Made by a program: the position numbers and the translations under genes | Shown: in pieces, positions 1 to 64,000 of the stretch | How positions within the stretch are numbered: the stretch's first letter is position 1 | How the letters are laid out: every line of letters begins with the position of its first letter | The notes under the pieces: model-generated | The model's database searches: none | The model's input: the letters and a program-made list of their open reading frames with translations, nothing else | Told to the model about the DNA's origin: nothing | Assembly: GCF_000355695.1 (NCBI RefSeq) | Contig: NC_020891.1 | Location: 1,798,001 to 1,862,000, forward strand | Origin: Clavibacter nebraskensis NCPPB 2581 | Lineage (GTDB): Bacteria; Actinomycetota; Actinomycetes; Actinomycetales; Microbacteriaceae | Length of the DNA: 64,000 bases | Direction of reading: 5' to 3'

Positions 1-1199
1 AGGCGTTCCAGACGCTGAAGGACATCACGGAGGAGCTCGACCGCGAGCGGGGCACGATGGGGAACCACGCGTTCTACCTGTCGATCCCGCCGAAGTCCTT
101 CCCGCTGGTCACCGAGCAGCTCCGCCGCTCGGGCCTCGCAGACCAGAAGGAGGGCCACTGGCGCCGCGTCGTCATCGAGAAGCCCTTCGGGAGCGACCTC
201 ACGACGGCCCGCGAGCTCAACGCCGTCGTCGAGTCGGTCTTCCCGCCGGACTCGGTGTTCCGCATCGACCACTACCTGGGCAAGGAGACGGTCCAGAACA
301 TCCTGGCGCTGCGCTTCGCGAACCAGCTCTACGAGCCCCTGTGGAACGCCAACTACGTGGACCACGTGCAGATCACCATGGCCGAGGACATCGGCGTGGG
401 CGGCCGTGCCGGCTACTACGACGGCATCGGCGCGGCGCGCGACGTGATCCAGAACCACCTCCTGCAGCTCCTCGCCCTCACTGCCATGGAGGAACCCGTC
501 GCGTTCGACGCGTCGAGCCTCCGGGACGAGAAGGAGAAGGTGCTGTCCGCGGTCCGCCTGCCGAAGGACCTGTCCACCGCCACGGCGCGCGGGCAGTACG
601 CCGGCGGCTGGCAGGGCGGCGAGGAGGTCGTGGGCTTCCTCGACGAGGACGGCATGGACCCCGAGTCCCTGACGGAGACCTACGCCGCCATGCGCCTCGA
701 CATCAACACGCGCCGCTGGTCGGGCGTGCCGTTCTACCTGCGGGCGGGCAAGCGCCTCGGTCGCCGCGTGACGGAGATCGCGGTCGTGTTCAAGCGCGCT
801 CCGCAGAACCTGTTCGCGGAGGACCAGACGTCGGCCCTCGGCCAGAACGCGCTCGTGATCCGGGTGCAGCCCGACGAGGGCGTCACCATCCGCTTCGGCT
901 CGAAGGTGCCGGGCGCGGGGATGCAGGTGCGCGACGTCACCATGGACTTCGGCTACGGCCACGCCTTCACGGAGGCGAGCCCGGAGGCGTACGAGCGGCT
1001 CATCCTCGATGTGCTGCTCGGCGACCCGCCGCTCTTCCCCCGTCACCAGGAGGTCGAGCTCAGCTGGAAGATCCTGGACCCCATCGAAGAATTCTGGCGC
1101 ACGCAGGGCCAGCCCGAGCAGTACCGTCCGGGCACCTGGGGGCCGGCCTCGGCCGACGAGCTCCTCGCCCGCGACGGACGGACCTGGAGGCGGCCATGA
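1..1199 (+). CDS. zwf: Glucose-6-phosphate dehydrogenase (5' end outside window)
   Basis: This enzyme oxidises glucose-6-phosphate to 6-phosphogluconolactone with NADP, the entry step of the oxidative pentose phosphate pathway. The reading frame is open from base 3, so the gene begins upstream; an ATG at 57 falls inside the conserved GTMGNHAFYLSIPP block and is not the start. EKPFG (about 180) and the catalytic RIDHYLGKE signature (262-288) are intact. About 398 codons are visible of the usual 500 or so. The stop overlaps the opcA start as ATGA, which fits the actinobacterial zwf-opcA-pgl operon. Identity is secure. Confidence 0.97.
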   Translation, partial: AFQTLKDITEELDRERGTMGNHAFYLSIPPKSFPLVTEQLRRSGLADQKEGHWRRVVIEKPFGSDLTTARELNAVVESVFPPDSVFRIDHYLGKETVQNILALRFANQLYEPLWNANYVDHVQITMAEDIGVGGRAGYYDGIGAARDVIQNHLLQLLALTAMEEPVAFDASSLRDEKEKVLSAVRLPKDLSTATARGQYAGGWQGGEEVVGFLDEDGMDPESLTETYAAMRLDINTRRWSGVPFYLRAGKRLGRRVTEIAVVFKRAPQNLFAEDQTSALGQNALVIRVQPDEGVTIRFGSKVPGAGMQVRDVTMDFGYGHAFTEASPEAYERLILDVLLGDPPLFPRHQEVELSWKILDPIEEFWRTQGQPEQYRPGTWGPASADELLARDGRTWRRP

Positions 1200-2194
1200 G
1201 AGTCGATCTGCCGAACACCACCACCGCCAAGATCTCGAAGGCGCTCGTCAAGATCCGCGAGGAGGGCGGCGCCGTCGCCCTCGGCCGCGTCCTGACGCTC
1301 GTGATCTCCACCTCGCTCGGCAGCGAGGAGGAGGCCATCGAGGCCGCCAACGACGCGTCGCGCGAGCACCCCATGCGCGTCATCGTGATCTCCACCGAGC
1401 GCGGTGCTGCCGCGGAGACGACCACGGAGAAGGCGCGCGTCGACGCCGAGATCCGCGTGGGCGGCGACGCCGGCGCGAGCGAGGTCGTCGTGCTCCGCGT
1501 GTACGGCGCCGCCGCCGAGGACGAGGAGAGCCTGGTCACGGGCCTCCTCCTCCCCGACGCGCCCGTCGTCGCCTGGTGGCCGCACGACGCCCCCGCGGTC
1601 GTCAGCCAGTCGCCGCTCGGCCGCATCGCGCAGCGCCGCATCACGGACTCGTCCACGAGCAGCAACCCGCGCGTGGCCCTGCAGCACCTGGCCGCGACGT
1701 ACGCCCCCGGCGACACGGACTTCGCCTGGACGCGCCTCACGCTCTGGCGCGCGCTGCTCGCCGCGGTGCTCGACCAGCCGCCGTACGAGCCCGTCACGCA
1801 GGTGGAGGTGTCCGGCGCCGCCGACTCCCCCTCCACGGTGCTGCTCGCCGCATGGCTCGGTCTGCAGCTGCAGGTGCCCGTGCTGCACGAGGTCACCACC
1901 CGGGCGACCGGCTCGAGCGGGATCCACGGCGTGCGACTCCACCGCGCGTCCGGCGTCATCGACCTCGACCGGCCCATCGCCAACGTGGCGACGCTCAAGC
2001 AGCCGAACCAGCCGACGCACGATGTGAGCCTCCCCCGCCGGAGCCTCCGCGACTGCCTGGCCGAGGAGCTGCGGCGCCTCGACCCCGACGCGCTCTACGG
2101 CGACGTGATCCGTCACGGCCTCGAGCGCTCGACCGCGGGCCAGGGCTACATCACCGCGTCCACCACCGCACGGAAGGACTCGGGAGACCGTTGA
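1196..2194 (+). CDS. opcA: Glucose-6-phosphate dehydrogenase assembly protein OpcA
   Basis: The 332-residue product matches the OpcA family, which is required for assembly or activation of glucose-6-phosphate dehydrogenase in cyanobacteria and is found next to zwf in Actinobacteria. It begins MRVDLPNTTTAKISKAL and has no enzyme motif I recognise, consistent with a chaperone or allosteric role. The ATG at 1196 overlaps the zwf stop (ATGA), and the TGA at 2192 overlaps the pgl start, so the three genes are probably translationally coupled. The family assignment is strong; the activating mechanism is known from other organisms, not shown here. Confidence 0.94.
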   Translation: MRVDLPNTTTAKISKALVKIREEGGAVALGRVLTLVISTSLGSEEEAIEAANDASREHPMRVIVISTERGAAAETTTEKARVDAEIRVGGDAGASEVVVLRVYGAAAEDEESLVTGLLLPDAPVVAWWPHDAPAVVSQSPLGRIAQRRITDSSTSSNPRVALQHLAATYAPGDTDFAWTRLTLWRALLAAVLDQPPYEPVTQVEVSGAADSPSTVLLAAWLGLQLQVPVLHEVTTRATGSSGIHGVRLHRASGVIDLDRPIANVATLKQPNQPTHDVSLPRRSLRDCLAEELRRLDPDALYGDVIRHGLERSTAGQGYITASTTARKDSGDR

Positions 2195-2961
2195 CGAACG
2201 ACCGCAGGGTGCTCGTGCACCCCGACAAGAAGGCCATGACCGGCTCCGTCGCCGCGCGCTTCCTCACGAAGCTCGTCGACATCCTGGACGAGGAGGAGAC
2301 CGCCAACGTCGTCCTCACCGGGGGGACGGTCGGCCCGAGCATCCTCGCGGCCGTCAACGAGTCCGCGGCGCGCGACAGCGTCGACTGGACCCGCGTCCAC
2401 TTCTGGTTCGGCGACGAGCGGTGGCTGCCCCAGGACGACCCCGAGCGCAACGACATCACGGTGCGCGCGGCGCTGCTCGACCACATCGACCTGCCCGCGG
2501 AGAACGTCCACGCCATGGGCGCGAGCGATGCGGGTCTCAGCCTCGACGAGGCCGTGGCGGCGTACACGGCGGAGCTCGCCGCGCACGCGAACGGCGACAC
2601 CTCGCTCCCCCGGTTCGACATCACCTTCCTGGGTGTCGGGCCGGACGGCCACGTCGCGTCGCTCTTCCCGGACAGCGAGGGCATCCGCACCATGGACGCC
2701 GCCGTGATCCCGGTGCGCAACTCGCCGAAGCCGCCGGCGGAGCGCATCTCGCTCACGCTGCCGGTGCTCAACTCGTCGCTGCGCATCTGGATGGTGCTCG
2801 CGGGTCCCGACAAGGCGTTCGCCCTGGGTCTCGCGCTCGCGGGCGCCGACCGGACCGAGGTGCCCGTCGCGGGCATCAAGGGCCGCAAGCGCACGGTGTT
2901 CTTCATCGACCGCGAGGCCGCGGCGGACGTGCCGGAGAACCTCAGGCTCTCCTCGTACTGA
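2191..2961 (+). CDS. pgl: 6-phosphogluconolactonase
   Basis: Hydrolyses 6-phosphogluconolactone to 6-phosphogluconate, directly after the Zwf step. The 256-residue protein shows GGTVGPSILAAV near the N-terminus, FWFGDERW in the middle and the family motif GVGPDGHVASLFP (about residue 150). The chosen start is TTG at 2191, giving MTNDRRVLVHPDKK; it overlaps the opcA stop (TTGA), and no better start lies nearby. It is the last gene of the zwf-opcA-pgl operon and is followed within 35 bases by a strong hairpin. Confidence 0.94.
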   Translation: MTNDRRVLVHPDKKAMTGSVAARFLTKLVDILDEEETANVVLTGGTVGPSILAAVNESAARDSVDWTRVHFWFGDERWLPQDDPERNDITVRAALLDHIDLPAENVHAMGASDAGLSLDEAVAAYTAELAAHANGDTSLPRFDITFLGVGPDGHVASLFPDSEGIRTMDAAVIPVRNSPKPPAERISLTLPVLNSSLRIWMVLAGPDKAFALGLALAGADRTEVPVAGIKGRKRTVFFIDREAAADVPENLRLSSY

Positions 2962-2992
2962 CGCCGGCGCCGGTGCCGACCGGCGCTCGACA

Positions 2993-3024
2993 CGAAGGGC
3001 GGGTCCTCCAGGACCCGCCCTTCG
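2993..3024. terminator. Hairpin terminator after pgl
   Basis: A perfect 15-bp inverted repeat (2993-3007 with 3010-3024) has only two bases between the arms, so a four-base loop is likely. It lies 32 bases past the pgl stop. No long T tract follows, as is usual in high-GC actinobacteria. It could stop transcription from both sides. Confidence 0.8.
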
Positions 3025-3083
3025 TCGTCCCCGGGGGACGCCTTCCGGTGCGAGCCGCTCCACCCGGAGCGGGCGGACACGCA

Positions 3084-3114
3084 GAACGCCCCCGTCCTGA
3101 GGACGGGGGCGTTC
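3084..3114. terminator. Hairpin terminator after rbpA
   Basis: A perfect 14-bp stem (3084-3097 with 3101-3114) and a 3-base loop lie 28 bases past the rbpA stop on the minus strand. With the pgl hairpin it forms a back-to-back pair between two converging operons. Confidence 0.8.
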
Positions 3115-3141
3115 GGGGTGCTCGATCGACGCGGTGGGGAC

Positions 3142-3510
3142 CTACTTGGTGGCCTTCACCGTGCCGCGGCGGGCGCGGAGCTGGTCGAGCGCCTCCTCGA
3201 GGAGCTGGCTCGCCTCCTCCTCGCTGCGACGCTCCTTCACGTACGCGAGGTGCGTCTTGTACGGCTCGAGCTTGGCGACCGACGGCGGGTTCGCCTTGTC
3301 GCGCCCGGCGGGGAGTCCCGACTGCGGCGAGTCGATCGTGACGGGGATCTCCTCCTCGGGCAGGTTCGCCGCGAAGTGACGGACGGTCTCGTTGCCGAGG
3401 GCGTCCCAGTACGAGATCGAGATGCGCTCCGCGTGGAAGCCGCGGTCCTGCTCGCCCATGGGGCCCGCGCCGACGCGCGAACCGCGAATGGCGCTTCCTC
3501 CTGATGCCAT
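3142..3510 (-). CDS. rbpA: RNA polymerase-binding protein RbpA
   Basis: RbpA is an essential actinobacterial factor that binds RNA polymerase and the housekeeping sigma factor and stabilises the open promoter complex. The 122-residue product begins MASGGSAIRGSRVGAGPMGE, has the core segment with the YWDALGNE and PYKTHLAYVKERR motifs, and ends in a helical sigma-interacting region (about residues 92-118). It has no cysteine, so it is not a zinc-binding form. The ATG at 3510 has an AGGGAG ribosome site 7 bases upstream, overlapping the end of secG, from which it is 11 bases away. Confidence 0.95.
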   Translation of the reverse strand: MASGGSAIRGSRVGAGPMGEQDRGFHAERISISYWDALGNETVRHFAANLPEEEIPVTIDSPQSGLPAGRDKANPPSVAKLEPYKTHLAYVKERRSEEEASQLLEEALDQLRARRGTVKATK

Positions 3511-3521
3511 GTGGCTGCTCC

Positions 3522-3773
3522 CTATAATCCGGTGTCGAACTTGGTGATGAGCCCCAGGACCACGATGCACGTGACCCAGACGAGGCCGAGGATGACGGTG
3601 ATGCGGTTCAGGTTCCGCTCGGCCACGCCGGACGAGCCGAGGCTCGACGTGGTGCCACCCCCGAACATGTCGGACAGACCGCCGCCCCGCCCCTTGTGCA
3701 GGAGGATGAGCATGGTCAGCAGGAGGCTGGTGATTCCCAGAACCACCTGCAGGACTACCTGGAGGATTTCCAC
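3522..3773 (-). CDS. secG: Preprotein translocase subunit SecG
   Basis: SecG is the small accessory subunit of the SecYEG channel in the cytoplasmic membrane. The 83-residue protein has two hydrophobic segments (about 4-25 and 58-80) separated by the polar glycine-rich loop HKGRGGGLSDMFGG that marks the family. The start is GTG at 3773, preceded by an AAAGG ribosome site. It lies after tpiA and before rbpA, as in many actinobacteria, but a hairpin and a good -10 box before it suggest its own promoter. Confidence 0.93.
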   Translation of the reverse strand: MEILQVVLQVVLGITSLLLTMLILLHKGRGGGLSDMFGGGTTSSLGSSGVAERNLNRITVILGLVWVTCIVVLGLITKFDTGL

Positions 3774-3839
3774 GTGCGGCCTTTCGGGTGCGGTGCTGTG
3801 GCCGAGTCCGACCGGTGAACGGCCGATGGGCCATAGACG

Positions 3840-3845
3840 ATCATA
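3840..3845 (-). promoter_or_regulatory. Candidate -10 box for secG-rbpA
   Basis: The minus strand reads TATGAT, a perfect match to the actinobacterial -10 consensus, about 67 bases before the secG start. A clear -35 box is not visible. It directly abuts the hairpin after tpiA. Confidence 0.5.
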
Positions 3846-3875
3846 GCGGGCGGCTGAGTGCGACGAGCCGCCCGC
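3846..3875 (-). terminator. Hairpin terminator after tpiA
   Basis: A perfect 10-bp GC-rich stem (3846-3855 with 3866-3875) with a 10-base loop lies 34 bases past the tpiA stop on the minus strand. It separates the glycolytic genes from secG-rbpA. Confidence 0.65.
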
Positions 3876-3909
3876 GCCCGGACGCGAGCGGCTCGAGGGA
3901 TGATGCCGG

Positions 3910-4713
3910 TCAGACGCCGACGTGCGAGCGGAACCGCGCTATCGCGGAGAACTCCTGCACGTCGAGGCTGGCTCCCCCGACGAGGGCTCCGTCGACGTCC
4001 GGCTCGCGGAGGAACCCCGCGATGTTGCCGGACTTGACCGAGCCGCCGTAGAGGATGCGCGTGGCCTTCGCCGCCTCGTCGCCGAGCAGCTCGGCGACGA
4101 CCGCGCGGAGCGGCGCCGCGACCTGCTGCGCCTGCTCCGGCGTCGCGGCCTGGCCGGACCCGATGGCCCAGACGGGCTCGTAGGCGACGACCACGTCGGC
4201 GCCCTTCGGCAGGCCCTGGAGCGCGACGCGCAGCTGGGCCACGGGGACGGCGCTGGCGCCGTGCTCCTCGAGGTCGGCCGCGGTCTCCCCGACGCAGATC
4301 ACCGGGACGATGCCGTGCTTCACGGCGGCCGCGGACTTGGCGGCCACCTGCTCGTCGGTCTCGCCGTGCAGCGTGCGCCGCTCGGAGTGGCCGACGATGA
4401 CGTAGCGGCAGGCGAGCTGCGCCAGGAACGCCGCGGAGATCTCCCCCGTGTACGCGCCCGACTCGTGCTCGGACACGTCCTGCGCGCCGTAGGCGAGCTC
4501 GAGCTTGTCGGCCGAGACGAGCGTCTGCACGCTGCGGATGTCGGTGGCCGGCGGGAAGACGGCGACCTCCGCCTCCGCGTAGTCGTGCTTCGCGTCCTTG
4601 AGGCTCCACGCGAGCTTCTGCACGAAGGCGATGGCCTGGAGGTGGTCCAGGTTCATCTTCCAGTTGCCCGCGATGAGGGGCGTGCGCCCCTGCGGGCGAT
4701 CGGTCACTGCCAT
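3910..4713 (-). CDS. tpiA: Triosephosphate isomerase
   Basis: Interconverts dihydroxyacetone phosphate and glyceraldehyde-3-phosphate. The 267-residue TIM-barrel protein carries all catalytic residues: Asn17 and Lys19 in AGNWKMN, His109 in IVGHSERR, Glu179 in [12 protein letters not shown], and the phosphate-binding LYGGSVK. The ATG at 4713 has a GGAGG ribosome site and overlaps the last 10 bases of pgk, so gap, pgk and tpiA form one operon. Confidence 0.97.
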
Positions 4714-5918
4714 CCGAGGACCTCCAGTCCCGGCAGGCGCTTCCCCTCGAGGAACTCGAGGCTCGCGCCGCCTCCGGTCGAGATGTGACCGAAGCGGTCA
4801 TCATCGAATCCGAGCGCGCGGACGGCCGCGGCGCTGTCGCCGCCGCCGACCACGGAGAGCCCCTCGACGCGCGTGAGCGCGTCGGCGACCGTCCTCGTGC
4901 CCGCCGCGAACGGCTCCAGCTCGAAGACGCCCATGGGGCCGTTCCAGAACACCGTCGTGGAACCGCGGATGATCGTCGCGAACGCGTCGGCGGTCTCGGG
5001 GCCGATGTCGAGCCCGAGGCCCTTCGCGCCCGCGGGCGTCCCCTCGATGGCGTCGGCGCGCATGACCTCGTGGGCCGCGTCGGCGGAGAACCCGTCGGCG
5101 ACGACCACGTCGGTGGGGAGCACGATCTTCACGCCACGCTCCTCGGCCTCGGCCAGGTAGCCCTTGACCGTCTCGACCTGGTCCTCCTCGAGGAGGCTCG
5201 CGCCCACCTCGTGGCCCTGGGCCTTGAGGAACGTGAAGAGCATCCCGCCGCCGATGAGCAGCGCGTCGACGCGCGGCAGCAGGTGGCCGATGACGCCGAG
5301 CTTGTCGGACACCTTGGATCCCCCGAGCACGACCGTGTACGGACGCTCCGGGTTCTCGGTCAGGCGGTCGAGGACCTCGAGCTCGCTCGCGATGAGCGAG
5401 CCGGCGGCGCTGGGGAGCGCCGAGGCCAGCTCGAAGACGCTCGCCTGCTTGCGGTGGACGACGCCGAAGCCGTCGGACACGAACGCGTCCCCGAGCTCGG
5501 CGATCGACTCCGCGAAGCCGCGGCGGACGGTCTCGTCCTTGCTGGTCTCCTCCGCGTGGAAGCGGAGGTTCTCGAGCACGACGACGTCGCCGTCGCCGAG
5601 GGCGCCGACGGCTGCACGGGCGGACTCGCCCACCGTGTCGCTCGCGAACGCGACGTCGGCGCCGAGCAGCTCGCCGAGGCGGGCCGCGACGGGGCGCAGG
5701 CTGTACTTCTCATCGGGCGTGCCGTCGGGGCGGCCGAGGTGGGAGATCACGACGACGCGGGCACCGGCCTCGCGGAGACCCGTGAGGGTCCCCAGCGAGG
5801 CGCGGATGCGCCCGTCGTCGCCGATCACGCCGCCCTTCAGCGGGACGTTGAGGTCGCAGCGCACGATGACGCGGCGGCCCCGGAGATCCCCCAGGGAATC
5901 GATGGTGCGGAGTGCCAC
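4704..5918 (-). CDS. pgk: Phosphoglycerate kinase
   Basis: Transfers phosphate from 1,3-bisphosphoglycerate to ADP. The 404-residue protein shows the substrate-binding [11 protein letters not shown] and [16 protein letters not shown] motifs in the N-domain and the nucleotide-binding NGPMGVFE and GGGDSAAAV motifs in the C-domain. The start is GTG at 5918, only 6 bases after the gap stop and without a clear ribosome site of its own, so translation is probably coupled to gap. Confidence 0.97.
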
Positions 5919-5924
5919 GGCCGG

Positions 5925-7061
<1,137 letters not shown>

Positions 7062-7688
7062 CTACGAGAGGAGGAAGAGGCCCTGCGTCTTCGTGCGGGC
7101 GTCGTCGAAGCGCGCCTGCACGTCGGCCCAGTTGACGATGTTCCAGAAGGCCTTGACGTAGTCGGCCTTGACGTTGACGTAGTCGAGGTAGAAGGCGTGC
7201 TCCCACATGTCGAGCAGCAGGATCGGCACGGTCGCCGCGGCGAGGTTGCCCTGGTGGTCGTACAGCTGCTCGATGATGAGCTTCTGGCCGAGCGAGTCCC
7301 ACGCGAGGATGCTCCAGCCGGAGCCCTGGATACCGAGAGCCGAGGCGGTGAAGTGCGCCTGGAACTTGTCGTACGAGCCGAAGAACTCGTCGATGGCCGC
7401 GGCGAGCTCGCCGGTGGGCTTGTCGCCGCCGTCGGGGCTGAGGTTGTTCCAGAAGACCGTGTGGTTGACGTGACCCGCGAGGTTGAACGCGAGGTCCTTC
7501 TGCAGCTTGTTGACGAAGGTCAGGTCGCCGGCATCGCGCGCCTCCTGCAGCTTGACGAGGGCGGTGTTGGCGCCGTCGACGTACGTCTTGTGGTGCTTGT
7601 CGTGGTGCAGCTCCATGATGCGGCCGCTGATGCTCGGCTCGAGGGCCGAGTAGTCGTACGGGAGGTCGACGAGAGTGTAGTCAGCCAT
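7062..7688 (-). CDS. sodA: Superoxide dismutase, Fe/Mn family
   Basis: Converts superoxide to oxygen and hydrogen peroxide in the cytoplasm. The 208-residue protein has all four metal ligand regions: MELHHDKHH near residue 27, [10 protein letters not shown] near 75, and [11 protein letters not shown] near 165, which supplies the Asp and His. The metal (Mn or Fe) cannot be told safely from the sequence. ATG at 7688 follows a GGAG-type ribosome site, and a TAGACT -10 box lies about 65 bases upstream. It stands between whiA and gap, where many actinobacteria have no gene. Confidence 0.95.
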
Positions 7689-7719
7689 AGGTGTATCTCC
7701 TCTTCATTGCCCGGGGGCT

Positions 7720-7736
7720 CCCGGCCAGAGGCCGGG
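7720..7736. repeat. Small hairpin in the whiA-sodA gap
   Basis: A 7-bp stem (7720-7726 with 7730-7736) and a 3-base loop. It lies after the predicted sodA -10 box, so it would be in the sodA 5' leader, or it may help end the whiA transcript. Confidence 0.35.
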
Positions 7737-7752
7737 GGTGGGTGACGGATCG

Positions 7753-7758
7753 AGTCTA
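7753..7758 (-). promoter_or_regulatory. Candidate -10 box for sodA
   Basis: The minus strand reads TAGACT, a TANNNT-type -10 box also seen before rapZ and before the HGxxPAAW gene. The leader to the sodA start would be about 57 bases. No convincing -35 box. Confidence 0.4.
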
Positions 7759-7856
7759 GTCCGGCGGCCCTCCGCGCCACCTGGCCGGATGACGCCCGGC
7801 GTCCGGCGGATCGACGCCCGCCCCGGCGCGTGCGGCACCGACGGACGCCTCGCGGA

Positions 7857-8837
7857 TCAGACGTCGTCGAGGTCGGCGGGGAGGTTCGCGTCGGTGCCGG
7901 GCAGGCCCTCGTCGACGGCCTTCTTGTCGGCCATCGCGAGCAGGCGGCGGATGCGGCCGGCCACGGCGTCCTTCGTCATGGGCGGGTCCGCGTGGTGGCC
8001 CAGCTCGTCGAGGCTGGAGTCGCGGAAGCGGAGCCGGAGGTCGCCCGCGTACTTGAGGTGCTCGGGGATGTCCGGGCCGAGGATCTCCATGGCCCGCTCC
8101 ACGCGCGCGCACGCGGCCACGGCGGCCTGCGCCGAGCGGCGGAGGTTGGCGTCGTCGAAGTTGACCAGGCGGTTGGCGGTCGCCCGGACCTCGCGGCGCT
8201 GGCGCATCTCCTCCCAGTTGACGACCGTGCCCTGCGCGCCCATGGCGCGCAGCATCTGGCCGATGGCGTCGCCGTCGCGGATGACGACGCGGTGGACGCC
8301 CCGGACCTCGCGCGCCTTGGCGCTGACGTCGAGCCGGCCGGCGGCGCCGACGAGCGCCATCGCGGCCTCGTTGCCGGGGCAGGTGACCTCGAGCGCCGCC
8401 GAGCGGCCGGGATCCGTGAGCGTGCCCGCGGCGAGGAATGCGCCCCGCCAGACGGCCGCGATCTCCTCGCGGGAACCCGTGGTGAGGCGGTTGGGCAGGC
8501 CGCGGATCGGACGGCGGCGCGCGTCGAGCAGGCCGGTCTGGCGGGCGAGCGTCTCGCCCCCCTCCATCACGCGGACCAGGTAGTGCGTGGCACGGCGCAT
8601 GCCGGACGCGGGGATGACGGAGATGTCGCTGCGGACGCCGTAGAGCTCGGCGAGGTCCTTGCGGACGCGACGGGCGAGCAACGGGGTGTCGAGCTCGGAC
8701 TCGACCACGATGCGGTTCGAGATGAGGTGCAGCCCGCCGGAGAAGCGCAGGATGGTGGCCAGCTCGGCCGCCCTCACCGTGGTCTTGCTCACCTCGACGC
8801 GTGACAGTTCTTCCTTGACGTCCGAGGTCAGAGGCAA
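7857..8837 (-). CDS. whiA: DNA-binding protein WhiA
   Basis: WhiA is a conserved Gram-positive regulator with a LAGLIDADG homing-endonuclease-like N-terminal domain and a C-terminal helix-turn-helix domain. In Streptomyces it controls sporulation; in non-sporulating relatives it is linked to cell division. The 326-residue product starts [14 protein letters not shown] after two residues and ends with the conserved [17 protein letters not shown] region. The start is TTG at 8837: a GGGAG ribosome site lies about 8 bases upstream, and no ATG or GTG fits the family N-terminus. Confidence 0.93.
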
Positions 8838-8866
8838 ATGCTTACTCCCTTGATGAAATGGGTGCC

Positions 8867-9742
8867 CTACTCCCGGCCGAGGTCGCGGTGCTTGGTGCTG
8901 ACAGCGACGCCGGGAAGGGCGCGGAGGAGGCTGGAGAGCTCCTCGGCGACGGCCACCGAGCGGTGCTTGCCGCCGGTACAGCCGATAGCGATCGTAGCGT
9001 GTCTCTTGTTCTCCCGCTGGTACCCGGCGAGCACCGGGGAGAGCGCCCGGGCGTACGCGTGGACGAACTCCTCGGCGCCCTCCTGGCCCAGCACGTAGTC
9101 GCTGACGGCCCTGTCGCGACCGGTGAGCGGACGGAGCTCGGGGGTCCAGAACGGGTTGGGGAGGAAGCGCATGTCGGCCACCATGTCGGCGTCCGCGGGG
9201 GTGCCGTACTTGAAGCCGAAGCTCATGACGGTGACGCGGACGCCCGCGTCGTCCGCGCCGCTGAACTGCTCGGTGATGGCGGTGGCGAGCTGGTGGATGT
9301 TGAGCTCGGAGGTGTCGATGACGAGGTCGCTGGCCTCGCGGATCTCGATCATGCGCGCCCGCTCCGCCGCGATGCCGTCGAGCAGCGTGCCGTTGCCCTG
9401 GAGCGGGTGGGGGCGGCGGACCTGCTCGAAGCGCCGCACGAGCGCCGCGTCGGTGGCCTCGAGGAACAGGACGCGGAGGCGCGGGCCGGTGCCGAACGTC
9501 TGCAGGATGTCGCGCAGCTCGGAGAAGAAGTCGCCTCCGCGGACGTCGACCACGGCGGCGATCTTCGGCAGCGACGTGCCCGCGCGGCCGGCGAGCTCCA
9601 CGAGCGGCTTGAGCATCTGCGGCGGGAGGTTGTCGACCACGTACCAGCCGAGGTCCTCGAGCGCGTTGCCGACGGTGGAGCGGCCCGCGCCGGACATCCC
9701 CGTCACGATCATGACGTCCTGCTGGGGGATCTCCACGCTCAT
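8867..9742 (-). CDS. rapZ: RNase adapter RapZ / YvcJ-type nucleotide-binding protein
   Basis: A P-loop protein of the RapZ (YvcJ) family, which in other bacteria binds nucleotides or sugar phosphates and links cell-wall precursor metabolism to RNA regulation; its role in actinobacteria is not settled. The 291-residue product has the Walker A motif GMSGAGRST, the RRPHPL segment, [14 protein letters not shown] and the C-terminal [14 protein letters not shown] at 9742 is preferred because a GAGAGG site lies about 11 bases upstream; a GTG at 9754 is an alternative. It lies 29 bases before whiA; the yvcK-like gene usually found between them is absent. Confidence 0.93.
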
Positions 9743-9780
9743 GCGGGCATGCACCTCTCGTCGCGCCGGTCGATGGATCC

Positions 9781-9786
9781 AGTCTA
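9781..9786 (-). promoter_or_regulatory. Candidate -10 box for rapZ-whiA
   Basis: The minus strand reads TAGACT about 38 bases before the rapZ ATG, which leaves room for a short leader with the GAGAGG ribosome site. Confidence 0.4.
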
Positions 9787-9818
9787 GGCGCGACCCGCGA
9801 CACGCGACCGGGCGCAGG

Positions 9819-11746
9819 TCACGAGCGGAGGCGCTCGTAGACGGCCTGCGCCAGCGTCGGCCCGATGGTGCGGACGGCCGCGATCTCCTCGACCTCGGCC
9901 TGCTTGAGCTTGGCCACGGATCCGAACTGCTGGAGGAGCCGCTGCACGCGCGACGGCCCGAGCCCCGGGATCTCGTTGAGCACCGACGTGATGTCGCGCT
10001 TCCGGCGGGCCCGCTGGTGCGTGATGGCGAAGCGGTGGGCCTCGTCGCGGATGCGCTGGATGAGGAAGAGGGCGTCGCTGTTGCGCGGCAGGATGATCGG
10101 GTAGTCGGAGTCCGGCAGCCAGATCTCCTCGAGGCGCTTGGCGATGCCGGCCAGCTGGATCCCGGTGACGCCCGACTCCTCGAGGGCGCGCTGGGCCGCC
10201 GCGACCTGCGGCTGGCCGCCGTCGACGATGAGCAGGTTCGGGCTGTACGAGAACTTGTTCACGGCAGGCGCCTCGCCGAGCTCCGGCGGCGCCGCGTCGG
10301 CCGGCACCTCCGCCTCCTTGCCCAGGTAGGCGAGCCGGCGCGTGATGACCTGGTGGATGGACTCGGTGTCGTCCGTGGAGTCGGCGATGTTGAAGCGGCG
10401 GTACTGGTCCTTGCGCGGCAGGCCGTCCTCGAAGACCACCATGGACGCGACGATGTTGGTGCCGCTCAGGTGCGAGACGTCGTAGCACTCCATCCGCAGC
10501 GGCGCGTCGGGCATGCCGAGCGCCTCCTGGATGTCGGCGAGGGCCTTCGACCGGGTGGTGAAGTCGGAGCTGCGGCGCGTCTTGTAGAGCATGAGCGCGT
10601 TCTGCGCGTTCGTGGCGGCGGTGTTCGCGAGCGCGGCCTTGTCGCCGCGCTGGGCGACGCGGAGGTCGACCTGCCAGGAGCTCGGGCGACCCCGGCGCAC
10701 GGTGCCGTCGTCCTCCCCCGCAGCGCGCCGCTGGCTGAGCCACAGCTCGAGCTCGGCGGCGTCGGCGGGCAGCTCGGGGACGAGGACCTCGCGCGGCGGG
10801 TGCGCCTCGTCCTCGTAGGCGTTGTGCAGCACGGTCTCGACGAGCTCGCCGATGCCGATGTCGAGCTCCTTGTCGACGACCCACGTGCGGGTGCCCCGGA
10901 TGCGGCCGCCGCGGACCATGAACTGCTGCACGGCCGCGGCCAGCTCGTCGGCGGCGATGCCGAAGACGTCCGCGTCCACCCGGTCGTCGAACACGACGGC
11001 GGTCTTGGAGAGGGCGGCCTCGAGCGCGCCGATGTCGTCCCGGTGGCGGGCGGCCGCCTCGTAGTCCATCTCCGCCGCCGCGTCCTTCATCCGCTGCGTG
11101 AGCTGGCCCACGTACTTCGAGTCGTTGCCGGCCATGAAGCTCACGAAGTCGTCCGCGATCTCGCGGTGCTCCTCCTGCGAGACGCGACCGACGCACGGGG
11201 CGGCGCACCGGCCGATGTCGCCGAGGAGGCACGGCCGGTTGGTCTGCCGGGCGCGCTTGAACGTGCTCTCCGAGCAGGACCGCATGGGGAAGACCTTGAG
11301 GAGGTGGTCGACCGTCTCGCGGATGGCCCAGACCTTCGTGTACGGGCCGAAGTACTTGGCGCCGCGGATCTTCCGGTTCCGGGTGACCATGACCCGGGGG
11401 TGCTCCTCCCCCAGGGTGACGGCGAGGTACGGGTACGACTTGTCGTCCCGGAACTTGACGTTGAAGGGCGGGTCGAACTCCTTGATCCACGTGAACTCGA
11501 GCTGGAGCGCCTCGAACTCGCTGCCCACCACCGTCCACTCGACGCCGGCCGCGGATGTGACCATGCGCCGCGTGCGCTCGTGCAGGCTCTGTAGGGGCGC
11601 GAAGTAGTTGGCGAGCCGGGCGCGCAGGTTGTTCGCCTTGCCGACGTAGAGGACGCGGTCCGCGGCGTCGCGGAAGCGGTACACGCCCGGCGACGTGGGG
11701 ATCTCCCCCGCCGCCGGACGGTACCCGACGGTGTCGGTGCGGGCCA

Positions 11747-11747
<1 letters not shown>
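9819..11747 (-). CDS. uvrC: Excinuclease ABC subunit C
   Basis: UvrC makes the two incisions in nucleotide excision repair. The 642-residue protein has the N-terminal GIY-YIG nuclease (GVYRFRD...[13 protein letters not shown], about 20-45), a cysteine-containing stretch ([15 protein letters not shown]), the UVR segment, the RNase H-like C-terminal nuclease ([24 protein letters not shown]) and a terminal helix-hairpin-helix region ([13 protein letters not shown]). Its ATG overlaps the uvrA stop by one base (TGATG), so uvrA and uvrC are coupled. Confidence 0.97.
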
Positions 11748-14668
<2,921 letters not shown>

Positions 14669-14674
14669 CCGTCC

Positions 14675-14680
14675 ATCGTA
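14675..14680 (-). promoter_or_regulatory. Leaderless-type -10 box for uvrA
   Basis: The minus strand reads TACGAT, separated by 6 bases from the GTG start of uvrA, so transcription would begin at or next to the start codon. There is no Shine-Dalgarno sequence before this GTG. Confidence 0.5.
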
Positions 14681-14748
14681 TGCGTCGCCACCGACACCTC
14701 CGACGGCGCGGGGGTCGCCGGCCATCGCCGCTCCCCCGCGCCGGCCGG

Positions 14749-16815
14749 TCAGGACAGGTGGCCGGCCTTCTCCATCTGCCGGAGCTCGCGCTTGAGGTCG
14801 CCCAGCTCGTCGCGGAGGCGCGCCGCGAGCTCGAACTTGAGCTCGCCCGCGGCCTGCAGCATCTGGTCGTTGAGGTCGGAGATGATCGTCTCCAGCTCGT
14901 TCGCCCCGGCCGCTGCCTTGCCCTCGCGCCGCAGGTTCGGCGTGGGCGAGCGCTTGCCGCCGCCGCGCCCCTCCAGCATCTTCTTCGTGTCCTCGCCTTC
15001 GCGGGCGAGGATCTCGGTGATGTCCGCGATGCGCTTGCGCAGCGGCGTCGGGTCGATCCCGTGCTCGGTGTTGTAGGCGACCTGCTTCTCGCGACGCCGG
15101 TCGGTCTCCTCGATGGCGCGCTTCATGCTGTCGGTGAGCACGTCGGCGTACATGTGCACCTCGCCGGAGACGTTGCGCGCCGCGCGACCGATGGTCTGGA
15201 TGAGCGACGTGGACGAGCGGAGGAAGCCCTCCTTGTCGGCGTCGAGGATCGCGACGAGCGACACCTCCGGCAGGTCGAGGCCCTCCCGGAGGAGGTTGAT
15301 GCCGACGAGCACGTCGTACACGCCGGCCCGCAGCTCGCTCAGCAGCTCGACGCGACGCAGCGTGTCGACGTCCGAGTGGAGGTAGCGCACGCGCACGCCC
15401 GCCTCGGCGAAGTAGTCGGTGAGCTCCTCGGCCATCTTCTTCGTGAGCGTGGTGACGAGGATGCGCTCGTCCTTCTCCACGCGGATGCGGATCTGCTCGA
15501 GCAGGTCGTCGATCTGACCCTTGGTGGGCTTGACCACGATGGCCGGGTCGACGAGGCCGGTGGGGCGGATGATCTGCTCCACCACGCCGTCGCCCATGCC
15601 GAGCTCGTACTTGCCGGGCGTGGCCGACATGTAGACGGTCTGGCCGACGCGCTCGGTGAACTCGTTCCACTTCAGCGGCCGGTTGTCGAGCGCGCTCGGC
15701 AGCCGGAAGCCGTGCTCCACGAGCGTGCGCTTGCGCGAGGAGTCGCCCTCGAACATGGCCCCGATCTGCGGCACCGTGACGTGCGACTCGTCGATGATGA
15801 CGAGGAAGTCGTCCGGGAAGTAGTCGAGCAGGCAGTGCGGGGCCTCCCCCGCGTCGCGCCCGTCGATGTGGCGCGAGTAGTTCTCGATGCCGGAGCAGAA
15901 GCCGATCTGCTGCATCATCTCGATGTCGAAGTTGGTGCGCATGCGCAGGCGCTGCGCCTCGAGCAGCTTGCCCTCGCGCTCGAGGACGGCGAGCCGCTCC
16001 TCGAGCTCCTGCTGGATGGTGCCGATGGCCCGCCGCATGACCTCGGTCTCGGCGACGTAGTGGGAACCCGGGAACACGGACACGGAGTCCATCTTGCGGA
16101 CCACGTCGCCCGTGAGCGGGTGCAGCTGGTACAGCGCCTCGATCTCGTCGCCGAACATCTCGATGCGGATGGCCAGCTCCTCGTACATCGGGATGATCTC
16201 GATGGTGTCGCCGCGCACGCGGAAGTTGCCGCGCGAGAAGTCGACGTCGTTGCGCTGGTACTGCATGGAGACGAACTTGCGGATGAGCGTGTCGCGGTTG
16301 ATCTGCATGCCGACCTGCAGCGCGACCATCGCGTTCATGTACTGCTCGGGCTGGCCGAGGCCGTAGATGCAGGACACCGTGCTCACCACGACGACGTCGC
16401 GACGGCTGAGCAGCGAGTTGGTCGTGGAGTGGCGCAGGCGCTCGACCTCGGCGTTGACGGACGAGTCCTTCTCGATGAAGGTGTCCGTCTGCGGGACGTA
16501 CGCCTCGGGCTGGTAGTAGTCGTAGTAGGAGACGAAGTACTCGACCGCGTTGTCGGGCATGAGCTCGCGGAACTCGGTGGCGAGCTGCGCGGCCAGGGTC
16601 TTGTTGTGCGCGAGGATCAGCGTCGGGCGCTGGACCTTCTCTATGAGCCAGGCGGCGGTGGCCGACTTGCCGGTTCCCGTGGCGCCGAGGAGCACGACGT
16701 CGGGCTCACCTGCGTTGACGCGTCCGGCCAGCTCGGCGATGGCCGTGGGCTGGTCGCCGCTCGGGGAGTACTCGCTGACGACCTTGAACGGGCGCACGGA
16801 ACGGGTGGGCTGCAT
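14749..16815 (-). CDS. uvrB: Excinuclease ABC subunit B
   Basis: UvrB is the damage-verifying helicase-like subunit that receives DNA from UvrA and recruits UvrC. The 688-residue protein has Walker A GATGTGKS (about 44-51), the beta-hairpin region [21 protein letters not shown], the DESH motif, helicase motif [11 protein letters not shown], and a C-terminal UVR domain (residues about 645-680). The ATG at 16815 lacks a ribosome site but has TAGGCT 6 bases upstream, overlapping the coaE stop codon. Confidence 0.97.
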
Positions 16816-16821
16816 GCCATC

Positions 16822-16827
16822 AGCCTA
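16822..16827 (-). promoter_or_regulatory. Leaderless-type -10 box for uvrB within the coaE stop
   Basis: The minus strand reads TAGGCT, 6 bases before the uvrB ATG. Its first three bases are the TAG stop codon of coaE. It could allow uvrB to be transcribed separately as a leaderless mRNA. Confidence 0.5.
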
Positions 16828-17439
16828 CGAGCGGCCACCGACACCACCGGGCAGGTTCGCCCAGAGCCGATCCGTCTGCGCGAGCGTCGACGCGAGCGAG
16901 ACGCCGGAGTCGATGACGTCGTCGGCCACGGCGAGGCGGTCCTCGTCGGTCGCCTGGGACGCGATCCGGCGCCCGGCCTCCTCGGGCGACATCCCGCGCA
17001 GCTCGACGAGGCGGCGGATCCGCTCCTCGCGCGGCGCGTGGACCACGACGATCCGGTCGAACTCGTCGACGCGGCCGGACTCCACCAGGAGCGGGATGTC
17101 GTAGACGACGACGGCAGCCGGGTCCGCCTCCCCCGCCGCGGCCATGCGCGCGGCGGACAGCGCCCGCACGGCGGGATGCGTGATGGCCTCGAGGTCGCGG
17201 CGCGCGTCCGGGTCCTGGAAGACGACGGCGCCGAGCGCGGGCCGGTCGAGGGAGCCGTCCGGGGCGATCACGCCGGGACCGAAGCGCCGGGCGATCTCGA
17301 CGAGGGCCGGCGTGCCGGGCTCCACCACCTCGCGGGCGAGCCGGTCGGCGTCGATGCGCACCGCGCCGAGCTCCGCCAGCCGGTCGGCCACCACCGTCTT
17401 GCCCGCGGCGATGCCGCCCGTCAGTCCGATCACCTGCAT
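16825..17439 (-). CDS. coaE: Dephospho-CoA kinase
   Basis: Catalyses the last step of coenzyme A synthesis, phosphorylating the ribose of dephospho-CoA. The 204-residue protein opens with the P-loop GLTGGIAAGKT and contains the DADRLAREVV segment and VVYDIPLLVESG typical of the family. The ATG at 17439 has no ribosome site; TAGGCT lies 6 bases upstream, so the mRNA may be leaderless. It sits between rpsA and uvrB, a common actinobacterial order. Confidence 0.95.
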   Translation of the reverse strand: MQVIGLTGGIAAGKTVVADRLAELGAVRIDADRLAREVVEPGTPALVEIARRFGPGVIAPDGSLDRPALGAVVFQDPDARRDLEAITHPAVRALSAARMAAAGEADPAAVVVYDIPLLVESGRVDEFDRIVVVHAPREERIRRLVELRGMSPEEAGRRIASQATDEDRLAVADDVIDSGVSLASTLAQTDRLWANLPGGVGGRS

Positions 17440-17445
17440 GGATCC

Positions 17446-17451
17446 AGCCTA
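17446..17451 (-). promoter_or_regulatory. Leaderless-type -10 box for coaE
   Basis: The minus strand reads TAGGCT, exactly 6 bases before the coaE ATG. The six bases between are the same as those before polA at four positions. Confidence 0.5.
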
Positions 17452-17477
17452 GGCGCGGTCGGGACCGGGGACGACGG

Positions 17478-17507
17478 AGGCCGCCCTCCCCGAAGGGAGA
17501 GCGGCCT
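17478..17507 (-). terminator. Hairpin terminator after rpsA
   Basis: A 13-bp inverted repeat with one mismatch (17478-17490 with 17495-17507) around a CGAA loop lies 18 bases past the rpsA stop on the minus strand. Confidence 0.7.
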
Positions 17508-17525
17508 CGTCGTGGTGCGGTGGGA

Positions 17526-18980
17526 CTACTTCGAGCTGGACAGCTTCTCGCGCAGGGCGGCGAGGCTCTCGTCGTCCGCCAGCGTGCCGGCGCCCGTCGA
17601 GTCGCTCGTGAAGCCGGGGCCGGCGGACGTGATGCCCGTGTCGGCCGCCTCGGCCTCGGCTGCCGCCGCGACCTGCTTCTTGTGGGCCTCCCAGCGGGCC
17701 TGGGCTGCGGCGTACTGCTGCTCCCAGGTCTCGCGCTGCGACTCGAAGCCTTCCTTCCACTCGTTGGTCTCCGGGTCGAAGCCCTCGGGGTACTTGTAGT
17801 TCCCCTGGTCGTCGTACTCGGTGAGCATGCCGTAGAGGGCGGGGTCGAACTCGGTGCCCTCGGGGTCGACGCCGTCGTTGGCCTGCTTGAGGCTCAGCGA
17901 GATGCGGCGACGCTCGAGGTCGATGTCGATGACCTTGACGAACACCTCGTCGCCGACGGACACGACCTGCTCGGCGAGCTCGACGTGCTTGCCGGAGAGC
18001 TCCGAGATGTGCACGAGGCCCTCGATGCCCTCGGCCACGCGGACGAACGCACCGAACGGCACCAGCTTGGTGACCTTGCCGGGCGTGACCTGGCCGATGG
18101 CGTGCGTGCGGGCGAAGACCTGCCACGGGTCCTCCTGCGTCGCCTTGAGCGACAGGGAGACGCGCTCGCGGTCCAGGTCGACCTCGAGGATCTCGACGGT
18201 CACCTCCTGGCCCACCTCGACGACCTCGCTGGCGTGCTCGATGTGCTTCCAGCTGAGCTCGGAGACGTGCACGAGGCCGTCGACGCCGCCCAGGTCCACG
18301 AACGCGCCGAAGTTGACGATCGAGGAGACCACGCCCTTGCGGACCTGGCCCTTCTGGAGGTTGTTGAGGAACGTGCTGCGGCTCTCGGACTGCGTCTGCT
18401 CGAGCAGGGCACGGCGCGACAGGACCACGTTGTTGCGGTTCTTGTCGAGCTCGAGGATCTTGGCCTCGATCTCCTGGCCGAGGTACGGCGTGAGGTCGCG
18501 GACGCGGCGCAGCTCGATGAGCGAGGCCGGGAGGAAGCCGCGGAGGCCGATGTCCACGATGAGGCCGCCCTTGACGACCTCGATGACGGTGCCGGTGACG
18601 ACGCCGTCGGACTCCTTGATCTTCTCCACGTCGCCCCACGCACGCTCGTACTGCGCGCGCTTCTTGGACAGGATCAGACGGCCTTCCTTGTCCTCCTTCT
18701 GGAGGACGAGGGCCTCGACGGTGTCGCCGACCTTGACGACCTCCGTGGGGTCGACGTCGTGCTTGATGGACAGCTCACGCGAGGGGATGACTCCCTCGGT
18801 CTTGTAGCCGACGTCGATCAGGACCTCGTCCCGATCGATCTTCACGACGGTGCCCTCGATGAGGTCTCCGTCGTTGAAGAACTTCAGTGTCTTCTCGACC
18901 GCGGCGAGGAAGTCCTCTGCAGATCCGATGTCGTTGATCGCGACCTGCTTGGGCGCCTTGTCGGTCGTTGCGATTGTCAT
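17526..18980 (-). CDS. rpsA: 30S ribosomal protein S1
   Basis: S1 binds mRNA on the small ribosomal subunit and helps start translation. The 484-residue protein has four S1 (OB-fold) repeats, recognisable at LIEGTVVKIDRDEVLIDVG, GTVIEVVKGGLIVDIGLRGFLP, GVVSSIVNFGAFVDLGGVDGLVH and GKVTKLVPFGAFVRVAEGIEGLVH, then an acidic and alanine-rich tail. Four repeats is the usual actinobacterial form, against six in Escherichia coli. The start is ATG at 18980 (MTIATTDKAPKQVA) with a GGAGC ribosome site. It has a good promoter and a structured leader. Confidence 0.96.
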   Translation of the reverse strand: MTIATTDKAPKQVAINDIGSAEDFLAAVEKTLKFFNDGDLIEGTVVKIDRDEVLIDVGYKTEGVIPSRELSIKHDVDPTEVVKVGDTVEALVLQKEDKEGRLILSKKRAQYERAWGDVEKIKESDGVVTGTVIEVVKGGLIVDIGLRGFLPASLIELRRVRDLTPYLGQEIEAKILELDKNRNNVVLSRRALLEQTQSESRSTFLNNLQKGQVRKGVVSSIVNFGAFVDLGGVDGLVHVSELSWKHIEHASEVVEVGQEVTVEILEVDLDRERVSLSLKATQEDPWQVFARTHAIGQVTPGKVTKLVPFGAFVRVAEGIEGLVHISELSGKHVELAEQVVSVGDEVFVKVIDIDLERRRISLSLKQANDGVDPEGTEFDPALYGMLTEYDDQGNYKYPEGFDPETNEWKEGFESQRETWEQQYAAAQARWEAHKKQVAAAAEAEAADTGITSAGPGFTSDSTGAGTLADDESLAALREKLSSSK

Positions 18981-19025
18981 GTAGTTAGTGCTCCAGGATG
19001 GGCATGAATAAGGCCGCTGGCGCGG

Positions 19026-19080
19026 ACCCGCGCGGGTACCGGTCGAGCGGCGGACGGATGGGTCGTCGCAGAAGTGCGAC
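19026..19080 (-). promoter_or_regulatory. Structured 5' leader of rpsA
   Basis: The leader holds a 6-bp hairpin with a 4-base loop (19065-19070 with 19075-19080), which would be at the very 5' end of the mRNA, and a 12-bp perfect palindrome (19026-19037). Such structures could serve stability or S1 autoregulation, which is known in Escherichia coli but not shown here. Confidence 0.35.
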
Positions 19081-19085
19081 ACTCA

Positions 19086-19115
19086 ATCTTAGACCCGGCC
19101 CGGGAGGCGGGACAA
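19086..19115 (-). promoter_or_regulatory. Housekeeping promoter for rpsA
   Basis: On the minus strand TTGTCC (19110-19115) and TAAGAT (19086-19091) are separated by 18 bases, a good sigma-70-type promoter. The predicted start near 19079 gives a leader of about 100 bases. Confidence 0.6.
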
Positions 19116-19147
19116 CCGCGCCGCGCGGGACGACCGCCGGGCGCGGT
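19115..19147 (-). terminator. Possible terminator after the DUF885 gene
   Basis: An 8-bp GC stem (19115-19122 with 19140-19147) with a 17-base loop begins 2 bases past the stop codon. It touches the rpsA -35 box. The long loop makes the call weak. Confidence 0.4.
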
Positions 19148-19148
19148 C

Positions 19149-20828
19149 TCAGCGGAGGACCGCGGCCCGCAGGGTGTCGAGGCCCACGCCGCCGACGTCG
19201 AGCGCGCGGCGGTGGAACGCGCGGATGTCGAACGCGTCGCCCTCGCGGCGGCGGGTCTCATCGCGGAGGTCCTCCCAGATGCGCTGGCCCACCTTGTAGG
19301 AGGGGGCCTGGCCCGGCCAGCCGAGGTAGCGGTTGACCTCGAAGCGGACGAACGACGGATCCATGTTGACGTTGCGGCCCATGAAGTCGAAGGCGTAGTC
19401 GGCGTCCCACCGCGCCTCGCCGTCGGGGCGCGTCTTGCCGAGGTGGACGCCGATGTCGAGCACGACGCGGGCGGCGCGCATGCGCTGGCCGTCGAGCATG
19501 CCGAGCCGGTCGGCCGGGTCGTCGAGGTAGCCGAGCTCCTGCATGAGGCGCTCGGCGTACAGCGCCCAGCCCTCCGCGTGGCCCGACGTGCCGGCGAACC
19601 GCCGCCAGGTGTTGAGCTCGGCCTTGTTGTAGGTGGCCTGCGCGATCTGCAGGTGGTGGCCCGGGACGCCCTCGTGATAGACGGTGGTCAGCTCGCGCCA
19701 GGTGTCGAACTCGGTCACGCCCTCGGGCACCGACCACCACATGCGGCCCGGGCGGCTGAAGTCGTCCGCGGGGCCGGAGTAGTAGATGCCGCCCTCCTGG
19801 GTGGGGGCGATCATGCACTCGAGCGCCCGGATCTCCTGGGGGATGTCGAAGTGCGTGCGGCCGAGCTCCTCGACCGCGCGGTCGCTCGTCTCCTGCATCC
19901 AGGCCCGCAGCGCATCGGTGCCGTGGAGCTTGCGGGACGCGTCGCCGTCGAGGTGCGCAATGGCCTCGAGCACGCTCGCGCCGGGGAGGATCTCGCGGGC
20001 GATGGCCTCCTGCTCCTCCACCATGCGGGCGAGCTCGCCCACGCCCCACTCGTACGTCTCGTCCAGGTCGACCTCGGCCCCGAGGAACGAGCGGGAGCGG
20101 AGGGCGTACTGCTCGCGGCCCACGGCGTCGGCCTCGCGGCCGGCCGGCTCGAGCTCGGAGCCGAGGAACGCGGCGAGCCGCGCGTAGGCCGAGCGGGCCT
20201 CCTCGGCGCGCGCGCCCACGGCCTGGCGCAGCGATGCGGGCAGCTCGCCGGCGTCGGGTCGCGCGTCCTGGGCGAAGGAGCGGAAGAAGCCGTCGGGCGC
20301 CGCCTGGCGCTCGACCTGCCCGAGCACCTCGCGGATCTGCCGCTTCGCGGGGACCTGGGCGCGGCGGACGCCCTCGCGCAGGGTCTCGATGTAGCCGTCG
20401 ACCGCGCCGGCGACGTTGCCGAGCCGCGTGGCGACGTGCTCCCAGTCGTCCACGGTGGCCGTGGGCGAGATGTCGAAGACCTCGCGGATCGCCTGCGCGG
20501 GCGAGGCGATCACGTTGAGATCGGAGAGGTGCACGCCCGCGTCGTGCATCTCGACGTCCAGCTCCAGCTCCCGGGTGAGGTCCATGCGGGTGACCTCGTC
20601 GACCGCGTCGACGGGCGTGGCCGCAGCGAGCTGCCGGACGACCGCACGGGCCGCCTCGGCGTGCGCCGCGTGCCCCACGGGCGACGTGTCGCCGTACTCG
20701 CCCTCGCGGCCCGGGCGGCCGAGGTAGACGCGCTCCTCGGGGCGCAGGTCGAGCGAGGCGTCGATCCACCCCTCGGCGATGCGGTCGATGTCCGTCTGCG
20801 GTCGGGGGGCCTTCGGCGTCGTCGTCAT
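19149..20828 (-). CDS. DUF885 family metalloprotein
   Basis: A 559-residue protein of the DUF885 family, which resembles zinc peptidases. The metal-binding-like motif HEGVPGHH (residues 385-392) is intact and is followed by SGHAEGWALYAERLM (about 410), which would supply the third ligand. No signal peptide or membrane segment is visible, so it is probably cytoplasmic. Substrate unknown; a peptidase role is inferred from the motif only. Its ATG overlaps the stop of the EIIA gene (ATGA), so the two are probably made together, downstream of polA. Confidence 0.88.
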   Translation of the reverse strand: MTTTPKAPRPQTDIDRIAEGWIDASLDLRPEERVYLGRPGREGEYGDTSPVGHAAHAEAARAVVRQLAAATPVDAVDEVTRMDLTRELELDVEMHDAGVHLSDLNVIASPAQAIREVFDISPTATVDDWEHVATRLGNVAGAVDGYIETLREGVRRAQVPAKRQIREVLGQVERQAAPDGFFRSFAQDARPDAGELPASLRQAVGARAEEARSAYARLAAFLGSELEPAGREADAVGREQYALRSRSFLGAEVDLDETYEWGVGELARMVEEQEAIAREILPGASVLEAIAHLDGDASRKLHGTDALRAWMQETSDRAVEELGRTHFDIPQEIRALECMIAPTQEGGIYYSGPADDFSRPGRMWWSVPEGVTEFDTWRELTTVYHEGVPGHHLQIAQATYNKAELNTWRRFAGTSGHAEGWALYAERLMQELGYLDDPADRLGMLDGQRMRAARVVLDIGVHLGKTRPDGEARWDADYAFDFMGRNVNMDPSFVRFEVNRYLGWPGQAPSYKVGQRIWEDLRDETRRREGDAFDIRAFHRRALDVGGVGLDTLRAAVLR

Positions 20829-21283
20829 CCCTCGACCGTACCGGCTCCCAGGAGGGCCCGGACGGTCGCGGGATCCGTCGCGCCGCGCAGCTGCTCGGCG
20901 CGCACGGGGTCGAGCAGGATCTCGGCGAGGCGCGACAGCAGCGCGATGTGGCCGCCCCCGGTGGCCGCGATCCCGATGACGATGCGGACGTCGTGGCCGT
21001 CCCAGTCGACGCCGTCGGGCAGCCGCAGCAGGCTGATGGCGTCGGCCCGCACGAGGTCGCGTCCCGCCGCGAGGGTGCCGTGCGGCACCGCGACGCCCTC
21101 GCCCACGAAGGTGGACACGGAGCGCTCGCGCTCGAGCATGGCCTCCACGTAGCCGGCCTCGACGGCGCCGGCCGCGACCAGCGCCTCGCCCGCCTGGCGG
21201 ATGGCGGACTCGCGGTCGTCTGCGCGCGCGTCGAGCCGGACGGAGCCGTCGGCGAGGAGGTCGGAGAGTCGTGCTGTCGTCAT
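20825..21283 (-). CDS. PTS sugar transporter subunit IIA (mannitol/fructose type), orphan
   Basis: A single-domain EIIA protein of the mannitol/fructose family, 152 residues long. The phosphorylation site His68 lies in the family motif GEGVAVPHGT. EIIA accepts phosphate from HPr and passes it to an EIIB, but no EIIB, EIIC, HPr or EI gene is in this window, so it may be regulatory or serve a distant transporter. ATG at 21283 has a GAGGAG ribosome site. It lies 45 bases after polA and is coupled to the DUF885 gene. Confidence 0.88.
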   Translation of the reverse strand: MTTARLSDLLADGSVRLDARADDRESAIRQAGEALVAAGAVEAGYVEAMLERERSVSTFVGEGVAVPHGTLAAGRDLVRADAISLLRLPDGVDWDGHDVRIVIGIAATGGGHIALLSRLAEILLDPVRAEQLRGATDPATVRALLGAGTVEG

Positions 21284-21328
21284 GCGCTGTGCTCCTCGTG
21301 CTGGGGGATGGGCGGGCGGATCCGCGGG

Positions 21329-24013
21329 TCAGTGCGCGGCGGCGGCCCACGAGTCGCCGCGGCCCACCTGCACCTCGAGCGGCACCCGGAGGTCGGCGGC
21401 GTGCGCCATGCGGTCCGTGACGATGGCCTCGAGCGCCTCCCACTCCCCCGCGGCCACCTCGAGGATGAGCTCGTCGTGCACCTGCAAGAGCATGCGCGAC
21501 GCCATGTCGCGCTCGCGCATGTTGGCCTCGATGCGGATCATCGCGATCTTCATGATGTCGGCCGCGGACCCCTGGATGGGCGCGTTGAGCGCGGCCCGCT
21601 CGGCGTTGTCGCGGAGGACGCGGTTGGGGCTGTTGAGGTCGGGGAACGGGCGCCGGCGGCCGAAGATCGTCTCCGTGTACCCGGCCGCACGCGCCTCCTC
21701 CACGACCTGGCGGAGGTAGTCGCGCACCGCGCCGAAGCGGGCGAAGTAGTCGGTCATGAGCTGCTTCGCCTCGGACGACGGGATGCGCAGCTGCTTCGAC
21801 AGGCCGAACGCGCTGAGGCCGTAGGCCAGGCCGTAGCTCATGGCCTTGACCTTGGCGCGCATCTCGGCGCTGACGTCCGCGGGCTCCACGGCGAAGATGC
21901 GGGAGCCGACGAAGCGGTGCAGGTCCTCCCCCGCCGCGAACGCCTCGATGAGGCCCGCGTCGCCGGAGAGGTGCGCCATGATGCGCATCTCGATCTGCGA
22001 GTAGTCGGCCGTGAGCAGCGTCTCGTAGCCCTCGCCCACGCGGATGGCGCTGCGGATGCGGCGGCCCTCCTCGGTGCGCACGGGGATGTTCTGCAGGTTC
22101 GGGTCGTTCGAGGAGATGCGGCCGGTGGTGGTGCCGGTCTGCACGTAGGTGGTGTGGATCCGCTCGTCGTCGCCGATGCCGCGCTCGAGGGTCTGGATGA
22201 TCTGCCGCAGCTTGCTCGCGTCGCGGTGCTCGAGGAGCAGGTCGAGGAACGGGTGCGGGTTCGACGCCTGCAGGTCGGCCAGCGCGCCGGCGTCCGTGGA
22301 GAAGCCGGTCTTGTTGGCGCGCGTCTTCGGCATGCCGAGCTGGTCGAAGAGGACCTCCTGCAGCTGCTTCGGCGAGCCGAGGTTGATCTCCTTGCCGATC
22401 TCCGCGAAGGCGCGCTGGGCGAGGTCGGTGATGCGCTCCTGCAGCTGCGCCGACAGCTCGGCGAGCCCGGCGCGGTCTGTCGCGACGCCGCGGAGCTCCA
22501 TCTCCACCAGCACGAGGAGCGTGGGCATCTCGATGTCGACCATGACGCCGAGCGTGCGCTCGTCGAGCACCTCGCGCAGCGCGTGCTCGACCCGGAGCGT
22601 GTACCAGGCCTCGACGGGCGCCGTCAGCGCCTCGGTCTCGGGGACGAGCTGGTTGGCGTCGGGCTGGGGCAGATCCTCCAGGAGGTACCGGCTGACGAGA
22701 GCACCGAGCGTCTTGTCGGTGAAGCCCGGACGCAGCAGCCACCCCGCGACGAGGACGTCGAAGGCGAGGCCGGAGACGGCGAGGCCGGCGCGGCGCATCG
22801 CCTTCACCTGGACCTTGGCGTCCGCCATGATCTTCGGGGCGTCGCTCGCGAGCCACCGCTCGAAGGGCGCGTAGTCGGCGCGCCCCTCCTGCCACGGCAG
22901 GGTCACCGCCTCGGTCGCGCTCGCGAGCCCGAAGCCGACGGGCTTCCCGTCCTGCGTCTCGACCGTGAGGCCCAGGCCGTGGGGCGAGGCGGCGCTCTGC
23001 CTCTCGATCCACTTCGCGAGCTCCTCGTCGAGCAGCTGCTGCGGCTGCGGGGCGGCCGGGGCGGTGGACGGCTCCTGCTCGACCGCGCCGACGGGCGTGC
23101 CCGCGCTGGACGCCGAGGCGCCGGATCCCTCGAGCTTCAGCACACGGTCCAGCAGCTGCTTGAACTCCAGCACCGCGAACACCTCGCGGAGGGCGGGTTC
23201 GTCGATGGGCTTCCGCTCGAGGTCGGCCGGGCCGAGCGGCAGCTCGACGTCGGTGAGCAGCCGGTTGAGGCGGCGGTTGCGGATGACGTTCTCGTACTGC
23301 GCGCGGAGGTTGTCGCCGACCTTGCCGGAGATCTCGTCGCGGTGCTCGAGGACCGCGTCGAGCGACCCGTACTGGTTCAGCCACTTCACCGCGGTCTTCG
23401 GGCCGACCTTGTCGACGCCGATGAGGTTGTCGCTCGTCTCCCCCACGAGCGCGGCGATGTCCGGGTACATCTCGGGCTGCACGCCGTACTTCTCGAACAC
23501 CTTCTCCGCGTCGTAGCGCGTGAGCTGGGAGACGCCCTGCGTGGACGGATAGAGCAGCGTGACGTCGTCGTTGACGAGCTGGATGGCGTCGCGGTCGCCC
23601 GAGACGACGAGCACGCGGAAGCCCTGCTCGCGACCCTGCGTGGCGAGGGTCGCGAGGATGTCGTCCGCCTCGTGGTCCTCCTTGGTGAGGGTGGGGATGT
23701 TCATGGTCTTCAGCGCCCGCTCGAGCAGGGGCACCTGGCCGGTGAACTCCACGGGCGTCTCGCCGCGCGTGCCCTTGTACTCCGGGTACTCGCGCGTGCG
23801 GAACGAGAAGCGCGAGATGTCGAACGCGACGCCCACGTGCGTGGGCCTCTCCTTCTGCAGGAGGTTGATGAGCATCGCGATGAAGCCGTGCACGGCGTTC
23901 GTGTGCTGCCCCTCGCGGTTCTGGAAGCTCTCCGCCGGCAGGGCGTAGAAGGCCCGGAACGCCAGGGAATGGCCGTCGATGACGAGGAGGGTAGGCTTTT
24001 CCGTGTTCGGCAC
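21329..24013 (-). CDS. polA: DNA polymerase I
   Basis: Removes RNA primers and fills gaps in replication and repair. The 894-residue protein has an N-terminal 5'-3' exonuclease (LLVIDGHSLAFRAFYAL, DREAIQL-like SGDRDAIQLV, GVDKVGPKTA), a degenerate 3'-5' exonuclease region (residues about 320-480) and a full polymerase domain (ADYSQIEMRIMAHLSGD, KAMSYGLAYGLSAFGLS, LLQVHDELILEV). Catalytic acids of the proofreading site are replaced, as in other actinobacterial Pol I. The start is GTG at 24013, with TAGGCT 6 bases upstream and no ribosome site. Confidence 0.97.
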   Translation of the reverse strand: MPNTEKPTLLVIDGHSLAFRAFYALPAESFQNREGQHTNAVHGFIAMLINLLQKERPTHVGVAFDISRFSFRTREYPEYKGTRGETPVEFTGQVPLLERALKTMNIPTLTKEDHEADDILATLATQGREQGFRVLVVSGDRDAIQLVNDDVTLLYPSTQGVSQLTRYDAEKVFEKYGVQPEMYPDIAALVGETSDNLIGVDKVGPKTAVKWLNQYGSLDAVLEHRDEISGKVGDNLRAQYENVIRNRRLNRLLTDVELPLGPADLERKPIDEPALREVFAVLEFKQLLDRVLKLEGSGASASSAGTPVGAVEQEPSTAPAAPQPQQLLDEELAKWIERQSAASPHGLGLTVETQDGKPVGFGLASATEAVTLPWQEGRADYAPFERWLASDAPKIMADAKVQVKAMRRAGLAVSGLAFDVLVAGWLLRPGFTDKTLGALVSRYLLEDLPQPDANQLVPETEALTAPVEAWYTLRVEHALREVLDERTLGVMVDIEMPTLLVLVEMELRGVATDRAGLAELSAQLQERITDLAQRAFAEIGKEINLGSPKQLQEVLFDQLGMPKTRANKTGFSTDAGALADLQASNPHPFLDLLLEHRDASKLRQIIQTLERGIGDDERIHTTYVQTGTTTGRISSNDPNLQNIPVRTEEGRRIRSAIRVGEGYETLLTADYSQIEMRIMAHLSGDAGLIEAFAAGEDLHRFVGSRIFAVEPADVSAEMRAKVKAMSYGLAYGLSAFGLSKQLRIPSSEAKQLMTDYFARFGAVRDYLRQVVEEARAAGYTETIFGRRRPFPDLNSPNRVLRDNAERAALNAPIQGSAADIMKIAMIRIEANMRERDMASRMLLQVHDELILEVAAGEWEALEAIVTDRMAHAADLRVPLEVQVGRGDSWAAAAH

Positions 24014-24019
24014 GGGTCC

Positions 24020-24025
24020 AGCCTA
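24020..24025 (-). promoter_or_regulatory. Leaderless-type -10 box for polA
   Basis: The minus strand reads TAGGCT, 6 bases before the polA GTG. The same bases overlap a TATAGA on the plus strand that may serve the divergent thioesterase gene. Confidence 0.5.
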
Positions 24026-24028
24026 TAG
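24023..24028 (+). promoter_or_regulatory. Candidate -10 box for the thioesterase gene
   Basis: The plus strand reads TATAGA about 38 bases before the ATG at 24067. It overlaps the polA -10 box on the other strand. No clear -35 box. Confidence 0.35.
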
Positions 24029-24066
24029 AGGGCTCCCGACGTCCGACCGGCCCTGGAGGATCCCCC

Positions 24067-24501
24067 ATGACCCAGCCCGCACCCGAGGACGACATCGGCG
24101 CGCGGCTCGTCCGCCAGCCCCAGGACGTGGGCGCGCTCGCCGCGAAGATGGGCATCGTCTTCCACGAGCTGAGCCCCGGGAGGTCCGTCGCGACCATGCC
24201 CGCGGAGGGCAACACGCAGCCCTACGGCGTGGTGCACGGCGGCGCGTACGTGGTGCTCGCGGAGTCGCTCGGATCCATGTCCGCGAACGTCCACGCGGGC
24301 CCCGACCGCGTCGCGTTCGGCATCGAGCTCAACGCGAGCCACACGCGGTCCGCCTCGTCCGGAACGATCACCGGCACCTGCACGGCGATCCACCTGGGCG
24401 GCACGCTCACGACGCACGAGATCGTCATGACGGACGACGAGGGACGCCGGCTCTCGACCGTGCGCATCACGAACATCATCCGCGAGCGCACACCGCGCTG
24501 A
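24067..24501 (+). CDS. Hotdog-fold thioesterase (PaaI/MenI-like)
   Basis: A 144-residue hotdog protein of the PaaI/YbdB type, which hydrolyses aryl- or acyl-CoA thioesters. The conserved YGVVHGGAYVVLAESLGSMSAN helix (about 58-79) carries the typical HGG and catalytic acid (Glu). It may be 1,4-dihydroxy-2-naphthoyl-CoA hydrolase of menaquinone synthesis or a phenylacetate-type thioesterase; no men or paa gene lies nearby to decide. ATG at 24067 has a GGAGGA ribosome site (24055-24060). It is transcribed alone, divergently from polA. Confidence 0.88.
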   Translation: MTQPAPEDDIGARLVRQPQDVGALAAKMGIVFHELSPGRSVATMPAEGNTQPYGVVHGGAYVVLAESLGSMSANVHAGPDRVAFGIELNASHTRSASSGTITGTCTAIHLGGTLTTHEIVMTDDEGRRLSTVRITNIIRERTPR

Positions 24502-24508
24502 GCGGGTC

Positions 24509-24524
24509 GCCCCGCGGCCGGGGC
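24509..24524. terminator. Short hairpin between converging genes
   Basis: A 6-bp stem (24509-24514 with 24519-24524) and a 4-base loop, 7 bases past the thioesterase stop and 19 bases from the end of the response regulator gene. Confidence 0.4.
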
Positions 24525-24542
24525 CTCGACGCGTCGGGCCGG

Positions 24543-25151
24543 CTAGGCCTTCTTGGCGCTCAGCTGCTCGATGATGGCCTGCGCCACGTCGTGCATGGTG
24601 AGGCGGCGGTCCATGGACGCCTTCTGGATCCAGCGGAACGCCTCGGGCTCGGTGAGGCCCATCTTCTCGTTGAGCAGGCCCTTGGCCCGGTCGACGAGCT
24701 TGCGGGTCTCGAAGCGCTCGACCAGGTCGGACACCTCGGCCTCGAGCGTGATGATCTGGGCGTAGCGGGCCAACGCGATCTCGATCGCGGGGAGCAGGTC
24801 GTTCGGCGTGAAGGGCTTGACCACGTAGGCCAGCGCGCCGGCCTCGCCCGCGCGCTCCACGAGCTCCTTCTGGCTGAAGGCCGTGAGGAGGACGACGGGG
24901 GCGATGTGGTTGCGGTTGAGGCGCTCGGCCGCGGAGATGCCGTCGAGCTGCGGCATCTTGACGTCCATGATGACGAGGTCGGGCCGGAGCTCGGTGGCGA
25001 GCGCGACGGCCGTCTCGCCGTCTCCCGCCTCGCCCACGACCTCGAAGCCGTTGTCGCGGAGGGTCTCCACGATGTCGAGGCGGATGAGCGACTCGTCCTC
25101 GGCGACGACGACACGGCGGGGGGCTGCGGGGGCTGTTTCCTGGTCACTCAC
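24543..25151 (-). CDS. ANTAR-domain response regulator (PdtaR-like)
   Basis: A 202-residue response regulator: receiver domain (about 12-128) with acidic pocket AEDES, phospho-acceptor Asp63 in VIMDVKMP, Thr in LTAFSQ and Lys in VVKPFTP, then a helical ANTAR RNA-binding domain (about 135-195; KLVDRAKGLLNEKMGLTEPEAF). ANTAR proteins act as antiterminators on paired hairpins in mRNA; the mycobacterial homologue PdtaR works with a separate histidine kinase. No kinase gene is adjacent. The start is GTG at 25151, with TAGGCT 7 bases upstream and no ribosome site. Confidence 0.93.
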   Translation of the reverse strand: MSDQETAPAAPRRVVVAEDESLIRLDIVETLRDNGFEVVGEAGDGETAVALATELRPDLVIMDVKMPQLDGISAAERLNRNHIAPVVLLTAFSQKELVERAGEAGALAYVVKPFTPNDLLPAIEIALARYAQIITLEAEVSDLVERFETRKLVDRAKGLLNEKMGLTEPEAFRWIQKASMDRRLTMHDVAQAIIEQLSAKKA

Positions 25152-25158
25152 GGATAGG

Positions 25159-25164
25159 AGCCTA
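25159..25164 (-). promoter_or_regulatory. Leaderless-type -10 box for the ANTAR regulator
   Basis: The minus strand reads TAGGCT, 7 bases before the GTG start, predicting an mRNA that begins at or beside the start codon. Confidence 0.5.
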
Positions 25165-25235
25165 CGGTATCGTCGGGCGGGCCGGTGCGCGCCGGGACGG
25201 CGGATGACCGCAGGATCCCGGGTCGACCGGGGTGC

Positions 25236-25318
25236 GCCGGATTGGCGGAATGGCAGACGCGGAGCACTCAAAATGCTCTGTCCGTGAGGGCGTGTGGGTT
25301 CGAGTCCCACATCCGGCA
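25236..25318 (+). tRNA. tRNA-Leu (anticodon CAA)
   Basis: The 7-bp acceptor stem pairs 25236-25242 with 25311-25317, followed by discriminator A at 25318. The anticodon stem is 25262-25266 with 25274-25278, and the loop CTCAAAA gives anticodon CAA (25269-25271), reading UUG. The T arm is GTGGG-TTCGAGT-CCCAC. A long variable arm follows the anticodon stem, as expected for a class II leucine tRNA. The CCA end is not encoded. The gene stands alone, 84 bases from the divergent response regulator. Confidence 0.97.
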
Positions 25319-25337
25319 CCGCGTCCCGCGAGGGACA

Positions 25338-25379
25338 TGCGAGAGGGCGGGCGACCACGTGGTCGCCCGCCCTCTCGCA
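25338..25379. terminator. Perfect 42-bp palindrome, probable bidirectional terminator
   Basis: Two 21-base arms (25338-25358 and 25359-25379) are exact reverse complements with no spacer; CACGTG at the centre would form the loop. It begins 19 bases past the tRNA and lies 32 bases from the end of pyk on the other strand, so it can end both transcripts. Confidence 0.85.
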
Positions 25380-25411
25380 CGGGCACGGGAGCCGGGCCCC
25401 GCGCGTCCGCG

Positions 25412-26857
25412 CTACTTCTCGTACGCGGGAGCGGCCTCGTTCACGGCGTCGCCGACGACGTGGACGCGCAGCTCGTTCGTGGAGCCCGCGATCCCGGGAG
25501 GGGACCCGGCGATGACGACGACCTTCTGTCCGACCTCCGCGAGGCCCTCCGCGAGGAGGACCTCGTCGACCTGGTGGAACATCTGGTCGGTGTGCGTGAC
25601 GGGCTCGACGAGGTACGTCTGCACGCCCCACGACAGGGCCAGGCGACGGCGGATGCCCTCGTTCGGCGTGAACGCGAGGATCGGGATGCCGTTGCGCAGG
25701 CGCGTCATGCGACGCACGGAGTCGCCCGACTCGGTGAAGACGCAGAGCGCCTTTGCCTCGACGAACTCGGCGACCTCGGCGGCCGCGAGGGTGATGGCGC
25801 CGCCCTGCGTGAAGGGGCGCGTGCCGAGCTTCGGGATGCGCTCCAGCCCGTGCTCCTCGGTCGACTCGATGATGCGGGCCATGGTCTTCACGGTGACGAC
25901 GGGGAACTCGCCCACGCTCGTCTCGCCGCTCAGCATTAGCGCGTCGGCGCCGTCGAGCACCGCGTTGGCGCAGTCGGAGGCCTCCGCGCGGGTGGGACGG
26001 GGGCTCGTGATCATGGACTCCAGCATCTGCGTCGCGACGATGACGGGCTTCGCCTTGCGGCGGGCCAGCTCGACCGCGCGCTTCTGCACGATCGGCACGG
26101 CCTCGAGCGGGAGCTCGACTCCCAGGTCGCCGCGGGCGACCATGATGGCGTCGAAGGCGTCGACGATCTCCTCGAGCGCGTCCACGGCCTGCGGCTTCTC
26201 GACCTTGGCGACGACGGGGACGCGGCGGCCCTCCTCATCCATGATCTCGTGCACGCGGACGATGTCCGAGGCGTCGCGAACGAAGCTCAGCGCGATGAGG
26301 TCGGCGCCGAGGCGCAGGCCCCAGCGGAGGTCCGCCTCGTCCTTCTCGGACAGCGCGGGCACGTTGACCGCCACGCCCGGGAGGTTGATGCCCTTGTTGT
26401 TGCTGACCGCCCCGGCCACCTCGACCGTGGTCGTGACGCGGGTACCGTCGGTGGAGACCACGCGGAGGGTGACCTTGCCGTCGTCGATGAGCAGCGGGTC
26501 GCCCGGCTTCACGTCGCCCGGGAGGCCCTTGTACGTGGTGGAGCAGATGTCCTTGGTGCCGAGGATGTCCTCGACCGTGATGACGAAGGTGTCGCCGAAC
26601 GCCAGGTCGTGCGGGCCGTCGGAGAACTTGCCGAGCCGGATCTTCGGGCCCTGCAGGTCGACCAGGACCGCGACCGCGCGGCCCGCGTCGTCGGCGGCCT
26701 TCCGGATGGTGGAGTAGATGCCCTCGTGGACGTCGTAGGTGCCGTGGCTGAGGTTCATCCGGGCCACGTCCACGCCGGCGTCGATGATGGCGCGGATGCT
26801 CTCGTAGGAGCTGGTCGCGGGCCCGAGGGTCGCGACGATCTTCGCTCGTCTGGTCAT
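25412..26857 (-). CDS. pyk: Pyruvate kinase
   Basis: Makes pyruvate and ATP from phosphoenolpyruvate. The 481-residue protein has the N-terminal RRAKIVATLGPAT, the substrate-binding MNLSHGTYDVH, the metal-binding ARGDLGVELPLE and the long ATQMLESMI...GADALMLSGETSVG block, plus a full C-terminal regulatory domain (about 350-481). The start is ATG at 26857; an upstream GTG-like extension (to 26890) is less likely because the family starts here. It lies 83 bases after gltD; no terminator is clear between them. Confidence 0.97.
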   Translation of the reverse strand: MTRRAKIVATLGPATSSYESIRAIIDAGVDVARMNLSHGTYDVHEGIYSTIRKAADDAGRAVAVLVDLQGPKIRLGKFSDGPHDLAFGDTFVITVEDILGTKDICSTTYKGLPGDVKPGDPLLIDDGKVTLRVVSTDGTRVTTTVEVAGAVSNNKGINLPGVAVNVPALSEKDEADLRWGLRLGADLIALSFVRDASDIVRVHEIMDEEGRRVPVVAKVEKPQAVDALEEIVDAFDAIMVARGDLGVELPLEAVPIVQKRAVELARRKAKPVIVATQMLESMITSPRPTRAEASDCANAVLDGADALMLSGETSVGEFPVVTVKTMARIIESTEEHGLERIPKLGTRPFTQGGAITLAAAEVAEFVEAKALCVFTESGDSVRRMTRLRNGIPILAFTPNEGIRRRLALSWGVQTYLVEPVTHTDQMFHQVDEVLLAEGLAEVGQKVVVIAGSPPGIAGSTNELRVHVVGDAVNEAAPAYEK

Positions 26858-26940
26858 GCTCTGTCTGTCTCGCGTTTCTGCGTCGCACACGGACGCGGTT
26901 CGGGTGAGTGGTCGCGGTCGCGCCGAGGGCGGCGTCCGGG

Positions 26941-28390
26941 TCAGATGGAGAGAGCGCGGTCCGTGGGACGGACCGGGAACGGGAGCTCCGTGTCCCCCTC
27001 AAGGTACCGGTCGACGGCGGAGGCCGCTGAACGTCCCTCCGCGATGGCCCAGACGATGAGCGACTGGCCGCGGCCCGCGTCGCCCGCGACGAAGACGCCG
27101 GCCTGGTCGGTCTGGTAGTCCTCGCCGCGCGCGACGTTGCCGCGGTCGTCGAACGGGACCGCCAGCTGGCTCTCCAGGGCGTCCTTCTCGGGGCCGGTGA
27201 AGCCGAGCGCGAGGAGCACGAGGTCGGCGGGGATCTCGCGCTCGGTGCCCGACTTCGGCACGCGTCGGCCGTCGCGGAACTCCGTCTCGGCGACGCGGAC
27301 GGCGCGGACGTGACCGTCGTCGTCCTTCAGGAACTCGACCGTGGTGGCGAGGTACTGGCGCTCGCCGCCCTCCTCGTGCGCGCTCGACACCTCGAAGAGC
27401 GTCGGGTACGTCGGCCACGGCTGGTCGGGGCGTCGCTCCGACGGCGGCTGCTGGCCGATGGCGAGGTTGGTGACCGAGGCCGCCTTCTGGCGGTGCGCGG
27501 TGCCGATGCAGTCGGCGCCCGTGTCGCCGCCGCCGAGGACGACGACGTGCTTGCCCTCCGCGTGGATCTGCTCGGGCACCTGGTCGCCCGCCGTCGCGTG
27601 GTTCGACTGGCGCAGGTAGTCCATGGCGAAGTGGACCCCGTCGACGTCGCGGCCCGGGATGTCGAGGTCGCGGGGCACGAGCGCGCCCGTGCAGACCACG
27701 ACCGCGTCGTAGCGCAGGCGCAGGTCGGACCAGGTGATGTCCGTGCCGATGTCCACGCCCGCGCGGAAGCGGGTGCCCTCGGCGGTCATCTGCGCGAGGC
27801 GCGCCTCGAGGTGGCGCTTCTCCATCTTGAAGTCGGGGATCCCGTAGCGCAGCAGGCCGCCGATGCGGTCGTCGCGCTCGAACACCGCGACCGTGTGGCC
27901 GGCCCGCGTGAGCTGCTGGGCGGCGGCGAGGCCGGCGGGACCGGATCCCACGACCGCGACGGTCTTGCCCGTGAGGCGCTCGGGCGGGTGCGGCTGGACC
28001 CAGCCGTTCTGGAAGGCGTCGTCGATGATCGACACCTCGACCTGCTTGATGGTCACGGGCGGCTGGTTGATGCCGAGCACGCACGAGCTCTCGCAGGGCG
28101 CGGGGCACAGCCGTCCCGTGAACTCCGGGAAGTTGTTCGTGGCGTGCAGTCGCTCGATGGCCTGGCGGCCCTCGCCGCGCCACGTGAGGTCGTTCCACTC
28201 CGGGATGAGGTTGCCGAGCGGGCAGCCCTGGTGGCAGAACGGGATGCCGCAGTCCATGCACCGGCCGGCCTGGCGCACGAGCTCGCCGCGCTCCTGCTGC
28301 TCGTACACCTCCTTCCAGTCCATGAGCCGCACCGAGACGGGGCGGCGCTTGGGGAGCTCGCGCTCCGTCACCTTGAGGAAGCCCTTGGGG

Positions 28391-28398
<8 letters not shown>
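26941..28398 (-). CDS. gltD: Glutamate synthase small subunit
   Basis: The FAD- and iron-sulphur-containing NADPH dehydrogenase subunit that feeds electrons to GltB for glutamate synthesis. The 485-residue protein has two N-terminal cysteine clusters ([14 protein letters not shown] near 47, and [13 protein letters not shown] near 95), the FAD motif [15 protein letters not shown] (about 150) and the NADPH motif [14 protein letters not shown] (about 288). The GTG start at 28398 overlaps the last 8 bases of gltB, so the two subunits are coupled. Confidence 0.97.
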
Positions 28399-32962
<4,564 letters not shown>

Positions 32963-33042
32963 GGGAACCGTCCTAGATGCACTGCGGAGGGACGTCGCTG
33001 GCCCTGTGGTGGGGACCGCCTCGCGGGGGAGGAGGCGGTGAC

Positions 33043-33058
33043 CGCGGGGGTGCCCGCG
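33043..33058 (-). terminator. Hairpin terminator after lgt
   Basis: A 6-bp GC stem (33043-33048 with 33053-33058) and a 4-base loop lie 8 bases past the lgt stop on the minus strand. A second hairpin (33015-33022 with 33032-33039) follows, strengthening the call. Confidence 0.5.
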
Positions 33059-33065
33059 CTGGGGA

Positions 33066-34088
33066 CTAGGCGCCGCGTCCGCTTGTGGCGGGGAGAGCGT
33101 GGGAGTCCGACCCGGTGGATGCCCGATCGTCGTCGACGTCGGCGAAATCCGAATCCGTGTACACCGATGCTACCTCGCCGTCGCGGCCCGCCTTCGCGCG
33201 GGCGCTCACGTCCTCCGGGGTGCGGCCGGGCAGGTACGGGCTCGGCTCGCTGCCGACGTGGCGCCGGGTCTGGACGAGGAAGAGCACGAAGCCGACCGCG
33301 ACGGCGAGGAACGCCGCCCAGACGTTGGTGCGGACACCGAAGAAGATCTCGCTGGGGTCGATGCGGATCGACTCGAAGACCATGCGCCCGAGGCCGTACC
33401 ACATGAGGTACACGGCGAGGCCGCGGCCCCATTGGAGGCGGACGGCGCGGCCGAGCAGGATGATGAGCAGCGCCCCCGCGACGTTCCACACGATCTCGTA
33501 GAGGAACGTGGGGTGGAACAGCGTGCCGGCCGGGAGGCCGGCCGGGAACGCGGCGTTGGTCGGGTCGACCTCGAGGCCCCACGGCAGCGTGGTGGGCGTG
33601 CCGAACAGCTCCTGGTTGAAGTAGTTGCCCATGCGGCCCGCGGCCTGGGCGAGGAGGAGGCCGGGGGCCAGCGCGTCGGCGAAGGTCCAGAAGCGGACGC
33701 CCGTCCACTTGGAGCCGAGCCACACGCCCACGGCACCTCCGATGAGGGCGCCGAAGATGGCGATGCCGCCCTCCCACACGTAGAGCACGCGCCACAGGTT
33801 CGCGCCGTCGTAGAAGTAGTCGCCGGGGTGGGTGAGCACGTGGAACGCGCGGGCGCCGACGATGCCGAGGACGAGCGCGCACAGCGTGAAGTCGATGGTG
33901 ACCCAGCTCTCCGCCCCGCGCTTGGTGAGCCGGTGGTTCGTGACGAACGCGGCGATGACGATGCCGATGAGGATGCACACGGCGTACGCGTGGATCACGA
34001 AGGTGAGCGGCAGGTCGATGCCGAGGCCCTGGAGCCACGCCGTGACGTCGAACCGGGTGTCGGACGGATCCGGGCTGGGGATGCTCAT
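33066..34088 (-). CDS. lgt: Prolipoprotein diacylglyceryl transferase
   Basis: Transfers a diacylglyceryl group to the lipobox cysteine of prolipoproteins in the cytoplasmic membrane. The protein has about seven hydrophobic segments and the Lgt signature [24 protein letters not shown] also matches the family. After the last membrane segment (about residue 275) is a long acidic, disordered tail of some 65 residues, common in actinobacterial Lgt. ATG at 34088 ([10 protein letters not shown], 340 residues) is used; a TTG at 34100 would add four residues, and neither has a strong ribosome site. It follows trpA, as in many actinobacteria. Confidence 0.93.
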
Positions 34089-34159
34089 CGGGTCGAACAA
34101 CGGATGGCGCTCACTTTCGCAGGGGATTCGGCGGGCGCGGCGGGACCGCGGGCCGGGGG

Positions 34160-34978
34160 CTACTGTAGCGCGGTTCCCCGCGCGAGATCGGCCGCGGCGC
34201 GGGCGACCCCGGGCACGCCGCCGTCGGCGAGGGCCGCGACGAGGGCGGACCCGACGATGGCGCCGTCGGCGTAGTCGAGCACCTCGCGCACCTGGTCGCC
34301 GGTGGAGATGCCGATGCCCACGCAGGCGCTCGTGGAGCCGGCGTCGCGCAGGCGCGACACGAGCCCGCGCGCGGCCTGGTCGACGTCCTGCCGCGCTCCC
34401 GTGATGCCCATCGTGGAGACCGCGTAGACGAACCCGCGGCTGCGCTCGACCGCCTGGTGCAGGCGGGCCTCGCTGGAGGACGGCGCCGCGAGGAACACGC
34501 GGTCGAGGCCCGTGCGCTCGGACGCGGCGAGCCAGTCGGCGCCCTCGTCCGGGATGAGGTCCGGCGTGATGAGGCCGGCACCGCCCGCGGCGAGGATGTC
34601 GTCCGCGAAGCGCTCCACGCCGTACTGCACGACGGGGTTCCAGTAGGTCATGAGGAGGACGGGGGCGTCGACGCGCTGCGTGATCGCGTGCAGCGCGTCG
34701 AAGCCGTCCCGGAGCCGGAAGCCCTGCGCGAGGGCCGTCTGCGTGGCGCGCTGGATGACGGGGCCGTCCATGACGGGGTCGCTGTAGGGCAGGCCGAGCT
34801 CGATGACGTCGACGCCGTTCTCGACGAGCGCGACGGCCGCCTCGATGCTCGTGGCGACGTCGGGGAAGCCGACGGGCAGGTAGCCGACGAGGGCGCCCGA
34901 TCCCTGCTCGCGGCGGAGCGCGATGGTGCGCTCGACGGGACTGCCGGTGGGCGCGGCGGCGTGCGCGGCCGCGGTCAC
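34160..34978 (-). CDS. trpA: Tryptophan synthase alpha chain
   Basis: Cleaves indole-3-glycerol phosphate to indole and glyceraldehyde-3-phosphate. The 272-residue TIM barrel contains the catalytic Glu and Asp in [19 protein letters not shown] (about 55-73) and the phosphate-binding GISTGDQV near the C-terminus. The GTG start at 34978 overlaps the trpB stop (GTGA), so the alpha and beta subunits of the complex are coupled. Confidence 0.96.
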
Positions 34979-36189
34979 GACTGCTCCGCCCCGGCGTCGA
35001 TGAGGTCGAAGTACCTGCCCGCGGTCTCCATGTCCTTGTCGCCGCGGCCGCTGAGGTTGACGAGGATGATCGACTCCGGGCCGAGCTCCTCGCCGAGCTC
35101 GAGCGCGCCGGCGAGGGCGTGCGCCGACTCGATGGCCGGGATGATGCCCTCGGTGCGGCTGAGCAGGCGGAGCGCGCTCATGGCCTGGTCGTCCGTGACG
35201 GGACGGTACGACGCGCGACCCAGGTCCGACAGCCACGAGTGCTCCGGGCCGACGCCCGGATAGTCGAGGCCGGCGGAGATCGAGTGCGAGTCTATGGTCT
35301 GGCCGTCCTCGTCCTGGAGGAGGTAGCTGCGCGCGCCGTGCAGCATGCCGGGGCGGCCCTTGGTGATGGTGGCGGCCGTGCGCGGGGTGTCCGCGCCGTC
35401 GCCGCCGGCCTCGAAGCCGTAGAGGGCCACGTCGGCGTCGTCGAGGAACGCGTGGAAGATGCCGATGGCGTTGGATCCGCCGCCGACGCACGCCGCGACG
35501 GCATCGGGCAGGCGGCCGGTGAGCGCGAGGACCTGCTCGCGCGCCTCCTCGCCGATGACCTTCTGCAGGTCCCGGACCATGGCCGGGAACGGGTGCGGTC
35601 CCGCGACCGTCCCGAAGACGTAGTTCGTGGTCTCGACGTTGGTGACCCAGTCGCGCATGGCGTCGTTGATGGCGTCCTTGAGCGTGCGCGAGCCCGAGCG
35701 GACCGGGATGACCTCGGCGCCGAGCAGGCGCATGCGCGCCACGTTCAGCGCCTGGCGCTCCGTGTCGACCTCGCCCATGTAGATGACGCAGTCGAGGCCG
35801 AAGAGCGCGGCCGCGGTGGCCGTCGCGACGCCGTGCTGGCCCGCGCCCGTCTCCGCGATGATGCGCTTCTTGCCGATCTTCTTCGTGAGGAGCGCCTGGC
35901 CCAGCACGTTGTTGATCTTGTGCGAGCCGGTGTGGTTGAGGTCCTCGCGCTTGAGGATGATGCGCGCGCCCCCGGCGTGTTCGGCGAACCGCGGCACCTC
36001 CGTGATGAGCGACGGGCGGCCCGTGTAGCTGCGGTGCAGCTCGCGGAGCTCCTCGATGAAGGCGGGGTCGACCTTGAGCTCCTCCCACGCCGCCGACAGC
36101 TCGTCGAGGGCGGCGACGAGGGACTCCGGGACGTAGCGGCCGCCGAACTCGCCGAAGTACGGGCCGGTGACGCTGCGCAGGTCGGTCAT
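34975..36189 (-). CDS. trpB: Tryptophan synthase beta chain
   Basis: Condenses indole and serine to tryptophan using pyridoxal phosphate. The 404-residue protein has the PLP lysine in [13 protein letters not shown] (about 90-102), [12 protein letters not shown] (about 116-127) and the phosphate-binding [10 protein letters not shown]. It is the usual TrpB1 type (N-terminus [14 protein letters not shown]). The ATG overlaps the trpC stop (ATGA). Confidence 0.97.
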
Positions 36190-36962
36190 GTGCGGATGTC
36201 CAGGAACTCGGAGAGCGTGCGGACGGGATCGCCCGTGACGAGCGCCTCGCCCACCAGGACGACGTCGGCGCCCGCGCGGCGGTAGTGCGCGACGTCGTCG
36301 GCGGTCTTCACCGCGGACTCGGCGATGCGCACGACCCCCGCGGGGATGGAGTCGGCCAGGCTGCCGAAGAGGTCGCGGTCGAGCTCGAAGGTGGTGAGGT
36401 TGCGGGCGTTGACGCCGACGACCTGCGCGCCGAGGTCGAGCGCGCGGGACACCTCCTCGGCCGAGTGCGTCTCGACGAGCGCGGTCATGCCGAGCTCGCT
36501 CACGAGCGCGTGCAGTTCGACGAGGGTCTTCTGGTCGAGCGCGGCGACGATGAGGAGGACGAGGTCGGCGCCGGACGCTCGGGCCTCGAGCACCTGGTAC
36601 GGCTCGCCGATGAAGTCCTTGCGGAGCACGGGGATGGAGACGGTGTCGCGAACCTGCTCGAGGTCCTGCAGCGAACCGCGGAACTTGCGGCCCTCGGTGA
36701 GGACGCTGATGGCGCTGGCGCCGCCGGTCTCGTAGCGGGACGCGAGGAGCGCGGGATCGGGGATCTCGGCGAGGGCGCCGCGCGACGGGCTCGAGCGCTT
36801 GACCTCGGCGATGATCTTCACGCGGTCCGCGGGCGCGAGCGCGCTGAGCGCGTCGAGGGCGGCGGGACGCGCGAGCGCCTCGGCCTCGACCTGGGCGAGC
36901 GGACGGGTCTCGCGGCGTGCGGCCGCGTCCTCGAGGGCGCCGGCGAGGAGGTCGCCCAGCAT
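36186..36962 (-). CDS. trpC: Indole-3-glycerol phosphate synthase
   Basis: Closes the indole ring in tryptophan synthesis. The 258-residue protein carries the catalytic KRSSPSRG segment (about 55-62), the VLRKDFI block and [13 protein letters not shown], all typical of a monofunctional TrpC. trpF is not fused here; in actinobacteria the bifunctional PriA/HisA often supplies it. The ATG directly abuts the stop of the HGxxPAAW gene (no spacer). Confidence 0.96.
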
Positions 36963-37202
36963 CTAGGAGTGCGCCTTCGCGTGCGTGACGGTGCGGTGCC
37001 CGCCGACGCCGAACCCCAGCTTCTTCATGACGCCGCCGGTGATCCAGCCGAGGATGGCGAGGACCGCCGATGCCCACACGACGGGCTCGATGGCGAACCA
37101 GAAGGCGATGGTGCCGACGGTGAACGCGACGAGCATGATGACGACAGCCGTCCAGGCCGCCGGCGAGTTGCCGTGGCCGGGTTCTGCGGACTCTGTGGAC
37201 AT
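36963..37202 (-). CDS. HGxxPAAW family small membrane protein
   Basis: A 79-residue protein with the family-defining HGNSPAAW motif (residues 10-17), then two membrane segments (about 18-37 and 41-57) and a basic C-terminus. The family has no known function but is regularly found beside trpC in actinobacteria, so a role near tryptophan metabolism or simple co-transcription is possible. ATG at 37202 has a GAGGAG ribosome site. A TAGACT -10 box lies about 38 bases upstream. Confidence 0.85.
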
Positions 37203-37239
37203 GCGTGCTCCTCGGGGGTCGTGCGATCGGGACGGATCG

Positions 37240-37245
37240 AGTCTA
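37240..37245 (-). promoter_or_regulatory. Candidate -10 box before the HGxxPAAW gene
   Basis: The minus strand reads TAGACT. If used, it would give trpC-trpB-trpA-lgt a second promoter inside the his-trp run, in the only gap (103 bases) in that stretch. Confidence 0.4.
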
Positions 37246-37305
37246 CCCGGCGGCGTCGGGGCGGCCGTCGGCTTGGGGAGGGCGGTCGGGGACGTCAGTC
37301 GACCC

Positions 37306-37944
37306 TCACGTGGCCGCGCCGGGCGGGGTCTCGTCCGCGTCGCCCGCCTCGCGGCGGGTGGGATCCGCGCCGCCGCTCAGGCTGTCCCAGGCCGCCACCG
37401 GGTCCTCCCGCGGGACGATCCGGCGGGCGGGCGACTGGTCGGGCGCGTCGTACCGGGACCGGCGGGTGGGCCAGCGCGGTCCCGTGACCGCGACGAAGAG
37501 GCCCGTCAGCGCCGACGCGATGCCCGCGACCAGCGTGATCGGACCCCACGGGGTCGTGGCCCACCCGTCGACGAGCTCCGCCACGGCCGACGAGCCCGCC
37601 ACGCCCGTGACGGTCGTGACCGCGGCCTCGCCCGCCTGGACGGGACCCGCGGTCGCGGCGAACGCCGTGAGCGCCACCGTCGCGCCGATGAGCGCCTGCA
37701 GGATCCCGAGCACCACGCGGAGCACGCGGCCCGCGATGGCGAGCGCGCCGGCGAGGGCGAGGCTGGAGAGCGCGAGGGCGCTGAGCGCGGGGGCGGCGAC
37801 GCTGCCCGCCACGGGCACGAGCGTCGGCGCCTGGCCGCCGATGCGGAGCGTCGACCAGTCCTGCGACCAGCCGAGGAACGTGGCGGCGCTCGTCGCGAGG
37901 ACGAGCAGGAGAGCGAGGGACTTCGTGCGGCGGGTGACGCGCAT
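37306..37944 (-). CDS. Trp biosynthesis-associated membrane protein
   Basis: A 212-residue protein of the actinobacterial tryptophan-operon membrane protein family, encoded directly after trpE. It has four hydrophobic segments (about 9-28, 45-70, 74-95 and 135-158) and a polar, disordered C-terminal tail. Its function is not known. Its ATG overlaps the trpE stop by one base (TGATG). It could be a small transporter or a regulator; nothing in the sequence decides this. Confidence 0.85.
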   Translation of the reverse strand: MRVTRRTKSLALLLVLATSAATFLGWSQDWSTLRIGGQAPTLVPVAGSVAAPALSALALSSLALAGALAIAGRVLRVVLGILQALIGATVALTAFAATAGPVQAGEAAVTTVTGVAGSSAVAELVDGWATTPWGPITLVAGIASALTGLFVAVTGPRWPTRRSRYDAPDQSPARRIVPREDPVAAWDSLSGGADPTRREAGDADETPPGAAT

Positions 37945-39503
37945 CAGCGGAGGCGCCGCATGGCCTCGGCGACGGCGACCGCGCGCAGCGGGGCGGCGGC
38001 CTTGTTCTGCGTCTCGAGGTACTCGGCGTCCGGGTCGGAGTCGGCGACCATGCCGCCGCCGGCCTGGACGTGGGCGATGCCGTCGACGATGGTGGCCGTG
38101 CGGATCGCGATGGCGAGGTCCGCGTCGCCCGCGAAGTCGAAGTAGCCCACCACTCCCCCGTACACGCCGCGCTGGGCGGGCTCGAGCTCGTCGATGATCT
38201 GCAGCGCGCGCGGCTTCGGCGCACCCGAGAGCGTGCCGGCCGGGAACGTCGCGCGGAAGACGTCGATGCTCGAGACGCCGGGCCGGAGCGTGCCCTCGAC
38301 CGAGCTGACCAGGTGCATGATGTGGCTGAACCGCTCGACGCGCATGAACTCGGTGACCTCGACCGATCCCGGGGCGCACGCCTTGAGCATGTCGTTGCGG
38401 GCGAGGTCCACCAGCATGAGGTGCTCGGCGCGCTCCTTCGGGTCGGCGAGGAGCGACTCCTCGTGCGCGACGTCCTCCTCCACGGTCGCGCCGCGCGGGC
38501 GGGACCCGGCGATCGGGTGCATGTAGACGTGGTCGTCGGTGACCGTGACGAGCGCCTCGGGCGATGACCCGACGATGGAGTACGGCTTCCCGTCCGCGTC
38601 CTCGAGCGTGAGGAGGTACATGTACGGGCTCGGGTTGAGCACGCGCAGGATGCGGTAGACGTCGATCGGCTCGGCCGTGGTGGGCTGGTCGAACCGCTGC
38701 GAGACGACGACCTGGAAGACGTCGCCCTCGTGGATGTGGTGCTTGCTGCGCGCGATGGCCGCGTGGAAGTCGGCGGGCTCGGTGCGGAGCGTCGCGGACG
38801 GCTGCGCCTGGAGGTCCACCTCCGCGAGGAACGTCTCCGACGGCCGGGCGAGGTCGGCCTGCATGCGGTCGAGGCGCGCCTGCGCGTCGGCCCACATGGC
38901 GTCCGCGTCGTCGGCGCCGTCATTGAGGGCGGTGGCGACGAGCGTGACGGTGCCGCGGCGGTGGTCGAGCACCGCGAGCTCGGAGACGAAGCTGAGCGCC
39001 TGCCCGGGCACGGGCACCTCGGCCGGCGGGCGGTCGGGCAGGCGCTCGATCTGGCGCACGGCCTCCCAGCCGATGAAGCCGACGAGACCGCCCGTGAGCG
39101 GGGGCAGGCCGGGGATCCGCGGCGTCTCCCAGCGGGCGTAGAGGGCGGCGAGGGCGGCGAGCGGGCCGTCGGGCGCGTCGTCGCCGAGGGCGCGGCGCGC
39201 GTCCATGCCGTAGTCGAGCCAGCGGGCCTCGTCGCCCTGCTGCGTCAGCACGCCGAAGGACGAGACGCCGACGAACGAGAAACGGGTCCAGATGCCGCCC
39301 TGGCCGGCGGACTCGAGCAGGAAGCTGCCCGGGCGGCCGGCGGTGAGCTTGCGGTGGACGCCGACGGGCGTCTCGCCGTCCGCGAAGACCTCGCGGAGCA
39401 CGGGGATCACACGGTGGTCGGCGGCCAGGTCGCGGAACGCCTCCCGCGTGGTGGTGCCGGGTGCGGGGACGGACGGCGCGGCGGGGCGCGGGGTCTCGCT
39501 CAT
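37944..39503 (-). CDS. trpE: Anthranilate synthase component I
   Basis: Makes anthranilate from chorismate, with a glutaminase subunit (TrpG) not encoded here. The 519-residue protein has the tryptophan feedback motif LLES (about 52-55), the chorismate-binding [22 protein letters not shown] and [13 protein letters not shown] blocks. The ATG overlaps the hisI stop (ATGA), so trpE appears to be the continuation of a his operon. No leader-peptide attenuator is possible at this junction. Confidence 0.96.
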
Positions 39504-39898
39504 GGGGTGGGCCCTTCGTCGGCGGCGGGGCGCGCGCCCGGGACGGGGTGGAGGTGGTCCGCGTCGAAGCAGGTGCGCGTGCCGGTGTGGCAGGCCACTC
39601 CTACCTGGTCGACCTGGACGAGGACCGTGTCGCCGTCGCAGTCGAGGGCGGCGTCGCGCACGTACTGGCCGTGCCCGGACGTGTCGCCCTTCCGCCAGTA
39701 CTCGCTCCGGGAGCGGGACCAGAAGGTGACGCGGCCGGTGGTGAGCGTGCGGCGGAGGGCCTCGCGGTCCATGTAGCCGAGCATGAGCACCTCGCGCGTG
39801 TCGTGCTGCTGGATCACGGCGGGCAGCAGCCCGTCGTCGGCGAAGGACGCGCGGGCGAGGATGCCGTCCACGTCGGGGACGGACGCCGATGCGCTCAT
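39500..39898 (-). CDS. hisI: Phosphoribosyl-AMP cyclohydrolase
   Basis: Third step of histidine synthesis, opening the adenine ring of phosphoribosyl-AMP. The 132-residue single-domain protein has [29 protein letters not shown] and the zinc-binding ligands in DCDGDTVL and [10 protein letters not shown]. It is separate from HisE, which lies upstream at 41583. ATG at 39898 overlaps the hisF stop and its own stop overlaps trpE. Confidence 0.95.
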
Positions 39899-40692
39899 CG
39901 TCGGACCACCTGACCGGCGTCCTGGAGGGCGCCCTTGACGTCGCCGATGGTGAACCGGCGGGAGTGGAAGACGCTCGCGGCGAGCACGGCGTCGGCGCCG
40001 GCCTCGATCGCGGGCGCGAAGTGGTCGAGCTCGCCCGCGCCGCCCGAGGCGATGACGGGCACGCGGCTGGCGGCGCGCATGGCGGCGACGAGCTCGAGGT
40101 CGAAGCCGTCGCGCGTGCCGTCGGCGTCGATGGAGTTGACGAGCAGCTCGCCCGCGCCGCGCTCGACGGCCTCCCGGGCCCAGGCGACCGCGTCGATGGT
40201 CGTGCGCGTGCGGCCGCCGTGCGTGGTGACGACGAAGCCGGACTCCGTGTCGCCGCGCGTCACGTCGAGCGAGAGGACGCACACCTGCGCACCGAACCGG
40301 TCGGCGATCTCGCCCACGAGGTCGGGGCGGGCGATGGCCGCGCTGTTGACGCCGATCTTGTCCGCGCCGCTCGCGAGCAGGCGGGCCACGTCGTCGGCGC
40401 TGCGCACTCCCCCACCGACCGTCAGCGGGATGAAGACCTGCTCTGCGGTGGCGCTCACGACGTCGTACATGGTGGAGCGGTCCTCGACCGTGGCCGTGAC
40501 GTCGAGGAACGTGAGCTCGTCGGCGCCCTGCTCGTAGTAGAGCCGCGCGAGCTCGACCGGGTCGCCCGCGTCCTGCAGGTCGAGGAAGTTGACGCCCTTG
40601 ACGACACGGCCGGCGGCCACGTCGAGGCACGGGATGACGCGGACCGCGAGCTGCGCGGCCGGGCCGGGGGCGGCGGATCCAGCGGATGCCAC
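39895..40692 (-). CDS. hisF: Imidazole glycerol phosphate synthase subunit HisF
   Basis: The cyclase subunit that forms imidazole glycerol phosphate with ammonia from HisH. The 265-residue TIM barrel has the catalytic Asp in [17 protein letters not shown] and the second in VLSLDVTRG, with phosphate-binding GGGVRS and [10 protein letters not shown]. The start is GTG at 40692, 2 bases after the hisG stop, with about 14 extra residues before the family core. hisH and hisA are not in this window. Confidence 0.95.
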
Positions 40693-40694
40693 GG

Positions 40695-41534
40695 TCAGAT
40701 CCGGGCGGCGTGGATGGGGCTGACGAGGATGGCGCGCGCGCCGACCTCGTGCAGGCGGTCCATGATCTGGTTTGTGTCGTCGCGCGGCACCATCGAGCGC
40801 ACGGCGACCCACGCGGGGTCCTGCAGCGGCGAGATGGTGGGCGACTCGATGCCCGGCGTGATGGCCGTGGCGGCGTCGAGCAGGTCGAGCGGCACGTCAT
40901 AGTCCATCAGCACGTAGCGGCGCGCGACGAGCACGCCCTCGAGGCGGCGGAGCAGCGTCGCGGCGCCCGGCTTCTCCTCGGCGCCGGAGATGAGCACGGC
41001 GGTCGAGCGGAGGATCACGGGGCCGAAGATCTCGAGCCCGGCCTTCCGCAGCGTCGTGCCGGTCTCGACCACGTCGGCGATGGCGTCGGCGACGCCCAGC
41101 TGGATGGCCGACTCGACGGCGCCGTCGAGGCGGATGAGCTGCGCCTCCACGCCGTGCTCGCGGAGGAACCCGCCGACGAGCACGGGGTAGCTGGTGGCGA
41201 TGCGGACGCCCGCGAGGTCCTGGAGGTCGGCGAAGCGGCCGACGGGGCCGGCGAACCGGAACGTGGATCCCGCGAAGCCGAGCTCCGCGGTCTCGGACGC
41301 GTCCGACGCGGAGTCGATGAGGAGGTCGCGGCCGGTGATGCCGACGTCCAGCGCGCCGGATCCGACGTAGGTCGCGATGTCGCGCGGGCGGAGGTAGAAG
41401 AACTCGACGTCGTTGCGCGCGTCGAGGACGTAGAGCTCCTTCGGGTCACGACGGCCGGCGTACCCGGCCTCGGCGAGCATCTGGGCGGCGGTCTCGGCGA
41501 GCGAGCCCTTGTTGGGCACGGCGACACGGAGCAT
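40695..41534 (-). CDS. hisG: ATP phosphoribosyltransferase, long form
   Basis: Commits PRPP and ATP to histidine synthesis and is the feedback-controlled step. The 279-residue protein is the long form with a C-terminal ACT-like regulatory domain (about 205-279), so it needs no HisZ. The N-terminus [16 protein letters not shown] and [10 protein letters not shown] are typical. ATG at 41534 is chosen for its GGAAGAAG ribosome site and the family N-terminus. It lies 48 bases after hisE. Confidence 0.96.
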
Positions 41535-41582
41535 GGGGATCACTTCTTCCGATGGAGGGGGCGGCACGGGTGACGGGGCGCG

Positions 41583-41846
41583 TCACAGATGTCGGCCGAC
41601 ATCCTCCAGGGAGAGGCCGCGCGCGATCATCATGACCTGCACGTGGTACAGCAGCTGCGAGATCTCCTCGGCCGCGCGGTCGTCGGACTCGTGCTCGGCC
41701 GCCATCCAGACCTCGGCGGCCTCCTCGACGACCTTCTTGCCGATCGCGTGCACGCCGCCGTCCAGCTCGCGGACGGTGCCGGATCCCTCGGGCCGCTCGG
41801 CGGCGATCCGGGTCAGCTCGCCGAACAGGTCATCGAAGGTCTTCAC
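41583..41846 (-). CDS. hisE: Phosphoribosyl-ATP pyrophosphatase
   Basis: Second step of histidine synthesis. The 87-residue all-helical protein has the MazG-like metal-binding pattern [22 protein letters not shown] and [17 protein letters not shown] at 41846 is the start; TACCCT lies 7 bases upstream, so the his-trp transcript probably begins here without a leader. An FKBP gene with a strong terminator lies upstream. Confidence 0.94.
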
Positions 41847-41853
41847 GTGCTCC

Positions 41854-41859
41854 AGGGTA
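41854..41859 (-). promoter_or_regulatory. Leaderless-type -10 box for hisE (start of the his-trp operon)
   Basis: The minus strand reads TACCCT with TG just before it (extended -10), 7 bases before the hisE GTG. GGAGC in the spacer could also act as a ribosome site if transcription starts further upstream. Confidence 0.45.
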
Positions 41860-41889
41860 CAGGCGCGCGCGGCCGCCCCGGCACGACGA

Positions 41890-41924
41890 CGGGAGGCCGG
41901 GAGCGATGCGCTCCCGGCCTCCCG
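41890..41924 (-). terminator. Hairpin terminator after the FKBP gene
   Basis: A 16-bp perfect stem (41890-41905 with 41909-41924) with a 3-base loop, 30 bases past the FKBP stop on the minus strand. It isolates the his-trp operon from upstream genes. Confidence 0.85.
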
Positions 41925-41954
41925 GTGGTCGTGCTGGTCGTGCGGGGACGCTCG

Positions 41955-42323
41955 CTAGCCGACGCCCTGCAGGTCGATCACGAAGATCAGCGTGCGGCCG
42001 GAGAGGCGGTGGCCGCCGCCCGCGGCGCCGTAGGCGAGCTCCGGCGGGACGACGAGCTGGCGGCGTCCGCCGACCTTCATGCCGGGGATGCCCTGCTGCC
42101 AGCCGGCGATGAGGCTGCGGAGGGGGAAGCGCACGGACTGGCCGCGGCTCCAGGAGGAGTCGAACTCCTCGCCGGACTCGAAGTCGACGCCGAGGTAGTG
42201 CACGTCGACGGTGTCGCCGGGCTGGGCCTCGGGGCCGTCGCCCACGGTGATGTCGGAGATGGTGAGCTCTGCGGGGGCCGGGCCGTCGACGGGCTCGACC
42301 TCGGGCTTCGTGGTGTCGGTCAT
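41955..42323 (-). CDS. FKBP-type peptidyl-prolyl isomerase
   Basis: A 122-residue cytoplasmic FK506-binding protein that speeds proline isomerisation in folding. The core has VDVHYLGVDFESGEEFDSSW, the active-site FPLRSLIAGWQQGIPGMKVGGRR and PPELAYG. No signal peptide. ATG at 42323 gives MTDTTKPEVEPVDGP; a TTG at 42335 would add four residues. It is the last gene before the his operon terminator and lies 34 bases after rpe. Confidence 0.93.
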   Translation of the reverse strand: MTDTTKPEVEPVDGPAPAELTISDITVGDGPEAQPGDTVDVHYLGVDFESGEEFDSSWSRGQSVRFPLRSLIAGWQQGIPGMKVGGRRQLVVPPELAYGAAGGGHRLSGRTLIFVIDLQGVG

Positions 42324-42357
42324 GGATCCAGTCAAGCAGATCCGCGCGCGCCTCCCG

Positions 42358-43026
42358 TCAGTGCGCGTGCGTGTGCGCCTCGGCCGCGAGGCGCAGCTCG
42401 GCGATGGCCGCCTCGGGGTCGCCGCCGCGGAACACGCCGGATCCGGAGACGAAGGTGTCGGCGCCGGCCTCGGCCGCGCGGCCGATGGTCTCGACGTCGA
42501 TGCCGCCGTCGACCTGGAGCCAGACGTCGTGGCCGGACTCGCGGAGGCGGGAGCGGAGGGCGCGGAGCTTGGGCATGGTCTCGGGCATGAAGGACTGGCC
42601 GCCGAAGCCGGGCTCGACCGTCATGACGAGGACCTGGTCGAACTCGGGCAGCAGCTCGAGGTAGTCGTCGACGGGCGTGCCGGGCTTCAGCGCGATGCCG
42701 GCGCGCGCGCCGATCTCGCGCAGGCGCCGGGCGAGCGCGACGGGCTCGCGCGTGGCCTCCGCGTGGAAGGTGACGCTCGCGGCGCCCGCCTCCGCGTAGC
42801 CGGGCGCCCAGCGGTCCACGTCGTCGATCATCAGGTGGATGTCGAGCGGCACGGACGTCACCTGCTGGAGGCGCTCGACCATCGGCAGCCCGAACGTGAG
42901 GTTCGGGACGAAGTGGTTGTCCATGATGTCGACGTGCACGAGGTCGGCGGTCGCGAGGCGCTGGATCTCGCGCTCCAGGTTCGCGAAGTCGGCGGACAGG
43001 ATGCTCGGTTCGATGCGGACGGGCAT
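42358..43026 (-). CDS. rpe: Ribulose-phosphate 3-epimerase
   Basis: Interconverts ribulose-5-phosphate and xylulose-5-phosphate. The 222-residue TIM barrel has PSILSADFANLE, HVDIMDNHFVPNLTFG with metal-binding His and Asp, DIHLMID, VMTVEPGFGGQSF and the second catalytic Asp in QVDGGID. It ends in a histidine-rich HTHAH. ATG at 43026 has TAGGGT 7 bases upstream, overlapping the rsmB stop. Confidence 0.96.
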   Translation of the reverse strand: MPVRIEPSILSADFANLEREIQRLATADLVHVDIMDNHFVPNLTFGLPMVERLQQVTSVPLDIHLMIDDVDRWAPGYAEAGAASVTFHAEATREPVALARRLREIGARAGIALKPGTPVDDYLELLPEFDQVLVMTVEPGFGGQSFMPETMPKLRALRSRLRESGHDVWLQVDGGIDVETIGRAAEAGADTFVSGSGVFRGGDPEAAIAELRLAAEAHTHAH

Positions 43027-43033
43027 GCTCCCG

Positions 43034-43039
43034 ACCCTA
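43034..43039 (-). promoter_or_regulatory. Leaderless-type -10 box for rpe within the rsmB stop
   Basis: The minus strand reads TAGGGT, 7 bases before the rpe ATG; its TAG is the rsmB stop codon. The GGGAG just before the ATG is too close for a normal ribosome site. Confidence 0.45.
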
Positions 43040-44518
43040 CCGGCGGGTCAGCAGGGCGATGAACATGGCGTCCGTGCCGTGCCGGTGCGGCCAGAGCTGC
43101 ACGCTGGATCCGCGGGTCGCGGCGTCGGGGTCGGCGTCCGGCAGCTCGAGGTCGCCGTCGGCCACCTCCTGCAGCACCGCGCGCGTGTCGAGCGCGGTCA
43201 CGTCCGCGTGGCGCTGGAGCGCCGCCTGCACGATGGCGCGGGTCTCGGCGAGGTGCGGCGAGCACGTGACGTAGGCGAGGATCCCGCCGGGCGCGAGAGC
43301 GCCGATCGCGGAGTCGATGAGGCCGGCCTGGAGGGCGCCGAGGCCCGCGACGTCGCGCGGGGTCTTCCGCCAGCGCGACTCGGGCCGGCGGCGGAGGGCG
43401 CCGAGGCCGCTGCAGGGGGCGTCGAGGAGGATCCGGTCGAACTCCCCCGGGTGGGTCTCCCCCACGGTCGTGCCGTCGAGCTCCCACACCTCGGTGTCGC
43501 CCGGGACGGCCCGGAGGGCGTCGCGGACGAGACCGGCGCGGGCGGGGACGAGCTCGTTCGCGGTGAGCAGGGCGCCGGAGCGGCCCGCCTCGGCGGCGAG
43601 GAGAGCGGCCTTGCCGCCGGGACCCGCGCAGAGGTCGAGCCAGCGCTCGCCGGGGGTGACGGCGCGGGCGCGGCTGAGCGCGAGGGCGGCGAGCTGGGAT
43701 CCCTCGTCCTGGACGCAGACGCGGCCCTCGGCGACGCCGGGGGCGTCCATCGGGTCGCCGCCCTCGAGGTAGGCGCCCACGGGCGAGAACGCGGCCGGCT
43801 GCTCGCCGGTCTCCTCGACGGTCGCGAGGCCCGGGAGCGCGACGAGGCCCACGGCGGGCGCGGCGTTGTCGGCGCGCAGCAGGTCCTCGAGCTCGTCGGC
43901 GCGGCCCTCGCGGGCGAGCGCCTGGCGGAGGGCGCGCAGCACCCACAGCGGGTGGGAGTGCTCGAGCGCGAGGCGCTCGTCGTCGCTCGCGGCGCTGTCG
44001 AGCACGCGCTGCCGCCACCCGTCGGGCTCCGTGCGCGTGATGGTGCGGAGGACGCCGTTGACGAAGCCCGTGGCGGAGCGGGATCCGACCGCGCGCGCCA
44101 TGTCGACGCCCTCGTTGACGGCCGCGTGCGTGGCGACGCGCATGCTCAGCAGCTGGTGGACCGAGAGGCGGAGCACGTCGAGGATGGGCGCGTCGATCGC
44201 GATGACGGGACGGCCGGCGGCCAGCTCGATCACGCGGTCGTAGTAGCCGGACATGCGCAGGGTGCCGTAGGCCAGCTCGGTGGCGAGCGCCGCGTCCTGG
44301 GCGCTGAGGGCCGCGCGGCGGATCCGGACGGGCAGCAGCAGGTTCGCGTAGGCGTCCGACTCGCGGACCGCGCTCACGACCTCGTAGGCGACGCGGCGCG
44401 CCGGGCTGACGGTCGACGGGCTGCCGACCTCGGCGCGGTCGGCGGCTCGACGGCGGTCGCCTCCCGCGAGGCGGCGGCCGGCCGGTCGGCGGGCGGGGGA
44501 ACCGGTGCTGTCGTTCAT
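43037..44518 (-). CDS. rsmB: 16S rRNA m5C967-type methyltransferase RsmB (Sun/NOL1 family)
   Basis: Methylates a cytosine of 16S rRNA. The 493-residue protein has a NusB-like RNA-binding N-terminal domain (about 40-175) and a SAM-dependent methyltransferase domain with LDLCAGPGGKAALLA (motif I), the first conserved cysteine in LDAPCSGLGALRRRPE and the catalytic one in AYVTCSPHLAE. ATG at 44518 overlaps the fmt stop (ATGA). The disordered first 40 residues are rich in Arg, Gly and Ala. Confidence 0.94.
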   Translation of the reverse strand: MNDSTGSPARRPAGRRLAGGDRRRAADRAEVGSPSTVSPARRVAYEVVSAVRESDAYANLLLPVRIRRAALSAQDAALATELAYGTLRMSGYYDRVIELAAGRPVIAIDAPILDVLRLSVHQLLSMRVATHAAVNEGVDMARAVGSRSATGFVNGVLRTITRTEPDGWRQRVLDSAASDDERLALEHSHPLWVLRALRQALAREGRADELEDLLRADNAAPAVGLVALPGLATVEETGEQPAAFSPVGAYLEGGDPMDAPGVAEGRVCVQDEGSQLAALALSRARAVTPGERWLDLCAGPGGKAALLAAEAGRSGALLTANELVPARAGLVRDALRAVPGDTEVWELDGTTVGETHPGEFDRILLDAPCSGLGALRRRPESRWRKTPRDVAGLGALQAGLIDSAIGALAPGGILAYVTCSPHLAETRAIVQAALQRHADVTALDTRAVLQEVADGDLELPDADPDAATRGSSVQLWPHRHGTDAMFIALLTRR

Positions 44519-45432
44519 CGTGCGGTGACGTCCTCCGTCGTGACGCCGCGCCACCAGTCGGCGGCGGGCATGGGGCGCTTGCCGGCGGGCTGCACCTGGA
44601 TGAGCTCGACGGGGTGGCTGGCGGTGCCGACGGCGACGACGCCGCCGACGGACCGGATGCTCCCGGGATCCAGCGGGGCGGCGTCGTGCAGCTCGGCTGC
44701 CCGGTGGACCTTGACGCGCACGTCGTCCACCGAGGTGAACGCGCCGGGCTCCGGCGTCACGCCGCGGATCTGCGCGAGCACGGCGTGCGACGGGCGCGCC
44801 CAGTCGATCCGGCCGTCGTCGATGGTGGTCTTGGGCGCGAGCGTGGGCTCGCCCTCCTGGGGGCGCGCGACGGCGCTGCCCGCGGCGATCCCGTCGACCG
44901 TGCGCACGAGGAGGTCGGCGCCCTGCATCGCGAGCGCGTGCAGCACGTCCCCCGCGGTCTCGTGCGCCCTCGTGGGCCGCTCCTCCCGCGCGAAGACGGG
45001 ACCGGTGTCCATGCCCCGCTCCAGCTGGAAGACGCTGGCGCCGGTGACGGTCTCGCCCGCCATGATCGAGCGCTGCACGGGAGCCGCTCCCCGCCAGCGG
45101 GGCAGCAGGGAGAAGTGCAGGTTGATCCAGCCCTGCGCGGGCGTCGAGAGGAGCGGCTCGCGCACGAGGCCGCCGTAGGCGACGATGACCCCGAGGTCGG
45201 CGCCGAGGGCGACGATGCGGGCGGTCGCGTCGTCGTCCAGGCGGTTGGTGCGGAGCGTCGGGATGCCCAGCCGCTCGGCCTCCGACGCGACCGGCGACGG
45301 CGTGAGCACGCGCTTGCGGCCGGTGGGCGCGTCGGCGCGCGTGACGACGAGCGCGACCTCGTGGCCCGAGGCGTGCAGGCGGACGAGCGACGGGACGGCC
45401 GCGCGGGGCGTGCCGGCGAAGACGAGTCTCAT
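44515..45432 (-). CDS. fmt: Methionyl-tRNA formyltransferase
   Basis: Formylates initiator methionyl-tRNA using 10-formyl-tetrahydrofolate. The 305-residue protein starts MRLVFAGTPRAAVPSL, has the catalytic region INLHFSLLPRWRGAAPVQRSI, and VFQLERGMDTGPV. ATG at 45432 fits the family N-terminus exactly. It lies 91 bases after priA and is coupled to rsmB. Confidence 0.96.
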   Translation of the reverse strand: MRLVFAGTPRAAVPSLVRLHASGHEVALVVTRADAPTGRKRVLTPSPVASEAERLGIPTLRTNRLDDDATARIVALGADLGVIVAYGGLVREPLLSTPAQGWINLHFSLLPRWRGAAPVQRSIMAGETVTGASVFQLERGMDTGPVFAREERPTRAHETAGDVLHALAMQGADLLVRTVDGIAAGSAVARPQEGEPTLAPKTTIDDGRIDWARPSHAVLAQIRGVTPEPGAFTSVDDVRVKVHRAAELHDAAPLDPGSIRSVGGVVAVGTASHPVELIQVQPAGKRPMPAADWWRGVTTEDVTAR

Positions 45433-45523
45433 GCGGATCCATTCCGGGGACGGCGAGCAGGGCGGGCGGTGGCTGCGGGGAGCGCGGTCGGACCGCGACC
45501 GCGGTCGGCGCGGCGTCCGCGGA

Positions 45524-47602
45524 TCAGAACAGCCCCGTGTCGTCGAACCGTACACGGAGCGGGACCGTGGGCCGGAACCCGGTGCGGCCCGCGACGGGCT
45601 TGCGGCGGCTGGAGGCATTCCTCACGACCGCCGCACGCAGCTCGCGCGCCGTGTCCGGGCCGCTCGCGTAGTCGAGGCGGACGATCGCGCGCACGCGGCC
45701 CTGCTCGGTGGGCACCGGGCCGAGGACGTCGACCCCCTCGATCCCCGCGAGCCGCTCCACCGCCTGGCCGACCGCGTCCGGCAGCCCCTCGACGCTCGCG
45801 GCGCGCACGGCCGGCGGGAAGCGCAGCGCCCGGCGCTCGAGCAGCTCCTCGCGCGCGTACCGCGGCTGCTGCCACGTGGCGAGGGCGCGCGCGACCTGGC
45901 CGCCGACGCCCACGAGCATCACGGGCGCCCGCGGCGCGGCGAGGGCGGCCGCGTTGGACCACTGGCGGAGCACGTCCTCCCCCACCCGCAGGCTCTCGCG
46001 CGCGAGCATCCGCTCCCCGTCGAGCAGGAGGATCGCGCGGTAGCCGCCGGCCGCGACGGGCTCGGCCCCGCGCGTGGCGACGACGAGCCGCGCCTCGGCG
46101 TCGACCTCCTGCACGTGGCGCTCGCCGTCGGCCAGCACCACCTGCACGCCGGGGAACGCGCGGCCGAGCTCCTCCGCGGTGCGGCCGGCGCCGATGGTGA
46201 CGAGGCGCAGCTCGTCGGATCCGCAGTTCGCGCAGCGCCAATCGCCCGCGAGGTGGCCGCACCAGCCGCAGGTCGGCGTGCTCGTGGCGGTGGACATGCC
46301 GAGCGGGCCCGTGCAGACGGTGCAGCGGGCGGCCTGCCGGCAGGCGCGGCAGGCGACGAGGGGCGCGTAGCCGGGGCGCGCGACCTGGATGAGGACCGGC
46401 CCGTGCTCGACGGCGTCCTTCGCCGCGCGCCACGCGCCCGACGGGATCCTGGCCTGCCGGGCGAAGCCCTCGTCGCCCGTCTGCGAGGTGGTCGGGATCA
46501 CCCGCGGGGTGCGGTTCGTGGCGGGAGCGACGCTCGTGAGGTAGCCGATCGCGACGAGCCGCTCGACCTCCGTGCTCCGGGAGTGCGCGAGCAGCACGAG
46601 CGCGGTGCCCTGCTGGCGGCTGCGCAGGAGAGCGACGTCGCGGGCGTGCGCGTACGGGCTGAGCGGCTCGGCGTGCAGCGGGTCGCCCTCGTCCCACATC
46701 GCGACGAGGCCGAGGCTCGGCGCGGGCGCGTACACGGCCGAGCGGTTGCCGACGACGATGCGGGGCACGTCGCCGAGGCCCGCGAGGAAGGAGCGGTAGC
46801 GGTCGGGGCCGGACTGGCGCGCGTCGGTGCGCAGGACGGAGCCGGTGGGGGCGTGCGCGGCGAGGGCCGCCTCCAGCTGGTCCTGGTCGCGGTAGTCGGG
46901 CACAACGAGCACGCTGCTGCGGCCCGACGCGAGCACGCGCGCGGCGGCCTGCGCGAGCGTGACGGCCCAGCGTCCGGCCCAGAGGCCGCCGGGCAGCTCG
47001 ACGACCTCGGGGATCGCGTCGACGGCCACGCGACCGGATCCGTCGACCGCCGCGTCGAGCGTGCCGGGCGCGTAGCCGTCGATCACCGGGAGCGCGGCGG
47101 GGTCGACGACGGGAGCCGCGGGATCGGCGGGGGACGCCGCGTCCGCGTCCGCCACGGCCGCGAGGGCCGCGAGGTGCGCCTTCTCGACGCGCACCTGGCG
47201 CGGCGGCACGGCCAGCCGGATCACGTCGGACGCGGTCCCGGCCTGCCGGTCGGCGACCTCCCGCGCGAGCGTCCAGATCTCCGGGCGCAGCACGGGCAGC
47301 GCGGACACGACCTGCTCGACCTCGCTGAGCGCGCCGTCGTAGCCCCCGCCGTCGCCGACCTCTACGACGTAGCCGTCGGCGACCCGACCCGCCGAGCGCA
47401 GCGGCACGCGCACGCGGACGCCGGGCACGCATGTGTCCCGGAGCGCCTCGGGCACGGCGTAGTCGAACAGCCGGTCCAGCTGCGGCAGCGGGGAGTCGAC
47501 CATGACGCGCACGACGGGGGGGCGTGCGTCGGCGGAGCCGGATGTCGTGGCGTCCGCGGCAGCCCCTGCCGTGGGCACGCCGGACGGATCCCCCGCGGTC
47601 AC
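45524..47602 (-). CDS. priA: Primosomal protein N' (PriA), without helicase motifs
   Basis: PriA restarts stalled replication forks. The 692-residue protein keeps the DNA-binding N-terminal domain (RVMVDSPLPQLDRLFDYAVPEAL) and the zinc-binding cysteines (CRACRQAARCTVCTG, CGWCGH, CANCGS, about 440-490). It lacks a Walker A motif: the region where GxTGSGKT would be reads SSVLVVPDYRDQDQ, and DExH is reduced to MWDEGD. This is the known actinobacterial form, so it probably loads other proteins instead of unwinding DNA itself. GTG at 47602 is the start. Confidence 0.92.
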   Translation of the reverse strand: MTAGDPSGVPTAGAAADATTSGSADARPPVVRVMVDSPLPQLDRLFDYAVPEALRDTCVPGVRVRVPLRSAGRVADGYVVEVGDGGGYDGALSEVEQVVSALPVLRPEIWTLAREVADRQAGTASDVIRLAVPPRQVRVEKAHLAALAAVADADAASPADPAAPVVDPAALPVIDGYAPGTLDAAVDGSGRVAVDAIPEVVELPGGLWAGRWAVTLAQAAARVLASGRSSVLVVPDYRDQDQLEAALAAHAPTGSVLRTDARQSGPDRYRSFLAGLGDVPRIVVGNRSAVYAPAPSLGLVAMWDEGDPLHAEPLSPYAHARDVALLRSRQQGTALVLLAHSRSTEVERLVAIGYLTSVAPATNRTPRVIPTTSQTGDEGFARQARIPSGAWRAAKDAVEHGPVLIQVARPGYAPLVACRACRQAARCTVCTGPLGMSTATSTPTCGWCGHLAGDWRCANCGSDELRLVTIGAGRTAEELGRAFPGVQVVLADGERHVQEVDAEARLVVATRGAEPVAAGGYRAILLLDGERMLARESLRVGEDVLRQWSNAAALAAPRAPVMLVGVGGQVARALATWQQPRYAREELLERRALRFPPAVRAASVEGLPDAVGQAVERLAGIEGVDVLGPVPTEQGRVRAIVRLDYASGPDTARELRAAVVRNASSRRKPVAGRTGFRPTVPLRVRFDDTGLF

Positions 47603-47644
47603 CCGGCGCCCCCGGTCATGCCGGGACCCGGGCGGCGGCGCGCG

Positions 47645-48856
47645 TCAGAGGCCCGCGGCGCTCTGCAGGTCGGCGACACGGTCGAGCGCCTCCCAGGTGA
47701 AGTCCGGCAGCTCGCGGCCGAAGTGCCCGTAGGCGGCGGTCTGCGCGTAGATGGGGCGGAGCAGGTCGAGGCGCTCGACGATGGCGGCGGGACGCAGGTC
47801 GAAGGTCTCGCGGATGGCGCGCACGATGCGCTCCTCGGGCACGTGCGCCGTGCCGAACGCCTCGACGTACAGGCCCACGGGCGCGGCCTTGCCGATCGCG
47901 TACGCGACCTGCACCTCGAGCCGGTCGGCGAGACCCGCGGCGACCGCGTTCTTCGCGACCCAGCGCATGGCGTACGCGGCGCTGCGGTCGACCTTCGACG
48001 GGTCCTTGCCGCTGAACGCGCCGCCGCCGTGCCGGCTGAAGCCGCCGTACGTGTCGACGATGATCTTCCGGCCGGTGAGCCCCGCGTCGCCCTTGGGCCC
48101 GCCGATCTCGAACTTGCCGGTGGGGTTGATGAGCAGGGTCGCCTCGCGCGAGTCGAGCTCGATGCCGATCTCCGCCGCCTGCGCGAGCACCGGGCGGATG
48201 ACGTGCTCCTCGACCTCGCGGCGGAGGTCCTCCTGCGAGACCTGCGGGCCGTGCTGGGTGGAGAGCACGACCGTGTCGACGGTGCGCGGCACGAGGCCGT
48301 CGTACCCGATGGTGACCTGCGTCTTGCCGTCGGGCCGCAGGTACGCGAGCTCCCCCGAGTGGCGGACGGCCGCGAGACGCTCGGCGAGGCGGTGCGCGAG
48401 GTAGACGGGCAGGGGCATGAAGACGGGGGTGTCCCGCGACGCGTAGCCGAACATGAGGCCCTGGTCGCCGGCGCCCTGGAGGTCGTGCGCGTCGGTGGAC
48501 GCGGATCCCGAGCGCGACTCGTACGAGCGGTCGACGCCCTGCGCGATGTCGGGCGACTGCGCGCCGATGGACACCGTGACGCCGCAGTTGTAACCGTCGA
48601 AGCCCACCTCGGAGGAGTCGTAGCCGATGTCCCGGATGCGGTCGCGCACGATCTGCGGGATGTCGACGTACCCGCTCGTGGTCACCTCGCCGGCGACGTG
48701 CACGAGGCCCGTGGTGACGAGCGTCTCGACGGCGGCGCGGCTCGTCGGATCCTGCGTGAGGAGCGCGTCGAGGATGCTGTCCGAGATCTGGTCGCAGATC
48801 TTGTCGGGGTGGCCCTCGGTAACAGACTCGGAGGTGAACAGGCGCAGGTCGGTCAC
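47645..48856 (-). CDS. metK: S-adenosylmethionine synthetase
   Basis: Makes S-adenosylmethionine from methionine and ATP. The 403-residue protein has the signatures [33 protein letters not shown] and [19 protein letters not shown], with all three domains complete. GTG at 48856 has a GGAG ribosome site. It lies 39 bases after coaBC. No SAM riboswitch is seen in this short gap. Confidence 0.97.
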
Positions 48857-48895
48857 AGGTGAGCTCCAGAGGATCGCGTGGTCGCCCGCCGGCCG

Positions 48896-50110
48896 CTACT
48901 GCGGCGTCGGCGCTCCCACTACGTCGAGAATTTGATGGGCCACCTGCTCCTTGGAGCCGGAGGCCTCCACGAGTGTATCGCCGGACCTCGCGAGCACCGT
49001 GATGGTGTTGCGCTCCGCGGTGAACCCGTGAGACCATCCGACCCTGTTGACGACGAGCAGGTCGCAGCCCTTCCGCTGGAGCTTGGCGCGGCCGATCCGG
49101 AGTAGCTCGGCCGGGTCCTCCTCGGTCTCCGCCGCGAAGCCCACGACGACGCGGCGCGTGCCGTCCGCCCGCGGGACGGCGGCGTCGGCGGCGAGCCGCT
49201 GCAGGACGTCCGGGTTCCGCACGAGCTCGACGGAGAGCGCGTCGCCCGCCTCCTCCTTCTTGATCTTGCCCGCGGAGACGGCGACGGGTCGGTAGTCGGC
49301 GACGGCCGCCGCCATGATGACGACGTCGGCGCCGTCGGCCTCGCGCACCATGGCGTCGGAGAGCTCGAGCGCGGTCGAGACGGGCACCACGCGGACGCCC
49401 GCCGGCGCGGGCACCTCCAGGTGCGCGGCGACGAGAATGACGTCGGCACCGCGGTCGCGGGCCGCGACCGCGAGGGCGACCCCCTGCCGGCCGGACGAGC
49501 GGTTGCCGAGGAAGCGCACGGGATCCAGCGGCTCGCGCGTGCCGCCGGCGGAGACGACGACGCGGCGCCCCTCGAGGTCCCGCCCGCCGGGGCGGACGGC
49601 GGCGAGGGCGGCGGCGATGACGTCCTCGACCTCGGCCATGCGGCCCGGCCCGGAGTCCGTGCCGGTGAGGCGGCCCGACGTGGGGCCGACGAGGGTGGCG
49701 CCGCGGGAGCGCAGGAGCGCCGCGTTCGCCTGCGTGGCCGGGTGCTGCCACATCTCGGTGTGCATCGCGGGGGCGACGACGAGGGGCGCGCGGCTGGCGA
49801 GGATCGTGGTGCCGAGCAGGTCGTCCGACAGACCGAGCGCCATGGTCGCGAGCGTGTGGGCGGTGGCCGGGGCGACGACGATGAGGTCGGCCTTCTGGCC
49901 GAGCGCCACGTGGCGGACCTCGGAGACGCCGTCGTAGAGGTCGCTCGTGACGGGGTTGCGGCTGACGGCCTCGAGCGTGGGCTTCCCGACGAAGCGGAGC
50001 GCGGCCTCGGTGGGCACGACGTGCACGTCGTGGCCGAGGAGCACGAGGCCCCGGACCACGCCGACGGCCTTGTAGGCCGCGATGCCGCCCGTGATCCCCA
50101 CGAGGACCAT
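48896..50110 (-). CDS. coaBC: Bifunctional phosphopantothenoylcysteine decarboxylase / phosphopantothenate-cysteine ligase
   Basis: Two steps of coenzyme A synthesis in one protein of 404 residues. The N-terminal flavoprotein domain has ITGGIAAYKAV and MHTEMW; the loop where Escherichia coli has GRLACG with an active cysteine reads SGRLTGTDSGPGRM, without that cysteine. The C-terminal ligase domain has SAGGTREPLDPVRFLGNRSSG, AAAVADYRP and KIKKEE. ATG at 50110 is used; a GTG at 50113 is equally possible. Confidence 0.95.
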   Translation of the reverse strand: MVLVGITGGIAAYKAVGVVRGLVLLGHDVHVVPTEAALRFVGKPTLEAVSRNPVTSDLYDGVSEVRHVALGQKADLIVVAPATAHTLATMALGLSDDLLGTTILASRAPLVVAPAMHTEMWQHPATQANAALLRSRGATLVGPTSGRLTGTDSGPGRMAEVEDVIAAALAAVRPGGRDLEGRRVVVSAGGTREPLDPVRFLGNRSSGRQGVALAVAARDRGADVILVAAHLEVPAPAGVRVVPVSTALELSDAMVREADGADVVIMAAAVADYRPVAVSAGKIKKEEAGDALSVELVRNPDVLQRLAADAAVPRADGTRRVVVGFAAETEEDPAELLRIGRAKLQRKGCDLLVVNRVGWSHGFTAERNTITVLARSGDTLVEASGSKEQVAHQILDVVGAPTPQ

Positions 50111-50189
50111 CACGCGGCGGCGCTCCGGTGCCGCGTGGCGGGGCGGGCGTGCGGCGTGCGGTCGGCGCGGGGCATCCGGGGCGGTGCGG

Positions 50190-50459
50190 CTAGGAGGCCG
50201 CGGGCTCCGCGATGGGCGTGGCGACGAGCTTGTCCTCGTTGATCTCGTGCATGGCGACCGAGAGGGGCTTGTCGTCGATGGTGGAGTCGACGAGCGGTCC
50301 GACGTTGTCGAACAGGCTGCCCTCGTGCAGGTCGGCGTAGTAGTCGTTGATCTGGCGGGCCCGCTTCGAGGCGAAGATCACGAGCGCGTACTTCGAGTCG
50401 ACCTTCGAGAGGAGCTCGTCGATGGGCGGGTCGATGATGCCCTGGGTCTTGTCAACCAT
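50190..50459 (-). CDS. rpoZ: RNA polymerase omega subunit
   Basis: The 89-residue omega subunit helps fold and assemble the beta' subunit of RNA polymerase. The conserved [22 protein letters not shown] (about 19-40) and the helical remainder match actinobacterial RpoZ. ATG at 50459 has a GAGGGAG ribosome site about 10 bases upstream. It lies between gmk and coaBC, the standard order. Confidence 0.94.
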
Positions 50460-50487
50460 GGATGTGCCGCTCCCTCATTGCATGGAA

Positions 50488-50526
50488 GAAGGCCGTGCGG
50501 GTCCGCGTCATGGACCGACGGCCTTC
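50488..50526 (-). repeat. Hairpin across the end of gmk, before rpoZ
   Basis: A 9-bp stem (50488-50496 with 50518-50526) with inner 5-bp pairing encloses the gmk stop codon. It may reduce read-through from gmk into rpoZ or mark a processing site. Confidence 0.4.
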
Positions 50527-51416
50527 CTGGATCTCATCAAGTCTACGACCTCGCGCGCCGCCTCCGCGACATCGCGGTTGACGACGAGGTGGTCGAACTC
50601 GTCCTGCGCGGCCAGCTCCACCTTCGCGGTGTCCAGCCGGCGCTGCTGCTCCTCGGGCCCCTCGGTGCCGCGGCCGACCAGGCGGCGCACGAGCTCCTCC
50701 CAGGTGGGCGGCAGCAGGAACACGAGCCGCGCCTCGGGCATCGCGGCCCTCACCTGGCGCGCGCCCTGGATGTCGATCTCGAGCAGCACGCTCCGACCCT
50801 CGGCCAGCGCGGCGTCGATGGGCGCGCGCGGGGTGCCGTAGCGGTGGGCGTTGTGCACCGTCGCCCACTCGAGGAGCTCCTGCTGCTCGACCATGCGGTC
50901 GAACTCGGCGTCGGAGACGAAGTAGTAGTTGACGCCCTCGACCTCGCCCGGACGCGGCGCGCGCGTGGTGGCGGAGACGGAGAGCAGCACGTCGGGCTCG
51001 TTCTCACGGATGAATGTGGAGACGGTCCCCTTGCCCACCGCGGTGGGACCCGCGAGCACGACGAGGCGGCTGGGCTCCACGATCTGCTTCGCCGCCTGCC
51101 ACTCCTCGAGGAAGCGCGTGAGGCGCACACGCTGGTGCACGCCCAGGCCGCCGAGGCGCTTGGCGGTGGAGATGCCGAGCTCGGCGAGGATCCGCTCGAG
51201 CTTGGTGGGGCCGATGTTCGGGATGCTCGTGAGGAACTCGGTGACGCGGAGGGTGGCCTCGGCGCGGCGGGCCGGATCCGCGGACGCGTCGAGCACGCCG
51301 AGCGGCGTGCGCTCCCCCGTGACGATGTCGTGCTTCACCTGCGCGCGCGCGCGACGGGCGGCGACGGCGGCCTGCGACGCGGCGACCCGGTCGACCTCGG
51401 GTGGTTCGGGCCTCAT
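50508..51416 (-). CDS. gmk: Guanylate kinase with N-terminal mIHF domain (fusion)
   Basis: A 302-residue protein in two parts. Residues 1-107 resemble actinobacterial integration host factor (mIHF): a basic helix [13 protein letters not shown] (18-31) and the helix-hairpin-helix segment [19 protein letters not shown] (64-82). Residues 117-302 are guanylate kinase, which phosphorylates GMP: P-loop GPTAVGKG (123-130), [19 protein letters not shown] and EIDIQGA. In most actinobacteria mihF is a separate gene exactly between pyrF and gmk. ATG at 51416 overlaps the pyrF stop. A GTG at 51080 (residue 113) could also start a 190-residue kinase alone. Confidence 0.94.
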
Positions 51417-52311
51417 GGCAGCACCTCTTCGAGTCGTCCGGCGTGGTCGGTGACGGCCTCCGCGACACGCCGTGGCCCTGCCGCGAGGATACTCCGCGAC
51501 GCGGCCGCGATCACAACGCCGGCGGCCGGGCCGAACAGCTTCCGGACATCGCCGAGCAGCGCGCCCTGGTGGCCGAAGCCGGGCGCGAGGATCGGGGTGC
51601 GGACGAGCCGCGCGAGGTCGAGCCCGGCGTCCGCGGCGTCGACGGTCGCGCCGACCACGAGGCCGAAGGCGCCGGGATCCGTCGAGGGGGCGTCGAGGGG
51701 GCCGTTCGCGGCGACGGCGGCGTCCTGGATCCCGCGCGCGACCGTGCGCGCGGCGGACCCGGCGGCGGATCCGTCGGCCGGGAGCACCGCGCGCTGCAGG
51801 TCCCGCGCCTCGGGGTTCGAGGTGGCGGCGAGGACGAAGACGCCCGCGCCCCACGCGTCGGCCGCGGCGCGGACGCCGTCCAGAGATCCGACGCCCGTGT
51901 AGGCCGTGAGGGTGACGGCGTCGGCGCGCAGCGGGCTGTCGGGCGCGAGCCAGGCGGCGCCGTACGCGTCGACCGTGGAGCCGATGTCGCCGCGCTTGGC
52001 GTCGGCGATCACGAGGAGACCCGCGTCGCGCGCCGCAGCGAGCACGCGCTCGAGGGCGGCGTACCCGGCGGATCCGTCGCGCTCGAAGAACGCGACCTGC
52101 GGCTTGACGATGCCGGCCCGCCCCGCGGTCGCCTCGACCACGCGCAGGCCGAACTCCTCGAGGCCGCGCGCGTCGTCGGCGAGGCCCCACGCGTCGAGCA
52201 GCGACCGGTGCGGGTCGATGCCGACGCACAGGTGCCCGCGCTCGCGGAACGCGCGGGCGAGGCGCGCGCCGAACGGCGGGGCGACCGGGGCCGCCCCGCC
52301 ATCCGCGATCG

Positions 52312-52315
<4 letters not shown>
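51413..52315 (-). CDS. pyrF: Orotidine 5'-phosphate decarboxylase, type 2
   Basis: Last step of UMP synthesis. The 300-residue protein is of the longer type 2 family: [15 protein letters not shown] near the N-terminus, VKPQVAFFE and the catalytic Asp-Lys array [18 protein letters not shown], and PGFGHQG late. GTG at 52315 overlaps the carB stop (GTGA). Confidence 0.95.
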
Positions 52316-55601
<3,286 letters not shown>

Positions 55602-55602
<1 letters not shown>

Positions 55603-56780
55603 TACACGGTCTCCTGGGGGGTCGCGGCGGATGCGGGGGCGTCGCCCGCGGCGTGGATCAGCTCGATGAACCGGTCGAAGAGGTACGACGAGTCGTGCGG
55701 GCCGGCGGCCGCCTCCGGGTGGTACTGCACGCTGAAGGCGGGGATGTCGAGGCAGTTGAGCCCCTCGACCACCTGGTCGTTGAGCGAGACGTGGCTGACC
55801 TCCGCGCGGCCGAAGCCGGCGGGGCTGTCCACGGGGCCGTCGAGCGGCGCGGAGACCGCGAAGCCGTGGTTCTGGCTCGTGATCTCGACGCGGCCCGTGC
55901 GGCGGTCGAGCACGGGCTGGTTGATCCCGCGGTGGCCGAACGGCAGCTTGTAGGTGTCGAACCCGAGGGCGCGGCCGAGGAGCTGGTTGCCGAAGCAGAT
56001 CCCGAAGAACGGGATGCCCTTCCGCAGCACGTCCTGCAGCAGCTCGACGTGGTACTGCGAGGCCTCGGGGTCGCCGGGGCCGTTCGAGTAGAACACGGCG
56101 GTGGGCGCGAGCTCGGCGAGCTGCTCCGTGGTGATCGACTGCGGCACCACGTGCACGTCGAGGCCGCGGGCCGCGAGGTGCTTCACCGTCGCGGTCTTGA
56201 TCCCGAGGTCGAGCACGGCGACGGATCCGATGCGATCGCCGACGGCGGGGATCGTGTACGTCTCCTGCGTGGACACCTCGGCGGAGAGGTTGCGGCCCGT
56301 CATGTCGGGCGCCTGCCGCACCTGCGCGAGCTGCTCGTCGTCGCCGAGCGCGAAGGCCTCGCCGGAGAAGACGCCGGCGCGCATGGCGCCCTCGTCGCGG
56401 ATCCGGCGCGTGACGGCGCGCGTGTCGATGCCGGAGATGCCGACCACGCCCTGCGCGACGAGGTCGTCCTCGAGCGTGCGCTGCCCGCGGAAGTTCGAGA
56501 CCACGCGCGAGGGGTCGCGGACGACGTAGCCGGCGACCCAGATGCGGCGGGATTCCATGTCGTCGTCGTTCATGCCGGTGTTGCCGATGTGCGGCGCCGT
56601 CTGGAGCACGATCTGGCCCGCGTAGGACGGGTCGGTGATCGTCTCCTGGTAGCCGGTCATGCCGGTCGCGAAGACGGCCTCGCCGAGGGTCACGCCGCGG
56701 GCGCCGTACGCGCGTCCGACGTACCTCCGTCCGTCCTCGAGCACCAGGACTGCTGGTTCGTGTCGGGCCATGTCGGTCAC
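55602..56780 (-). CDS. carA: Carbamoyl phosphate synthase small subunit
   Basis: The glutaminase subunit that feeds ammonia to CarB. The 392-residue protein has the N-terminal domain [18 protein letters not shown] and the class I amidotransferase triad: Cys262 in [11 protein letters not shown] and the His-Glu pair in [13 protein letters not shown]. The GTG at 56780 overlaps the stop of the upstream gene (GTGA), which favours it over the ATG at 56771. Confidence 0.96.
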
Positions 56781-57304
56781 TTCCCTTCGTTGTCGTCGTC
56801 GTGCGCAGGGCGCGTGATCTGGTGGAGGGCGTCGACGAGCGCGGTCTTCTCGCGCGGGTCGATCACCCGGAGGTACGTGTCGACCGCGGTCGCGGCCGCG
56901 GGGTCGAGGATCCAGGTCACGGCCACGAGGCCGCCCTCCTCCACGACGCGGTCGATCGCGTAGGTCGCGAGCCCGGATCCCGTGATGCGGTCGGCGGGCA
57001 CGAGCACCTCGCGCTCGCCGTCGATCGCCAGCACGAGGCCCGCGTCGTGCACCCGGGCCGCGGCGCGCCCCCGGAAGCCGAGGGGCCGGACGGTCAGCCG
57101 GTCGAGCGGCTGGCCGGCCGTGGTCGTGGCGACGTAGAGCACGTCGACCTCGAGCGCGGGCGCTGCGAGCCCCGCGGGCGGACGCGGCGGCTCGGGCAGC
57201 GCGCGCTGGCGTCGGCGGCGCGCGCGCCAGCCGAGCACCATGAGCGCGAGGAGCAGGAGGAGGAAGGCGATCACCGTGATCGCGGGTCCGATGCGGTCGC
57301 TCAT
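56777..57304 (-). CDS. PH-like domain membrane protein in the pyr operon
   Basis: A 175-residue protein with one N-terminal membrane segment (about 7-25), a basic stretch RARRRRQR and a soluble domain of alternating strands that resembles a bacterial PH-like domain. Homologues lie between pyrC and carA in many actinobacteria, but the function is unknown. It overlaps both neighbours by ATGA/GTGA, so it is certainly part of the operon. It could anchor or regulate the pyrimidine enzymes at the membrane; that is only a guess. Confidence 0.82.
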
Positions 57305-58710
57305 GCGCGTCCCGCCCCGGCGTCGGTGGAGGCCGCGTCGCGCGCGTCGGCGTCCCGGCGGTCGCGCAGCACGGCGGCGCGGGCGACCGTCTCGTGGTCG
57401 ACGAGCGCGCCGTCGAGCACGGTCGGGTAGCCGCGGTGGAAGGTCGCGACGACGCGGCCGGGCAGCGTCATCTCCAGGTAGGGCGAGTTGCCGCTGAGCC
57501 CGCCGAGGTCGTCGCGGCCGAAGACGCGCGACGCGGACGGGTCGTAGAGCGTGATGTCGGCCGGGGATCCGCCGGCGAGCGCGTGCCCGTGCTCGGCGAG
57601 CCGGCCGATGCGCGCGGGCACGTGCGACATGACGCGCGCGACGCCCTGCCAGTCGAGGAGCCCGGTGTCGACCATGGCGAGCTGCACCACGGAGAGCGCC
57701 GACTCGAGGCCGACCATGCCGAACGCAGCGGCGTCCCACTCGCAGTCCTTGGCCTCCGTCGGATGCGGCGCGTGGTCGGTGGCGACGACGTCGATCGTGC
57801 CGTCGGCGAGCGCGGCGCGGAGGGCCTCGACGTCCTCGCGGCGCCGGAGCGGCGGGTTCACCTTGTAGCGCGCGTCGTAGCCGGCGACCAGGTCCTCGGT
57901 GAGCAGGAGGTGGTGCGGCGTGACCTCGGCGGTGACCTCGACGCCGCGGGCCTTGGCCCAGCGGATCACGTCGACCGAGCCCGCGGTGGAGACGTGGCAG
58001 ACGTGGAGCCGGGATCCGACGTGCTCGGCGAGCAGCACGTCGCGCGCGATGATCGACTCCTCGGCGACCGCGGGCCAGCCCGTGATGCCGAGCTCGCCGG
58101 ACAGCGCGCCCTCGTTCATGGTGGCGCCCTCGGTGAGGCGCGGGTCCTGCGCGTGCTGCGCGATGACGCCGTCGAAGGCCTTCACGTACTCGAGCGCGCG
58201 GCGCATGAGCAACGGGTCCGCGACGCACTTGCCGTCGTCGGAGAAGACGCGCACGGCCGCGCGGCTGGCGGCCATCGCGCCGATCTCGGCCAACGACTCC
58301 CCCGCGAGCCCCACCGAGACGGCGCCGATGGGGCGGACGGTCGCGTAGCCGGCCGCGTCGCCGAGCGCCTTGACCTGCTCGACCACGCCCGCTGTGTCCT
58401 GCACGGGCATGGTGTTCGCCATCGCGAAGACGGCGGTGAAGCCGCCGAGGGCCGCGGCGCGGGATCCCGTGAGCACGGTCTCGCTCTGCTCGTAGCCGGG
58501 CTCGCGCAGGTGCACGTGCAGGTCGACGAGGCCGGGCAGCGCGACGAGGCCGTCGGCCTCGATGACGCGCGCACCGGCGGGCGCCGTGAGGTCGGGCCCG
58601 ATCTCGCGGATGACCCCGTCGGCGACGAGGATGTCGGCGCGCTCGCCCGAGGGCAGGGTCGCGCCGCGGATCAAGTGGGCGTCGCCCTGGATCGTGTCGT
58701 TCTGGGTCAT
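57301..58710 (-). CDS. pyrC: Dihydroorotase
   Basis: Closes carbamoyl-aspartate to dihydroorotate. The 469-residue amidohydrolase has the metal-binding [16 protein letters not shown] (about 60-75), later His ligands in HVCHVSTAG and EVTPHH, and ATDHAPHP with the catalytic Asp. ATG at 58710 overlaps the pyrB stop. The last 30 residues are an Asp/Ala-rich tail. Confidence 0.96.
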
Positions 58711-59663
58711 CGGTCGGCCTTCCCGTCGCCGGACAGCAGGAGATAGAGGACGGCCATGCGCACCGAGACGCCGTTGGCGACCTGCTCGCGCACCGTGGAC
58801 CTCTCCGAGTCGGCGGCGGCGGCGGATATCTCGAGCCCGCGGTTCATGGGCCCCGGGTGCATGACGATCGTATCGGGCCCGAGGAGCGCGAGGCGCGCGT
58901 CGTCCAGCCCCCAGATGCGCGCGTACTCGCGCGGGTTCGGGAAGAAGGCGGCGCGCATGCGCTCGGCCTGGATCCGGAGCATCATCACGGCGTCGGGCTT
59001 CCCCTCGACCAGCGCCGCATCGAGGTCGTAGCGCACGGTGACGGGCCAGGATCCGACGCCCACCGGCACGAGCGTAGGCGGCGCGACGAGCGTGACCTCG
59101 GCGCCGAGCGTCGTGAGCAGCCACGCGTTCGAGCGCGCGACCCGGCTGTGCAGCACGTCGCCGACGATGACGACGCGCGTGCCGTCGAGGCCCTTCCCGC
59201 GCGCGGCGGATCCGTGCAGCCGACGGCGGATGGTGAACGCGTCGAGCAGCGCCTGCGTGGGGTGCTCGTGCGTGCCGTCGCCCGCGTTGACGATGCCCGC
59301 GTCGATCCAGCCGCTGCCCGCGAGCGTGTGCGGCGCGCCCGAGGAGGGGTGGCGGACGACCACGCCGTCGGCGCCCATCGCCTGCAGCGTCTGCGCGGTG
59401 TCCTTGAGGCTCTCGCCCTTGGAGACGCTCGACCCCTTGGCGCTGAAGTTGATGACGTCGGCCGACAGGCGCTTGGCGGCGGCCTCGAAGGAGATGCGCG
59501 TGCGGGTGGAGTCCTCGAAGAAGAGGTTGACGACCGTGCGGCCGCGGAGCGCGGGGGTCTTCTTGATCTCGCGCGTGCCGACGTCGGCCATGTCCTCGGC
59601 GACGTCGAGGATGTGGACCGCCTCGTCCCGGGACAGGTCGCGGGTGGAGAGCAGGTGCCTCAT
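58707..59663 (-). CDS. pyrB: Aspartate carbamoyltransferase catalytic subunit
   Basis: First committed step of pyrimidine synthesis. The 318-residue protein has the carbamoyl-phosphate motif FFEDSTRTR (48-56), [14 protein letters not shown] and [11 protein letters not shown]. No pyrI regulatory gene is present. ATG at 59663 overlaps the pyrR stop (ATGA). Confidence 0.97.
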
Positions 59664-60244
59664 CGGGACGCCCCCTCGCCGGCGGGGGCGGACGCGGGCT
59701 CGTCGTCCGGGCCGGCGATGCTCACCGAATCCTCGCCGTCGGTCTCGTCGAGCCGGACGAAGATCCGCTCGGCGAGGCTCGACGGCAGGTTCTTGCCCAC
59801 GAAGTCGGCGCGGATGGGGAACTCGCGGTGGCCGCGGTCGACCAGCGCGGCGAGCCGCACGGCGGTGGGGCGGCCGAGGTCGCCGATCGCGTCGAGGGCG
59901 GCGCGCACGGTGCGGCCGGAGAAGAGCACGTCGTCGACGAGCACGACCGTGCGGCCGTCGACGCCGCCGGCGGGCAGGCGCGTGGGCGCGGGCGCGCGGG
60001 TGGGGTTCCGCTGCAGGTCGTCGCGGTACATCGTGACGTCGAGCGAGCCGACCAGGTCGGCGGGGGCCTCGGGCTCGAGGCGGGCGATGATCCGGCCGAT
60101 GCGCTCGGCGAGGACGGTGCCGCGCGTGGGGATCCCGAGGAGCAGCAGGCCCTGGGGGCCGCGGTTCGACTCGAGGATCTCGTGGGCGATGCGCGTGAGC
60201 GCACGGGTGATGTCAGAGGGCTGCAGCACGATGCGCTGAGGCAA
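59660..60244 (-). CDS. pyrR: Pyrimidine operon regulator PyrR
   Basis: A UMP-sensing RNA-binding protein related to uracil phosphoribosyltransferase that represses pyr genes. The 194-residue product has the PRPP loop [17 protein letters not shown] (about 103-119) and YRDDLQRNP. The start is TTG at 60244: a consensus AAGGAGG ribosome site lies 5 bases upstream and no ATG or GTG is nearby. It heads the operon, and its leader contains a match to the PyrR binding loop, so it probably represses its own translation. Confidence 0.95.
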
Positions 60245-60249
60245 TCCGA

Positions 60250-60289
60250 CCTCCTTCCCCGCCTCTCGGGACGGATGTTAAAGGTGGTC
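60250..60289 (-). promoter_or_regulatory. PyrR binding-loop-like leader and ribosome site of pyrR
   Basis: On the minus strand 60261-60271 reads UCCCGAGAGGC, an exact match to the UCCNGNGAGGY core of known PyrR binding loops. Short flanking pairs (CCUU with AAGG, CCG with CGG) would draw in the AAGGAGG ribosome site, so UMP-bound PyrR could block translation, as described in mycobacteria. The match is seen; the function is inferred. Confidence 0.6.
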
Positions 60290-60302
60290 TGTTCCGCCGG
60301 TC

Positions 60303-60308
60303 ACTCTA
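60303..60308 (-). promoter_or_regulatory. Candidate -10 box for the pyr operon
   Basis: The minus strand reads TAGAGT; a start near 60296 would include the whole binding loop. The alternative GTGACC (60299-60304) and TAACAT (60275-60280) pair, with an 18-base spacer, looks better as a promoter but would cut off the loop. Confidence 0.4.
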
Positions 60309-60338
60309 GCGGGTCTCCCCCCGGACGCAGGGGCCCGC
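60309..60338 (-). terminator. Possible terminator after acs
   Basis: A 9-bp GC stem (60309-60313 and 60317-60320 with 60330-60338) with a 3-base bulge follows the acs stop on the minus strand and precedes the pyr promoter. Confidence 0.4.
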
Positions 60339-60358
60339 CGCGCCGCCCGCGCGTGTCC

Positions 60359-62395
<2,037 letters not shown>

Positions 62396-62401
62396 GCGCC
62401 G

Positions 62402-62407
62402 ACGCTA
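62402..62407 (-). promoter_or_regulatory. Leaderless-type -10 box for acs
   Basis: The minus strand reads TAGCGT, exactly 6 bases before the acs ATG. Confidence 0.5.
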
Positions 62408-62477
62408 CGTGCGCGCCCCCGGGGATCCGGAACCGGCGCGTCACGCGACGACACGGAGCGGGCGGGGTGCGCCCCCC

Positions 62478-62891
62478 CTAGGCCTGCGTCGCCGCGATCC
62501 GCGCCAGCATGCCGTTTACGAACGACGCCGACTCGTCCGTCGACAGCGACGCCGCGAGGTCGACGCTCTCCGAGATGGCGACGCCGTCGGGCACGTCGGC
62601 GTTGAAGAGGATCTCCCAGATGCCGATGCGCAGGATCGCGCGGTCGACGGCGGGCATGCGGGCGAGCGTCCAGTTCACCGAGTACGTCTCGATGAGCTCG
62701 TCGATCTCGTCCTGGTGCGCGACGAACCCCTCGGCGATCTCGCGGGCGTACTGCCACGAGGCCTGCCGGTCGGGCTCGGCCGCGGCGCGCTGCTGCTCGA
62801 CCGCGAGGGTCGCAGGGATGGACTCGCCGCGGATGTCCGCGACGTAGAGGACGTCGAGGGCGCGCTTGCGCGCCTTGGTGCGTGCGCTCAC
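62478..62891 (-). CDS. nusB: Transcription antitermination factor NusB
   Basis: Binds boxA RNA with NusE (S10) in rRNA antitermination. The 137-residue all-helical protein begins SARTKARKRALDVLYVADIRG and ends with ESVDLAASLSTDESASFVNGML, both family hallmarks. GTG at 62891 lies 3 bases after the efp stop, so efp and nusB are co-transcribed. Confidence 0.95.
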   Translation of the reverse strand: MSARTKARKRALDVLYVADIRGESIPATLAVEQQRAAAEPDRQASWQYAREIAEGFVAHQDEIDELIETYSVNWTLARMPAVDRAILRIGIWEILFNADVPDGVAISESVDLAASLSTDESASFVNGMLARIAATQA

Positions 62892-62894
62892 GGG

Positions 62895-63458
62895 TCAGTC
62901 GGTGACGCGGCCGAGGTAGTCGCCCGTGCGGGTGTCCACCTTGACGCGCGTGCCCTGCTCGAGGAAGAGCGGGACCTGGATCTGGTGACCGGTCTCGACC
63001 GTCGCGGGCTTGGTGCCACCCGTCGAGCGGTCGCCCTGCAGGCCCGGCTCCGTGTACGTGATGGTCAGCACGACGGACGCGGGCAGCTCGACGTAGAGCC
63101 CCTCGCCGTTGTGCAGCGCCACGGTGACGTCCTGGTTCTCGAGCATGAAGTTCTTCGCGTCGCCGACCTGCGCGGCGGACAGCGTGATCTGGTCGTAGTC
63201 GCTCGTGTCCATGAACACGAAGTTCTCGCCGTCGGCGTAGAGGTACTGGAAGTCGCGGCGGTCGACCGTCTCGGTCTCGATCTTCGCGCCCGCGTTGAAC
63301 GTGCGGTCGACAACCTTGCCGCTCATCACGTTCTTGACCTTCGTGCGCACGAACGCGCCGCCCTTGCCCGGCTTGACGTGCTGGAACTCGATGACGGTCC
63401 ACAGCTGGCCGTCCATGTTGAGGACGACGCCGTTCTTGATGTCAGCGGTAGAGGCCAT
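62895..63458 (-). CDS. efp: Elongation factor P
   Basis: Helps ribosomes pass polyproline stretches. The 187-residue protein has the three KOW/OB domains; the tip loop is PGKGGAF with Lys32 at the position modified in some bacteria. No EpmA or YmfI-type modifying gene is in the window. ATG at 63458 is the family start. The promoter may be the TAGGCT overlapping the aroQ stop. Confidence 0.96.
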
Positions 63459-63567
63459 GCGGGGAGGATCCTTGCCTGTTCGACGAGCGGGAGGTGCGGC
63501 GTCGGAGCGGCCGCACGGGGGTGCCGGGCGCCGACCCGGTGCGGGCGGCGTGGCGATCCGAGGGATC

Positions 63568-63573
63568 AGCCTA
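63568..63573 (-). promoter_or_regulatory. Candidate -10 box for efp-nusB within the aroQ stop
   Basis: The minus strand reads TAGGCT, whose TAG is the aroQ stop codon. The leader to efp would be about 100 bases. A possible hairpin (63511-63516 with 63539-63544) lies in between. Confidence 0.35.
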
Positions 63574-64000
63574 ACGGGTGGCGGTCACGACGTGCGCGAG
63601 GGCCAGGAGGTAGGAGCCCTGCCCGAGCCCGGCGATGACGCCCGTGGCGACGGGCGAGATGACGCTGGTGTGCCGGAACTCCTCGCGCGCATGCGGGTTC
63701 GAGATGTGCACCTCGAGGAGGAGGATGCCGGCCTTCGTCACGAGCGCGGCAGCGTCGCGGAGGGCGTACGAGTAGTGCGTGAAGGCCGCCGGGTTCATGA
63801 TCACGGGGCTCGCGGTGTCGACGGCCTCGTGCAGCCAGCCGATGAGGGTCGCCTCGTCGTCGGTTTGCCGCAGGTCGATCTCGATGTCGTCGGGCGCGAA
63901 CGCGACGAGCTCCCGGCGGAGGTCGTCGAGCGACCCGGTGCCGTACACGTCGGGCTCGCGGCTGCCGAGCCGTCCGAGGTTGGGGCCGTTGAGGACGAGC
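63571..64000 (-). CDS. aroQ: 3-dehydroquinate dehydratase type II (5' end outside window)
   Basis: Third step of the shikimate pathway. The frame is open to the end of the window, and the visible start [20 protein letters not shown] contains the type II N-terminal motif, so the GTG at 63948 is internal. Later motifs are [35 protein letters not shown], and [21 protein letters not shown] with the catalytic His. About 142 residues are visible, nearly the full family length. Confidence 0.95.

Follow-up and report, generated by a model that had tools for sequence, protein, structure and literature searches.

The window analysed here, a whole stretch of 64,000 nucleotides from the genome of Clavibacter nebraskensis NCPPB 2581, contains a gene in which an actinobacterial integration host factor (mIHF) domain and a guanylate kinase (Gmk) are joined in one frame, and we confirmed that this fusion is real and family-wide in the Microbacteriaceae. 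Both parts belong to known protein families and are ordinary, and their combination is unusual. We consider it reasonably probable that the gene encodes a bifunctional Gmk whose N-terminal extension is the only mIHF of the cell and is predicted to bind DNA. One polypeptide would then have two functions, with a C-terminal domain acting as an ordinary guanylate kinase (GMP + ATP -> GDP + ADP) and an N-terminal domain serving as the organism's only actinobacterial IHF, binding DNA without sequence preference. Because the kinase would share one chain with a DNA-binding domain, at least some of the Gmk would be carried on the nucleoid, with the two activities held at a 1:1 ratio. The genome is a single 3.06-Mb contig whose nearest named relatives are Clavibacter (96-98% identity). 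The features of the locus are as follows.

50508..51416, minus strand: fused mIHF-guanylate kinase gene, 302 aa plus stop (profile matches; joined frame also in relatives)
51413..51416, minus strand: ATGA overlap of the pyrF stop and the fusion start (sequence reading; pyrF by Pfam)
51111..51392, minus strand: actinobacterial IHF domain, residues 9-102 (NF041260, 67.3 bits; genome positions 1849111-1849392)
51066..51089, minus strand: linker, about residues 110-117, with GTG codon 113 at 51080-51078 (pLDDT dip; GTG not conserved)
50529..51068, minus strand: guanylate kinase domain, residues 117-296, P-loop GPTAVGKGT (TIGR03263 and Pfam; invariant residues)
50190..50459, minus strand: rpoZ (RNA polymerase omega), the next downstream gene (Pfam RNA_pol_Rpb6)

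The fused gene runs from an ATG at 51416-51414 to a stop at 50510-50508 as a single 302-codon frame, just as the original prediction had read it, without giving the strand. It is preceded by carB and pyrF and followed by rpoZ and coaBC, and four bases (ATGA) are shared between the end of pyrF and the start of the fusion. This overlap, together with the closeness of mihF and gmk in 79 loci where the two are free-standing, fits the earlier proposal that the fusion sits at the usual place of mihF. It was noted that two further long, GC-rich open frames overlap the gene, one of 606 aa on the opposite strand (50082-51902, plus strand) and a frame of 695 aa (50508-52595, minus strand) that lies in the same frame as the fusion and extends upstream of its ATG; most likely neither is coding.

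The assignment of an mIHF-like domain and a complete guanylate kinase to one frame was upheld by NCBIfam and Pfam (residues 9-102 and 117-296). For the kinase half, TIGR03263 matched residues 117-294 with 215.1 bits (cut-off 160.45) and Pfam Guanylate_kin matched residues 116-296 with 142.1 bits (cut-off 25.2). A 64-row alignment showed G123, P124, G128, K129, S148, R152, R155, Y164, E183, D215, R245, R249 and R260 to be invariant, residues that we take to be those of the P-loop and the GMP site, and an active kinase would be expected. Similar to other bacterial Gmk proteins (TIGR03263; PDB 1znw), the full kinase domain is present (best PDB match E 2.7e-59, residues 114-295); unlike them, it follows an N-terminal DNA-binding-type domain of approximately 110 residues. 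PDB matches also included MAGUK proteins such as DLG4, which likewise hold a guanylate-kinase fold within a multidomain protein. The kinase domains of MAGUK proteins are mostly inactive, whereas catalytic-type residues are kept here, and the partner domains are unrelated.

The mIHF half exceeded the cut-off of 60 bits for NCBIfam actino_IHF (NF041260) at residues 9-102, and Pfam H2TH_5 matched residues 55-100 (39.4 bits, cut-off 27). Its layout comprises a long basic helix (10-33), a helix-hairpin-helix region (approximately 58-80) and a KRLGGLG loop (86-92), and both the basic N-terminal helix and the helix-hairpin-helix are reflected in conserved residues and in helices predicted by AlphaFold2. 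The domain resembles mIHF of Mycobacterium and sIHF of Streptomyces in its profile match, its sequence matches to PDB 6tob and 4itq, its place beside gmk and its invariant residues R21, R24, K28, L91 and Q95. It differs from the free-standing small protein (msIHF has 105 aa; PMC3724605) in being part of a fused chain, and in its score, since free mIHF reached 134-149 bits among the matches listed compared to 67 bits for the window's domain. The same paper describes DNA bending and sequence-unspecific DNA binding by msIHF. In literature searches that combined mIHF with guanylate kinase, rpoZ or the Microbacteriaceae, or guanylate kinase with Clavibacter, none of the papers listed appeared to concern this fusion. 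The NCBI class of the actino_IHF model, "equivalog_domain", suggests that its curators may know longer mIHF proteins.

We followed a suggestion of the original prediction and searched the whole genome for a second mihF gene by profile. Only one match exceeded the cut-off, namely the fusion; the sole further match, of 15 bits, was ribosomal protein S13. Likewise, the fused gene was the only TIGR03263 match in the genome. Other nucleoid proteins elsewhere in the genome comprised one HU-type match and two Lsr2 matches.

The extent of the fusion in the Microbacteriaceae, another check that had been proposed, was assessed by scanning 150 genomes of the family (f1) with a full-length profile, of which 148 matched. 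We found the joined frame in 137 of the 150 genomes as one match over both domains; the fusion is thus not due to chance or to an annotation artefact, and it spans the whole family, a reach that the first reading had missed. In one additional genome (G147) contig ends truncate the fusion but leave its junction whole, and in another (G009, a MAG 86% complete; loci L066/L076) it was frameshifted. Nine genomes possessed the kinase without an mIHF domain, and neither domain matched in two poor MAGs (75% and 66% complete). Scanned with only the mIHF profile, 140 of the 150 genomes matched, including one S13-like match (G013, 20 bits, positions 53-101). In the full-length scan 139 genomes possessed an mIHF domain, and none of them carried two separate intact genes: 138 keep the junction and G009 is the frameshifted one.

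Stops within the match were recorded in five of the 137 fused family genomes, all of them C-terminal. In the genus g85, 147 of 149 genomes matched; in 146 a single match spans both domains, and in one (G243) it is split over contig ends. A stop was listed in 31 matching rows and was C-terminal in 30, whereas the remaining row (G312, L108) reads through both domains as a single open frame. A re-splitting of fused genes by stops was ruled out on these grounds. Two of the nine kinase-only genomes (G095 and G081) also list a stop inside the match.

Outside the family, the two genes appear to be separate. An order-level scan of 248 genomes (18 of f1 and 230 of other families) yielded no stop-free match over both domains in the 230 other-family genomes among the matches listed (at least approximately 300 bits), a threshold below which weaker fusions could have escaped notice; in these families mihF and gmk adjoin as separate genes. 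A phylum-level scan of 346 genomes at E up to 1e-100, at which divergent fusions would be missed, recorded six f1 genomes and one genome with an internal stop (G764). Of 80 relatives, 49 were fused and 31 separate, and 48 of the 49 fused genes were intact, with L171 frameshifted. The fused relatives include Clavibacter, Leifsonia, Curtobacterium, Herbiconiux, Salinibacterium and Leucobacter, with two labelled as Actinomycetota MAG, and the separate-gene relatives include Cellulomonas, Streptomyces, Gordonia and Brevibacterium. The order scan, the titled relatives and the free loci all agree with the earlier statement that mihF is a separate gene beside gmk in most actinobacteria. The frameshifts of L171 (Clavibacter michiganensis CASJ009) and of L066/L076 both lie in the mIHF half and are possibly assembly errors.

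The free loci also suggest how the joining could have occurred. The median distance from the mihF stop to the start of the kinase domain was 35 nt (n = 79), both genes were in the same frame in 27 of the 79 loci, and the gmk open frame started right at the mihF stop in 23, so that a single stop loss would join both. Most simply, the fusion would have arisen once, at or near the base of the Microbacteriaceae, when mihF, already adjacent to gmk, lost its stop codon, and the DNA-binding surface would have been altered after the joining. In a gmk tree built by a quick method from 76 rows (omitting the long-branch rows of 5 fused, 4 kinase-only and 3 free genes, and with the free rows halved), fused and kinase-only rows grouped together against the free rows (SH-aLRT 97). 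We infer a single origin. A single fused clade is allowed by this tree (AU p 0.765), so that secondary loss of mIHF in the nine kinase-only genomes is not proven, early branching being allowed as well. Weighing against the main reading, a 102-row tree required four label changes for "fused", with a base that lacks resolution and contains long branches. It was noted that the nine kinase-only genomes (L067-L075) measure 1.1-2.4 Mb; in six of them a start codon close to the kinase reaches a Shine-Dalgarno energy of -5 kcal/mol or better.

An AlphaFold2 model of the fusion, built on a 64-row alignment, had a mean pLDDT of 93 and a pTM of 0.68. Helices were predicted in the mIHF half (block mean pLDDT 86-98 for residues 1-100), the last of them at 93-109, and residues 111-120 around the linker reached a mean pLDDT of 70. 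The model speaks for the bifunctional reading, as do the functional msIHF-EGFP and msIHF-mNeonGreen fusions reported in PMC10028186. The same evidence also suits a neutral fusion, in which stop loss joined two neighbours that each go on working on their own and whose connection is functionless, an account that we regard as plausible while falling somewhat short of probable. The close spacing of mihF and gmk in free loci favours it, the modelled pTM and weak linker give no sign of a fixed domain contact, and mIHF tolerates foreign fusions (PMC10028186). Against neutrality stand the junction kept in 138 of 139 family genomes with the mIHF domain, none of which has two separate intact genes, and the joint change across the family of positions that are conserved in free mIHF; both findings are compatible with a neutral link all the same.

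We compared 132 unique fused with 82 unique free mIHF domains to characterize these changes. R21, R24, K28, L91 and Q95 were identical in all 132 fused and all 82 free domains, and G69, like R21, R24 and K28, was invariant in the 132 fused domains. K occupied position 16 in 80 of the 82 free domains compared to 12 of the 132 fused ones, position 86 was R in 82 of 82 free domains and K in 130 of 132 fused, and position 89 was R in 76 of 82 free domains (R or K in 79) and G in 122 of 132 fused. In the last helix, position 102 was R in 54 of 82 free domains and aromatic in 128 of 132 fused. The motif RRxRGLG of free mIHF has thereby shifted to KRxGGLG across the family, and the window's domain reads K86 R87 L88 G89 before GLG. 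Basic positions that are usual in free mIHF and lost in the fused domain comprise K16, K32, K55, K70 and R89 (changed to G). Positions 66, 86, 87 and 89 are presumably M. tuberculosis P150, R170, R171 and R173, by alignment to 6tob, and Sharadamma and colleagues reportedly described a role of these residues in DNA binding. This characteristic change of the fused DNA-binding domain is a second point that the original prediction missed.

The fused domains were found to be strongly basic, with a median pI of 11.4 and a median net charge of +8 compared to 10.2 and +6 for free domains, although these medians come from slices of unequal length (103 and 90 residues, respectively). Such a higher overall charge argues that binding has not simply been lost. 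With +3, however, the domain of the window itself carries the lowest net charge among 89, and together with the lost basic positions this suggests that its DNA binding may be weak, a point against the bifunctional reading.

The two halves also differ in constraint. In a more balanced set of 56 fused and 33 free genes, mIHF evolved 1.1-1.5 times faster relative to Gmk when fused than when free. The mIHF/Gmk tree-length ratio was 1.79 in fused genes (5-95% range 1.60-1.98) and 1.18 in free genes (1.02-1.40), with fused higher in 60 of 60 subsamples, and the pairwise-distance ratio was 1.56 versus 1.38. A strong relaxation of mIHF after fusion (median ratio 1.61 fused, 0.87 free) was discarded, as its free loci had been chosen by best score and the balanced set gave a smaller difference. 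Among 19 close fused pairs (Gmk dN under 0.05; from the 30 listed of 51 independent pairs), dN/dS of the mIHF half was 0.00-0.23 with a median of 0.07. When the full set of 51 fused pairs is taken, which includes many distant ones, the medians were 0.24 for mIHF and 0.20 for Gmk, with mIHF exceeding Gmk in 34 of the 51, and this weighs against the bifunctional reading; the 25 free pairs gave 0.12 and 0.21. These ratios indicate that both halves of the fusion are under purifying selection.

These data bear on whether the mIHF half is still a nucleoid protein. It may instead serve Gmk, through stability, RNA-binding or oligomerisation, with HU and Lsr2 taking over the nucleoid role; we regard this as rather unlikely. 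The shifts at positions 89 and 102, the faster evolution of the fused half, and the presence of one HU and two Lsr2 matches in the genome would suit such a change of role, and the absence of the mIHF domain from nine family genomes both favours it and speaks against the bifunctional reading. It is opposed by the invariance of R21, R24, K28 and G69, the strongly basic character of the domain and the low dN/dS in close pairs. The basic charge, the unchanged R21, R24, K28, L91 and Q95 and the same low dN/dS argue for the bifunctional reading, in which DNA binding would be retained.

It had further been proposed that an internal GTG at 51080 could allow the kinase to be made alone, so that both forms may exist, and this idea proved weak. 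The GTG at codon 113 was encountered in three of six other Clavibacter loci, with ATC or GTC in the other three (one of the six, the frameshifted L171, was read on DNA). The linker stretch, scored from approximately eight codons before the mIHF end to the kinase start, contained no ATG, GTG or TTG in 77 of 132 unique fused genes, and a conserved internal start is therefore unlikely on codon evidence. Two products, the full fusion plus Gmk alone through an internal start or linker proteolysis, are improbable in our estimation, even with the Shine-Dalgarno energy of -5.8 kcal/mol at codon 113 and the weakly predicted linker in their favour. Among 61 gmk genes that stand alone, including the nine kinase-only loci, only 17 have a start of -5 kcal/mol or stronger, so that Shine-Dalgarno strength is uninformative for internal starts. 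A single uncut product would be expected for the bifunctional Gmk.

A family that keeps mIHF only inside an essential enzyme offers a natural experiment on why mIHF is essential: its dosage is tied to Gmk, loss of basic residues is tolerated, and members without the domain exist. In M. tuberculosis, mihF is essential, with gmk and rpoZ downstream and polar effects (PMC6155035). Mycobacterial mIHF is essential, yet its chromosome-shaping role has been judged presumably dispensable for survival (PMC6155035, PMC10028186). The fusion makes the mihF-gmk link directly testable. The fusion might even be a nucleoid protein that senses metabolites, in that binding of GMP, ATP or (p)ppGpp by the kinase half would alter the hold of mIHF on DNA, or DNA binding would alter kinase activity, which we consider very doubtful; if true, the guanine-nucleotide state would be read directly on the chromosome, and the mihF-gmk-rpoZ neighbourhood of other actinobacteria would reflect an older functional link.

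It was also noted that an mIHF match was absent in 26 of the 248 order genomes (for example family code f4, and G197 of f18), some of them near-complete with a normal gmk. From these profile searches mIHF seems dispensable in several lineages of the order, though it is essential in mycobacteria. Table 4 of a Clavibacter nebraskensis study (PMC7839047) lists a 10-kDa "integration host factor", AJW80270.1. Judged by its size this is perhaps an HU-type protein, in which case its name misleads beside the mIHF fusion.
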